Origin: Prochlorococcus sp. HOT208_60m_808M21
GTDB taxonomy: Bacteria; Cyanobacteriota; Cyanobacteriia; PCC-6307; Cyanobiaceae
Direction: 5' to 3'
NCBI GenBank assembly: GCA_002026005.1
Contig: MWOX01000131.1
Coordinates: 1-41,102 of the forward strand
DNA: 41,102 nt
In this document: positions 1-41,102 of the stretch, piece after piece
Numbering within the stretch: position 1 is the stretch's first letter
Layout: each line of letters begins with the position of its first letter
Notes under the pieces: generated by a model
What the model was told of the DNA's origin: nothing
Databases searched by the model: none
What the model saw: the letters and a program-made list of their open reading frames with translations, nothing else
Program-made: the position numbers and the translations under genes

Positions 1-335
1 TTAATTTCCTTAACTTTAATAGGATCCTTCGCTAGTGGTGAAAATTCTGTAGATTCATTTTTATTGCCGAAATCAGAGGCTATATTTGCTTGCTTAAGAG
101 CCTTTTTAATACCAGATTCACTAATATCACTTGTTGTAGTAATGCCAACTAGATTAGATTGATTCCAAACTCTTATAGTTAAAATTTGCTTTTGTGATGC
201 CTTAAGTTGTTTAGCCTCTCCTTTATCTACTTGCACAGAATAATCATTAGAAAAGCTTGCTCCATAATCCCATTTTTTAAGATTAAGTAAATCTGCAGCT
301 TTGGAGATTTGAGTTGTGATTTCTCTTGAATTCAT
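1..335 (-). CDS. pmbA: TldE/PmbA-family protein, N-terminal part only (runs off the window)
   Basis: Only the first ~111 codons are present; the gene continues beyond base 1. The start is the ATG at 335-333, three bases after the tldD stop codon, so the two genes are almost certainly co-transcribed. The visible N-terminus (an amphipathic opening helix, then a segment around GASFSNDYSVQVDKGEAKQL) fits the non-catalytic TldE/PmbA partner of TldD. In known systems TldD and TldE form a heterodimeric metalloprotease, and TldE lacks the zinc motif. The assignment rests on weak N-terminal similarity plus the neighbour, because the diagnostic C-terminal part is outside the window. Confidence 0.75.
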   Translation of the reverse strand, partial: MNSREITTQISKAADLLNLKKWDYGASFSNDYSVQVDKGEAKQLKASQKQILTIRVWNQSNLVGITTTSDISESGIKKALKQANIASDFGNKNESTEFSPLAKDPIKVKEI

Positions 336-338
336 ATC

Positions 339-1760
339 CTATCTTCCGCCAACTGTGATTGAATCAACCTTAATATGAGGTTGGCCAACAGTTACGTTGA
401 CACTTCCACTAATGGATCCACAGAATCCAGGAGCCAATTCGAGATCATTTCCGCACATTGATATTTTTGGCATAACTTCTTTAGCCTCACCGATCAATGT
501 TGCTCCCTTTACTGGACTAGTTAATTTTCCATTTTTAATAAGATATCCTTCTTCTACCGCAAAATTAAATTGTCCTGTAGCACCTACACTGCCACCACCC
601 ATTGATTTGCAGTAAAGACCTTCACTAATACTATTGATTAAATCCTCTTTGGAATGCTCACCTTTAGCTATATAAGTATTTCTCATTCTTGAAGCTGCAG
701 CAAAAGAATAATTTTGTCTTCTTCCACTTCCTGTTCTTTTATGGCCTGTTCTTAATTCACCTGCCCTGTCGGATATGAATTTTTTTAAAATTCCATCTTT
801 TATAAGAACTGATTTTTCGGGTTCCATACCTTCATCATCTACTGATAATGAACCGAAGGATCCTTCTGATATCCCTTCATCTATTGCTGTTACAGATTCA
901 TGTGCAATTTTTTCATTCAATTTATTCTCAAATGGTGTTGTTCCTCTCTCTATTTGAGTAGTTTCAAGTAAATGACCACAGGCTTCATGGAATATAACGC
1001 CACCAAATTTATTAGCTAATACAACAGGCATTTGTCCTGCATCAACATAATCTGCATATAACATGTTCATTGAACTTTCAAACACATCATTAGCTGCTTT
1101 TTCGTGATCCCATAATATGAATTCATTAGGCATTCCTGACGATCCAAATCTTCTACTTCCACTTGATCTATATTGGGCATCACTTGCAATTACATTGAGC
1201 CCAACTGTTTGATGCAATCTAATATCTGAGACATAGGTTCCGTCACTGGAGGCTATTATTACTTCCTGAAGATTTCTTGAGTAACTTCCTTTTCTAGTTA
1301 TTATTTTATTATTTTTTTTTAAAGACTTTGTGCTAACAAGTAGTTTTTCACTTATCTCATGAATAGATGGAACTTCATTAATCCATTTTTTCTTGGATAA
1401 ACTATAGTCCCTATGTTTATTTAAACCGTTAAATACTTCTCTTTTGTTGTCTGTTATGTCTAACATCTCAATAGCCTGACATACCGATCTCATCAAGCCA
1501 TGCTTTGTTAAATCATTTGTACTTACAAATCCATCCTTTTCCCCCTTGAAGATTCTAATTCCAGCACCCCTTCCAAATGATGGACTTACACTTGTAATAA
1601 AATCTTCTTCTGCTAACACGCTTGAGTTGTCAGTATTCTCTAAAAATATTTCTACAAAATTAGCACCAAGTCCAATGCCGTAGAAAATAATTTCTTCTAA
1701 TAAATCTTTATTGCAACTACCAAAAACGATTTCATTTGATTTGATTTGTGACGAAAGCAT
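339..1760 (-). CDS. tldD: TldD metalloprotease subunit
   Basis: 473 residues, the usual TldD length. The zinc-binding HEXXXH motif is visible as HEACGH at residues 258-263, in a typical TldD context (GGVIFHEACGH). The Gly-rich C-terminal region includes GGGSVGATGQFNF and ends in DSITVGGR, as in the family. TldD with TldE forms a cytoplasmic protease that degrades unfolded peptides and, in bacteria where it has been studied, matures modified peptides such as microcins. It lies 31 bases downstream of acsF and directly upstream of tldE. No peptide substrate gene is seen nearby, so the role here is probably housekeeping. Confidence 0.93.
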   Translation of the reverse strand: MLSSQIKSNEIVFGSCNKDLLEEIIFYGIGLGANFVEIFLENTDNSSVLAEEDFITSVSPSFGRGAGIRIFKGEKDGFVSTNDLTKHGLMRSVCQAIEMLDITDNKREVFNGLNKHRDYSLSKKKWINEVPSIHEISEKLLVSTKSLKKNNKIITRKGSYSRNLQEVIIASSDGTYVSDIRLHQTVGLNVIASDAQYRSSGSRRFGSSGMPNEFILWDHEKAANDVFESSMNMLYADYVDAGQMPVVLANKFGGVIFHEACGHLLETTQIERGTTPFENKLNEKIAHESVTAIDEGISEGSFGSLSVDDEGMEPEKSVLIKDGILKKFISDRAGELRTGHKRTGSGRRQNYSFAAASRMRNTYIAKGEHSKEDLINSISEGLYCKSMGGGSVGATGQFNFAVEEGYLIKNGKLTSPVKGATLIGEAKEVMPKISMCGNDLELAPGFCGSISGSVNVTVGQPHIKVDSITVGGR

Positions 1761-1791
1761 ATGAGTCTATAAATCTTCTCTGTATTAAAGA

Positions 1792-2964
1792 TTATCTAAT
1801 CGAAGGTTGGAAATCTTTGCTATCAAGAGGTTTTAATAAGTATAGTCTTAATAACTGGTAACCGTTTGATAGATATTTAGGTAATTTTTTAAAAGTTTTA
1901 GATACTTTATTTCCATCACTGTTTGCAATATCGGAAAGAACCTTATTATTCTCTACTATTTTATCTAATCTTCCATAAAAGGATTTATCATAAACGTCCA
2001 TTACTACAGGGAAAACTCTAGCTGCAGTTTCATTTGTTTTATTAATAACAAACTGGTCGTAATCTCTGGCATCTAAACCTAAAGAATTGTAGAAATCTTT
2101 TTTAATTCCCAAATCCCTTGCATACATAGTTGCAAATACAGCTAATAGAAAGAACCTAGACCATAACTTGGATGTTAATGGAAGATTATTCAAAAAATAT
2201 CTAAACCTATGGAAGTAGTCAAATAATGGGTGTGTAAAAGTAGAGCCACCAATGGTAATTTTTTGGCTTAAAGATTTAACAGTACGAGGCTGTGCTTTCA
2301 TTAATGCGTCAAAAAAATCCCCATGTCTATTTTCATCTTGACACCAATTTTCAAAGTAATTAAATAGTGGAAATATTTTGCTATCAGGATTCTTTTCGAG
2401 ATGCCTATAAATTGCTATGTATCTCCAATAACCTATTTTTTCGGATAAATAAGTAGCGTAAAAAATACTTCTTGGAGGGAAATAAGTGTAATCTTTATTG
2501 GCTGTTAAAAAACCTAAATCTAACTGAAGTCCAAAGTCACTCATTGATTTATTTAAAAAACCTGCATGTCTTGCTTCATCTCTGGCCATATGAGCAAAAC
2601 ATTCAGCAAGTAGAGGGTTTTTGACTTTAATTCTCTTACTAAGTTCCTTATAAAGTAAAAAACCTGAAAATTCTGATGTACAACTTCCCTCGAGAAAATC
2701 AACAAATAGCTCTCTTGTCTCAGGATCTAATTTTTCTGCAGCGCCTTCAAATTCACTATTTCTTACAAAATGATGTCTATTGTAATCTTTCCTAAATTCC
2801 TCACAAATAGCTTCCAATTCCTCCTCGTTTATTGATAAATCCATATTTTCCATAGCCTCAAAGTCTGTTGTATAGAATCTTGGGGACAAAATTGTTTCTT
2901 TTGCGGGTATCTTTCCATTATTAATATCTTTTTTATTTTTTGATTCAACAGTTGATTGAGCCAT
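1792..2964 (-). CDS. acsF: Mg-protoporphyrin IX monomethyl ester oxidative cyclase, aerobic di-iron type (AcsF)
   Basis: 390 residues. This enzyme makes the isocyclic ring E of chlorophyll, converting Mg-protoporphyrin IX monomethyl ester to protochlorophyllide with O2. It is a membrane-associated diiron protein. The diiron ligand motifs are visible: a Glu in LEGSC (about residue 92), DEARH at 129-133 and DENRH at 210-214. The stretch [12 protein letters not shown] and the [12 protein letters not shown] segment are also typical. It is the only chlorophyll-ring enzyme in this part of the window. An 80-base gap upstream probably holds its promoter, and tldD follows 31 bases downstream. The aerobic type of enzyme fits an oxygenic phototroph. 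Confidence 0.95.
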
Positions 2965-3044
2965 TTTTTATTCGGTTTATTAATACTATTATTTACTATG
3001 ATTTGTATTTTCGAGGGAAAAGTTAACTTGGTGTTATTGTTTTT

Positions 3045-3611
3045 CTAATTAACTCCTATTAACTTTTGTCCATTCAATCTTTGAAGTACTCTTGAAATTA
3101 TTAATTTTAGGGTAATTCTTTTTTCGTCAATAAGAAAAGATTCAATAATACTGGGTTGTTGATTAGGTTTTGATAAAGAAATACTTTTTAATGAACTAAT
3201 GTCATCCTTCTCAAAGGATAACCAAAAGTTACATGTATCTTTAATTTCACAATTAATTACCCAACATTTATCTCCAGCAATAGGTCTATTTGTGTTAGTG
3301 AGGTTAATATTGTTTATTTCTAATCCTCTTTGATTAATTTCCTCAGTAAGTGAAGGAATTAGGTGCATGTTAATAAATTCTTGGAAAGGCTTTTTCTCTA
3401 CTGGGAGTTCTTTTTTTGGTTTTGTTATAGGTTTTTCGGTAGTATTAATTTCATTATTTATAACAACTTTAGTAGCAGAATCACTATTGTTTATATCCAT
3501 ATTGATAACTTTTTCTGAATTAGGTACTTTTATTTCCTTTGAGTTTGATTTAGTAGTGTTATCTGATATTTCTTTATTTACTTCATTATTTTTGTCTAAA
3601 TTTTCTTCCAT
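3045..3611 (-). CDS. DUF2996 family protein
   Basis: 188 residues in two parts. Residues 1-~70 are low-complexity, rich in Asn, Glu, Lys and Ser, and probably disordered. Residues ~75-188 form the conserved domain: a PFQEFINMHLIPSL opening, a central GDKCWVINCEI strand, and a C-terminus with SFLIDEKRITLKLI and LQRLNGQ. That C-terminal signature is what I recall for DUF2996, a family of cyanobacteria and plastids whose biochemical role I cannot state. It lies between acsF and a small membrane-protein gene on the same strand, which does not by itself define a function. Confidence is good for the family and nil for a function. Confidence 0.75.
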   Translation of the reverse strand: MEENLDKNNEVNKEISDNTTKSNSKEIKVPNSEKVINMDINNSDSATKVVINNEINTTEKPITKPKKELPVEKKPFQEFINMHLIPSLTEEINQRGLEINNINLTNTNRPIAGDKCWVINCEIKDTCNFWLSFEKDDISSLKSISLSKPNQQPSIIESFLIDEKRITLKLIISRVLQRLNGQKLIGVN

Positions 3612-3668
3612 AAAAAAAACTATTTATTCTATTATATTATAAAAAAAATTTTTAATTAATTTATTTTT

Positions 3669-4112
3669 CTACCAATCATTATCAACACTATCCCAGTCAT
3701 CTTTAATATCTTGATTTGAATAACTTTGATCTTTTTGTAAATTATTATCATTCATATTTTTGACTACTCTGTAATTAACAGAAATTGTTGGTTGAGTTTC
3801 TCTAATATCCCTTTGTGGCGGCATCTCAAGGTTTGGTTCCATTTCTTCCTTATTATTATTAGATACAAATTCATCTTCCAAATTATCGAAAGATTTTTTT
3901 CTGAAACTAGTAGTAGTAATTGTTGTATTTAATAAAGTACTTACAAATAAACCTGAAAAAAACGAAATACTGATTAGCTTACCTATACTTACTTCTTGGA
4001 GGGTCCATTTAAAGTATCTAAATGAAGTCTTCTGATTATTATTTGTATATAATAAAATTTGAAATATTATTATTAAAAAAAGAGTTAAAAGTAAATATTT
4101 TTTCTTAAACAT
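3669..4112 (-). CDS. Two-helix membrane protein with acidic polar tail, unknown function
   Basis: 147 residues. The N-terminus is a basic MFKKK followed by a hydrophobic helix (residues ~5-22). A second hydrophobic segment lies at ~43-62 (IGKLISISFFSGLFVSTLL). The remaining ~80 residues are polar, rich in Asn, Gln and Asp, and end in DDWDSVDNDW. The arrangement suggests a short hairpin membrane anchor with a long soluble tail, like small LapA-type anchors, but I do not recognise the family. It is flanked by DUF2996 and the long RNB-like gene on the same strand with gaps of about 60 bases. Confidence 0.7.
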   Translation of the reverse strand: MFKKKYLLLTLFLIIIFQILLYTNNNQKTSFRYFKWTLQEVSIGKLISISFFSGLFVSTLLNTTITTTSFRKKSFDNLEDEFVSNNNKEEMEPNLEMPPQRDIRETQPTISVNYRVVKNMNDNNLQKDQSYSNQDIKDDWDSVDNDW

Positions 4113-4178
4113 AATTATAAAAAGTTATCTTAAATATTTTTGGTTAATATTTCCATAATATAATTTGTGAAAATTTAT

Positions 4179-6401
4179 TTATGTTAATTCTAAATCAATT
4201 TGATATTTAAGAATATCGACTTTTATTATTTTTACTTCTATTGCATCTCCAACTTTATATGATTTTTTAGATTTTCTTCCAATCAATAGATTTTGCCTTG
4301 ACCTGTATTCGTACCAATCATTATTAAGAGTACTTACATGTACTAAACCCTCTACATTTAGTTCTGATATCTCAACAAAGAAACCATACGTTTGCACTGA
4401 TAAAATAAAACCACTATAAATATTACCTAGTAATTTTTCTGCTTTTCTTACTTTTTTTAAATTTATCATATTAGATTTATATTGGTTAACTTTGTACTTG
4501 AATTCATTAAGTTTATCTATCACAAACTTGTTAAATAATATTTCTAGATTTTTTGAAATTGATGAATTAAATATATCCCAATTTACTAGGTCTAATGAAT
4601 TACTTTCCGATATATTGATTGCTTCAATATTATTTTTCTTTGACTTCTTACCATTTATTATCATATTAAAAATACAGTACTGGTTAATAAGATTAGTAAA
4701 GTCAAATCCAGGAATTGTCCATGGAGAAATAAATAATTTTTCTGATTCATCTTTATCAGGATCTTTAGATATCAACCTTATTTCGTTGTCCTTAAATTCA
4801 TTAATTAGAAGTTTATGTAAGATTCTTTTTTTATTATCATCGCCACATAATTTTATTACTTGACTAAATGTCAAATTACCATCTTCATTAAGCTCTATAT
4901 CATTATCAATAAATTCTGAATATTTGATGATTTCATTTGCATTAACATAATCTATTCCATTTGAGAGATGTCCGGCGCTTTTTAAGCCATATTGATTTGA
5001 ATGTTTGAACCATATTAAATTAGCTTCATATAATATTGGTGAAAGGAAAGTTTGGCAATCTTCTTTATTTAATGATTCAAAATATCCTTTTGAATATTCA
5101 GCTGGATTATGAATAAAAAATTCTTCTAGTGCTTCAATTTTATTGAGTGGTGCTGGAATTTCAACCTTACCCTCCAAAAGATGTTTTTGTCTGAATGAAC
5201 AAGAAATTTCAACTATTTTATCTAAATCGTCGATATATTCCTTTATAGGTTTTAATACCCGAGAGGTGATTCTTGATTTACTTTTTCTAGATAGAAGTGC
5301 CTCAGTATGATCACTTCCGACAATAAGAGAGCACTTTACTAAAGTAAGATGAAATGACCAATCAATTATTTCATTATCACTATTTAAATGCACACAGAGG
5401 CTTATTGCATTATTCTTTTCACCAAATTTAAATTCAGAATCATTCCTTATGGTTTCACTAAGGTAGTTTTGCCAATCATTTAATAAGGGCAATGATTCAA
5501 AGCCTTGAAATAATATTTCTAAAGATTTTTTACTATTTAGATCTACTCTTTCTGCAAGATTATTTGTATGTATCCATAATTTAGTATTTTTGTTTTTCCC
5601 CTGCTCTATTTGAATCATTGGGAGCATTGGAGAATTATTAGAATCCCAACTTTTGAATAAATAAGAGTTTTTATCTGTAAGGTCTATCCTCTCCCTCTTT
5701 TCTATTTTTTTAGACTCAATATGATTTAAATTGTATGGTTTAACGATATTGCTTTTAGATAAAACAAAGTCAGTATCATATTCTTCATTATTGTTTAGTT
5801 TTAGTTCTTGTATCACATGACCTAGTCCTTCATCTTGACCTATCGGAAATCTATCAATCTCAACTTTTACTATATTCTTTTTGTCTGGTTTGAACGTGTA
5901 TTTTATATTCTCTTTGGGAAGTTTAATTTTAGATAGGATCCTATCGTCTATTGGGATTGCATATACATCATTGTTTATTATTTCAACTTTAGAAAGAAGT
6001 ATTTGATTTGATCTTTCAAGAATACAATCAACTATTCCTTCAGGTGATCTTCTTCTATAACCCTCTTTTATTATCCTTACTAAAACTTTATCTCCATTCC
6101 ATGCATAGTTAAGTAGATTTTCTTTAATATATATATCTTCTTCGTCTTTTCCCCTTACAGCAAAGCAATAGCCTTTGCTACTACATCTTATTTTGGCGAC
6201 AAGATGATCACTATTTTTTATGCAGGTATATTCGTTATCTTCATTTTTATTAATTATTTCAAGTGTTTCTAGAGCTTCTAAAGCAATATCTAATTTATCC
6301 TTTTCAGATTTCTTTGTTATTTTTAATAATCTGCATAATTTTTTATATTCTAACCCTTCTGACTGATTAATATTATCAATTATTGAAGATGATGTGAACA
6401 T
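4179..6401 (-). CDS. RNase II/R-like (RNB superfamily) protein with apparently lost catalytic motif
   Basis: 740 residues with RNase R-like architecture. An N-terminal winged-helix-like segment spans ~1-60. A cold-shock/OB domain follows at ~70-130 (SSKGYCFAVRG..EDIYI..WNGDKVLVRI). An RNB-like core covers ~220-640. A C-terminal S1 domain lies at ~660-740 (GFILSVQTYGFFVEISELNVEGLVHVSTL). In active enzymes the core carries an IDxxxxxDxDDA-type Asp cluster and an SPLRRYxDL motif. Here the corresponding stretches read FKSWDSNNSPMLPM and ISPWTIPGFDFTNLI, so the metal-binding aspartates and the arginine appear absent. It may be an RNA-binding pseudo-enzyme. The Zam-like proteins of cyanobacteria belong to this superfamily. 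A second RNB protein with an intact active site is at 21022-22206. Confidence 0.8.
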   Translation of the reverse strand: MFTSSSIIDNINQSEGLEYKKLCRLLKITKKSEKDKLDIALEALETLEIINKNEDNEYTCIKNSDHLVAKIRCSSKGYCFAVRGKDEEDIYIKENLLNYAWNGDKVLVRIIKEGYRRRSPEGIVDCILERSNQILLSKVEIINNDVYAIPIDDRILSKIKLPKENIKYTFKPDKKNIVKVEIDRFPIGQDEGLGHVIQELKLNNNEEYDTDFVLSKSNIVKPYNLNHIESKKIEKRERIDLTDKNSYLFKSWDSNNSPMLPMIQIEQGKNKNTKLWIHTNNLAERVDLNSKKSLEILFQGFESLPLLNDWQNYLSETIRNDSEFKFGEKNNAISLCVHLNSDNEIIDWSFHLTLVKCSLIVGSDHTEALLSRKSKSRITSRVLKPIKEYIDDLDKIVEISCSFRQKHLLEGKVEIPAPLNKIEALEEFFIHNPAEYSKGYFESLNKEDCQTFLSPILYEANLIWFKHSNQYGLKSAGHLSNGIDYVNANEIIKYSEFIDNDIELNEDGNLTFSQVIKLCGDDNKKRILHKLLINEFKDNEIRLISKDPDKDESEKLFISPWTIPGFDFTNLINQYCIFNMIINGKKSKKNNIEAINISESNSLDLVNWDIFNSSISKNLEILFNKFVIDKLNEFKYKVNQYKSNMINLKKVRKAEKLLGNIYSGFILSVQTYGFFVEISELNVEGLVHVSTLNNDWYEYRSRQNLLIGRKSKKSYKVGDAIEVKIIKVDILKYQIDLELT

Positions 6402-6474
6402 GATCTAGATGAAATTATAAATTAATTTAGTGGGTATACACTTCATTATTACACCTTATTATCCAAGCTTAAAA

Positions 6475-6786
6475 CTAATTATTTTCTTTCTCTTCTTTTT
6501 CTTCTTTTTCGATGGTGAAAGAATTGATAAAAAGCCTTATACCTATTATAAAAAATGTAATGGAGGCTATTGACTTAAGAACAACCTCGGGTAAAAAACT
6601 CGAAATGGACCCGCCTGTTAAAGCTCCTAGTAAACTTGCAAAAACAAGTGCTGAAGAAGATCCTAGAAAAACTGCTAGTGGTTTATTTGAAGTGCCGCTT
6701 ATAGTTAAAGTAGCAAGTTGAGTTTTGTCACCTAATTCAGCTATGAAAACGGTAAGAAAAGTTGATAGTAATAAATTTAAAACCAT
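6475..6786 (-). CDS. Half-size UPF0016/Gdt1 cation transporter, second half
   Basis: 103 residues with three hydrophobic helices. The family motif E-x-G-D-K-T is visible as ELGDKT at ~17-22, followed by QLATL. The tail is Glu/Lys-rich (about 93-103). Full-length UPF0016 proteins carry two such three-helix repeats and move Mn2+ or Ca2+ out of the cytosol; the cyanobacterial member Mnx is a manganese exporter. Here each half is a separate gene. The start codon follows the stop codon of the sister half with no spacing, implying translational coupling and assembly of a heterodimer. The transported ion is inferred from the family. Confidence 0.87.
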   Translation of the reverse strand: MVLNLLLSTFLTVFIAELGDKTQLATLTISGTSNKPLAVFLGSSSALVFASLLGALTGGSISSFLPEVVLKSIASITFFIIGIRLFINSFTIEKEEKEEKENN

Positions 6787-7113
6787 TTATAAATATTTTT
6801 TGAATGTTTCATAAGCTAAAAATATACTTATTAGTATCATTAAAGCACCAGTTGATAAAGCAAATTTGCTAGGAGATATTTTTTTTGATACCCATTTACC
6901 AATAAGAACTCCTACTATGCTAGAGCTTATTAATGCTAGAGAACTTCCAAGAAAAACAATTATTGGCTTGCCCGATTCCGCAGAAAGCATCAATGTGGCT
7001 ATCTGAGTTTTATCGCCTAGTTCAGCAATAAAGATTGTTGTAAAAGTCGTTATAAATATAGAAAAAAAACTTTTTTCTATATTGTTTTCTTTTTTTTCTA
7101 ATTTACTATTCAT
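6787..7113 (-). CDS. Half-size UPF0016/Gdt1 cation transporter, first half
   Basis: 108 residues: a short polar N-terminus (~15 residues), then three hydrophobic helices. The motif ELGDKT lies at ~31-36 with QIATLML following. It is the upstream member of the split Gdt1-type pair and likely dimerises with the product of 6475-6786 to build one transporter with two ExGDKT motifs in antiparallel orientation. Its ATG overlaps the stop codon of the upstream Cys-cluster gene (ATGA at 7113-7110), so three genes form one coupled operon. A manganese or calcium export role is inferred from the family, not shown by the sequence. Confidence 0.87.
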   Translation of the reverse strand: MNSKLEKKENNIEKSFFSIFITTFTTIFIAELGDKTQIATLMLSAESGKPIIVFLGSSLALISSSIVGVLIGKWVSKKISPSKFALSTGALMILISIFLAYETFKKYL

Positions 7114-7457
7114 TTTCCTGAAACAGCAATTTTAAAAGTTTTCATCTCTTTACTTTGGTATCCATAATTTGATGAAATATGTTGTTTGCAGCAATCTATT
7201 AAAAATTTATCACCAGATTTCAAATATCCTTTAAATGAAGTTGAAAATTCATTTACTCGGCAAAAATGTGGTCTGGTTTCATAAATTAAGCATTTTTTAT
7301 TTTCTCTGTCTAGGTTTTTACACCAACCGTCTTTAGCAGTCATCGAATTTATCAAAGCTATATCTTCTTCGTTAAGCTTGTCAGCCAAATTGCTTCTTTC
7401 GTTCAAGTCGAATTTACAACAAGCTCCACAATTTTCTATACATGTCCATGATTCCAT
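7110..7457 (-). CDS. YkgJ-type cysteine-cluster protein (putative metal-chelating)
   Basis: 115 residues. The N-terminal Cys cluster reads CIENCGACC (residues 5-13), and further cysteines follow in CKNLDRENKKCLIYETRPHF, FCRV and DCC. This spacing matches the YkgJ/UPF0153 family, annotated as zinc- or iron-chelating or Fe-S proteins of unknown biochemical role. It is the first gene of a coupled trio with the split Gdt1-like transporter. That places a metal-binding protein beside a metal transporter, a suggestive link but not proof. The promoter should lie in the ~80-base divergent gap shared with the psb30-like gene. Confidence 0.82.
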   Translation of the reverse strand: MESWTCIENCGACCKFDLNERSNLADKLNEEDIALINSMTAKDGWCKNLDRENKKCLIYETRPHFCRVNEFSTSFKGYLKSGDKFLIDCCKQHISSNYGYQSKEMKTFKIAVSGK

Positions 7458-7539
7458 AATTTAATTCAATCTTGTAACGTATCAGTACAGTTTCGTCATT
7501 TATTTGTAAAAATAGTATCACAAAACATATTCATTAATC

Positions 7540-7617
7540 ATGGCAACACTTATTCCTCTAGCTGTAGTTGCGTTAGCAGGACCAGCAATAATTGCTCTTG
7601 TATTTTACCGTAAATAA
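7540..7617 (+). CDS. psb30: Photosystem II subunit Psb30 (Ycf12)-like peptide
   Basis: 25 residues with a single membrane helix: a short N-terminus, then PLAVVALAGPAIIALVFYRK. Psb30/Ycf12 is a one-helix subunit at the periphery of PSII near cytochrome b559 and PsbJ/PsbK. Its C-terminal signature (LxGPxVIxLLxFRK/RG) resembles the ALAGPAIIALVFYRK seen here. The peptide is shorter than the ~33 residues usual for the family. ATG at 7540 has the sequence TAGTAT about 20 bases upstream (7513-7518) as a possible -10 box. It could instead be another one-helix photosynthetic subunit; the GP-containing core favours Psb30. Confidence 0.62.
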   Translation: MATLIPLAVVALAGPAIIALVFYRK

Positions 7618-7629
7618 AAGAAATTCTTT

Positions 7630-8394
7630 TTGGTGACTTATCTTGAGGGTGTTTATTGGGATTTAGATGGTACCATCGCAAATACCGAATTAGAGGCTCA
7701 TTTACCTGCTTTTAATAATGCTTTTAATGACCTTGGTATTGATTGGAATTGGAATACTAATACATATATAAAACTTCTGAAGATAAATGGGGGCAAAAAT
7801 AGGATTGCTTATTACGCTAAATCTAATAATGATAATTTCTCAGAAGATTTAATTCTCAAAATTCATGAAACAAAGCAATTACATTATTTAGAAATTATAA
7901 AAAAAAATTGCGTTAGTTTAAAAACTGGTGTTTTTAGATTAACAAATGAATTACATAGAAAAAAAGTAAGACAATTTATTGTTACTTCAAGTTCAAGAAA
8001 TCAAGTTGATCTTCTTGTTGAATACCTTTTTAATGGCTTCAATCCTTTTGAATTCATTATTTCAAGTGAAGACGTTGAATTAAAGAAACCAAATGCATTA
8101 CCTTATTTAAAGGCAATTCAATTAAGTGGTATAAACAAAGAAAACTCAATTGTTTTCGAAGACTCCAATCCAGGATTAAAATCTTCCTTGGGAGCTAACT
8201 TACCCACAATTTTTGTTCCTTCAAATATCCCAATTGTTCTTGAGAAAAATATTAAATTAGATTGTATTTTAGACAGTCTTGGTGATGAGAATAATGTGGC
8301 AAATGTGATTAAAGGCCCTAAACTAAAAAAATCATATGTTGACCATAGCTTTCTAAGTGATTATTTAGTGTCTTTTAGTAATGCAAAAAACTAA
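7630..8394 (+). CDS. HAD-superfamily hydrolase (CbbY/beta-phosphoglucomutase-like)
   Basis: 254 residues. Motif I is DLDGT at 11-15, with nucleophile Asp11 and acid/base Asp13. Motif II is in IVTSSSRN (~115), motif III is the Lys in ELKKPNALPY, and motif IV is VFEDSNPGLKSS with a conserved Asp. A helical cap of ~70 residues follows motif I, as in subfamily I enzymes of the CbbY/Gph group that dephosphorylate sugar phosphates. The substrate cannot be told. The start is either TTG at 7630 or GTG at 7633; no ATG fits. It overlaps the next gene (ycf20) by 14 bases. Confidence 0.88.
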   Translation: MVTYLEGVYWDLDGTIANTELEAHLPAFNNAFNDLGIDWNWNTNTYIKLLKINGGKNRIAYYAKSNNDNFSEDLILKIHETKQLHYLEIIKKNCVSLKTGVFRLTNELHRKKVRQFIVTSSSRNQVDLLVEYLFNGFNPFEFIISSEDVELKKPNALPYLKAIQLSGINKENSIVFEDSNPGLKSSLGANLPTIFVPSNIPIVLEKNIKLDCILDSLGDENNVANVIKGPKLKKSYVDHSFLSDYLVSFSNAKN

Positions 8395-8707
8395 TTTTTC
8401 AAGAATTACCTACCAGTTAAATAATTTATTTTTTGGGTTTCTAAGTGATACTTGGAGGACAAAATCTATTGTACTAATTTCTGTTTTGACGGGTTATTTT
8501 TTGTTCGCCAATTTTCTTACAAAATTTATATCTGAAGGTAAAAATGAGTTAATTATGGTTCCAATAATTATCTTTTTCATTGAAATCATTATAAGAATTA
8601 AACCTGCCGCAAGCTCAAAATTTTATTATCTATGGACTGTAGTTGATAAATTAAGAATCGGTGCAATTTATGCCATTATACTTGAAGCATTTAAATTAGG
8701 ATCTTAA
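8381..8707 (+). CDS. ycf20: Ycf20 / DUF565 membrane protein
   Basis: 108 residues. The family pattern is clear: an N-terminal LNNLFFGFLSDTWR segment, two hydrophobic helices (~29-48 and ~56-72), and a conserved C-terminus with DKLRIGAIYAIILEAFKLGS. Ycf20 occurs in cyanobacteria and plastids. In green algae and plants a homologue has been linked to non-photochemical quenching, though the molecular role is not known. The start overlaps the HAD hydrolase gene by 14 bases, which suggests coupling. It ends three bases before the convergent L32 gene. Confidence 0.87.
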   Translation: MQKTNFSRITYQLNNLFFGFLSDTWRTKSIVLISVLTGYFLFANFLTKFISEGKNELIMVPIIIFFIEIIIRIKPAASSKFYYLWTVVDKLRIGAIYAIILEAFKLGS

Positions 8708-8710
8708 AAG

Positions 8711-8878
8711 CTACTCTTCTTCTTCTTCAATAGGATAAACAAATCCTTGAGCTTTCCCAGTTAAAACTGATTTACCTAAAGATATAGCTTTTTGAGCTGC
8801 TATTGCTGCTTTTCCTTTCCAAACAGCGTGTCTTTGGTTCCTTTTGCTTTTTGATTTTTTCTTCTTTGGTACAGCCAT
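8711..8878 (-). CDS. rpmF: 50S ribosomal protein L32
   Basis: 55 residues. The sequence begins [20 protein letters not shown], the highly conserved L32 N-terminus, and ends with an acidic tail of five Glu. It lacks the zinc-binding cysteines of some L32 versions. It lies convergent to ycf20 and divergent from the FtsH-like gene, so the ~130-base gap at 8879-9009 must carry its promoter. Confidence 0.95.
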
Positions 8879-9009
8879 TCTGATTCTTTATTTCCTTATA
8901 ATAATATAACCTTTAACTGGTTATCTCCAAAACTTTTGAGTATATTTTGTTTATATACGTCAATTTTTTAAATAAGCATATATGCTTTATTAATCACTTG
9001 TAAAGATTA

Positions 9010-10764
9010 GTGTTTAGATCACAATTCTCATATTCAGATTCTAAATCAAGTTATTCGGATCTTCTAGAAGATATTGAGACGGGAAAAATAGAATCAATAT
9101 TTTTTTATCCGAGGCAGAGAGAAATTGATGTTCTGTATAAAAATGGCGATAAATTTAAAATACCTATCCTTTACAACGATCAATTAATCCTTGAAAAGGC
9201 TACTGAAAATAAGGTAAATCTTACTATTAATAATAGTAGAAAAGAAGCCTCAGCTGCTAATTCATTTGCTTCAATAAGTCTTTTCCTGATTTTCATATTA
9301 GCTATAGTCTTAATCTTGAGGAGCACATCAAAATTGGCTTCCAGAGCTTTTGGTTTTACCAAAAATCAAGCTAAATTTTTAACTATTGATGATGTAGAAA
9401 CGAGATTCGATGATGTAGCTGGCGTCCCTGAAGCCGCTGAGGAATTAAAAGAGGTAATAACATTTTTGAAAGAACCAAAGAAATTTGAAAATCTTGGAGC
9501 AAAAGTTCCTAAGGGAGTTCTTCTAATAGGCCCGCCAGGAACAGGTAAAACATTATTAGCTAAAGCAATTGCTGGTGAATCAGGAGTACCTTTTCTCTCA
9601 ATATCGGCATCAGAGTTTGTAGAACTTTTTGTTGGTGTTGGAGCAAGCCGAGTTCGTGATCTGTTCTCTAAGGCTAAGGAAAAATCTCCTTGTATAATTT
9701 TCATTGATGAAATTGATTCCATTGGTAGGCAAAGAGGGTCTGGGATCGGAGGTGGAAATGATGAAAGAGAACAAACCCTTAATCAGCTTCTAACTGAATT
9801 AGATGGTTTTGCTGATAATTCTGGGATTATTGTTTTAGCAGCAACAAATAGACCAGATATTTTGGATTCAGCATTATTAAGACCTGGTAGATTTGATAGG
9901 AAAATTGAAGTAATGCTTCCAGATTTAGATGGAAGAAAAAAAATTCTTTCAGTTCACTCACTTTCCAAACCTCTTTCAAGCGAAGTTGACTTAGGATATT
10001 GGGCTTCTAGAACAGTTGGATTTTCGGGAGCAGATCTTGCAAACTTGATGAACGAGAGTGCTATTCACTGTGCTAGAGACGAATCTAAATTAATCAGTGA
10101 TCTTCATATAGAAAATGCTCTTGATAAAATTACCATTGGCCTGAGAAGTTCTTTAATAACTTCTCCTAATATGAAAAAAATTATTGCTTATAACGAAGTA
10201 GGTAGAGCAATTGTATCTGCTGTGAGAAATGGAATTGAATCAGTTGATAAAATTACGATTTTACCTAGATCTGGATCTATAGGAGGATATACAAAAATAT
10301 GCCCTGACGAAGATGTAATTTCTAGTGGATTGATTTCAAAAAAATTATTATTTTCAAAAATTGAAATTGCTTTAGCTGGAAGAGCAGCAGAAACGATAGT
10401 TTTTGGTGAAGGTGAAATTACACAATGCTCCATAAACGATATCTCTTATGCCACTAATATCGTAAGGGAAATGGTTACAAAATATGGATTTTCAATTATT
10501 GGTCCAATTTCAATGGATTCTGATAATAATGAAATGTATTTAGGAGATGGATTATTTGGAAGAAAGCCTCTCATAGCAGAAAATACCAGTTCAAGAATAG
10601 ATAAGGAAATCATAAATATTTCTAAAATTTCATTAAATAATTCAATAAATATATTGAAAAAAAATAGAGTCTTACTAGATAAATTAGTTGATATACTTTT
10701 AAATCAAGAAACCATAGATAAAAAAGTTTTTAAATTAACAACTTCTAAATTGTTGAAAGTTTGA
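9010..10764 (+). CDS. FtsH-like AAA ATPase with inactivated protease motif (FtsHi-type)
   Basis: 584 residues. A lumenal/periplasmic-type N-domain (1-~85) comes first, with the family segment [16 protein letters not shown]. One membrane helix lies at ~86-104. The AAA ATPase follows: Walker A GPPGTGKT at 174-181, Walker B FIDEID at 231-236, and an arginine-finger segment RPGRFDR ending at ~297, all intact. The M41 peptidase domain is recognisable, but its zinc motif HEXXH reads NEVGR at 395-399, so both histidines are gone and only the Glu remains. The later conserved Asp (in INDISYAT) persists. It should hydrolyse ATP but not peptides, as plant FtsHi proteins do. The GTG start is fixed by an in-frame TAA at 9001. 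The usual first membrane helix is missing. Confidence 0.92.
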
Positions 10765-10796
10765 TTTAATTGCTTTAAATTAAAAAAAATATTTTT

Positions 10797-11549
10797 TTGA
10801 TAATTAAAAACAATACAACTAAATTATTAGTTACACTTTCATTTTTACTTATTCTTCCATTTGTACAAAAACAATGGTTTAATTTGTATTCCCTCAATAT
10901 TAATGATATTTCCTTTTATTCAATTCTTTACTATTTGAGCGGTGCAATATGTCCATCTTTGGTGTATATAAACTCTTTAAAAAAATATACATACTATAAT
11001 TTTAGTAAGGACAAAATACATAGTATAAAAATAATTAAAGGAAAAAGATTATTATTCTTAGTAGCAATAAATTTAATATTTCTCTCTTACTTAATAGCTG
11101 ATTATATATATATAAATTTTGATCTTATATTTAATTTACTTCTTGAAGGAATGAATGTACCAAAACTGGATATTCCACAGTTAAGTTTTTTAATATTTTT
11201 AATTTCTATCCTATTAATTTTTAAGAAATCTAGGTTTCTGTTAAAAAAAATAATATTGGTAAATTTTATTTTGATTTCTCTCTATCTTTGGCATCTTCAA
11301 ATTAATAATATTAGTGTTCATGATCAGTTTCATATTTATAGATATTTTGGTTTAAATGACTTAAATTTTATTAATGTTTTTATCCTAGTCGCCATAGAAA
11401 TTTCTTTTTATACGTGGTCCTTTATATCATATAAAACTAATTTAAGCGATTGGATCGTTCCCAAACCTCAAAAAAGGGATGTTATCCCCTTTTTGAATTT
11501 ATTTATTTTTTATTTTTTTATAATTATTTACTATTCAATACTTGCTTAA
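10797..11549 (+). CDS. Polytopic membrane protein, unknown function
   Basis: 250 residues with about seven hydrophobic stretches: ~9-24, 38-58, 86-105, 128-143, 150-166, 187-206 and 233-249. I do not recognise the family. Polar links are short and Lys-rich. The best start is the TTG at 10797, 32 bases after the stop of the FtsH-like gene, with no good ATG nearby, so the two genes probably share a transcript. Codon use is as AT-rich as the neighbours. A functional partnership with the FtsH-like protein (for example as membrane adaptor or substrate) is only a guess from position. Confidence 0.72.
   Translation: MIIKNNTTKLLVTLSFLLILPFVQKQWFNLYSLNINDISFYSILYYLSGAICPSLVYINSLKKYTYYNFSKDKIHSIKIIKGKRLLFLVAINLIFLSYLIADYIYINFDLIFNLLLEGMNVPKLDIPQLSFLIFLISILLIFKKSRFLLKKIILVNFILISLYLWHLQINNISVHDQFHIYRYFGLNDLNFINVFILVAIEISFYTWSFISYKTNLSDWIVPKPQKRDVIPFLNLFIFYFFIIIYYSILA
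11470..11496 (-). terminator. Probable intrinsic terminator of the peroxiredoxin gene
   Basis: Read on the minus strand, a hairpin with arms GGGAT and ATCCC around AAC is preceded by an A-run and followed by six T, about 70 bases after the peroxiredoxin stop codon. This is the classic A-tract/stem/T-tract form and would work partly in both directions. It lies inside the 3' end of the convergent membrane-protein gene. Confidence 0.55.
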
Positions 11550-11564
11550 ATGTTTCTAATTCTT

Positions 11565-12149
11565 CTATAGCGCAGAAAAATATTCCTTACTACCTTTAGG
11601 GTCCTCTAACATTGTTTTTTCCCCAGGGGTCCAGTTTGCTGGACATACTTCATCGGGGTTTGCCGCAACGTATTGATAACCTTGAAGAATCCTTAACGTT
11701 TCATCAACATTTCTACCTACAGGAGCCTTGTTAACTGTCGTATGCATAACTACTCCTTCGGGATTGATAAGAAATAAACCTCTATCAGCCTCCCCATCAT
11801 CATTTAGAACATTGTAAGCCTGGCAAATTTCTCTTTTTAAGTCAGAAACTAATGGATAGTTAATATCACCTATACCACCTTCATTTCTTGGGGTTTGTAT
11901 CCAAGCCAAATGACAGTGCTTGCTATCAACTGATACTCCAAGTATTTCCGTATTAAGTGCTGAGAAATCTTGGTATCTATCACTAAATGCAGTGATTTCA
12001 GTTGGACATACAAATGTAAAATCTAGTGGGTAAAAGAAGAGAACAACCCATTTACCTCTTAGACCTGAAAGTGTAATCTCCTTAAACTCTTGATCATATA
12101 CTGCTGTAGCACTAAAGTCTGGTGCTTCTTGGCCAACTTTTAAGCTCAT
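11565..12149 (-). CDS. Typical 2-Cys peroxiredoxin
   Basis: 194 residues. Reduces H2O2 and alkyl hydroperoxides using thioredoxin; cytoplasmic. The peroxidatic Cys48 sits in [13 protein letters not shown] and the resolving Cys169 in EVCPANW. A GGIG loop and a C-terminal YF (KEYFSAL) are both present, the features linked to sensitivity to over-oxidation in this family. Its codons are less AT-biased than those of neighbouring hypothetical genes, which suggests high expression. A single-gene transcript is likely: the promoter lies in the gap after 12149 and a terminator-like hairpin lies at 11470-11496. Confidence 0.95.
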
Positions 12150-12247
12150 GAAAAATTTGTCCTTATTTAAATTATGTATGGTCTGTTTGACCGTAATAAG
12201 TATTATAATTTTATTAATAATGAATTAGCAAGTTTTTTTTTATTTCA

Positions 12248-12373
12248 ATGAAATGGCATTATTCCTTTACTAGGAAATTTACAATTTTGAATCACAATAA
12301 ACTTTTAAAAAATCTCAAAAAGGAGTTAATTAAATATCCCATTAACAGGCTTGACAATAAAAATTCGAATTAA
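12248..12373 (+). CDS. Possible small basic protein (41 aa)
   Basis: Short open frame from ATG 12248 to TAA 12371-12373. The product is Lys/Asn-rich and basic with no hydrophobic segment or known motif. It lies in the ~300-base gap between the peroxiredoxin promoter region and the next small gene. Support is only an intact frame in an AT-rich stretch where stops are frequent, so it may be chance. If it is rejected, 12150-12451 holds only promoter sequence as far as I can see. Confidence 0.3.
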   Translation: MKWHYSFTRKFTILNHNKLLKNLKKELIKYPINRLDNKNSN

Positions 12374-12416
12374 AAGAAATTTTATTTTATTTAAGATTCC
12401 TTAAAATTTAACTCTC

Positions 12417-12422
12417 TATAAT
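12417..12422 (+). promoter_or_regulatory. -10 box (TATAAT)
   Basis: A perfect TATAAT lies 29 bases before the ATG at 12452, giving a leader of about 22 bases. No clear -35 is visible, which is common for picocyanobacterial promoters. Confidence 0.45.
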
Positions 12423-12451
12423 TAGAAATATTCTTTTTAATATTTTTAATT

Positions 12452-12610
12452 ATGGCTAAATATATTGAAAGACTAAAGGAAAAAGTTAAAATAAAAAAAT
12501 TTGATTCTAATCAGCCAATTGGAGCTTGGATTTTTGTTGTAATTTTGAATATAGTTGGATTTGCGGGTTATTTTTACTTAAAGGTAAATCATATACAACT
12601 AGGTAGTTAA
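12452..12610 (+). CDS. Small single-helix membrane protein (52 aa)
   Basis: A basic N-terminus (residues 1-18, rich in Lys) is followed by one hydrophobic helix at ~23-42 (IGAWIFVVILNIVGFAGYFY) and a short polar tail. The Lys-rich side suggests an N-in topology. No family is recognised. Support comes from a perfect -10 box a suitable distance upstream and a typical membrane-protein composition. It is convergent with the gene at 12615 with a gap of four bases. Confidence 0.58.
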   Translation: MAKYIERLKEKVKIKKFDSNQPIGAWIFVVILNIVGFAGYFYLKVNHIQLGS

Positions 12611-12614
12611 AAAC

Positions 12615-12836
12615 TTATCTTATTTCCTTCTTAATTGAGCGACAAAAATTTTTTAGTCTTTCATTCCTCGTTAAGTCAGGTAAAGTCCATATTGATTCTG
12701 TCTCTGGTAATGGATCTTTGCTCCATTCTTTGAATTCTTCCATTATCGAATCATTATTTAATTTTGATGTATACTTTTTTCGTTTTTTTAAATATTTTCT
12801 TATCACTGTAAGATTTGCCTTAATATATTCCCTCAT
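12615..12836 (-). CDS. Small basic hypothetical protein (73 aa)
   Basis: Soluble, highly charged and predicted helical. A Lys/Arg-rich N-terminal half (KYLKKRKKYTSKL) is followed by a Trp-containing segment (EEFKEWSKDPLPETESIWTLPDL) and a basic C-terminus. No known domain is seen. Composition and a frame that persists on the minus strand favour this over the longer plus-strand frame across 12718-12981, whose predicted product looks unlike a protein. Confidence 0.55.
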   Translation of the reverse strand: MREYIKANLTVIRKYLKKRKKYTSKLNNDSIMEEFKEWSKDPLPETESIWTLPDLTRNERLKNFCRSIKKEIR

Positions 12837-12898
12837 AAAAAAAATTATGCTTATATTAATTTATCATTTAGGAAGTTCTTATTTAAAGAAAAGATTAA

Positions 12899-13069
12899 TT
12901 AGACATTTTGAACTGCTTGAAAAAGTCCAAACGAATAACCTCCAATTAAGATCCAGCCAAGTACGCTGGATATTATTGTAGATCTTCTATTATGTCTCCT
13001 TAAAGCTGATTCAATCATTTCATTAACTTCATCTCTATTAAGGTAATCTTTCTTGGAGTTTTTTTTCAT
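12899..13069 (-). CDS. Small single-helix membrane protein (56 aa)
   Basis: From ATG 13069 to TAA at 12901-12899. The N-terminal ~30 residues are charged (KKNSKKDYLNRDEVNEMIESALRR split by polar residues). One membrane helix follows at ~31-50 (STIISSVLGWILIGGYSFGL). An N-in orientation is expected from the Arg cluster. Unknown family. It was found by reading the minus strand and is too short for a simple length cutoff. Confidence 0.58.
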   Translation of the reverse strand: MKKNSKKDYLNRDEVNEMIESALRRHNRRSTIISSVLGWILIGGYSFGLFQAVQNV

Positions 13070-13252
13070 TTTTTTCTTTTTACAATAAACGAATTTATAA
13101 AAAACTGAGCTTAAGATATTTTCATATAAGTAAAAGTTTTATTTTTGATGATTTTATAAATATTTTTTATATTTAGCATAAAAAATATAATGAAATTTTT
13201 AAAATTATAATTTAAAGTATTTGAATTGAAGGATCATAGTTTTTTACAAACA

Positions 13253-13429
13253 ATGAATATTAATGATAAATCTGTTTTAGAAATGCTTAATAAACTAATT
13301 GCCATTAACAGGCTAAATAAAACTCAAATTCTGCAAATGGTGAATTTAGTTTCAATATCAAATGATTTCAATGATTTAAATGATAATTTGAAATGGGAAA
13401 GTTCTAAATCATTCAATCAAAATATTTAA
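13253..13429 (+). CDS. Small hypothetical protein (58 aa)
   Basis: ATG at 13253; an in-frame TTG at 13226 would add nine residues. The product is mostly helical and soluble (VLEMLNKLIAINRLNKTQIL), with an Asn/Asp-rich C-terminal third. Pattern NKTQILQMVNL suggests a small helix-turn-helix-like bundle, but this is not strong enough to call DNA binding. No neighbours with known function. Confidence 0.42.
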   Translation: MNINDKSVLEMLNKLIAINRLNKTQILQMVNLVSISNDFNDLNDNLKWESSKSFNQNI

Positions 13430-13539
13430 AATACATAAACTCATTGTTTGATAATTATTAATTTTTAAAATTTACATAAGATATACTAAATAGTTAATTC
13501 AATTAAATAAGAGTTTTATAAATAATTTATATAAGCAAT

Positions 13540-13713
13540 TCAAATAAATTTTTGATAGTAATTTTCCTTATAAGAAACTTGTTCTTGATTACTATAATTA
13601 AGAGTTGTTTTCTTATCCTTGCTAAATGATTTAATCAATATTGTAGAAGTGATTATTATTATTAGTATTATTAGTAAATCTCCAACAGTAATCCCTCTCT
13701 CCTTTAGATTCAT
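13540..13713 (-). CDS. Small single-helix membrane protein (57 aa)
   Basis: From ATG 13713 to TGA at 13542-13540. It begins MNLKERGITVGDLLIILIII, so a charged seven-residue head leads straight into an Ile-rich membrane helix (~9-28), followed by a polar tail rich in Lys, Asn, Gln and Tyr. A GAGAGG-like sequence is encoded inside the start region rather than upstream. The MNLKERG-VGDLL opening resembles a small picocyanobacterial membrane-protein family I recall without a named function. Confidence 0.6.
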   Translation of the reverse strand: MNLKERGITVGDLLIILIIIITSTILIKSFSKDKKTTLNYSNQEQVSYKENYYQKFI

Positions 13714-13875
13714 GATAAAACATATATTTTGTTTAAATATAGCCTTTATTATTTAATAAACTAATATTTTTTACAAACGTGCTAAATAAACATATGAAGG
13801 AAATATAAAAAGAATATAAAAATATTGAGACTATAACCTTCTAAGTCATATAAAAAAAATAGATAAATTCATAAT

Positions 13876-14055
13876 ATGGAAGTCAAAAAAAAAATTAGTA
13901 GTTCTAACACTCCTTATTTTTTCTCTAAAGAGATGATTATCACAAAAAAATCACTTAACGAAAATCAACTCAAATTTACTTATCAAAAACAGTTAATCTC
14001 AGACTTAGATAATAAGCACAAGGAATGGTCAAAATCGATTAGCAGTAAATTTTAA
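13876..14055 (+). CDS. Small basic hypothetical protein (59 aa)
   Basis: ATG 13876 to TAA 14053-14055. A soluble, Lys/Ser-rich product with a plausible C-terminal helix (LISDLDNKHKEWSKSI). No known motif. Its TAA stop overlaps the TAA stop of the convergent gene at 14052-14204 in a shared TTAA, an arrangement seen elsewhere in this window between well-supported genes. Confidence 0.48.
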   Translation: MEVKKKISSSNTPYFFSKEMIITKKSLNENQLKFTYQKQLISDLDNKHKEWSKSISSKF

Positions 14056-14204
14056 AAGCTTTCGTTTATTATATTTAAAAGTTTATTTCTTTTAATTGTA
14101 TTTTTTTCTTCCCAATTAAGTGTTATATCATCATTAATGATAGGTTTTGCTTCATAAGCTAGATACCAAAGAATAAATCCGACAGGAAATAATAAAATAT
14201 GCAT
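14052..14204 (-). CDS. Small membrane-anchored protein (50 aa)
   Basis: ATG 14204 to TAA at 14054-14052. The N-terminus is a hydrophobic helix (MHILLFPVGFILWYLAYEA), then a polar, charged tail. It could be an anchored peptide or an uncleaved signal. Unknown family. It is convergent with the 59-residue gene and shares the TTAA stop overlap. It is divergent from the RHH regulator gene, whose promoter lies in the 14205-14279 gap. Confidence 0.5.
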   Translation of the reverse strand: MHILLFPVGFILWYLAYEAKPIINDDITLNWEEKNTIKRNKLLNIINESF

Positions 14205-14244
14205 AGCAAAATTAGTTGACTTAAATCAAATATAGTGCAACACT

Positions 14245-14250
14245 TATAAT
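14245..14250 (+). promoter_or_regulatory. -10 box (TATAAT) of the RHH regulator gene
   Basis: A perfect TATAAT lies 30 bases before the ATG at 14280, so transcription should begin near 14257, inside the palindrome listed next. No convincing -35 box is visible. Confidence 0.55.
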
Positions 14251-14255
14251 GTGCA

Positions 14256-14266
14256 AGTGTCACACT
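14256..14266. promoter_or_regulatory. Putative operator: palindrome AGTGTCACACT overlapping the transcription start
   Basis: Perfect 5+1+5 inverted repeat placed 5 bases after the -10 box, where bound protein would block initiation. The same 11 bases occur again at 14648-14658, directly after the regulator's stop codon. A partly related inverted pair (ACACTT and AAGTGT) flanks the -10 box at 14240-14260. It is probably the binding site of the adjacent RHH protein. Confidence 0.55.
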
Positions 14267-14279
14267 AATTTTTTTAATT

Positions 14280-14645
14280 ATGCCCTCTCCGAGGAAAAGA
14301 ATTGGTTTTTTGCCAAGTGAAGAAGTTCATGAAATTATTGAAAAATTGTGTACAGCTAATGAGTTTAGTCAGTCAAAAGTCACAGGTTTATTGGTTGAGG
14401 AAGCGTTAAGGTCTCGAGGTGTGTTAAATGAATCTTATGGTCAAAATCAGAATAATAATAAGGATTTTATAAACTTTTCTTTTGACCACGAAACATTTTC
14501 TGAAAATAATAGTTCTTCACTTAATGTGGACGAATATGCAGTTAATAAAAAAGTACTATCTGATGATATCAAAATGATGCATGAATTTATTGAGTTTAAG
14601 TATTTTAAGAAAGTTATGAAGCGAAATAACAACATTATTGAATAA
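14280..14645 (+). CDS. Ribbon-helix-helix (CopG/Arc-like) DNA-binding regulator, probable
   Basis: 121 residues. The N-terminus (residues ~4-50) has the RHH pattern: a short basic strand RKRIGFLPS, helix EEVHEIIEKLCTAN, then helix SQSKVTGLLVEEALRSRG. Residues ~50-90 are Asn/Ser-rich linker, and the C-terminal third is a charged helical segment (DDIKMMHEFIEFKYFKKVMKR) that might oligomerise. RHH proteins bind operators as dimers through the strand. A palindrome at the probable transcription start and another just past the stop codon suggest autoregulation. No toxin-like partner is visible: the next genes encode a small acidic protein and a thioredoxin, about 270 bases away. Confidence 0.7.
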   Translation: MPSPRKRIGFLPSEEVHEIIEKLCTANEFSQSKVTGLLVEEALRSRGVLNESYGQNQNNNKDFINFSFDHETFSENNSSSLNVDEYAVNKKVLSDDIKMMHEFIEFKYFKKVMKRNNNIIE

Positions 14646-14646
14646 A

Positions 14647-14659
14647 TAGTGTCACACTA
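14647..14659. promoter_or_regulatory. Second copy of the palindrome (TAGTGTCACACTA)
   Basis: Perfect 6+1+6 inverted repeat beginning two bases after the regulator's TAA stop. Its central 11 bases are identical to the element at 14256-14266. It could be a second operator (looping over the gene) or a site controlling transcription downstream. Confidence 0.5.
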
Positions 14660-14782
14660 TTAATGTTTATATAGGAATGCTTTTCAATGGAATTTAGAAA
14701 TTAAATAGAGATAAATATTTTTTAATATTTCTAATCAACTTCTTAAAGAAGGATCCATTATAAATTGAATCTTTAAAAATTA

Positions 14783-14823
14783 AGCGGACTAAATCCTCGT
14801 GGAGATATGAACCTTAGCCCGCT
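14783..14823. other. Structured inverted repeat, possible small RNA or terminator
   Basis: Arms AGCGG-A-CTAA and TTAG-C-CCGCT pair with one internal mismatch. A smaller hairpin (CTC-GTG-GAG) sits inside. It is conspicuously GC-rich for this window. Poly-A/T tracts lie on both sides, but no run of T follows directly on either strand, so a simple intrinsic terminator is not clear. No other element is seen in 14660-14913. Confidence 0.42.
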
Positions 14824-14913
14824 ATAAAAAAATAGCAATAAAAAAATATAAATACAATAAGAATGTAGAATTACTTTTGATTTAAAATTGTATTATAAAA
14901 ACTCAAAATATAA

Positions 14914-15066
14914 ATGGCAGTAAGTGAATTAAATGAAGATACACAGGATCAAATATGTGATCTTATTGAAAATCTTCAGCAAATAGAGAAACTTAAAAAT
15001 AAAGATATACGAATTTTGCTTGATAAGGTAGTAAGAAAATATGGAGGAAAAGTAGTAAATAAATGA
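14914..15066 (+). CDS. Small acidic/basic helical protein (50 aa), coupled to the next gene
   Basis: ATG 14914 to TGA 15064-15066. An acidic N-terminal half (VSELNEDTQDQICDLIENLQ) is followed by a basic helix (KNKDIRILLDKVVRKYGGKVVNK). One Cys is at residue 14. No known family. Its stop overlaps the start of the thioredoxin-like gene (ATGA at 15063-15066), so the two are translationally coupled, which strengthens the case that this small frame is real. Confidence 0.6.
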   Translation: MAVSELNEDTQDQICDLIENLQQIEKLKNKDIRILLDKVVRKYGGKVVNK

Positions 15067-15452
15067 AACACCTATTAATCCCACTATTAGTTTTGCTTCC
15101 TTTCTCAAACGTTGTAAATAGCTCCCACTTAAATAATCAGAGAGAACTTATAGTCACCTCAGAAAGCACTAGGGAATCAATCGAGTTGGCAAAATACCTC
15201 AAAGATAATGGTGTAGTTAAATATTCAGCATATTGGTGTCCTAATTGCCTTAATCAAAGTGAATTATTTGGTAAGCAAGCTTATAGAGAACTTAATGTGG
15301 TTGAATGTGCAAGAGATGGCATAAACAGTCAAACTCAGTTATGTATTGATAAAAAAATTAAAGGGTTTCCCACATGGGAAATAAATGGAAAACTAATTTT
15401 AGGTGTACTTTCACTAAAAGATTTATCAAAGTTGACTGGATTTAAGAATTAA
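15063..15452 (+). CDS. Secreted thioredoxin-fold protein of the VKOR-associated type
   Basis: 129 residues. An N-terminal signal sequence (KHLLIPLLVLLPFSNVV, cleavage possible near 20) is followed by a thioredoxin-like domain with a redox pair CPNC at 59-62 (YSAYWCPNC). A second Cys pair is at ~82 and ~94 (VVECARDG and QLCIDK), with a cis-Pro region at GFPTWEI. This sequence pattern matches the thioredoxin domain that in many cyanobacteria is fused to the C-terminus of VKOR, where it receives disulfides to oxidise exported proteins. Here it stands alone, so it probably acts in the thylakoid lumen or periplasm as a disulfide carrier. No VKOR gene is in the window. Confidence 0.8.
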   Translation: MKHLLIPLLVLLPFSNVVNSSHLNNQRELIVTSESTRESIELAKYLKDNGVVKYSAYWCPNCLNQSELFGKQAYRELNVVECARDGINSQTQLCIDKKIKGFPTWEINGKLILGVLSLKDLSKLTGFKN

Positions 15453-15475
15453 GAAAAATGTAAGATGATTAATGG

Positions 15476-15625
15476 CTAGATATTAAAGGTTATTTCTTGA
15501 GTACCTTTCATACATTCTCCAGTTGGATAGTTAATTACTTTTTTTGATATTAATCCAATACTTATAGCAACTATTCCAATACCAAATAAAGCTCTTGTTC
15601 TTTTGCTTGTGATAAGATATTTCAT
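15476..15625 (-). CDS. Small single-helix membrane protein (49 aa)
   Basis: ATG 15625 to TAG at 15478-15476. A basic head (KYLITSKRTR) precedes one membrane helix (~12-27, ALFGIGIVAISIGLI). A short tail with one Cys (PTGECMKGTQEI) follows. N-in topology is expected. Unknown family. It is convergent with the thioredoxin-like gene. The gap 15626-15850 upstream holds only AT-rich sequence and a possible promoter for the next gene. Confidence 0.52.
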   Translation of the reverse strand: MKYLITSKRTRALFGIGIVAISIGLISKKVINYPTGECMKGTQEITFNI

Positions 15626-15821
15626 TAGGTATTTATTAACTAATAAATAGAAGGAAATATTAATTATAACGTTTATTTTTTTTGTTAAAAAAAAACAAGT
15701 AACCCTTTATCTATAATTTTTTAAAATAAGTTTTAGATATTAGTTATCTTGATAATCCTTAATCAATAAATGCTTTTGTATCTTTTTTTCATTATTTTTA
15801 GTTTGAATTTGACAGTCTTTT

Positions 15822-15827
15822 TATAAT
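15822..15827 (+). promoter_or_regulatory. -10 box (TATAAT)
   Basis: A perfect TATAAT gives a predicted start near 15834 and a leader of about 17 bases before the ATG at 15851. A TTGACA lies at 15809-15814 but is only seven bases away, too close to be its -35 partner. Confidence 0.4.
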
Positions 15828-15850
15828 TAAAATGAGACTTTTATTTTTTT

Positions 15851-15982
15851 ATGAAAAAAAAAGAATTTAATGTGACTCAAGGAATGGCTTTGTTACTTTT
15901 GAAGCCATTAAATTTACCCGCTAACTACGTCCTAAATCTCATAATTTATATAACTAATCCTAGTAACAATATTGGATACTAA
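15851..15982 (+). CDS. Possible small protein (43 aa)
   Basis: ATG 15851 to TAA 15980-15982. The first residues are MKKKEFNVTQGMALLLLKPL, followed by a moderately hydrophobic stretch (NYVLNLIIYITNP). No family recognised. A TATAAT at 15822 and a stop codon overlapping that of the convergent DUF1651 gene (shared CTAA) give modest support. It may be chance. Confidence 0.38.
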   Translation: MKKKEFNVTQGMALLLLKPLNLPANYVLNLIIYITNPSNNIGY

Positions 15983-16230
15983 AAGTCTTCCCAAACTGGT
16001 TTGGTTCTCCTCCAACCTTGAGCGATTAATTTTTTCCATTCATCTCTAGCTTTATCAACTTTAAGTTCTTCTCTTGTTGTCATAAGAGGTGGTTCTTTTC
16101 CTAAAACACCGAGGATTCTCCCAGAGTCAATAAACATATATTCAAAAAATTTATCTTTATTTTGATTATTCTTTGAAAACCTTTTAACCCTTGAACGATT
16201 CGAATTTATAAGCCAAAAATTTTCTGTCAA
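15979..16230 (-). CDS. DUF1651 family protein
   Basis: 83 residues. The family pattern is visible: a WLINSNR opening, then FIDSGRILGVLGKEPPLMTTR, then a C-terminal helix ending in WKKLIAQGWRRTKPVW. DUF1651 proteins are small soluble proteins restricted, as far as I know, to marine picocyanobacteria, where they occur in several copies; their role is unknown. The gene starts 12 bases after the clpS stop codon and is probably its operon partner, but that does not establish a ClpS-related function. Confidence 0.78.
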   Translation of the reverse strand: MTENFWLINSNRSRVKRFSKNNQNKDKFFEYMFIDSGRILGVLGKEPPLMTTREELKVDKARDEWKKLIAQGWRRTKPVWEDF

Positions 16231-16241
16231 TCTTATTAATT

Positions 16242-16529
16242 TTATGTTTTTTCAATTGGAGCCATTGTTAATCCTTTGCTGAAGAGTTGCTCATGATATA
16301 ACTCTGCCTGTTCAAGATTACCTCTCCATACCTCCGCCGATCCTGTCTTGTCAACTTTGATGGTTAGATCCCATGCCCTTTTTTCACTCATGCTTGGGAT
16401 AATTGTTATGAGACAATTTGCGACATGCTGAAAAGTATTAAAATTGTCATCAAGAACTATAACCCTTGCTTCTGGATATTTTGCTTTAGATTTCTTTGGA
16501 TCTAAGACTGTGCCGAGTGAATTAAGCAT
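16242..16529 (-). CDS. clpS: ATP-dependent Clp protease adaptor ClpS
   Basis: 95 residues. ClpS binds N-degron substrates and hands them to ClpC/ClpP. Key features are visible: VIVLDDNFNTFQHV (the N-degron pocket region), CLITIIPSMSEKRAWDLTIKVDKTG, and the C-terminal EQAELYHEQLFSKGLTMAPIE. Cyanobacteria usually carry two ClpS forms, and which one this is cannot be told with certainty. The N-terminal extension of ~20 residues is short. It lies between tRNA-Met and the DUF1651 gene on the same strand. Confidence 0.92.
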   Translation of the reverse strand: MLNSLGTVLDPKKSKAKYPEARVIVLDDNFNTFQHVANCLITIIPSMSEKRAWDLTIKVDKTGSAEVWRGNLEQAELYHEQLFSKGLTMAPIEKT

Positions 16530-16596
16530 TATTGTCTTTAATAGTTTTATTAATTAAAAATTTCACCTATGTTCTTCAATTGAAAAGTATTGAAAA

Positions 16597-16670
<74 letters not shown>

Positions 16671-16699
16671 ATGGCATTATTGTAGGGCATTGGTTGTAC

Positions 16700-17182
16700 T
16701 TAATTACCATTTTGAAAATTTATTTGTTTGTGGGCCTCATATATAGCTATTCCACATGCTACAGAGAGGTTTAGACTTCTAACACCTTTTTGATCATTGT
16801 TCCCGGTCTGTAAATTCGGCATAAATATTGATATTAAAAAGTCGCTTTTATTAATAATGGAATCTGGTAATCCTGAATCTTCTCTCCCAAATAGCAAAAT
16901 ATCATCTTGCTTAAATTTAAAATCGTTCAAGTATAATCCATTTTTTTTACTAAAAGAAATTATTCTGTTTGTTGATTTTGACGTCAAAAATGTTTCAAAA
17001 TTCTCATACTTATTAACTGTAACTAGAGGCCAATAGTCTAATCCTGCTCTTTTTAAATATTTATCCTCTAATTTAAATCCCAAGGGCTCTATAAGATTTA
17101 AAGGTATATTAAATGCAGCACATGATCTGGCAATATTTCCAGTATTTTGTGGGATTCTAGGTTCAAATAGAGCGACTTCCAA
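16700..17182 (-). CDS. trmL: tRNA (cytidine/uridine-2'-O-)-methyltransferase TrmL (SPOUT family)
   Basis: 160 residues, typical of TrmL. It methylates the 2'-O of nucleotide 34 in certain leucine tRNAs. The N-terminal motif reads ALFEPRIPQNTGNIARSC (SPOUT motif 1 with the catalytic Arg). The knot region follows as LLFGREDSGLP, then SLNLSVACGIAIYEA. It follows cobU with a two-base gap and precedes tRNA-Met, all on the minus strand. Confidence 0.93.
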   Translation of the reverse strand: MEVALFEPRIPQNTGNIARSCAAFNIPLNLIEPLGFKLEDKYLKRAGLDYWPLVTVNKYENFETFLTSKSTNRIISFSKKNGLYLNDFKFKQDDILLFGREDSGLPDSIINKSDFLISIFMPNLQTGNNDQKGVRSLNLSVACGIAIYEAHKQINFQNGN

Positions 17183-17184
17183 TT

Positions 17185-17745
17185 TTAAGTAGGTATTTCA
17201 ATACTTATTTCATCTATTTTGATTGCTCTGCCGTTTATTGCCAGCCAATTATCTTTTGATATTTTGGTTATTCTCTTTTGAAGTTCGCCGATTCTTTCAA
17301 TATAAGTATTACCAATTTTATATTCAGAAACCAGACTCCAACCTACTTGCTCTCCAACAATAATTGTTATACTTTTTCTTTTCATTAAGAGACTTATAAG
17401 TGAATTCATTTTTGTTGACCATTCATTTTGTTCCTTTTCAATACTTTTCATAACGAATCCGCCAATCGAATCTATTAATAATGGACCCTCTTCTTTCCTT
17501 AATGTATTTATTAGATCTGTTGTTTCTATTAATTTCCAATCTTTTGGCCTTCTTTTTCGATGTAGATTAATTTTATCTTGCCATTCTTTATCATTCAAAT
17601 TGTTTTCAGATAAGGCAACATATGATAATTTTTTTACCTCCTTTGCAAGATGCTCTGCGAATTCACTTTTGCCACTCTTTGTTCCCCCTGTAATAAAAAC
17701 TATATAAGATGAATATTCACTAATACTTAAATCCTTGGCATTCAT
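17185..17745 (-). CDS. cobU: Adenosylcobinamide kinase / guanylyltransferase CobU (CobP)
   Basis: 186 residues. Phosphorylates adenosylcobinamide and transfers GMP to it in the nucleotide-loop assembly of cobalamin or pseudocobalamin. The Walker A GGTKSGKS lies at 20-27. Conserved HRKRRPKDW and LLIDSIGGF motifs follow. It pairs functionally with cobN at 33512 and with B12-dependent metH at 28940. It sits 11 bases after a small membrane-protein gene and two bases before trmL. Confidence 0.93.
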   Translation of the reverse strand: MNAKDLSISEYSSYIVFITGGTKSGKSEFAEHLAKEVKKLSYVALSENNLNDKEWQDKINLHRKRRPKDWKLIETTDLINTLRKEEGPLLIDSIGGFVMKSIEKEQNEWSTKMNSLISLLMKRKSITIIVGEQVGWSLVSEYKIGNTYIERIGELQKRITKISKDNWLAINGRAIKIDEISIEIPT

Positions 17746-17755
17746 AAATTCTCTA

Positions 17756-18067
17756 TTATTTAGAGAAATACCACCATGTTGCTAAAGGGATAATTGTGGC
17801 AGCAACTAACAAACCTATAACTATATAAGTAGCAGTTGAACTCTCAGTATCTTTTGATCTCATAGTGTTAAAATTTGGATCCACTACAGGATTGTCAATA
17901 GATGAAGGCTGACTTTTTTCGTAATTTATAACAGTCTTCTGTTGAGTAATACCAAAAAATTTATTTATGCTAATAACTTCATTAGCGTACGTAGTTGAGG
18001 GTATAAGAATAAAAATTAAGCCAGTGAAAATAAGAGAAAGTATATATTTATTGATTTTTAGTTTCAT
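17756..18067 (-). CDS. Small exported/membrane protein, unknown function
   Basis: 103 residues. The N-terminal signal-like helix (ILSLIFTGLIFILIPSTTYA) has a possible cleavage after TYA (~28). A polar middle section follows, with VVDPNFNTMRSKD, then a C-terminal membrane helix (TYIVIGLLVAATIIPLATWWYF) ending in SK. The likely form is a lumenal/periplasmic loop tethered at the C-terminus. Family not recognised. It is the first gene of the minus-strand unit leading into cobU, and is divergent from the CCB-type gene. Confidence 0.68.
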   Translation of the reverse strand: MKLKINKYILSLIFTGLIFILIPSTTYANEVISINKFFGITQQKTVINYEKSQPSSIDNPVVDPNFNTMRSKDTESSTATYIVIGLLVAATIIPLATWWYFSK

Positions 18068-18178
18068 TTTGAAAGGTTTTGGTTAATTATATATTAAAAA
18101 CCATATGTTTGAGTAATTTTAAATGTACTAAACAATATAATATTTGCATAATTCAATTAGAAATAACATATTTAAAAT

Positions 18179-18805
18179 ATGGGATTCAATGGGAAATCAT
18201 TAATATTAGTCGGTGCAATACTCTTTATTTTTCAGATAGCAAATTTCATTTCAATAGAAACAATCACTCCTGAGCTTGAGAGAGCACAAGTGTTAGCCGC
18301 AATAGCTTCATTAATTATTATTTTGATAGGTTTTTTATTTAAACAATTCGAACCATTAGCTGGTGAGAAAGCTGCTTTAAAAGGAGAAAATAGGTTTCTC
18401 TTCGATAGAAACATGCCGGATGAAGTTATTGATGAACTTGCATGGGGTTCTGAAGCAATATTAACTTCTACAGCGGCAGCAGCAATATTAATCCACAATG
18501 ATGGAGTTAATATATTGAGGAGGGGAATCACTTCAAGTAATGATTTTAAACCTGGGGAAACTTGTCTGAGATCTATAAAAGATATGAAATTAATATCATT
18601 AGCAAACACTAAATTTTATCCTGGAAGAGATGAATTTTTTAATTTTTGTGCCGAAATCCCATCTATCCTAGTTGTGCCTATAAATAATAGGTCTTTTATA
18701 TTGATTGGAGGCTGGAGTGCTAAGTGTTTTACGAAGTCTGATGAAAAATGGATTAATAACTGGTCAAAAAAAATTAATAATCTTTTTTCAAAAAATAAAA
18801 TTTAA
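18179..18805 (+). CDS. Cofactor assembly of complex C subunit B (CCB2/CCB4-like, DUF2930)
   Basis: 208 residues. Two N-terminal membrane helices (~9-25 and ~38-54) are followed by a soluble domain beginning FKQFEPLAGEKAALKGENRFLFDRNMPDEVIDELAWGS (quoted here only as landmark pieces: FEPLAGEKAALKG and DEVIDELAWGS). CCB proteins attach heme ci covalently to cytochrome b6 of the b6f complex in cyanobacteria and plastids. The pattern, ending in a Trp-rich segment (LIGGWSAKCFT, EKWINNWSKKI), fits this family. The stop overlaps the lptC stop in a shared TTAA. Confidence 0.82.
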   Translation: MGFNGKSLILVGAILFIFQIANFISIETITPELERAQVLAAIASLIIILIGFLFKQFEPLAGEKAALKGENRFLFDRNMPDEVIDELAWGSEAILTSTAAAAILIHNDGVNILRRGITSSNDFKPGETCLRSIKDMKLISLANTKFYPGRDEFFNFCAEIPSILVVPINNRSFILIGGWSAKCFTKSDEKWINNWSKKINNLFSKNKI

Positions 18806-19425
18806 AAATAAATTATTGATTTTACTCTTTTATCTTTAGCTTTAAAACTTACTGATTCAGTGGTTAAATTATAGTAAGCATTTTCTGAATTTATTTCATA
18901 CTTATTTTCGTTATTTTCATCTTTTATTATATATTTTACTGGATTGAAAAATTCAATTATATTATCTGAACCCAATATGGCTTTTCCTGAATTTAAGATG
19001 ATATTTTGATTTTCAAATCTTATATTACCTTCTAATAGATAGTTAGTATTTTCTATATTCCAAATAAAACTATCAGCATATAAAAAATCCCCTTCTGTTT
19101 TAAGAGTTTTTAATTTAACATTCCCTTTCAATTGCAAGAGTTTATTGTTGTCTGATAATGTAGATTCTTGTGAACTAATAATATATTTAGTTTCTTCCCC
19201 ATTGAGAATATTAATGATAGGTTTTTTTAATTCGAATTTTAATTCAATATTGTCATAACTTGAATTTGGACTTTTAATTGAATATATTTTATCTCCACTT
19301 TTAGAGAAAATAGTCATATCTAAACTTTCTATTTTTTGTATTACTTTTTTTTCATCAATTATATTTTGGGCGCAACCAAGCATAAATAATGGAAGGAAAA
19401 TTATTAATCTATAAATGTTGCTCAT
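18802..19425 (-). CDS. lptC: LPS export component LptC-like lipoprotein
   Basis: 207 residues. A signal with lipobox-like LFMLGC (Cys about residue 18) is followed by a beta-rich repeat region of paired short strands (LKGNVKLKTL.., LEGNIRFENQ..) typical of the OstA/LptC fold. LptC transfers lipopolysaccharide from the LptBFG transporter to LptA across the periplasm. Cyanobacterial LptC proteins are divergent. It overlaps the 3' end of metG by 17 bases, so it is the last gene in the rpmG-to-lptC unit. The lipid anchor would differ from the single membrane helix of E. coli LptC. Confidence 0.8.
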   Translation of the reverse strand: MSNIYRLIIFLPLFMLGCAQNIIDEKKVIQKIESLDMTIFSKSGDKIYSIKSPNSSYDNIELKFELKKPIINILNGEETKYIISSQESTLSDNNKLLQLKGNVKLKTLKTEGDFLYADSFIWNIENTNYLLEGNIRFENQNIILNSGKAILGSDNIIEFFNPVKYIIKDENNENKYEINSENAYYNLTTESVSFKAKDKRVKSIIYF

Positions 19426-20953
19426 ACTCCAGTTTATTTATGATTGGAGTGGGTTTAGGAAGTATTGAGTTCCTTACTAATAATCCCCAACTTAATTGTT
19501 TTTTCCAAGGAATTTCTTTGCTGTATGTAGAACCAAGTTGCTCATTAATTTTTGTAGATAACTCGGGCAATAAAGGTAGTAATAATAATCCTATTATTCT
19601 GGTACTTTCTAAAACGTTATAAATAATTTCTTTAACTAGAGGTAGATTATCTTTCTCTTTTATTAGCACCCATGGCTGATTATCATTCAAATACAAATTT
19701 GTATTAATTGCTAGGCTAAGTACTTCATTAGCTGCTAAATCTAATTTGTAGTTATCAAAGTTATAAATATAGTTTTTAACTGCAATTTTGGCAAAATTCT
19801 CTAATTTATTTTCACTTAAAATTTTTTCATTATTTGGCACTTTATTATCAAACCATTTTCTAGACATAGATGATGTTCTATTTAATAAATTACCAATTGT
19901 ATTAGCTAAGTCATTATTGATGATGTCAACAAATCTTTTATCTTGAAAATCTCCATCATTTCCTAATGATATGTCTTTAATGAGGTACCACCTTACAGGA
20001 TCATTTCCATATTTTGTAAGCAGTAAATCAGGGTCTAGTACATTTCCTAAGCTTTTACCCATTTTTTGCCCCTCTCTTGTAAGAAATCCGTGCCCAAAAA
20101 CCTTTTTAGGAACTTTCATTTTGGCAGAAATGAGCATTGCAGGCCAATATACAGCATGGAATCTCAGAATATCCTTACCAATTAAATGAACATCAGCTGG
20201 CCATCCTCCATTAATTGATTTTTCCAATGAATTTTCTGTCGCATCAGAACTAATGGCACTTACATATCCAAGTAAAGCATCAAACCAAACATAAAAGGTA
20301 TGGTTATCGTAACCAGGTACTGGAATTCCCCATGTAACATTTGTTCTTGAAATAGAAAAATCCTTTAAACCTCTAGAAACAAAATTTATAATTTCATTCT
20401 TTCTTTCTATTGGCTCTATAAATGAAGGTTCGTTGATTATTTTCTCGATTTCTTTTTGATATTTTGAAAGCCTAAAAAAGAGATTCTCTTCATTTTTCCA
20501 TTCTAGATTTTTTTGATGTATTGGACACTTGTATGTTGATGAATTTTCTGGATTATCTTTAAATTCTTCACAACCGACACAATACCAACCTTTTTGAACA
20601 CCCATATAGATATCATCTGATGCTTTTACTCTTTCATAAAATTCATTAACAACAAATTCATGATTTTTTGAGCTTGTTCTTATAAATTTGTCAAAGGATA
20701 TATTCCAATCCTTCCAATTATTATTAAAGACTTCTGAGATTTCATCACAATGTGATTTTGGCGCAATACCCTTTTCATTAGCTGTTCTTTGTATTTTTAA
20801 ACCATGTTCATCAACACCAGTAATGAAAATAACTTCTTCACCTGCAAGCCTTTTATACCTAGCTATTGAGTCACAAATTATTGTTGTATATACACTTCCT
20901 AAATGAGGTTTATCGTTAACATAGTATAAAGGTGTAGTAATGACAAAAGTCAT
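19409..20953 (-). CDS. metG: Methionyl-tRNA synthetase
   Basis: 514 residues. A HIGH-type motif (HLGS at 17-20), GVDEHG (47-52) and a zinc knuckle CVGC (125-128) plus YKCPIH (to ~146) are visible. The catalytic-loop KMSKS motif reads KMGKS at 297-301. A C-terminal anticodon-binding helical domain follows, but no C-terminal dimerisation (EMAP-like) domain, so this is a short form. It lies 68 bases downstream of the RNB nuclease gene, and lptC overlaps its end. Confidence 0.96.
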   Translation of the reverse strand: MTFVITTPLYYVNDKPHLGSVYTTIICDSIARYKRLAGEEVIFITGVDEHGLKIQRTANEKGIAPKSHCDEISEVFNNNWKDWNISFDKFIRTSSKNHEFVVNEFYERVKASDDIYMGVQKGWYCVGCEEFKDNPENSSTYKCPIHQKNLEWKNEENLFFRLSKYQKEIEKIINEPSFIEPIERKNEIINFVSRGLKDFSISRTNVTWGIPVPGYDNHTFYVWFDALLGYVSAISSDATENSLEKSINGGWPADVHLIGKDILRFHAVYWPAMLISAKMKVPKKVFGHGFLTREGQKMGKSLGNVLDPDLLLTKYGNDPVRWYLIKDISLGNDGDFQDKRFVDIINNDLANTIGNLLNRTSSMSRKWFDNKVPNNEKILSENKLENFAKIAVKNYIYNFDNYKLDLAANEVLSLAINTNLYLNDNQPWVLIKEKDNLPLVKEIIYNVLESTRIIGLLLLPLLPELSTKINEQLGSTYSKEIPWKKQLSWGLLVRNSILPKPTPIINKLEYEQHL

Positions 20954-21021
20954 AAAGCTTTTTTATTTATACTAACAGATATTATTTAAACTAATAACAA
21001 CCAATTATACTGATTATCTTA

Positions 21022-22206
21022 TTAATATATAAATTCTAAAAGATTACTATCAGTAATAATATATTTAACTTTATATATTTTATTACTGTATATTTCTATT
21101 GAAACAAAAAGTGTAATAAGTATTTCTAGTGAATAATCTGGAAAATAAACCAAAGCAATATTTTTTTTATGATTAATCCACTTAACGAATATAATTTTAT
21201 ATAAAGCTTTTTTTTCATTCTTAAAAAATAATTTTAAATACTTAATTTTATCATTTTTAAATATATTATTATTTTCTGATTGTCTATTTTTTGAATAATC
21301 AATAATCTTAGAGACTGAATCTTTACTAAGAACTTCATAATTATTAATTTTGTTATAAACTTGCCTTTGTATAATTAAATCAAGATATCTTCTTAGTGGT
21401 GATGTGCATTGTACATACATTTTAAGGCCTAATGATTCATGGATTCCTGGCTTAGTAGTTATGTAACTTCTTCCCATATATTGTTTTAGTATTATATATT
21501 TAATATCACTATCATTATATCTATTAAGTATTTCAGATGGATTACAGTTTATTTTTTGAATCCTAAATGCAGCCGCTAAATCATATTTATCTATAAATAA
21601 ACTTGTTACATAACCCATTAATATCATAGATTCTGCAATTATACTTTGTGATATTGTTTTCTCTAATTTAGTTAATATAATCTTATCCTCATATAATTTA
21701 ATTTTATTATTAGGACTTTCAAAATTAATTGCTCCTTGTTTCTTTCTAAATTTAATACTTTTTTCTAATAATTTTTTAATCTCAATTAATTCTATTTCTT
21801 CTTTGGGTTCTATTTCTAATATTTCATTTGCATCTTCATATGTTAATTGATATTTTGGTTTTATTATTGCTTCAGTTATTTCATATTTATTTATTGATCC
21901 GTCTTCATTGAATTCTATTGCTGCACTAATAGTTTCTGAAACTTTATTTTGAGCTAGATTTGCCTTTTCAAGAATATCCTTAGGAAGCATTGGGACATAT
22001 TGATCAATTAAATATAAACTACTATTTCTCTTTCTTGCGTTTAAATCAACATTAGAGTCATGCAAAAAGAGTTTGCATGGATTACTAATATGTATCCATA
22101 AATTTTTTTTATTTCCTTCTTTTATTTCTAATGAAATAGCGTCATCAACCTCATGTGGATCATCAGAGTCAATAATATATGTTTTTAAATCAGTTAAATC
22201 TTTCAA
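21022..22206 (-). CDS. RNB-domain exoribonuclease, catalytic core only
   Basis: 394 residues, much shorter than RNase II or R. The metal-binding motif is intact at the very N-terminus: IIDSDDPHEVDDAISL at 11-26, with Asp13, Asp21 and Asp22, and Glu19 where E. coli RNase II has Asp207. The conserved LIDQYVPMLP and TSPLRRYLDLIIQRQ (RNA-clamping Arg) are present. The N-terminal cold-shock domains are absent. The C-terminal ~60 residues are a degraded OB/S1-like strand region rather than a clear S1 domain. RNB enzymes degrade single-stranded RNA 3' to 5'. It is 45 bases downstream of rpsR, an order I recall from other cyanobacteria. Confidence 0.88.
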   Translation of the reverse strand: MKDLTDLKTYIIDSDDPHEVDDAISLEIKEGNKKNLWIHISNPCKLFLHDSNVDLNARKRNSSLYLIDQYVPMLPKDILEKANLAQNKVSETISAAIEFNEDGSINKYEITEAIIKPKYQLTYEDANEILEIEPKEEIELIEIKKLLEKSIKFRKKQGAINFESPNNKIKLYEDKIILTKLEKTISQSIIAESMILMGYVTSLFIDKYDLAAAFRIQKINCNPSEILNRYNDSDIKYIILKQYMGRSYITTKPGIHESLGLKMYVQCTSPLRRYLDLIIQRQVYNKINNYEVLSKDSVSKIIDYSKNRQSENNNIFKNDKIKYLKLFFKNEKKALYKIIFVKWINHKKNIALVYFPDYSLEILITLFVSIEIYSNKIYKVKYIITDSNLLEFIY

Positions 22207-22251
22207 ATATTTGAAATATTAATTATAGTGCCAACTATATTCAATATGAAA

Positions 22252-22473
22252 TTATCCTTCAGGATTTACAAAGGGTAAAAGAGCTACAATTCTGGCTCTC
22301 TTAACAGCTAATGTGAGATCTCTTTGTTGCTTAGAGGTTAAACCGGTCATTCTTCTTGGCAGGATTTTGCCCCTCTCGGTTATGAATTTTTTTAGTAGTT
22401 CTACATCCTTATAATCAATAGGATCTCCTGGTTTGATAGGTGATAATTGTTTTTTAAAAATTGAATTAGGCAT
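22252..22473 (-). CDS. rpsR: 30S ribosomal protein S18
   Basis: 73 residues. The conserved core is visible: [23 protein letters not shown], then [27 protein letters not shown]. It lies 17 bases downstream of rpmG and is probably co-transcribed with it and with the RNB nuclease. Confidence 0.97.
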
Positions 22474-22490
22474 GATTTAATTTGATTTGA

Positions 22491-22685
22491 TTACTTAATT
22501 TCTTTGTGAATTGTCATTCTGTTTAAATGAGGATTAAACTTTTTTAGTTCTAATCTTTCGGTTGTATTTCTACGATTTTTTTCAGTAGTATATCTTGAGA
22601 CACCATTTGATCTCTTAGGATCTGTGCTTGTCCTAGCTTCGGTACATTCCAGGGTCACTACAACTCTTGTCCCTTTTTTGGCCAT
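22491..22685 (-). CDS. rpmG: 50S ribosomal protein L33
   Basis: 64 residues from the ATG at 22685. An in-frame ATG at 22733 would add 16 residues unlike L33, so the shorter start ([20 protein letters not shown]) is chosen. The ending [21 protein letters not shown] region is conserved. Zinc-type cysteines are mostly absent (only one Cys). It heads the minus-strand unit and is divergent from pheT. Confidence 0.96.
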
Positions 22686-22786
22686 TTTAATTAATACTTT
22701 ATTGTATAATTTTCTATTGTACATCTTCAACAAACTTTTTTGAAGATATGCTTATTTCTTTTATCATCATTGATTAAAAAATATAT

Positions 22787-25231
22787 ATGAAAGTTTCTCA
22801 AAATTGGTTGAAAAATTTAGTAGAAATTACTTCTACTCCTGAGGATCTCTCTGAGAAATTATCTATTGGTGGATTTGAGGTTGAATCATTAGAAGATTGT
22901 TCAAAAAATGTAAATGGTGTTGTTTTAGGAAAGGTATTATCTGTTTTAAAACACGAAGGATCTGACAAACTTTCAATTTGCCAAGTCGATATTGGTAATT
23001 CAAAGAATTTACAAATTATCTGTGGTGCGCGCAATATTAAACCAAATATTTATGTTTATGTTGCTACTGTCGGCGCGAAATTAAATGCAGTTGATTTAAC
23101 TATTAAACGAAGTGAAATTAGAGGTGTCATGAGTGAAGGAATGATATGTTCACTCCAAGAACTGGGTTTAGAGGACTCTAGCGAAGGTATAGAGATCATT
23201 GATGAAGAGTTCGCCCTAAAACATGTATTGGGCACTCCAGGGTCTGACTTGCTTCAATTAAATGATTTTATATATGATTTGGCCATTACAGCTAATAGAC
23301 CTGATGGAATGTCTGTTATAGGTATAGCCCGTGAAATTTCTGCACTTTTAGAATCCACCTTAAATTTTCCAGAATTAAACCATACATACAATATTCATTT
23401 ACTTAAGGGAATTAAACTTTGTCCAGATGCTATAGAGTCTAATTGCATTTATACAATAAGCTGCATTGATGGAGTAAATGGAGAGAAATTATCGCCAAAT
23501 TGGCTTAAAGACCGTATAGAAAAATCAGGTATAAAATCTATTAATCTTCTAGTTGATTTGACAAATTATATCCTATTAGAACAAGGTCAACCTTTGCATG
23601 CGTTTGATAAAGATAAATTGTCAAACTTAATTGGTAAGGAAGTTTCTCCAGAAGATTTCTCTGTGAGAAAAGGCAAGGATTACGAAAGCCTTATTTGCTT
23701 AGATGGAAAAGAATATGACTTAAATGACAATATCACAGTTATTACTTGTTGTGATAAACCGGTAGCTATTGCAGGGGTTATAGGCGGTTTAGAGACTTCT
23801 GTAAGTAATACTACATCATCTATTTACCTTGAAGGCGCTGTTTTTAATCCAGTTACTATAAGAAAATCATCCAAGGCGGCTGGCATAAGAACAGAATCTA
23901 GCAGCAGGTATGAAAAAGGGATTTCATCAAAAAATACAATAAGTGCAGTAACAAGGGCAATTAATCTTTTAGAAGAATATTTTTCTATTAATTCACCAAT
24001 CATCAATACTTCAAATTTAATAAGTAATGAGGATACATTTATTAAACTACGGAGAAATCGAATACATAAAATTCTTGGTCCATTAATTATTAACGATCAA
24101 TTTGAAAAAAGAAATTTATCTGATAATGAAATAGTTGATAAATTAACACTCATAGGTTGTACTTTAAAGAATAAAGAATATGGCTGGGATGTAGCAGTAA
24201 TTCCTAATAGATCTCATGATCTAACAAGAGAAATAGATTTAATTGAAGAAATAGCAAGATTAATAGGGTATGACAGATTCGACTTAAAACTTCCTAATCC
24301 AATTAAGCCTGGAAAATTGTCATCAAAACAGTTGGCATTGAGAAAAGTAAAAAATGGTTTTATAGAAAATGGTTTTAACGAGGTACTAAGCTACTCTCTT
24401 GTTCCTGAAGATGATGAAAAACTTATAAAGATTTCTAATCCTTTGTTATTAGAAACAAGCTGTCTTAGAGATAATATCTGGAAAGAACATTTGGAAATAG
24501 TGAACCGTAATATAAAAGCTGGACAAACAAGTTGTTATATATTTGAAATTGGAAATGTTTTTCAAAAGAAAACTGAGTTTATTCAAGAAGAAGTTCTGAA
24601 TGGTGCGATTTATGGAAATAAAAAATTTGGAAAATGGATAAATTCGGGTAAGGATAACGATCTTAATTATTTCCAAGCCAGAGGAAAGTTAAAGGAGGCT
24701 TTATCATCTTTGAACATAAAAATTGATGATAAACCTACTGATTCAATTGATTTTCTTCATCCAGGAAGAACAGCAAAATTATTTATTGAAGGGAAAGATG
24801 CAGGTTATTTTGGTGAAATACATCCCAAACTTCTATTAGAAAAGAAGTCATTAAAAAAAGTTTATTTATTTAACATAAATGTTTCTAACCTCTTGGGAGC
24901 TAGTACAAGAAAAAATAAATGGATTCCAATATATAAGCAATACCCAATTGTTCCGAAAATGGAAAGGGATATAAATTTTGTTTTCAGTAAGAAATTTTTA
25001 ATTAGCGAAATAACATCACAAATAAGAAAAACCGGAAAAAATCTATTAGAGGATGTTAATTTACTTGATGTTTTTGAAGATACTAAATTTGGAGATGATC
25101 ATATAAGTTATACATTTAGATTATCTTATAGAGATAAAGATAAAACATTACTTGATTCGGACATTACATCAATACATTCAAATATCATTACTAATGTTGA
25201 AAAATGTTTTAATACTAAATTGAGGAATTAG
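22787..25231 (+). CDS. pheT: Phenylalanyl-tRNA synthetase beta subunit
   Basis: 814 residues. Domain order is as expected: an EMAP-like tRNA-binding domain at ~40-150, B3/B4 editing region ~210-390 (NLLVDLTNYILLEQGQPLHAFD), B5 ~405-485 (EIDLIEEIARLIGYD at its end), a pseudo-catalytic core, and a C-terminal anticodon-binding FDX-ACB domain from ~720 (YPIVPKMERDINFVF). It partners with PheS, which is not in the window. ATG 22787 lies 101 bases from the divergent L33 start. A 47-bp palindromic repeat begins 13 bases after its stop codon. Confidence 0.97.
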   Translation: MKVSQNWLKNLVEITSTPEDLSEKLSIGGFEVESLEDCSKNVNGVVLGKVLSVLKHEGSDKLSICQVDIGNSKNLQIICGARNIKPNIYVYVATVGAKLNAVDLTIKRSEIRGVMSEGMICSLQELGLEDSSEGIEIIDEEFALKHVLGTPGSDLLQLNDFIYDLAITANRPDGMSVIGIAREISALLESTLNFPELNHTYNIHLLKGIKLCPDAIESNCIYTISCIDGVNGEKLSPNWLKDRIEKSGIKSINLLVDLTNYILLEQGQPLHAFDKDKLSNLIGKEVSPEDFSVRKGKDYESLICLDGKEYDLNDNITVITCCDKPVAIAGVIGGLETSVSNTTSSIYLEGAVFNPVTIRKSSKAAGIRTESSSRYEKGISSKNTISAVTRAINLLEEYFSINSPIINTSNLISNEDTFIKLRRNRIHKILGPLIINDQFEKRNLSDNEIVDKLTLIGCTLKNKEYGWDVAVIPNRSHDLTREIDLIEEIARLIGYDRFDLKLPNPIKPGKLSSKQLALRKVKNGFIENGFNEVLSYSLVPEDDEKLIKISNPLLLETSCLRDNIWKEHLEIVNRNIKAGQTSCYIFEIGNVFQKKTEFIQEEVLNGAIYGNKKFGKWINSGKDNDLNYFQARGKLKEALSSLNIKIDDKPTDSIDFLHPGRTAKLFIEGKDAGYFGEIHPKLLLEKKSLKKVYLFNINVSNLLGASTRKNKWIPIYKQYPIVPKMERDINFVFSKKFLISEITSQIRKTGKNLLEDVNLLDVFEDTKFGDDHISYTFRLSYRDKDKTLLDSDITSIHSNIITNVEKCFNTKLRN

Positions 25232-25243
25232 TCATATTACAAA

Positions 25244-25290
25244 TCTTATATGAGACTATATATTAGTCTAATTCTTAATCTCATATAAGA
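25244..25290. repeat. Palindromic repeat copy 1 (47 bp)
   Basis: Outer arms TCTTATATGAGA and TCTCATATAAGA are perfectly complementary; an inner GACTA/TAGTC hairpin sits between. It lies directly after pheT. Its reverse complement matches copy 3 (25956-26002) at 38 of 47 positions by manual alignment. Confidence 0.75.
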
Positions 25291-25324
25291 TAATTAATAA
25301 TCCTATAAATCTAATTAATGTTGT

Positions 25325-25585
25325 ATGATTAAGCCTATGATCAATTTATTATCTTTACTTCTATCTTCAGTGCTGTGGGTACAAGTCCCTCAATGGTCAG
25401 ATGATTGGTCAAAATGTGCTGTTGACATACCAGATGCTTCATGTCATTGGTACATAACTGCACCAGATAATACTTTTGGGGAAGGGTTTGATTGGGCTAG
25501 CGCCCCTTGGTTTGATGCTAACGGATTAAGTGATGTCCCTAGCATTGATAAACAAACTGCTATAGAAAAGCTTCAGTCTAAGTAG
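25325..25585 (+). CDS. Small secreted protein, unknown function
   Basis: 86 residues. A signal-like N-terminus (LLSLLLSSVLWVQV) is followed by an acidic, Trp-rich mature part with two Cys (about 31 and 40) that could form one disulfide (WSKCAVDIPDASCHWYITA). Six or so Trp residues in ~65 is unusual. In-frame ATG at 25325 or 25337. It lies in the ~760-base interval bracketed by copies 1 and 3 of the 47-bp palindromic repeat, with a hairpin right at its stop codon. I recognise no family. Export to the periplasm or lumen is inferred from the leader. Confidence 0.66.
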   Translation: MIKPMINLLSLLLSSVLWVQVPQWSDDWSKCAVDIPDASCHWYITAPDNTFGEGFDWASAPWFDANGLSDVPSIDKQTAIEKLQSK

Positions 25586-25605
25586 TACTGTCTTTAAGGC
25601 AGTAC
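25585..25605 (+). terminator. Hairpin at the end of the small secreted protein gene
   Basis: GTACTGTC and GGCAGTAC pair (one G-T) around a short loop, starting in the stop codon. No T-run follows, so it may be a weak terminator or an mRNA-stabilising 3' hairpin. The following 25606-26011 has no gene that I can support and holds repeat copies 2 and 3. Confidence 0.4.
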
Positions 25606-25774
25606 GGAAAGATATAAAAGTCACTTATAGCAGTATTTTCTAGCCATTGTTAATTTATTGGACATTGAAAGGACATAATTTATTGATTTATTATTCAATT
25701 TTAAATTTTTCCCAGGCTTTATAAGCGGTTTGGGTATGAATCATTCAAATTGATAAATTAAGTTTTCTTACATA

Positions 25775-25821
25775 TCTATTTTAAGACTATTAATTAGACT
25801 TATATTAAGTCTCATATTAGA
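25775..25821. repeat. Palindromic repeat copy 2 (47 bp)
   Basis: Matches copy 3 in the same orientation at 38 of 47 positions by manual alignment. The core AAGACTATTAATTAGACTTA is best kept. Its left outer arm is decayed (TCTATTTTAAGA), so the outer stem is weaker than in copies 1 and 3. Confidence 0.62.
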
Positions 25822-25955
25822 AGTGCAATACAAACATATTTTAAAAAATATATTCTATTTTAATTTCATTTTAATTTCATTTATGCATAATTATTGCTTC
25901 TTTAAATTTGAAAAAATATATTGATGAAAATTAGAAATTTTGTACTTAACAGTCG

Positions 25956-26002
25956 TCTTATATAAGACTATTAAATAGACTTATGTATAGTCTTATATGA
26001 GA
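25956..26002. repeat. Palindromic repeat copy 3 (47 bp)
   Basis: Begins with the self-complementary TCTTATATAAGA and ends with TCTTATATGAGA; inner motif AGACTT/TAGTCT. It ends 10 bases before the stop codon of the minus-strand RHH-DnaJ gene, so, like copy 1, it lies in the 3' untranslated region of a gene. Confidence 0.72.
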
Positions 26003-26011
26003 ATCAGTATA

Positions 26012-27022
26012 CTAATTTCTATATAGATTTTTTAGCAATTGATACGCTTCATTTAATTTTCTCATTTGATCTGTTGATCCTCCAGCATCTGGATGCGTTT
26101 CTAAGGCTATTGATTTATAGGCCTCCCTAATTTTACGGAACGTATGAGCTGATCCTGCAGATGTTGATAAATTCAATAATTTAAGTGCTCCATGTACTGT
26201 CATTGTTGAGTCCAATGTTTCAAATGAATTTGATCTATTATTTCGCTTAAATCTACATACAAACCTTCTCATAAGTGTTGGTATTCTATTTATCAAATCT
26301 GATGTAGCAAAAGGGTCTTCTAAAACACCAATCATTAATAAAACGATTTCAAGGGATGGATTTTTCTTTATCCAAAATGGGCATAATTCTGACATTAATT
26401 TATTTGCTGCACTCCACGTAAAGGGTAGATTTTCAGTTCCATCAAGATTTGGCCAAATATCCCTTTCAAACCAATCCATCGAAGCTTCTACTACATAATC
26501 GTTAGGAACTGATCCATATAAGGTTTTCCAATGACTAATTAACTCAATTCGACATTTTATTAATTCAGTTTCTTTAATTGTATTAATTTGAATATCATTA
26601 ATATTCTCCTTTAATTTTTCACTATTAATACTTCTTCTTAGATTCTTTACTTTTTTTTCAACAAAATTGGGAAGGCTTATGTTTGAGTTGGCTTTTTCTT
26701 TATATTGATTGTTATTTGTAAATCTTTTATTCAAAGATATCTCATTAACTTCTTTTTTTACATCTGATTTAATTAATACCAATGCAGTATCTTCATCAAT
26801 ATTTAAATTTTCAATATTATTCTTCTCGTTAAAGTCTATTTCTTGCTGTTGGTTCTTAGGTAGTAAATCATCTTCTTTAAGAATTTCTTTAAGGATCTTT
26901 TCTATTACAGGTCCTCTTGCTCTAAGTCCCCACTCTTTTCGTAATTGATCAAACCTGGAAATTAGTTCCTCAGGTAAATCAATTGAAATTCTTTTTGTAT
27001 TTGAATTTTCAGGAATATTCAA
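26012..27022 (-). CDS. RHH-like N-terminus fused to a C-terminal DnaJ (J) domain
   Basis: 336 residues. Residues ~10-48 look like a ribbon-helix-helix unit: strand KRISIDLP, helix EELISRFDQLRKEWG, helix RGPVIEKILKEILK. Residues ~50-140 are low-complexity, rich in Asn, Lys and Glu. Residues ~145-255 form a Trp-rich helical region (WKTLYGSVPNDYVVEASMDW, WPNLDGTENLPFTWSAANKL). The last ~60 residues are a J-domain with the HPD motif (TFRKIREAYKSIALETHPDAGG, then LNEAYQLL). J-domains stimulate DnaK ATPase. Together they suggest a DNA-bound or DNA-regulated co-chaperone. The RHH call is the weaker part. Confidence 0.78.
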   Translation of the reverse strand: MNIPENSNTKRISIDLPEELISRFDQLRKEWGLRARGPVIEKILKEILKEDDLLPKNQQQEIDFNEKNNIENLNIDEDTALVLIKSDVKKEVNEISLNKRFTNNNQYKEKANSNISLPNFVEKKVKNLRRSINSEKLKENINDIQINTIKETELIKCRIELISHWKTLYGSVPNDYVVEASMDWFERDIWPNLDGTENLPFTWSAANKLMSELCPFWIKKNPSLEIVLLMIGVLEDPFATSDLINRIPTLMRRFVCRFKRNNRSNSFETLDSTMTVHGALKLLNLSTSAGSAHTFRKIREAYKSIALETHPDAGGSTDQMRKLNEAYQLLKNLYRN

Positions 27023-27039
27023 TAATATTTACTTGAATA

Positions 27040-27086
27040 GTATGGATTTTATTTAATTTTATTCAAAAAAAATTGAAAGTCCATAC
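27040..27086. promoter_or_regulatory. Inverted repeat upstream of the RHH-DnaJ gene
   Basis: GTATGGA (27040-27046) and TCCATAC (27080-27086) are perfect inverted copies separated by 33 bases in the divergent gap. They might be half-sites for the adjacent RHH-type protein, or chance. Confidence 0.3.
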
Positions 27087-27165
27087 GGAATATTGTTTTT
27101 AAATTAAAACCATTTTATTTTTATGTCACAGGTCAATTAAGTATCTTTTTATAATAAAAACAAAA

Positions 27166-27345
27166 ATGTTTAGTTGTTATTTCAAGTCACCTAAAGAAAA
27201 AAAGAGTTTTTATCAACATAAGAAATTAGAAATGCTTAATTATATTAAGGATTCACTTGAACGTAAAATTGCCTCCGTAACAGCATCTATAGAAGTTCTA
27301 GAAAGCCAAATAAGCAGGGATAAGGAAGTTGAAGTAACCAACTAG
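27166..27345 (+). CDS. Small coiled-coil-like hypothetical protein (59 aa)
   Basis: ATG 27166 to TAG 27343-27345. A short N-terminus with one Cys is followed by a long predicted helix with regular hydrophobic spacing (KLEMLNYIKDSLERKIASVTASIEVLESQI), as in a short coiled coil. No known family. It ends three bases before the stop codon of the convergent Ap4A phosphorylase gene. The intact coiled-coil pattern makes it more credible than a random frame. Confidence 0.6.
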   Translation: MFSCYFKSPKEKKSFYQHKKLEMLNYIKDSLERKIASVTASIEVLESQISRDKEVEVTN

Positions 27346-27348
27346 TAT

Positions 27349-28179
27349 TCAAACAAAACTTTCTAGTAGTTTTTCTGGGCCAAACTTCTTTAAATAATTA
27401 ATATTTGAATTTTCAGTTACTAATAGATATCCTGCAAATCCTAAACCGTTAATACTGAAACCATGAATATGATCATTTTTTCTTTTTATAAGAGCGATCC
27501 ATTTATTAGTTATTAAAATATTGTAAGGGTATATCGGCTTCTTATTATTAATAGGGTCTCCAAGTCCTAATTTCTTGCATAATTCTAAGTACAATTCAAA
27601 AAGACATGATGGATTATCTAAAAAATTAAATTTGGATACAATAATATTTTTTTTAAGCTTACTATCTAGATCTTTATATGCGTTCATCTCTAAAAACCAC
27701 TTTTCTCTAGGGCATGATATCTCACTTTTAGATCTACGCAAAAGTTGAAAATGCCTGTGAGGTTGACTTGCTCCTGCAATTGGAGAACTATTGAAAAACC
27801 ATAATCCACTAGTATCTTTATTAACTTGTTTGATTGCTCTCCAATCTTTAATATCTAACCATCCATTTTGAGGTTTCCATTCATTTGTAATAAGTAAAAT
27901 ATGACCTTTTTGTACAGGGTACTTATTTAATATTAGTTGATGATTATCACCGATTTTATCAATTTCTAGTAACTTTTCCCAGGGACAAAACGGATTTTGC
28001 TTAGGACCATAAATTTTTTTTTTATTAAATTTTGAGGTATCGAGTTTCCTAATTATGAAGTCGTCTTTTTCATATAAATCTCTCGTAATAATTTCAGTTT
28101 TGAGAGGATATAATGATTCATCATCAATAGATAATCGAGTTTGTTCTAGTGCTTTTTCCCAATATATTTCTAAACTCAT
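27349..28179 (-). CDS. Ap4A phosphorylase (ATP adenylyltransferase), HIT superfamily
   Basis: 276 residues. Splits diadenosine tetraphosphate using phosphate, giving ADP and ATP. The N-terminal region has NPFCPWE and a conserved HLIL-type strand (NKYPVQKGHILLIT). The catalytic HIT-like motif reads SQPHRHFQLL, with the nucleophilic His in H-x-H-x-Q form. Family length and the KPIYPYNILIT region agree. It lies 49 bases downstream of the DUF2237 gene and is convergent with a small coiled-coil protein. Confidence 0.88.
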   Translation of the reverse strand: MSLEIYWEKALEQTRLSIDDESLYPLKTEIITRDLYEKDDFIIRKLDTSKFNKKKIYGPKQNPFCPWEKLLEIDKIGDNHQLILNKYPVQKGHILLITNEWKPQNGWLDIKDWRAIKQVNKDTSGLWFFNSSPIAGASQPHRHFQLLRRSKSEISCPREKWFLEMNAYKDLDSKLKKNIIVSKFNFLDNPSCLFELYLELCKKLGLGDPINNKKPIYPYNILITNKWIALIKRKNDHIHGFSINGLGFAGYLLVTENSNINYLKKFGPEKLLESFV

Positions 28180-28227
28180 TTAAAAAAATTTATCATAATC
28201 ATTCTAAAAAAAAAATTAAACTTGTAA

Positions 28228-28611
28228 TTACTTTTTATTAAATTGATATTCTTTCAATTTTTCCAGAGGTACTGATTCTAAGACTACAATATTCGTTGAT
28301 TCTAATATGACTTTTGGTGCAAGACCGTCTAATAATGCTTGCTTCCACCTATCTAGACAAATACACCAATGATCACCATCCTTTAGTCCTGGGAAGGAAT
28401 AAATAGGCATAGGAGTTATTAAATCATTACCTTGTGATTTACTATATTTAAGAAAATTATCATCCATTACACAACATATGGAATGATTCCCTCCATCATT
28501 TTTGTCATAGTTGCAAAATCCATCTCTGAACCACCCTGTCATAGGTGAGCAACTACAAATCTCAATTTTTTCTCCAAGGACATTTAACTGATTTTGATTA
28601 TTTATGGTCAT
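28228..28611 (-). CDS. DUF2237 family protein
   Basis: 127 residues, the usual size. The family features are visible: NVLGEKIEICSCSPMTGWFRDGFCN, SICCVMDDNFLKYSKSQGNDL, FPGLKDGDHWCICLDRWKQAL, and a C-terminal VVLESVPLEKL. Eight Cys residues in conserved positions suggest metal binding or redox sensitivity, but no function is established to my knowledge. It is followed on the same strand by the Ap4A phosphorylase gene. Confidence 0.85.
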   Translation of the reverse strand: MTINNQNQLNVLGEKIEICSCSPMTGWFRDGFCNYDKNDGGNHSICCVMDDNFLKYSKSQGNDLITPMPIYSFPGLKDGDHWCICLDRWKQALLDGLAPKVILESTNIVVLESVPLEKLKEYQFNKK

Positions 28612-28711
28612 AGATTTTTTTTAATAATAATAAAACACCAACATTTCTTTAAAATAGGTTGACGAGTATGGGGGGTAAGGAGGTAATAATTCTAATAAGG
28701 TTTTTTTCATT

Positions 28712-28930
28712 ATGGATTGGGACTTTACTGACAACATAGCATTTAAGGCTCTTTATGAAGCTTTTAAAGATAGTGGTGAATCTTCCGCATTAGAATTTTT
28801 ATCTAGTGATGGTGCTTCATATTATCTTGAGTTAACACAGGATGCCGCGGGTGAGGGAATTGATCTAGGTGATAATGAAACGATGGAAGAACTACAGGAA
28901 GAAGTTATTGTATATTTAGAAAACAACTAA
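28712..28930 (+). CDS. Small acidic protein, unknown function
   Basis: 72 residues, strongly acidic with almost no basic residues (2 Lys). Predicted helical (FKALYEAFKDSGESSALEFL), then a short SYYLELTQDAAG section. It ends nine bases before the convergent metH stop. In the leader, a G-rich tract (GGGGGGTAAGGAGG, 28670-28683) stands out against the AT-rich background. TTGACG at 28659 may be a -35 box. I do not recognise the family. Confidence 0.68.
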   Translation: MDWDFTDNIAFKALYEAFKDSGESSALEFLSSDGASYYLELTQDAAGEGIDLGDNETMEELQEEVIVYLENN

Positions 28931-28939
28931 AAATTTAGA

Positions 28940-31900
28940 TTAAGCGCTGAAATATTTAGCTTTTGAGTGTAGTGAAATGATAGCTGTAGTACTTTGTTCT
29001 GGATGAAGTTGTTCAGATTCATCCATGGTCAAGTTTATTCTTTTTGCATCCAACAATGATAATTGTATGTTTGAATCAGATACTTTTGGACATGCAGGAT
29101 AACCAAAAGAATATCTAGCTCCTCTATATTTTTGAGCTAGTATTTCTCTATTTTTGTCTGGTTCTTCAGACCTAAAACCACATTCAATACGAATTAAGGC
29201 ATGGACATACTCAGCTAGAGCTTCTGCTAATTGCACTGTAAGTCCATGGAATAACAAATAATCGCTATATTTATCTTCTTTAAATAATTTTTGAGAATAT
29301 TCACTAGCAATATCGCCCATCGTTACTGCCTGCATAGGAAATATATCTATCGGTTTATCATTTTTTAAATCACAATAAAAATCAGCTATGCATAAATTAT
29401 TCCCAGATTTTTGTCGTGGAAAATTAAATTTTGAAATTTTATTTAATGATTTTTCGTCAAATAAGAGAATACTATTATTTTTTCTCCCGCATCTGAAATA
29501 TCCATAAACTGCTTTGGGTGATATAAGTTTTTTTTCTATAATTATCTCTAACCATTTATCTAACAATGGTTTAGCATACGAATCCAAGTAGTTATTGTAT
29601 TCATCTACGCTTTGGTTTTTTCCTTTTTTTATTTGCCATTGCCCGCTAAATAGAGCTTTTGTGTCTAAGTAAAATATTAACTTATTTAAATCTATATCAA
29701 CATCGTTCAAGACTTTCGTCCCCAAGAAAGGGACTTGAATTGGATCTTCTTCATTTATAAATTTAGATCTTATAAAATTTTCTTTTAAATTTAATTTGGA
29801 AGACTCGGTATGTGTGGATATTGATTTTTTAACAACTTGAGAGTTGGATTTTGATGAGGCTAAATTAATATTTATACCCTCGTTATTAATGAAACCCTCT
29901 GTATTTGACCAATTACCCTTTTTCTTATTATCCATATATTCATTCATGAATCTAAGATCAGTGAATGCATCTTTTCCGTACAATATTTTCCCTTTATATA
30001 TTTTGCTGCAGTCCTCATTTACAAATTTTGGGGTTAAGGCTGCGCCTCCTAATATTACTGGAACACTAATATTTTCATTGTTAAAAGCCTCTAAATTATC
30101 TTTCATAAAAGCAGTTGATTTAACAAGTAATCCGCTCATAGCGATGCAATCTGCATTGTGCTTTTTTTGTGCATCTATAATTGCTGAAACATCTTGCTTT
30201 ATTCCAAGATTTATTACGTCATAACCATTATTTGTAAGTATAATATCTACTAAATTTTTTCCAATATCATGAACATCGCCTTTAACAGTTGCAATCAAGA
30301 GTTTTCCATTTGATATGTTTTCATCTACAGTTTCCATATATGGTTCTAAAATTGAAACAGCAAATTTCATTGTTTCAGCGGATTGAAGTACAAATGGCAA
30401 TTGCATTTGACCTGAGCCAAATAAATCTCCTACAACTTTCATTCCATCTAATAAAAAGGTATTAATTATTTCAAGAGGTTTATATTTTTTTAACGCTTTA
30501 TTTAATTGATCCTCTAATCCTATTTTTTCTCCATCAATAATATGATTTTTCAGACTTTCTTCAAGAGTTAGGTTTTTATTTTCTGAAGATGCTTTTTTGA
30601 AATCTTGAATAGATAAATCTTGAAAAGCCTTTGTTAATTCAACTAATGGATCATAAATGCAAATATCATCTTCAAATTCTCTTTTGTCATATATCAAATC
30701 TAAGCAAAGCTTTTTAGTTTCTTCAGAAATTTTTGATAATGGCAAAATTTTATTCGGTGCGATGATGGCAGAATCTAATCCTGCTTTAATGCATTCATCT
30801 AAAAATATTGAATTTAGATTAATTCTTGATAATGGAGAAAGACCAAAACTAATGTTTGATATCCCAAGTATGATATGAATATCTGGGAAATTTTCACGTA
30901 TTTTTAATATTGCACTAATAGTTTCTTTAGCGTTTAATCTATCTTCTTCTATCCCTGTAGATATTGGCAGAGCTAATGGATCAAAAAATAGCTCATAATC
31001 TGACAAACCACATTCTCTTGTTCTATTAATCGCTCGTCTGACAATCTTATATTTTTTTTCTGAATTCCTTGCCATTCCATCTTCATCAATTGTTCCGACA
31101 ACAAGACCTGAACCATACCCTAAGGCTAAATTTAGAACTTGATCAAACCTTTCATTGCCATCTTCGTAATTGGTTGAATTTATAATACATTTACCACCAG
31201 CTGACTTTAATCCACTTTCCATTTTGTCAGCATCTGTAGAGTCAATCATTAAAGGTAAATTTATATTGGTAACTAGTCTTGAAGTTATTTCTTTCATATC
31301 TTTCACTCCGTCTCTCCCTACATAATCGACATTTACATCAAGAACGTGAGCATTTTCTTTTTGTTGTTGCTTGGCAATGGCAACTAAGCCATCCCAATCG
31401 TCGTTATTTAATAACTCCCTTACCTTTTTCGATCCACTTGCATTTAATCTTTCTCCTATTATCAAAATTGAATTGTCTTGTTTATATGGCACAGAGTTAT
31501 ATATTGATGAGGCAGATGGAATAAAACCGCTTGAATTTTTCTTACCATTGTTGTTATTCCTTTCATTATCAATAATTTCATCGATTATTGAAGACAGGTT
31601 TTTTATATGTTCAGGTGTTGTCCCACAACATCCACCTATTAATTGAACATTAAAGTCATATATAAAATTCATTAACTGCATCTTTAATTCTATTGGCTTT
31701 AATCTATAGTGAGCTACACCACCAATATTTTCAGGAAGACCTGCATTGGGAATACAGCTTATAGCGAAGGGAGAATTTTCAGACAAATATTTAATATGTT
31801 CCTTCATTTGCTCTGGACCAGTTGCACAATTAAGTCCAAGGATATCTATATTAAATGGCTCTAATATTGTTAATGCAGAAGCAATATCAGATCCAACAAG

Positions 31901-32506
31901 CATAGTACCTGTTGTTTCCATTGTTATAGATACCATTAAAGGGATATCAATATTTTTACTTTCTAGAATTTCTTTTGATGCTAATAAGGCAGATTTAATT
32001 TGTAAAACATCCTGACAAGTTTCAATCAAAAGAAGATCAACTCCTCCATCTATAAGACCATAAATTTGTTCTTTATATGATTGCTTTAATTCATCAAAAT
32101 CTATATGTCCTAAGGTGGGTAATTTAGTTGTTGGCCCAATTGAACCTGCTACAAACCTTGGTTTATCTTCTGATGAGTATTTGGCAGCAGCTTTTTTTGC
32201 TATAAATGCCGCATTTTTATTTATCTCATAAGCCTTATCCGCAATATCATATTCATCAAGAACTATTGATGAGGCTCCAAATGTATTAGTTTCTATAACA
32301 TGACAACCTGCTTCTAAAAATGAATTATGAACCTTCTCAACTACCTCTGGCGATGATAAAACAAGGTTTTCATTACACCCCTCTAATTCTTTTCCTCCAA
32401 AGTTATCTGCAGTAAGATTTAAGTTCTGAAACGATGTTCCAGTACCACCGTCAAAAATAATTAATGGTTTTTCATCTCTATTTAGATAGGTTCTGAAAGA
32501 TTCCAT
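28940..32506 (-). CDS. metH: Cobalamin-dependent methionine synthase
   Basis: 1188 residues, full length. The homocysteine domain (1-~320) has its three zinc ligands Cys227, Cys293 and Cys294. The folate (pterin) domain covers ~345-620. The B12 cap and binding domain at ~660-880 has the lower ligand motif DVHDIG (744-749, His746). The C-terminal activation domain (~930-1188) has the SAM-binding RYSFGYPACP. It methylates homocysteine with methyl-tetrahydrofolate through methyl-cob(III)alamin. Cobalamin genes cobN and cobU are in the same window. No cobalamin riboswitch is apparent upstream: ilvE lies only 18 bases before the start. Confidence 0.97.
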   Translation of the reverse strand: MESFRTYLNRDEKPLIIFDGGTGTSFQNLNLTADNFGGKELEGCNENLVLSSPEVVEKVHNSFLEAGCHVIETNTFGASSIVLDEYDIADKAYEINKNAAFIAKKAAAKYSSEDKPRFVAGSIGPTTKLPTLGHIDFDELKQSYKEQIYGLIDGGVDLLLIETCQDVLQIKSALLASKEILESKNIDIPLMVSITMETTGTMLVGSDIASALTILEPFNIDILGLNCATGPEQMKEHIKYLSENSPFAISCIPNAGLPENIGGVAHYRLKPIELKMQLMNFIYDFNVQLIGGCCGTTPEHIKNLSSIIDEIIDNERNNNNGKKNSSGFIPSASSIYNSVPYKQDNSILIIGERLNASGSKKVRELLNNDDWDGLVAIAKQQQKENAHVLDVNVDYVGRDGVKDMKEITSRLVTNINLPLMIDSTDADKMESGLKSAGGKCIINSTNYEDGNERFDQVLNLALGYGSGLVVGTIDEDGMARNSEKKYKIVRRAINRTRECGLSDYELFFDPLALPISTGIEEDRLNAKETISAILKIRENFPDIHIILGISNISFGLSPLSRINLNSIFLDECIKAGLDSAIIAPNKILPLSKISEETKKLCLDLIYDKREFEDDICIYDPLVELTKAFQDLSIQDFKKASSENKNLTLEESLKNHIIDGEKIGLEDQLNKALKKYKPLEIINTFLLDGMKVVGDLFGSGQMQLPFVLQSAETMKFAVSILEPYMETVDENISNGKLLIATVKGDVHDIGKNLVDIILTNNGYDVINLGIKQDVSAIIDAQKKHNADCIAMSGLLVKSTAFMKDNLEAFNNENISVPVILGGAALTPKFVNEDCSKIYKGKILYGKDAFTDLRFMNEYMDNKKKGNWSNTEGFINNEGININLASSKSNSQVVKKSISTHTESSKLNLKENFIRSKFINEEDPIQVPFLGTKVLNDVDIDLNKLIFYLDTKALFSGQWQIKKGKNQSVDEYNNYLDSYAKPLLDKWLEIIIEKKLISPKAVYGYFRCGRKNNSILLFDEKSLNKISKFNFPRQKSGNNLCIADFYCDLKNDKPIDIFPMQAVTMGDIASEYSQKLFKEDKYSDYLLFHGLTVQLAEALAEYVHALIRIECGFRSEEPDKNREILAQKYRGARYSFGYPACPKVSDSNIQLSLLDAKRINLTMDESEQLHPEQSTTAIISLHSKAKYFSA

Positions 32507-32524
32507 TTTTAGGTTAAAAATAAT

Positions 32525-33439
32525 TTATTTTAGTGAAATTCTTGTTACCCAATTATCATAGTCTTGAGAACGACCTTCTGTTATTTCTATAAGCTTACTT
32601 TTTAATTTATTCATTATTGGTCTTTCAACATTTAATTCAGTTGATTCAATTTTTTTAATTGGTGTAATTTTTGCTGCTGTACCAGTTAGAAAAACTTCAT
32701 CTGCTATTAATAATTCTGTTTTATCAACAGGCCTCTCAATTACATTTATTCCAAATGATTTTGCTAATTCAATTACACTAGCTCTAGTAATACCCTCAAG
32801 GATATCTTGATCAACACCAGGAGTGATTAAGTCACCATTCCTAACAATAAATAAATTCATACCACTAGCTTCGCTTACCTTACCACTTGAATTTAATAGC
32901 AGGGCTTCATCAAAACCCGATAAACTAGCTTCTGTTTTGGCTAATGAACTAGTAATATATGCTCCACTTATTTTTCCTCTTAAGGGGAGAGATCTATCTT
33001 CTTGCCTTGTCCAACTACTCATTCTACATGAAACACCTTCTGGGGATAGATAATCTCCTAGTTCAATACAATAAATAAAGAAATTTGTTTCAATATTGTG
33101 TAACCTTGGCGCTATACCTAAATCGCTTGTATATACAAATGGTCTTATATAAATAGGTTTTTCTGGCTTGTTTCTTTTTATAACTTCTTCTAAGGCTTTA
33201 AAAATATATTCTTCAGAAATTTCAGTTAAGAGTAATTTTGCACTTTGAGATAATCTTTTTATATGTTTATCAGTTCTAAACAAAAGGAATTCTTCTTTGT
33301 TTGTTGGGTTAGGTATCGCTCGCATTCCTCCAAATGCAGCAGTACCGTAATGTAGTGCATGAGTAGCTATTGATATTTTTGCTTCTTTAAATGGAATACA
33401 TTTCCCTTCGAACCAGGCGTATGGAAGAAATTCATGCAT
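32525..33439 (-). CDS. ilvE: Branched-chain amino acid aminotransferase
   Basis: 304 residues, fold type IV PLP enzyme that transaminates Leu, Ile and Val. Visible motifs are ATHALHYGTAAFGGMRA near the N-terminus, YIRPFVY, the PLP lysine in LRGKISGAYITSS (~155), SEASGMNLFIV, and TPGVDQDILEGITRASVIELA. Its start is divergent from cobN with a gap of 72 bases holding both promoters. metH follows 18 bases downstream. Confidence 0.94.
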   Translation of the reverse strand: MHEFLPYAWFEGKCIPFKEAKISIATHALHYGTAAFGGMRAIPNPTNKEEFLLFRTDKHIKRLSQSAKLLLTEISEEYIFKALEEVIKRNKPEKPIYIRPFVYTSDLGIAPRLHNIETNFFIYCIELGDYLSPEGVSCRMSSWTRQEDRSLPLRGKISGAYITSSLAKTEASLSGFDEALLLNSSGKVSEASGMNLFIVRNGDLITPGVDQDILEGITRASVIELAKSFGINVIERPVDKTELLIADEVFLTGTAAKITPIKKIESTELNVERPIMNKLKSKLIEITEGRSQDYDNWVTRISLK

Positions 33440-33511
33440 ATTTAATTTTTTTAATTAAGGTAAACTTGTTTTATCCTACTTACGTATTCTAAACCTTATT
33501 TATATATAAAA

Positions 33512-36500
33512 ATGCACAGGATATTAAATATAGCAGGAAATGAAAAGAATAAGGATGATTTAATTGAGCAACCAGCTGCAGATTTTATTTTTATAACAAG
33601 TGTCAAGGCTGATTTAAATCTTATATCAAACTTATTGTTAGAAAAAGAATTTGCTTCATTAACAAATAATATAAGAGCTTTAGAAATTTCTAATTTAAAT
33701 TCCTCTGCTCAAATAGATAATTATTTATTAAAAACAATAAATTATGCAAAAGTAGTCGTACTTAGAATATTTGGAGATAAAGGTACATGGAACTATGGGA
33801 TTGAACAACTTTTAAATTGGCAAGCAGTTAATAAAAAAAGGAAGTTAGTAATCCTATCAGGCACCATTGACCAGGAAATTTCCCTATGTGAAATAAGTAG
33901 TATAGATAAAAATATTGCATTAAATATTTCTAGATTACTAAGATCTGGAGGACTGGATAATTATAGAAAGTTTCTTAATTGTTTAAATTATTTAGTTGTA
34001 GATGAAAAATTAATTCCTGATGATTTTTTGAATATTACTTTTTATGCAGATCCCTATTTACATGATTGGAAAAATGAAATTGGCGAAAAGATAGGAATAA
34101 TATCCTATAAATCACTTTTTTTGGCTAATGAAATTGAAGTAAACGAAAAACTTAACTTCCAATTAAGAAAATGCGGGTTATCTCCTAAAACATTTTTTAT
34201 TTCAACACTAAAAGATGATATTATTCAGAAGAAATTAATAGAAATTTTTAAAAAAGAAGATATTAAACTAATAATTACCACAACTTCATTTTCTTCATCT
34301 CAAATCAAAAATAATGAATTAATTGAAAATTCAACAAATATTTTTACTTCTCTTAATATTCCAATTTTACAGCTTCTTTCTTCTAATAGATCGAGAAAAG
34401 AGTGGTTAAATTCATCTATTGGAATGAATTCATCTGATTTATTAATGCAAATAATTATTCCTGAATTTGATGGAAGAATTACTACCTGTCCTTCAGCATT
34501 TAAAGAAATAATTTCTAAGAAAAATACACTATATAGTGAAATAACTAGTTACAAAGCTGATCAAGTAGGTATTCAGTGGATTTCAAAATTTGCAACAAAT
34601 TATGTGAAACTTCAGAAACTTAATAATTTTGATAAAAGAATTTGTTTAGTAATAAGTAATTATCCAGTAAAGAACGGAAGAATCGGTAATGGCGTTGGTC
34701 TAAATACACCATCTTCAATAATAAATATTCTTAATTGGCTAAAAGAAGATGGTTATGACCTTGGATCTTGTAATTATCCTCAAGATTCTTCGGAATTAAT
34801 GTCAATGCTTATAAAAACTAGAACTAATGATATTGAATCTCAAAATAATAAACCATTAGATTACTTACCACTTAGTGAATATTTAAAATATTGGAATTAT
34901 TTAGAAATTGATCCCAAAAATATTATTGTTAGTCGTTGGGGTAAACCATGTGATGCGATCGATCTAGATAATAAAGGCTTCTCAATAAATGGTATTAGAT
35001 TTGGAAAAATAACATTATTGATTCAACCTCAACGAGGTTATGACGCTTTCACTGATAGAGATATTCATTCTCCCGATCTTCCACCTCCCCATAGATATTT
35101 AGCACAATATTTTTGGATTGAAAAAGTTTTTAATGCAAATGCTATGTGCCATATTGGTAAACATGGGACTGTTGAATGGTTACCTGGTAAATCTATAGGT
35201 CTCAGCAATAAATGTTTTCCAAATATTATTTGTCCAGCAATACCAAACATATATCCCTTTATCGTAAATGATCCTGGAGAAGGATCCCAAGCTAAAAGAA
35301 GAACTGCTGCAACAATTATTGATCATTTAACCCCTCCTTTGGATAGGTCTGAATTATATGGAAAATATTCAATATTAGAAAATTATTTAGACGAATATTT
35401 TGAAGCAAAATTATTAAATTCTAATCGGATTGAAATAATAAAAAATTCCATTTTTGAATTAATAAAAAAAGATTTTAGCGAAATTACTTTAAAGAATAAA
35501 AATAATCAAATAGAAGAAATTGATTCCTTTCTTTGCAATATTAAAGAATCTCAAATCAGGACAGGTTTGCATATTTTTGGCAATAGGCAGGATGATATTA
35601 ATGAAATTAATTTATTCTTGTGTATTGCTAGAGTACCAAATACGAACCGAATTGGTGTTACTCAATATATAGCAAAACATTTAAAACTAGATTTGAATCC
35701 TTGGACAAATCAATATGATCAAATGTTAAGTGAAAAGGATAAAAAAATATTTTTGACTTTTTCCAACAAAAATATTTTAAACTTTAGAATGGCTATTGAT
35801 TTTTTGGAACAACAAGCAAAGTACTTAATATATTTATTTTTTTACAAAAAGAATATCAATATAAAAAATCTAGAAAAATATAAAAATCAGAAAATAATAG
35901 ACTATTTCTTTAATGAAAAAAAACATAATAAGTATTTTTTATTATTAAAAAAAGAGATTCTAATTCCAATCATTAATTCTTCATATAATGAGAAATTATC
36001 ATTTATTAATTCATTAAAGGGACAATATGTAAAAAGTGGTCCATCTGGAGCTCCTACGAGAGGTAAAACTGAAACTTTACCCACTGGTAAAAATTTCTTT
36101 TCAGTTGATTCGAGAGGACTGCCAACTGAATCAGCATGGAGTGTTGGTTGTCAGTCTGCTTCACAAATACTTGATTTATACAAACAAGATAATGGAGAAG
36201 ATTTAAAAAATATAGCAATATCTGTATGGGCAACATCCACAATGAGAAATGGTGGTGAAGACATTTGTCAAATTCTATATTTATTAGGACTACAGCCTAT
36301 TTGGGATGGGCCTTCAAGAAGAGTAGTTGATCTAGAAATCATTCCTTTATCTGTTCTCGAAAGACCAAGGGTTGATGTTACTTTAAGAATTTCGGGAATG
36401 TTTAGAGATGCATTTCCACAGTTAGTTAAATTAACTTCTAAAGCAATAAATCTTGTTTCAAATCTTAATGAGGATGATAAATTTAACCCTCTCGCTGGGG

Positions 36501-37249
36501 CATCAAGGGATGGTGATTCAATTAATCGTATATTTGGGTCAGCGCCAAGTTCATATGGAGCTGGTCTGCAAGAACTAATTTCAAATTCTAATTGGGAAAA
36601 TATTGATGATTTTGGAGAATCTTTTCTTAATTGGAGTAAGTGGATTTACAGTGATAATCTTGAACCTATAGAGGATAAAAAATCATTAGAAAATGCACTT
36701 AAAAATGTGCAGTTAGTTGTTCATAACCAAGATAATAAGGAACATGATATTTTAGATTCTGATGATTATTATCAGTTTCAGGGAGGATTATCTTCAGCAG
36801 TTAAAAAATTGAGCGGTAAATTTCCTGAAATGTATCATGGTGATTTATCAAAATTTGGATTATCCAAAATTTCAAAATTACAAGATGAAATTAATAAAGT
36901 TGTTATATCAAGAGTACTTAACCCTAAATGGATAAATGGAATGAAGGATAATGGTTATAAAGGAGCGTTTGAATTTTCAGCTACACTAGATTACTTATAT
37001 GCTTTTGATGCTTCTACTGAAGTAGTCTCAGATTGGTGTTATGAGGAAGTTTATAAATCGTGGTTATGTGATCTGGATCTTAGGAATTTCTTTCTAGAGA
37101 ATAATCCATGGGCTTTAAGAGATATTGCACAAAGATTTCTTGAAATTGTCAATAGAAAAATGTGGAATAATTGTTCATCAGATGTTATTGAAAATATAAA
37201 GAACATAATTATTAATACCGATTCAATAATTGAAAAAAACGAATTCTGA
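33512..37249 (+). CDS. cobN: Cobaltochelatase subunit CobN
   Basis: 1245 residues. The large subunit of the ATP-dependent cobaltochelatase of the aerobic corrin pathway, related to the Mg-chelatase subunit ChlH. CobN-type features are the short N-terminus MHRILNIAG, CHIGKHGTVEWLPGK (~543-557), the NDPGEGSQAKRRT motif, and the C-terminal LSSAVKKLSGKFPEMYHGDLS and NPWALRDIAQRFLE. ChlH proteins are longer and differ in the N-terminal domain. Partner subunits (CobS/CobT) are not in the window; in cyanobacteria the Mg-chelatase ChlI/ChlD may substitute, as I recall. Together with cobU and metH it indicates B12 self-supply. Confidence 0.93.
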   Translation: MHRILNIAGNEKNKDDLIEQPAADFIFITSVKADLNLISNLLLEKEFASLTNNIRALEISNLNSSAQIDNYLLKTINYAKVVVLRIFGDKGTWNYGIEQLLNWQAVNKKRKLVILSGTIDQEISLCEISSIDKNIALNISRLLRSGGLDNYRKFLNCLNYLVVDEKLIPDDFLNITFYADPYLHDWKNEIGEKIGIISYKSLFLANEIEVNEKLNFQLRKCGLSPKTFFISTLKDDIIQKKLIEIFKKEDIKLIITTTSFSSSQIKNNELIENSTNIFTSLNIPILQLLSSNRSRKEWLNSSIGMNSSDLLMQIIIPEFDGRITTCPSAFKEIISKKNTLYSEITSYKADQVGIQWISKFATNYVKLQKLNNFDKRICLVISNYPVKNGRIGNGVGLNTPSSIINILNWLKEDGYDLGSCNYPQDSSELMSMLIKTRTNDIESQNNKPLDYLPLSEYLKYWNYLEIDPKNIIVSRWGKPCDAIDLDNKGFSINGIRFGKITLLIQPQRGYDAFTDRDIHSPDLPPPHRYLAQYFWIEKVFNANAMCHIGKHGTVEWLPGKSIGLSNKCFPNIICPAIPNIYPFIVNDPGEGSQAKRRTAATIIDHLTPPLDRSELYGKYSILENYLDEYFEAKLLNSNRIEIIKNSIFELIKKDFSEITLKNKNNQIEEIDSFLCNIKESQIRTGLHIFGNRQDDINEINLFLCIARVPNTNRIGVTQYIAKHLKLDLNPWTNQYDQMLSEKDKKIFLTFSNKNILNFRMAIDFLEQQAKYLIYLFFYKKNINIKNLEKYKNQKIIDYFFNEKKHNKYFLLLKKEILIPIINSSYNEKLSFINSLKGQYVKSGPSGAPTRGKTETLPTGKNFFSVDSRGLPTESAWSVGCQSASQILDLYKQDNGEDLKNIAISVWATSTMRNGGEDICQILYLLGLQPIWDGPSRRVVDLEIIPLSVLERPRVDVTLRISGMFRDAFPQLVKLTSKAINLVSNLNEDDKFNPLAGASRDGDSINRIFGSAPSSYGAGLQELISNSNWENIDDFGESFLNWSKWIYSDNLEPIEDKKSLENALKNVQLVVHNQDNKEHDILDSDDYYQFQGGLSSAVKKLSGKFPEMYHGDLSKFGLSKISKLQDEINKVVISRVLNPKWINGMKDNGYKGAFEFSATLDYLYAFDASTEVVSDWCYEEVYKSWLCDLDLRNFFLENNPWALRDIAQRFLEIVNRKMWNNCSSDVIENIKNIIINTDSIIEKNEF

Positions 37250-37250
37250 A

Positions 37251-37898
37251 TTATCTACCTAATAGCGAAAGTCCATGACTATCTGTTCCGCATGTTTTTA
37301 GCATTGAATATTTATCTGCTAATTTATCTATTTCTGAACATACAAATAAACTAGGATTCCATACTTCATTAAGATCATAATCGTACCAAACCTCTATTCC
37401 ATCAATACCTTGTATTTTGGCCTCTGGAATTAATTTATAAAAGGGAATCCTGTATCTCGCTGGATGTGCAAGAAATGATAAGCCCCCAGCTAAATCTATT
37501 GCTTTTATAACTGATTTAATATTTAAATCATTACCTATTGGAGACTCTCCAAGGATGTAGGGATTTAGGTATTTACTTTTTATATCTATACCCAATCCAA
37601 TTACATGTACTAAACATCCTAAAATCAAACAATTAATTTCTATTCCCGAAATTAATGTAAAAGAATCTTTAGGAAAATTTTTGAGTATATTATTTTTTTT
37701 TATATATTCATGAGCTTTAATTGTATGATGATCGGTTATTGATAAAAATTTCAAGTTATTTTTATAAGCTTGTTCTAAAAGTTCATATGGTTCTAAACTT
37801 CCATCACTAAATTTTGTATGACAGTGAAAATTAATATTTTTAGGACAACTATTTTTATTAATATTGGAAGTTAATTTAACTAAGTCTTCCCTATTCAT
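37251..37898 (-). CDS. PHP-domain phosphoesterase
   Basis: 215 residues. The metal-binding N-terminal signature is FHCHTKFSDGSLEPYELLEQA (HxHxxxSDG), then ITDHHT, with a later HPARYR and CGTDSHG. This matches the PHP family of TrpH/YciV-type nucleases, which act on 5' ends of RNA or 3',5'-bisphosphonucleotides. At 215 residues it is shorter than typical YciV (~290) but retains the metal ligands. Its start overlaps the hemJ stop by 8 bases. The exact substrate is not determined by the sequence. Confidence 0.86.
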   Translation of the reverse strand: MNREDLVKLTSNINKNSCPKNINFHCHTKFSDGSLEPYELLEQAYKNNLKFLSITDHHTIKAHEYIKKNNILKNFPKDSFTLISGIEINCLILGCLVHVIGLGIDIKSKYLNPYILGESPIGNDLNIKSVIKAIDLAGGLSFLAHPARYRIPFYKLIPEAKIQGIDGIEVWYDYDLNEVWNPSLFVCSEIDKLADKYSMLKTCGTDSHGLSLLGR

Positions 37899-38457
37899 TA
37901 CTTAATGAATTCTCATTTTTCTTTCTAATCTTTGCATATAATTGTATTGAAGCCAACATGAAAATAATTAGTCCAACTACGCTCCATGTAGCAACACTAG
38001 TTGGAAAATTATTTTTAAAAATAACTAAAAGTACAATTATAAATAATAATAAAGTAGGCAATTCATTTAATAATCTAAGGTTCTTTGCTGAAATGGTTGA
38101 AGTACCATTATGTAATGAATACATTATTTTATAACAATAAGAATGATAAATTACTAATCCCAAAACAAAAGAAATTTTAATTTGCAACCACTTCTCACTT
38201 AACCAACTTGGTTGCATAATAACCATGCAAATAGCCATACTTAAAGCTAATATCATCCCAGGTGTTGTGATTATATTCGCCAGCCTTTTTTCCATCAAGG
38301 TGTATTGTTTATTAAAGGCAATTTTTAATTCATTATCCATATTTTTAGATTCTTCATGATATATAAAAAGTCTTACTAAATAAAAAAGTCCCGCAAACCA
38401 AACGATTACACCAATAATGTGAAGTGATTTAAACCAGAGATATGCTTCAGCTGCCAA
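37891..38457 (-). CDS. hemJ: Protoporphyrinogen IX oxidase HemJ
   Basis: 188 residues with four to five hydrophobic helices. The UPF0093/HemJ pattern is visible: YLWFKSLHIIGVIVWFAGLFYLVRLFIYH with a His in helix 1, a central conserved RLANIITTPGMILAL, then LQIKISFVLGLVIYHSYCYK and LRLLNELPTLLL. HemJ makes protoporphyrin IX for chlorophyll and heme in most cyanobacteria. This complements AcsF, later in the same pathway. PHP phosphoesterase follows, overlapping by 8 bases. Confidence 0.92.
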   Translation of the reverse strand: MAAEAYLWFKSLHIIGVIVWFAGLFYLVRLFIYHEESKNMDNELKIAFNKQYTLMEKRLANIITTPGMILALSMAICMVIMQPSWLSEKWLQIKISFVLGLVIYHSYCYKIMYSLHNGTSTISAKNLRLLNELPTLLLFIIVLLVIFKNNFPTSVATWSVVGLIIFMLASIQLYAKIRKKNENSLSNE

Positions 38458-38545
38458 ATTACTAGATTAATTTAAAAATATATATTTTTAATATAATTAT
38501 ATTCAACAATATCAAGAAATCTATTTTTCAAAAATTAATTAATAT

Positions 38546-40504
38546 TTATAACTCGTTAAAATATTCATATATATCATTTACTGAATTTTTTCCAAGTCCT
38601 TTAACTTTTGATAAATCCTCTTTACTAGCTATTCTTATCGCGTCTATTGATTTAAAATGCTCAAGCAATTCTCTTATTCTTGATGGTCCTAATCCACTGA
38701 TTTGGGACAATTGAGATCTATTCATTCTTTTAGATCTTTTGTCTCTATGAAAAGATAATGCAAATCTATGTGCTTCATCTCTTACCCTTCTTAATAGAAG
38801 AACTCCTTTTTGATTTTCATCAGTATCAAGAGACTTAGTAAATCCTGGAATAAATATTTCTTCATTTTTTTTTGCCAATGAACATATAGTTACTTCTTCC
38901 TCAAGATTTAATTCTTTTAATGCTTTAATAGCTGCATTTAACTGTCCTTTTCCTCCATCAATCATTATTAAATCAGGCCAATCTGATAGAAGTTCATTGT
39001 CTAATTTACTATTCGTTTTATCATTTATTATTGAAAAATCCCCTCCGCTTTTTTTAAATCTTGACCATTTCTTAAACCTTCTATGTATTACTTCATATAT
39101 CGAAGCAAAATCATCACTATGTCCTACAAAAACGTTTGGATCTTTAATTTTATATTTCCTATAATCCTGTTTAGAAGGAATCCCATCAATAAAAACGACT
39201 TGTGATGCTACAGGGTCACTACCTTGAATATGGCTTATGTCATAACCTTCAATTCTTTTAGGTTGTTCGCTTAATTCAAGTATTTGGGCAAGATCCTCAA
39301 TTGATGATTCATTATCTTGTATCCCATTTAATATTCTATCTAATTCCAATTTCGCATTTTTTAAAACCATTTCTACAGTTTCATGTTTTTTATTTCTTTT
39401 TGGGATAAAGATTTTTACTTTCTTTTTTCTTAGCTCCGTTAACCAATCCTCTATGGTTGCTTGTTTTGGAAGGTTATATTGAATAAGAATTTCTGATGGT
39501 ATTTCTACAGGTTCAACATTCATATAATGCTCTTCTAATATCTTTTGTAAAATAAGATTTTCATCTTCATTATTTAATTTTTGACTATAGCCAATTCTCC
39601 CAATGAGCTTACCAGATCTCATTTGGAAAATTTGTATACTAGCTACATTTTTTTCTGAAACTATTCCAAAGATATCTCTGTTAATTGAAGAATCTGGTAT
39701 TGATATTTTTTGTGATTCAGTTAATAATTTTAAACCTGAAATTTGGTCCCTTATTTTTGCTGCATTCTCAAAATCTAAATCATTTGAAAATTGCAGCATT
39801 TTTTTTTGTAAAAATATTTCTAAGTCATCATTTCTTCCCTGAAATATCATAGATACTTGTTTCATTATTTTTTTATAATCGTCAGATGATATAACCTCTT
39901 GGCAAACACCTGGACATCTTCCTATTGAATAATTCAAACAAGTTCTATCTTTATAGACTGGCCTTGGTCTTTGTCTAAGTGGAAATATTTTTTTTATCGT
40001 AAATAATGTTCTCCTTAATAATCCGACATCAACATAAGGTCCATAATATCTATCTATATTATTTCTATTTCTTCTTCTTCTTGTAATAAATATTCGAGGA
40101 TATTTTTCACTCCAAGTTATACAAAGATATGGATATTTCTTATCATCCTTTAAAAGAATATTAAAATATGGTTTGTTTGTTTTAATTAAATTTGATTCTA
40201 AATTTAATGCTTCATATTCGCTATCTGTGACTATTATTTCTATTTCAGTTATTTGACGAACCATCAAACTTAATCTGGGAGTTAAATCTGAATAATTATT
40301 GAAATAACTACTTACTCTACTCCGTAGTTTTTTAGATTTACCGATATAAAGTAAGTTATTATCAATATCTTTAAAAAGATAACAGCCAGATGATTTTGGA
40401 ATTTCGGATAATCTTGATGTTAATAACTCCTTATTATTAATTAATTTATATTCAATTTTAAAATTATATTTGTTATCTATTTTTTTGATAGAGGAATTAC
40501 TCAT
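38546..40504 (-). CDS. uvrC: Excinuclease ABC subunit C
   Basis: 652 residues. The N-terminal GIY-YIG nuclease (~35-115) has SGCYLFKDIDNNLLYIGKSK, and a Cys cluster follows (CLNYSIGRCPGVCQ). The UVR motif lies at ~232-268 (KMLQFSNDLDFENAAKIRDQ). The RNase H-like C-nuclease holds GYDISHIQGSDPVAS and IDGGKGQLNAA. Two C-terminal helix-hairpin-helix motifs follow (ISGLGPSRIRELLEHF, VKGLGKNSVNDI). It makes the dual incisions of nucleotide excision repair with UvrB. It lies 10 bases downstream of the flavin reductase-like gene. Confidence 0.97.
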   Translation of the reverse strand: MSNSSIKKIDNKYNFKIEYKLINNKELLTSRLSEIPKSSGCYLFKDIDNNLLYIGKSKKLRSRVSSYFNNYSDLTPRLSLMVRQITEIEIIVTDSEYEALNLESNLIKTNKPYFNILLKDDKKYPYLCITWSEKYPRIFITRRRRNRNNIDRYYGPYVDVGLLRRTLFTIKKIFPLRQRPRPVYKDRTCLNYSIGRCPGVCQEVISSDDYKKIMKQVSMIFQGRNDDLEIFLQKKMLQFSNDLDFENAAKIRDQISGLKLLTESQKISIPDSSINRDIFGIVSEKNVASIQIFQMRSGKLIGRIGYSQKLNNEDENLILQKILEEHYMNVEPVEIPSEILIQYNLPKQATIEDWLTELRKKKVKIFIPKRNKKHETVEMVLKNAKLELDRILNGIQDNESSIEDLAQILELSEQPKRIEGYDISHIQGSDPVASQVVFIDGIPSKQDYRKYKIKDPNVFVGHSDDFASIYEVIHRRFKKWSRFKKSGGDFSIINDKTNSKLDNELLSDWPDLIMIDGGKGQLNAAIKALKELNLEEEVTICSLAKKNEEIFIPGFTKSLDTDENQKGVLLLRRVRDEAHRFALSFHRDKRSKRMNRSQLSQISGLGPSRIRELLEHFKSIDAIRIASKEDLSKVKGLGKNSVNDIYEYFNEL

Positions 40505-40513
40505 TTGTAATGA

Positions 40514-41002
40514 CTACCCTCCATAATTCCAGCCAGTTGAAGATAAATTTAGTGAGTCAACATCATTATTCAGATAAGCAGATTGAACCTCTCCTACAAA
40601 AACGGTATGGTCTCCATGCATAACACTTCCAACAACATTACATTCAACTCCACCAACACTATCAACTAAAATAGGCAATCCAAGCTCACCTAAATTAAAT
40701 TCAACAGATTCAAATCTACCTCCTAATGCTTTTTGAGGTTTAAAGAAAACAGCTGCTAGATCCTTTTGATCACTTTTGAGCACATTTAATGAGAACTTAT
40801 TGGTGGACTTTATTATTTCATGACTAGAACCCTCTGCTCTAACAGCCATTACAACTAATGGTGGGATGAAGGAACCTTGTGTCACCCAACTTGCAGTAAA
40901 TCCATTCACTTCATTTTTATCCTCGTCTCTAACGCCACAAATAAATAATCCGTGAGGTATTTTTCTTAATAAGATTTTTTTTGCTTCTAGATTTAATGTC
41001 AT
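40514..41002 (-). CDS. Flavin reductase-like FMN-binding protein
   Basis: 162 residues. The pattern NGFTASWVTQGSFIPPLVVMAVRAEGSSHEII with FSLNVL and FVGEVQSA matches the flavin reductase-like (FMN-binding split-barrel) domain. It resembles the C-terminal domain of cyanobacterial flavodiiron proteins, yet here stands alone with no diiron domain in the frame. Possible role: reduction of free flavin or electron transfer from NAD(P)H; the partner is unknown. It is divergent from coaD across 59 bases. Confidence 0.85.
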   Translation of the reverse strand: MTLNLEAKKILLRKIPHGLFICGVRDEDKNEVNGFTASWVTQGSFIPPLVVMAVRAEGSSHEIIKSTNKFSLNVLKSDQKDLAAVFFKPQKALGGRFESVEFNLGELGLPILVDSVGGVECNVVGSVMHGDHTVFVGEVQSAYLNNDVDSLNLSSTGWNYGG

Positions 41003-41061
41003 AATTGATTTATCTAATAATCTTATTTTAACTAAATTTCTTATTCGATCATAATAAATTC

Positions 41062-41102
41062 ATGAAAATTCTTTATCCAGGTACATTTGATCCTTTAACA
41101 AA
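41062..41102 (+). CDS. coaD: Phosphopantetheine adenylyltransferase, N-terminus only (runs off the window)
   Basis: Only 13 codons are present, MKILYPGTFDPLT. YPGTFDPLT is the nucleotide-binding start typical of CoaD, which converts 4'-phosphopantetheine to dephospho-CoA. Identity is likely but rests on a dozen residues. Confidence 0.8.
   Translation, partial: MKILYPGTFDPLT

Follow-up and report, generated by a model that had tools for sequence, protein, structure and literature searches.

Among the FtsH isoforms, FtsH1 and FtsH2 constitute the type-B pair, FtsH3 is of type A and FtsH4 is more distant; in Synechocystis, FtsH1/3 and FtsH2/3 are hetero-oligomers, of which FtsH1/3 is reported to be indispensable for viability and to act on transcription regulators (PMC11287208). 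Inactivation of the type-B ATPase compromises PSII repair, but inactivation of the type-B protease does not (review PMC9020784). FtsH proteins with a destroyed HEXXH are represented by FtsHi1-5 of plants and algae (Ycf2-FtsHi motor), with the FtsH fold and the motor (PMC11266112, Table 2).

One FtsHi was reported in Prochlorococcus marinus SS120 by Mishra et al. 2019 (PMC6460958), a report repeated in 2021 (PMC8197885), and the chlorophyll a cyanobacteria examined in the former paper had no FtsHi according to its available text. The first-pass annotation of the locus described here had claimed that no cyanobacterial counterpart was described; since the inactive FtsH of SS120 is in print (PMC6460958), this claim fails. 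The part of that paper available gives a count of one in one strain, and the FtsHi of Mishra et al. 2019 is probably the same gene as FtsH1 of the window. On the identity of the dead protein as FtsH1, its single origin, spread, constraint, missing helix and neighbour, nothing was found in the literature searched, mostly outside subscription journals.

The window is the whole stretch of 41,102 nucleotides analysed, contig MWOX01000131.1 of Prochlorococcus sp. HOT208_60m_808M21, from a genome of 1.49 Mb in 379 contigs (81% complete). Its FtsH gene is like Synechocystis FtsH1 (slr1390) in paralogue clade, by tree and published isoform assignment, and in being type-B, but differs in its dead zinc motif, the missing first transmembrane segment and the truncated UPF0182 downstream. 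It is like the plant and algal FtsHi1-5 in FtsH fold, motor and destroyed HEXXH, and plant FtsHi2 reads NEAAM, near the NEVGR of the window; however, plant FtsHi1, 2, 4 and 5 have V, M, V and R, respectively, at the second histidine, where inactive Prochlorococcus copies always have R or K, and the third ligand, changed in these four plant proteins, is often kept in Prochlorococcus (PMC11266112, Table 2). The type-B site mutants of Zhang 2010 and Yu 2013 (cited in PMC9020784) likewise combine a dead protease with an intact ATPase, in complexes that were functional, although those are laboratory type-B subunits in PSII repair and not FtsH1.

Gene, domains and paralogue identity

The ftsH1-type gene (9010-10764, plus strand) encodes 584 aa from a GTG start, found at the same position in 68 of the 68 loci examined in the window's genus, and its product is, from the ORF, HMM matches, motifs and tree, a predicted proteolytically dead FtsH (pseudoprotease). 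The FtsH_ext domain (residues 13-72, 9046-9225; 25.7 bits, cut-off 25.5) is followed by a single predicted transmembrane helix at about residues 85-105 (9262-9324), based on a model helix at 82-113, the upstream frames and hydrophobicity. The AAA and M41 architecture of FtsH is present, with Pfam matches to AAA (159.1 bits) and Peptidase_M41 (150.6 bits, cut-off 29.9) and 648 bits against TIGR01241 FtsH_fam (cut-off 600). The motor motifs comprise Walker A GPPGTGKT (residues 174-181, 9529-9552), the pore loop FVG (207-209, 9628-9636), Walker B IIFIDEID (229-236, 9694-9717) and the second region of homology with the arginine-finger segment (21 residues, 277-297, 9838-9900), with GRFDR in the 290-297 region. 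The zinc-binding HEXXH of FtsH (TIGR01241) and of active relatives is replaced by NEVGR (395-399, 10192-10206), and both the Glu of the motif (Glu396) and the former third zinc ligand Asp477 (10438-10440) are still in place. The earlier reading of intact Walker A, Walker B and arginine-finger motifs together with NEVGR instead of HEXXH was confirmed on the 584-aa ORF. Two further FtsH copies of the same genome have intact motifs (HEAGH, HEVGH).

In a tree of 85 FtsH proteins, with clade labels taken from the literature, the window gene was placed in a 37-row clade (SH-aLRT 99), sister to the clade with the genome's FtsH2-type copy and separate from the FtsH3-type and FtsH4-type clades. Synechocystis FtsH1 itself is outside this tree, the link to it being made via published primers and gene order. 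Both MED4 'FtsH 4' qPCR primers (PMC6300248) match locus L124 with 0 mismatches and the stated spacing of 203 bp, and the same paper relates MED4 isoform 4 to Synechocystis FtsH1, a relation called 'less obvious than the others'. The gene order shared by lineages from marine Synechococcus to Prochlorococcus is a HAD-type hydrolase (7630-8394, plus strand, in the window), usually DUF565 (8381-8707, plus strand) and then FtsH1, with a peroxiredoxin (11565-12149, minus strand) after it in many, not all, relatives; this conserved synteny supports orthology. As judged from tree, gene order and published primers, the window gene is the FtsH1-type (type-B) paralogue; assignment to the Synechocystis FtsH4 type was ruled out by the MED4 primers and the paralogue tree. 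The numbering of FtsH in Prochlorococcus papers differs from that of Synechocystis. In PMC11262661, Slr1390 is paired with Prochlorococcus FtsH4 and their functions (cell viability) are called 'presumably parallel', a working assumption that is corrected here, as by the MED4 primers the FtsH4 isoform is the protease-dead protein.

Two N-terminal transmembrane segments were looked for in the window protein, of which the first is absent and one helix follows the FtsH_ext start. Class-level relatives had a hydrophobic N-terminal segment before FtsH_ext in 26 of the 26 shown (17-residue maxima 1.16 to 2.29), one of which (L249) is FtsH2-type in the tree. The upstream frames of 36 loci were translated to test for a segment hidden in a longer frame, and this possibility was not borne out. 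Of 36 active copies from Cyanobiaceae and named freshwater relatives, 35 had no hydrophobic stretch up to 70 residues before the domain, with start codons predicted and fewer than 17 residues in that stretch in 5 of the 35. The sole exception, L217, has a frame that also looks over-long. Among the 77 distinct active copies, 12 had a hydrophobic stretch in the upstream frame; 11 of these frames comprise more than 140 residues upstream and are probably over-long. Fewer than 19 residues stand upstream in 79 of 89 inactive copies, and the remaining 10, with longer upstream frames, have no hydrophobic stretch. Since active relatives are also without the first segment, its loss probably predates that of the zinc site.

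Distribution and origin of the inactive copies

The family sample consisted of 151 Cyanobiaceae genomes with completeness of at least 90%, plus the window's own. The motif was read in 147 orthologues, 30 inactive, all in five genus-level groups (g1, g2, g7, g22 and g32), whereas the 117 active ones came from 28 other genus groups. Four genomes are not in this count: the orthologue is unassembled in G163, G194 and G265, and that of G190, although present, was left out. The ORF was open in 30 of 30 inactive genomes; five of the alignments cross one stop, which in the three read lay upstream of the start. An extra sample of 39 chosen genomes, mainly less complete or from additional genera, yielded the orthologue in 23 (G151 counted), the other 16 being all less than 90% complete except G163. 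Inactive copies from g69 and g73, together with further ones from g2 and g7, were obtained in this sample, as were active ones, e.g. from g61, g63, g64, g66 and g78-g81. Group g15 is active and MIT9313-like by an exact match to the published MIT9313 FtsH4 primer (3 of 400 genomes).

Counted by best matches, 117 of the 151 genomes in the window's genus group have an orthologue with at least 74% identity; of the other 34 genomes, 31 were less than 90% complete. The close Prochlorococcus relatives L034-L036 have the same NEVGR. HEXXH was absent from every orthologue read in the genus, which excludes chance and assembly error and rules out a strain-specific mutation, the alternative for which a comparison with sister strains had been proposed in the first-pass annotation.

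Six genomes (G163, G265, G194, G098, G102 and G128) gave no match to the gene. The peroxiredoxin neighbour was missing in G265, G098, G102 and G128 (only distant paralogues, 32-38%) and at a contig end in G163 and G194, and the HAD neighbour was missing in G128 (only 23-29% matches) and at a contig end in G265. With neighbours missing or at contig ends, these absences are not evidence of gene loss, and the gene is probably unassembled rather than lost in the six genomes. A loss in G151, apparent in the first search, was discarded when an RNASK copy was found between the conserved neighbours. This copy (L323, g2), from a complete 1.8-Mb genome, is the most diverged inactive one, with RNASK, GRFDK and 46% identity, and has the conserved place between DUF565 and peroxiredoxin.

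In a tree of 77 orthologues, from which the motif columns were removed, the 35 inactive rows formed one clade (SH-aLRT 93). A 40-row tree, without L323 and many near-copies, recovered the inactive clade with bootstrap 95 and SH-aLRT 93, and a single change was obtained in 92% of 200 bootstrap trees of this set; L171, an FtsH2 copy, was left out. The seven inactive rows of the wider paralogue tree also formed one clade, with a support of only 73. Branches were longer within the inactive clade. The zinc protease site was apparently lost once, on the branch to a large group of Prochlorococcus lineages.

This inactivation appears to be independent of that of the plant FtsHi, being nested inside the picocyanobacterial FtsH1 clade in trees built without plant sequences. 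Against PDB, the M41 domain of the window scored 5.8e-32 with FtsH, 5.2e-15 with YME1, 7.1e-11 with Chlamydomonas Fhl3, 3.5e-9 with FTSHI2 and 3.4e-6 with FTSHI1, i.e. better with bacterial FtsH than with the Arabidopsis FTSHI or Chlamydomonas FtsHi-motor chains. The term FtsHi-like, used in the first-pass annotation, does not hold as a statement of kinship.

The dead zinc site and constraint on the M41 domain

Removal of identical proteins reduced the inactive set from 94 to 89 distinct proteins; as the window's genus supplied most of them, they are not independent. The motifs read were NEVGR, NEAGR, NEGGR, NEVGK, NEAGK, NEIGR, YEIGR, HEAGR, HEIGK, HQIGK, QIIGK, QIIGR, QQVGR, RESAR and RNASK; the L159 copy, with NEAGK, is presumably that of SS120. 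The second zinc histidine (residue 399, 10204-10206) is Arg in 71 and Lys in 18 of the 89, and R in nine and K in seven of 16 lineage representatives. The first motif position is N (68), Q (12), H (6), R (2) or Y (1). The catalytic Glu is kept in 74 and lost in 15, being absent in the QIIGK, QIIGR, QQVGR, HQIGK and RNASK copies, and the third ligand is D (74), N (7), E (4), Q (3) or H (1), compared with D in 77 of 77 distinct active orthologues. Walker A GxPGTGKT, pore F[VI]G and DEID were present in all 89, and GRFDR in 88, the exception being L323 (GRFDK). On the simplest reading, in which the order is inferred, the earliest loss would be that of the second histidine, on a single branch that follows the divergence of the MIT9313-like lineages, and the first histidine, Glu and Asp would have disappeared later, in several lineages.

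A basic residue stands at the lost second histidine in every inactive copy read, even in those without Glu and Asp. It may be conjectured that basic residue 399 replaces the charge of the zinc, pairs with the retained Glu or Asp and holds M41 folded; since 15 of the 89 proteins are without Glu and 15 of the 89 have another residue at the third ligand, a conserved salt bridge cannot apply to all of them. The retention of Glu396 and Asp477 in the window copy, and of the first histidine in some relatives (HEIGK, HEAGR, HQIGK), could be taken to mean that proteolysis persists, through a different chemistry or at an incomplete zinc site. This is extremely unlikely, given a second histidine changed to Arg or Lys in 89 of 89 and a Glu lost in five of the motif forms.

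Nei-Gojobori dN/dS was calculated for 12 genomes of the window's genus (up to 66 pairs), dropping pairs with saturated dS, e.g. with 63 of 66 used for FtsH2 AAA; the ratios are rough, as mean dS was 0.8 to 1.4. Inactive FtsH1 gave 0.080 overall, 0.048 for AAA and 0.104 for M41, active FtsH3 0.018, 0.009 and 0.023, and active FtsH2 0.027, 0.013 and 0.032, respectively. The ratio of M41 to AAA in inactive FtsH1 (2.2) is near those of active FtsH3 (2.4) and FtsH2 (2.5). An M41 value of 0.10 indicates that the dead domain is under purifying selection, looser than in the active copies, and the overall value, which exceeds those of the active paralogues by a factor of 3 to 4.5, indicates weaker constraint. 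Among the 16 lineage representatives the catalytic positions of M41 vary and the structural positions are conserved, R458, A459, E461, G466, E469, T471, Q472, G493, D531 and E567 being invariant in 16 of 16.

That the gene is on its way out, relaxed once FtsH1 became dispensable during genome reduction, would account for the longer branches of the inactive clade, for the 3- to 4.5-fold higher dN/dS and for a UPF0182 partner truncated or lost. It is nevertheless very unlikely: the inactive copies have one origin and an open ORF in 30 of 30 family-sample genomes, dN/dS remains at about 0.08 to 0.10 with motor motifs unchanged, and the six genomes in which the gene was not found are also without the searched neighbours or have them at a contig end. 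The first-pass view of a maintained pseudoprotease rather than a decaying gene, for which a dN/dS check had been suggested, is thus upheld by the single origin, the purifying selection on M41 (0.104) and the conserved motor motifs.

The predicted structure (mean pLDDT 76.4, pTM 0.58) agrees with the FtsH fold, with matches to 3kds_F (Z 37.0, rmsd 5.3, 421 aligned), AFG3L2 6nyy_E (Z 33.7) and the FTSHI-motor chain 8xku_E (Z 31.2). FtsHi-motor chains are also among the best ten Foldseek matches of the model, and so fold cannot separate FtsH from FtsHi.

The UPF0182 neighbour and the role of the inactive FtsH1

A short membrane protein of 250 aa is encoded 32 nt after the FtsH stop (10797-11549, plus strand) and is a probable operon partner of FtsH1, the operon being inferred from spacing. 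It gave no PF03699 match at E up to 10 and no Pfam match, and its relation to UPF0182, of whose N-terminal membrane part it would be a remnant, is based on profile comparison only. The short proteins of low-light lineages align over 225 columns with the UPF0182 N-terminal membrane part (hhalign probability 98.5); the window's protein scored 95.4 with these low-light forms and had a weak direct link to UPF0182 (68.9). In the two g32 loci read, the short partner ORF is absent and FtsH is kept.

Active marine-lineage relatives have a UPF0182 protein of 919-929 aa at the same place (L143, 4769-7555, 1.2e-227; L166, 4707-7463, 1.1e-212). Within about 3 kb downstream of each active locus, UPF0182 was found on the same strand, from 9 nt before to 2.6 kb after the matched FtsH1 end, in 19 of 40 and was absent in 21 of 40. 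A full UPF0182 followed FtsH1 in none of 43 inactive loci, five of which have less than 550 nt downstream. Genome-wide, 112 of 151 genomes match PF03699, including 110 of the 117 active ones; the 39 without it are 30 inactive genomes, seven active ones, all g5, and G163 and G265, in which FtsH1 is unassembled. For 19 of these 39, including five of the seven g5 genomes, the lack was inferred by elimination from the match list of 112. New here is that UPF0182 is full after FtsH1 in many active relatives and reduced to its N-terminal part, or to nothing, in the inactive clade. Inactivation of FtsH1 and truncation of UPF0182 fall on the same branch and therefore count as one event, not as a statistical association. 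The seven g5 genomes (e.g. L215) have an active FtsH1 without PF03699, so that UPF0182 loss can be independent and does not alone entail FtsH1 inactivation.

The literature naming UPF0182 included no title on its function, and nothing on UPF0182 together with cyanobacteria was found in the literature searched, mostly outside subscription journals; the locus supplies a genetic context for this family. Tentatively, FtsH1 and UPF0182 may be a functional pair in marine picocyanobacteria, with adjacent genes, converted together from a proteolytic to a non-proteolytic machine in the ancestor of a large Prochlorococcus group; the zinc site and the large C-terminal part of UPF0182 would have been lost, and selection would have retained the ATPase motor and the inactive M41 scaffold, as well as the multi-helix membrane part in most of the lineages read. 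This is possible, although less probable than the reading given below for FtsH1 itself.

Taken together, the intact motor, the lost zinc site kept by evolution and the shortened neighbour suggest that the likely function of the protein is that of a motor and not of a protease. The interpretation considered here somewhat likelier to be true than false is that the zinc site of FtsH1 was lost once and that the protein has been kept since as a membrane-anchored ATPase with a folded, dead M41 domain, working with active FtsH3. On this interpretation, a membrane-anchored AAA ATPase retained after the single loss would still assemble in a hexamer with active type-A FtsH3, and would provide ATP-driven pulling, subunit contacts and substrate choice, FtsH3 alone being the subunit that cuts. 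Membership of mixed FtsH hexamers, raised in the first-pass annotation, is thus plausible. Of the 23 genomes searched, 22 have FtsH3 with HEAGH, the exception being G134 (67% complete), and 23 have FtsH2 with intact HEXXH. The presence of the FtsH3 gene in the same genomes is compatible, and only that, with the predicted FtsH1-FtsH3 hetero-oligomer of the plasma membrane; as nearly all Cyanobiaceae copies examined are without the first transmembrane segment, the pairing with FtsH3 may differ from that of Synechocystis.

In MED4, the FtsH transcript pool has been described as balanced between isoforms 1, 2 and 3, and for this reason the transcript of isoform 4 seems to be low (PMC6300248). Such an apparently low level poorly suits a stoichiometric brake, in which dead subunits would compete with FtsH2 for FtsH3 and leave fewer cutting sites per hexamer; this alternative agrees with the common type-B class of FtsH1 and FtsH2 and with the FtsH2 and FtsH3 motifs kept in the genomes examined, and is considered unlikely.

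Cutting may also be absent altogether, if a homohexamer of FtsH1, or its complex with the truncated UPF0182 partner, pulled membrane proteins out of or through the membrane like the plant FtsHi-Ycf2 motor. The motor and pore of inactive FtsH1 are intact, the closely spaced neighbour is, in these lineages, likewise without its large C-terminal part, and a non-cutting FtsH motor is known in chloroplasts (PMC9020784, PMC11266112), whose chains rank high in fold. We regard this explanation as doubtful, somewhat less so than the brake, since the two g32 loci read retain FtsH without the partner ORF, there is otherwise no sign of a specific partner, and M41 is not close to FTSHI by sequence.

Laboratory mutants suggested that the type-B protease is dispensable and the ATPase is not (PMC9020784). 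In a group of Prochlorococcus lineages evolution has made and retained the same change, and these lineages offer a natural system for studying the reason for mixed FtsH complexes.

Ahead of the FtsH1 block, the opposite strand of the window encodes a putative zinc- or iron-chelating protein with CxxCxxCC (7110-7457, minus strand) and, adjoining it, a GDT1-type cation antiporter gene (6787-7113, minus strand).
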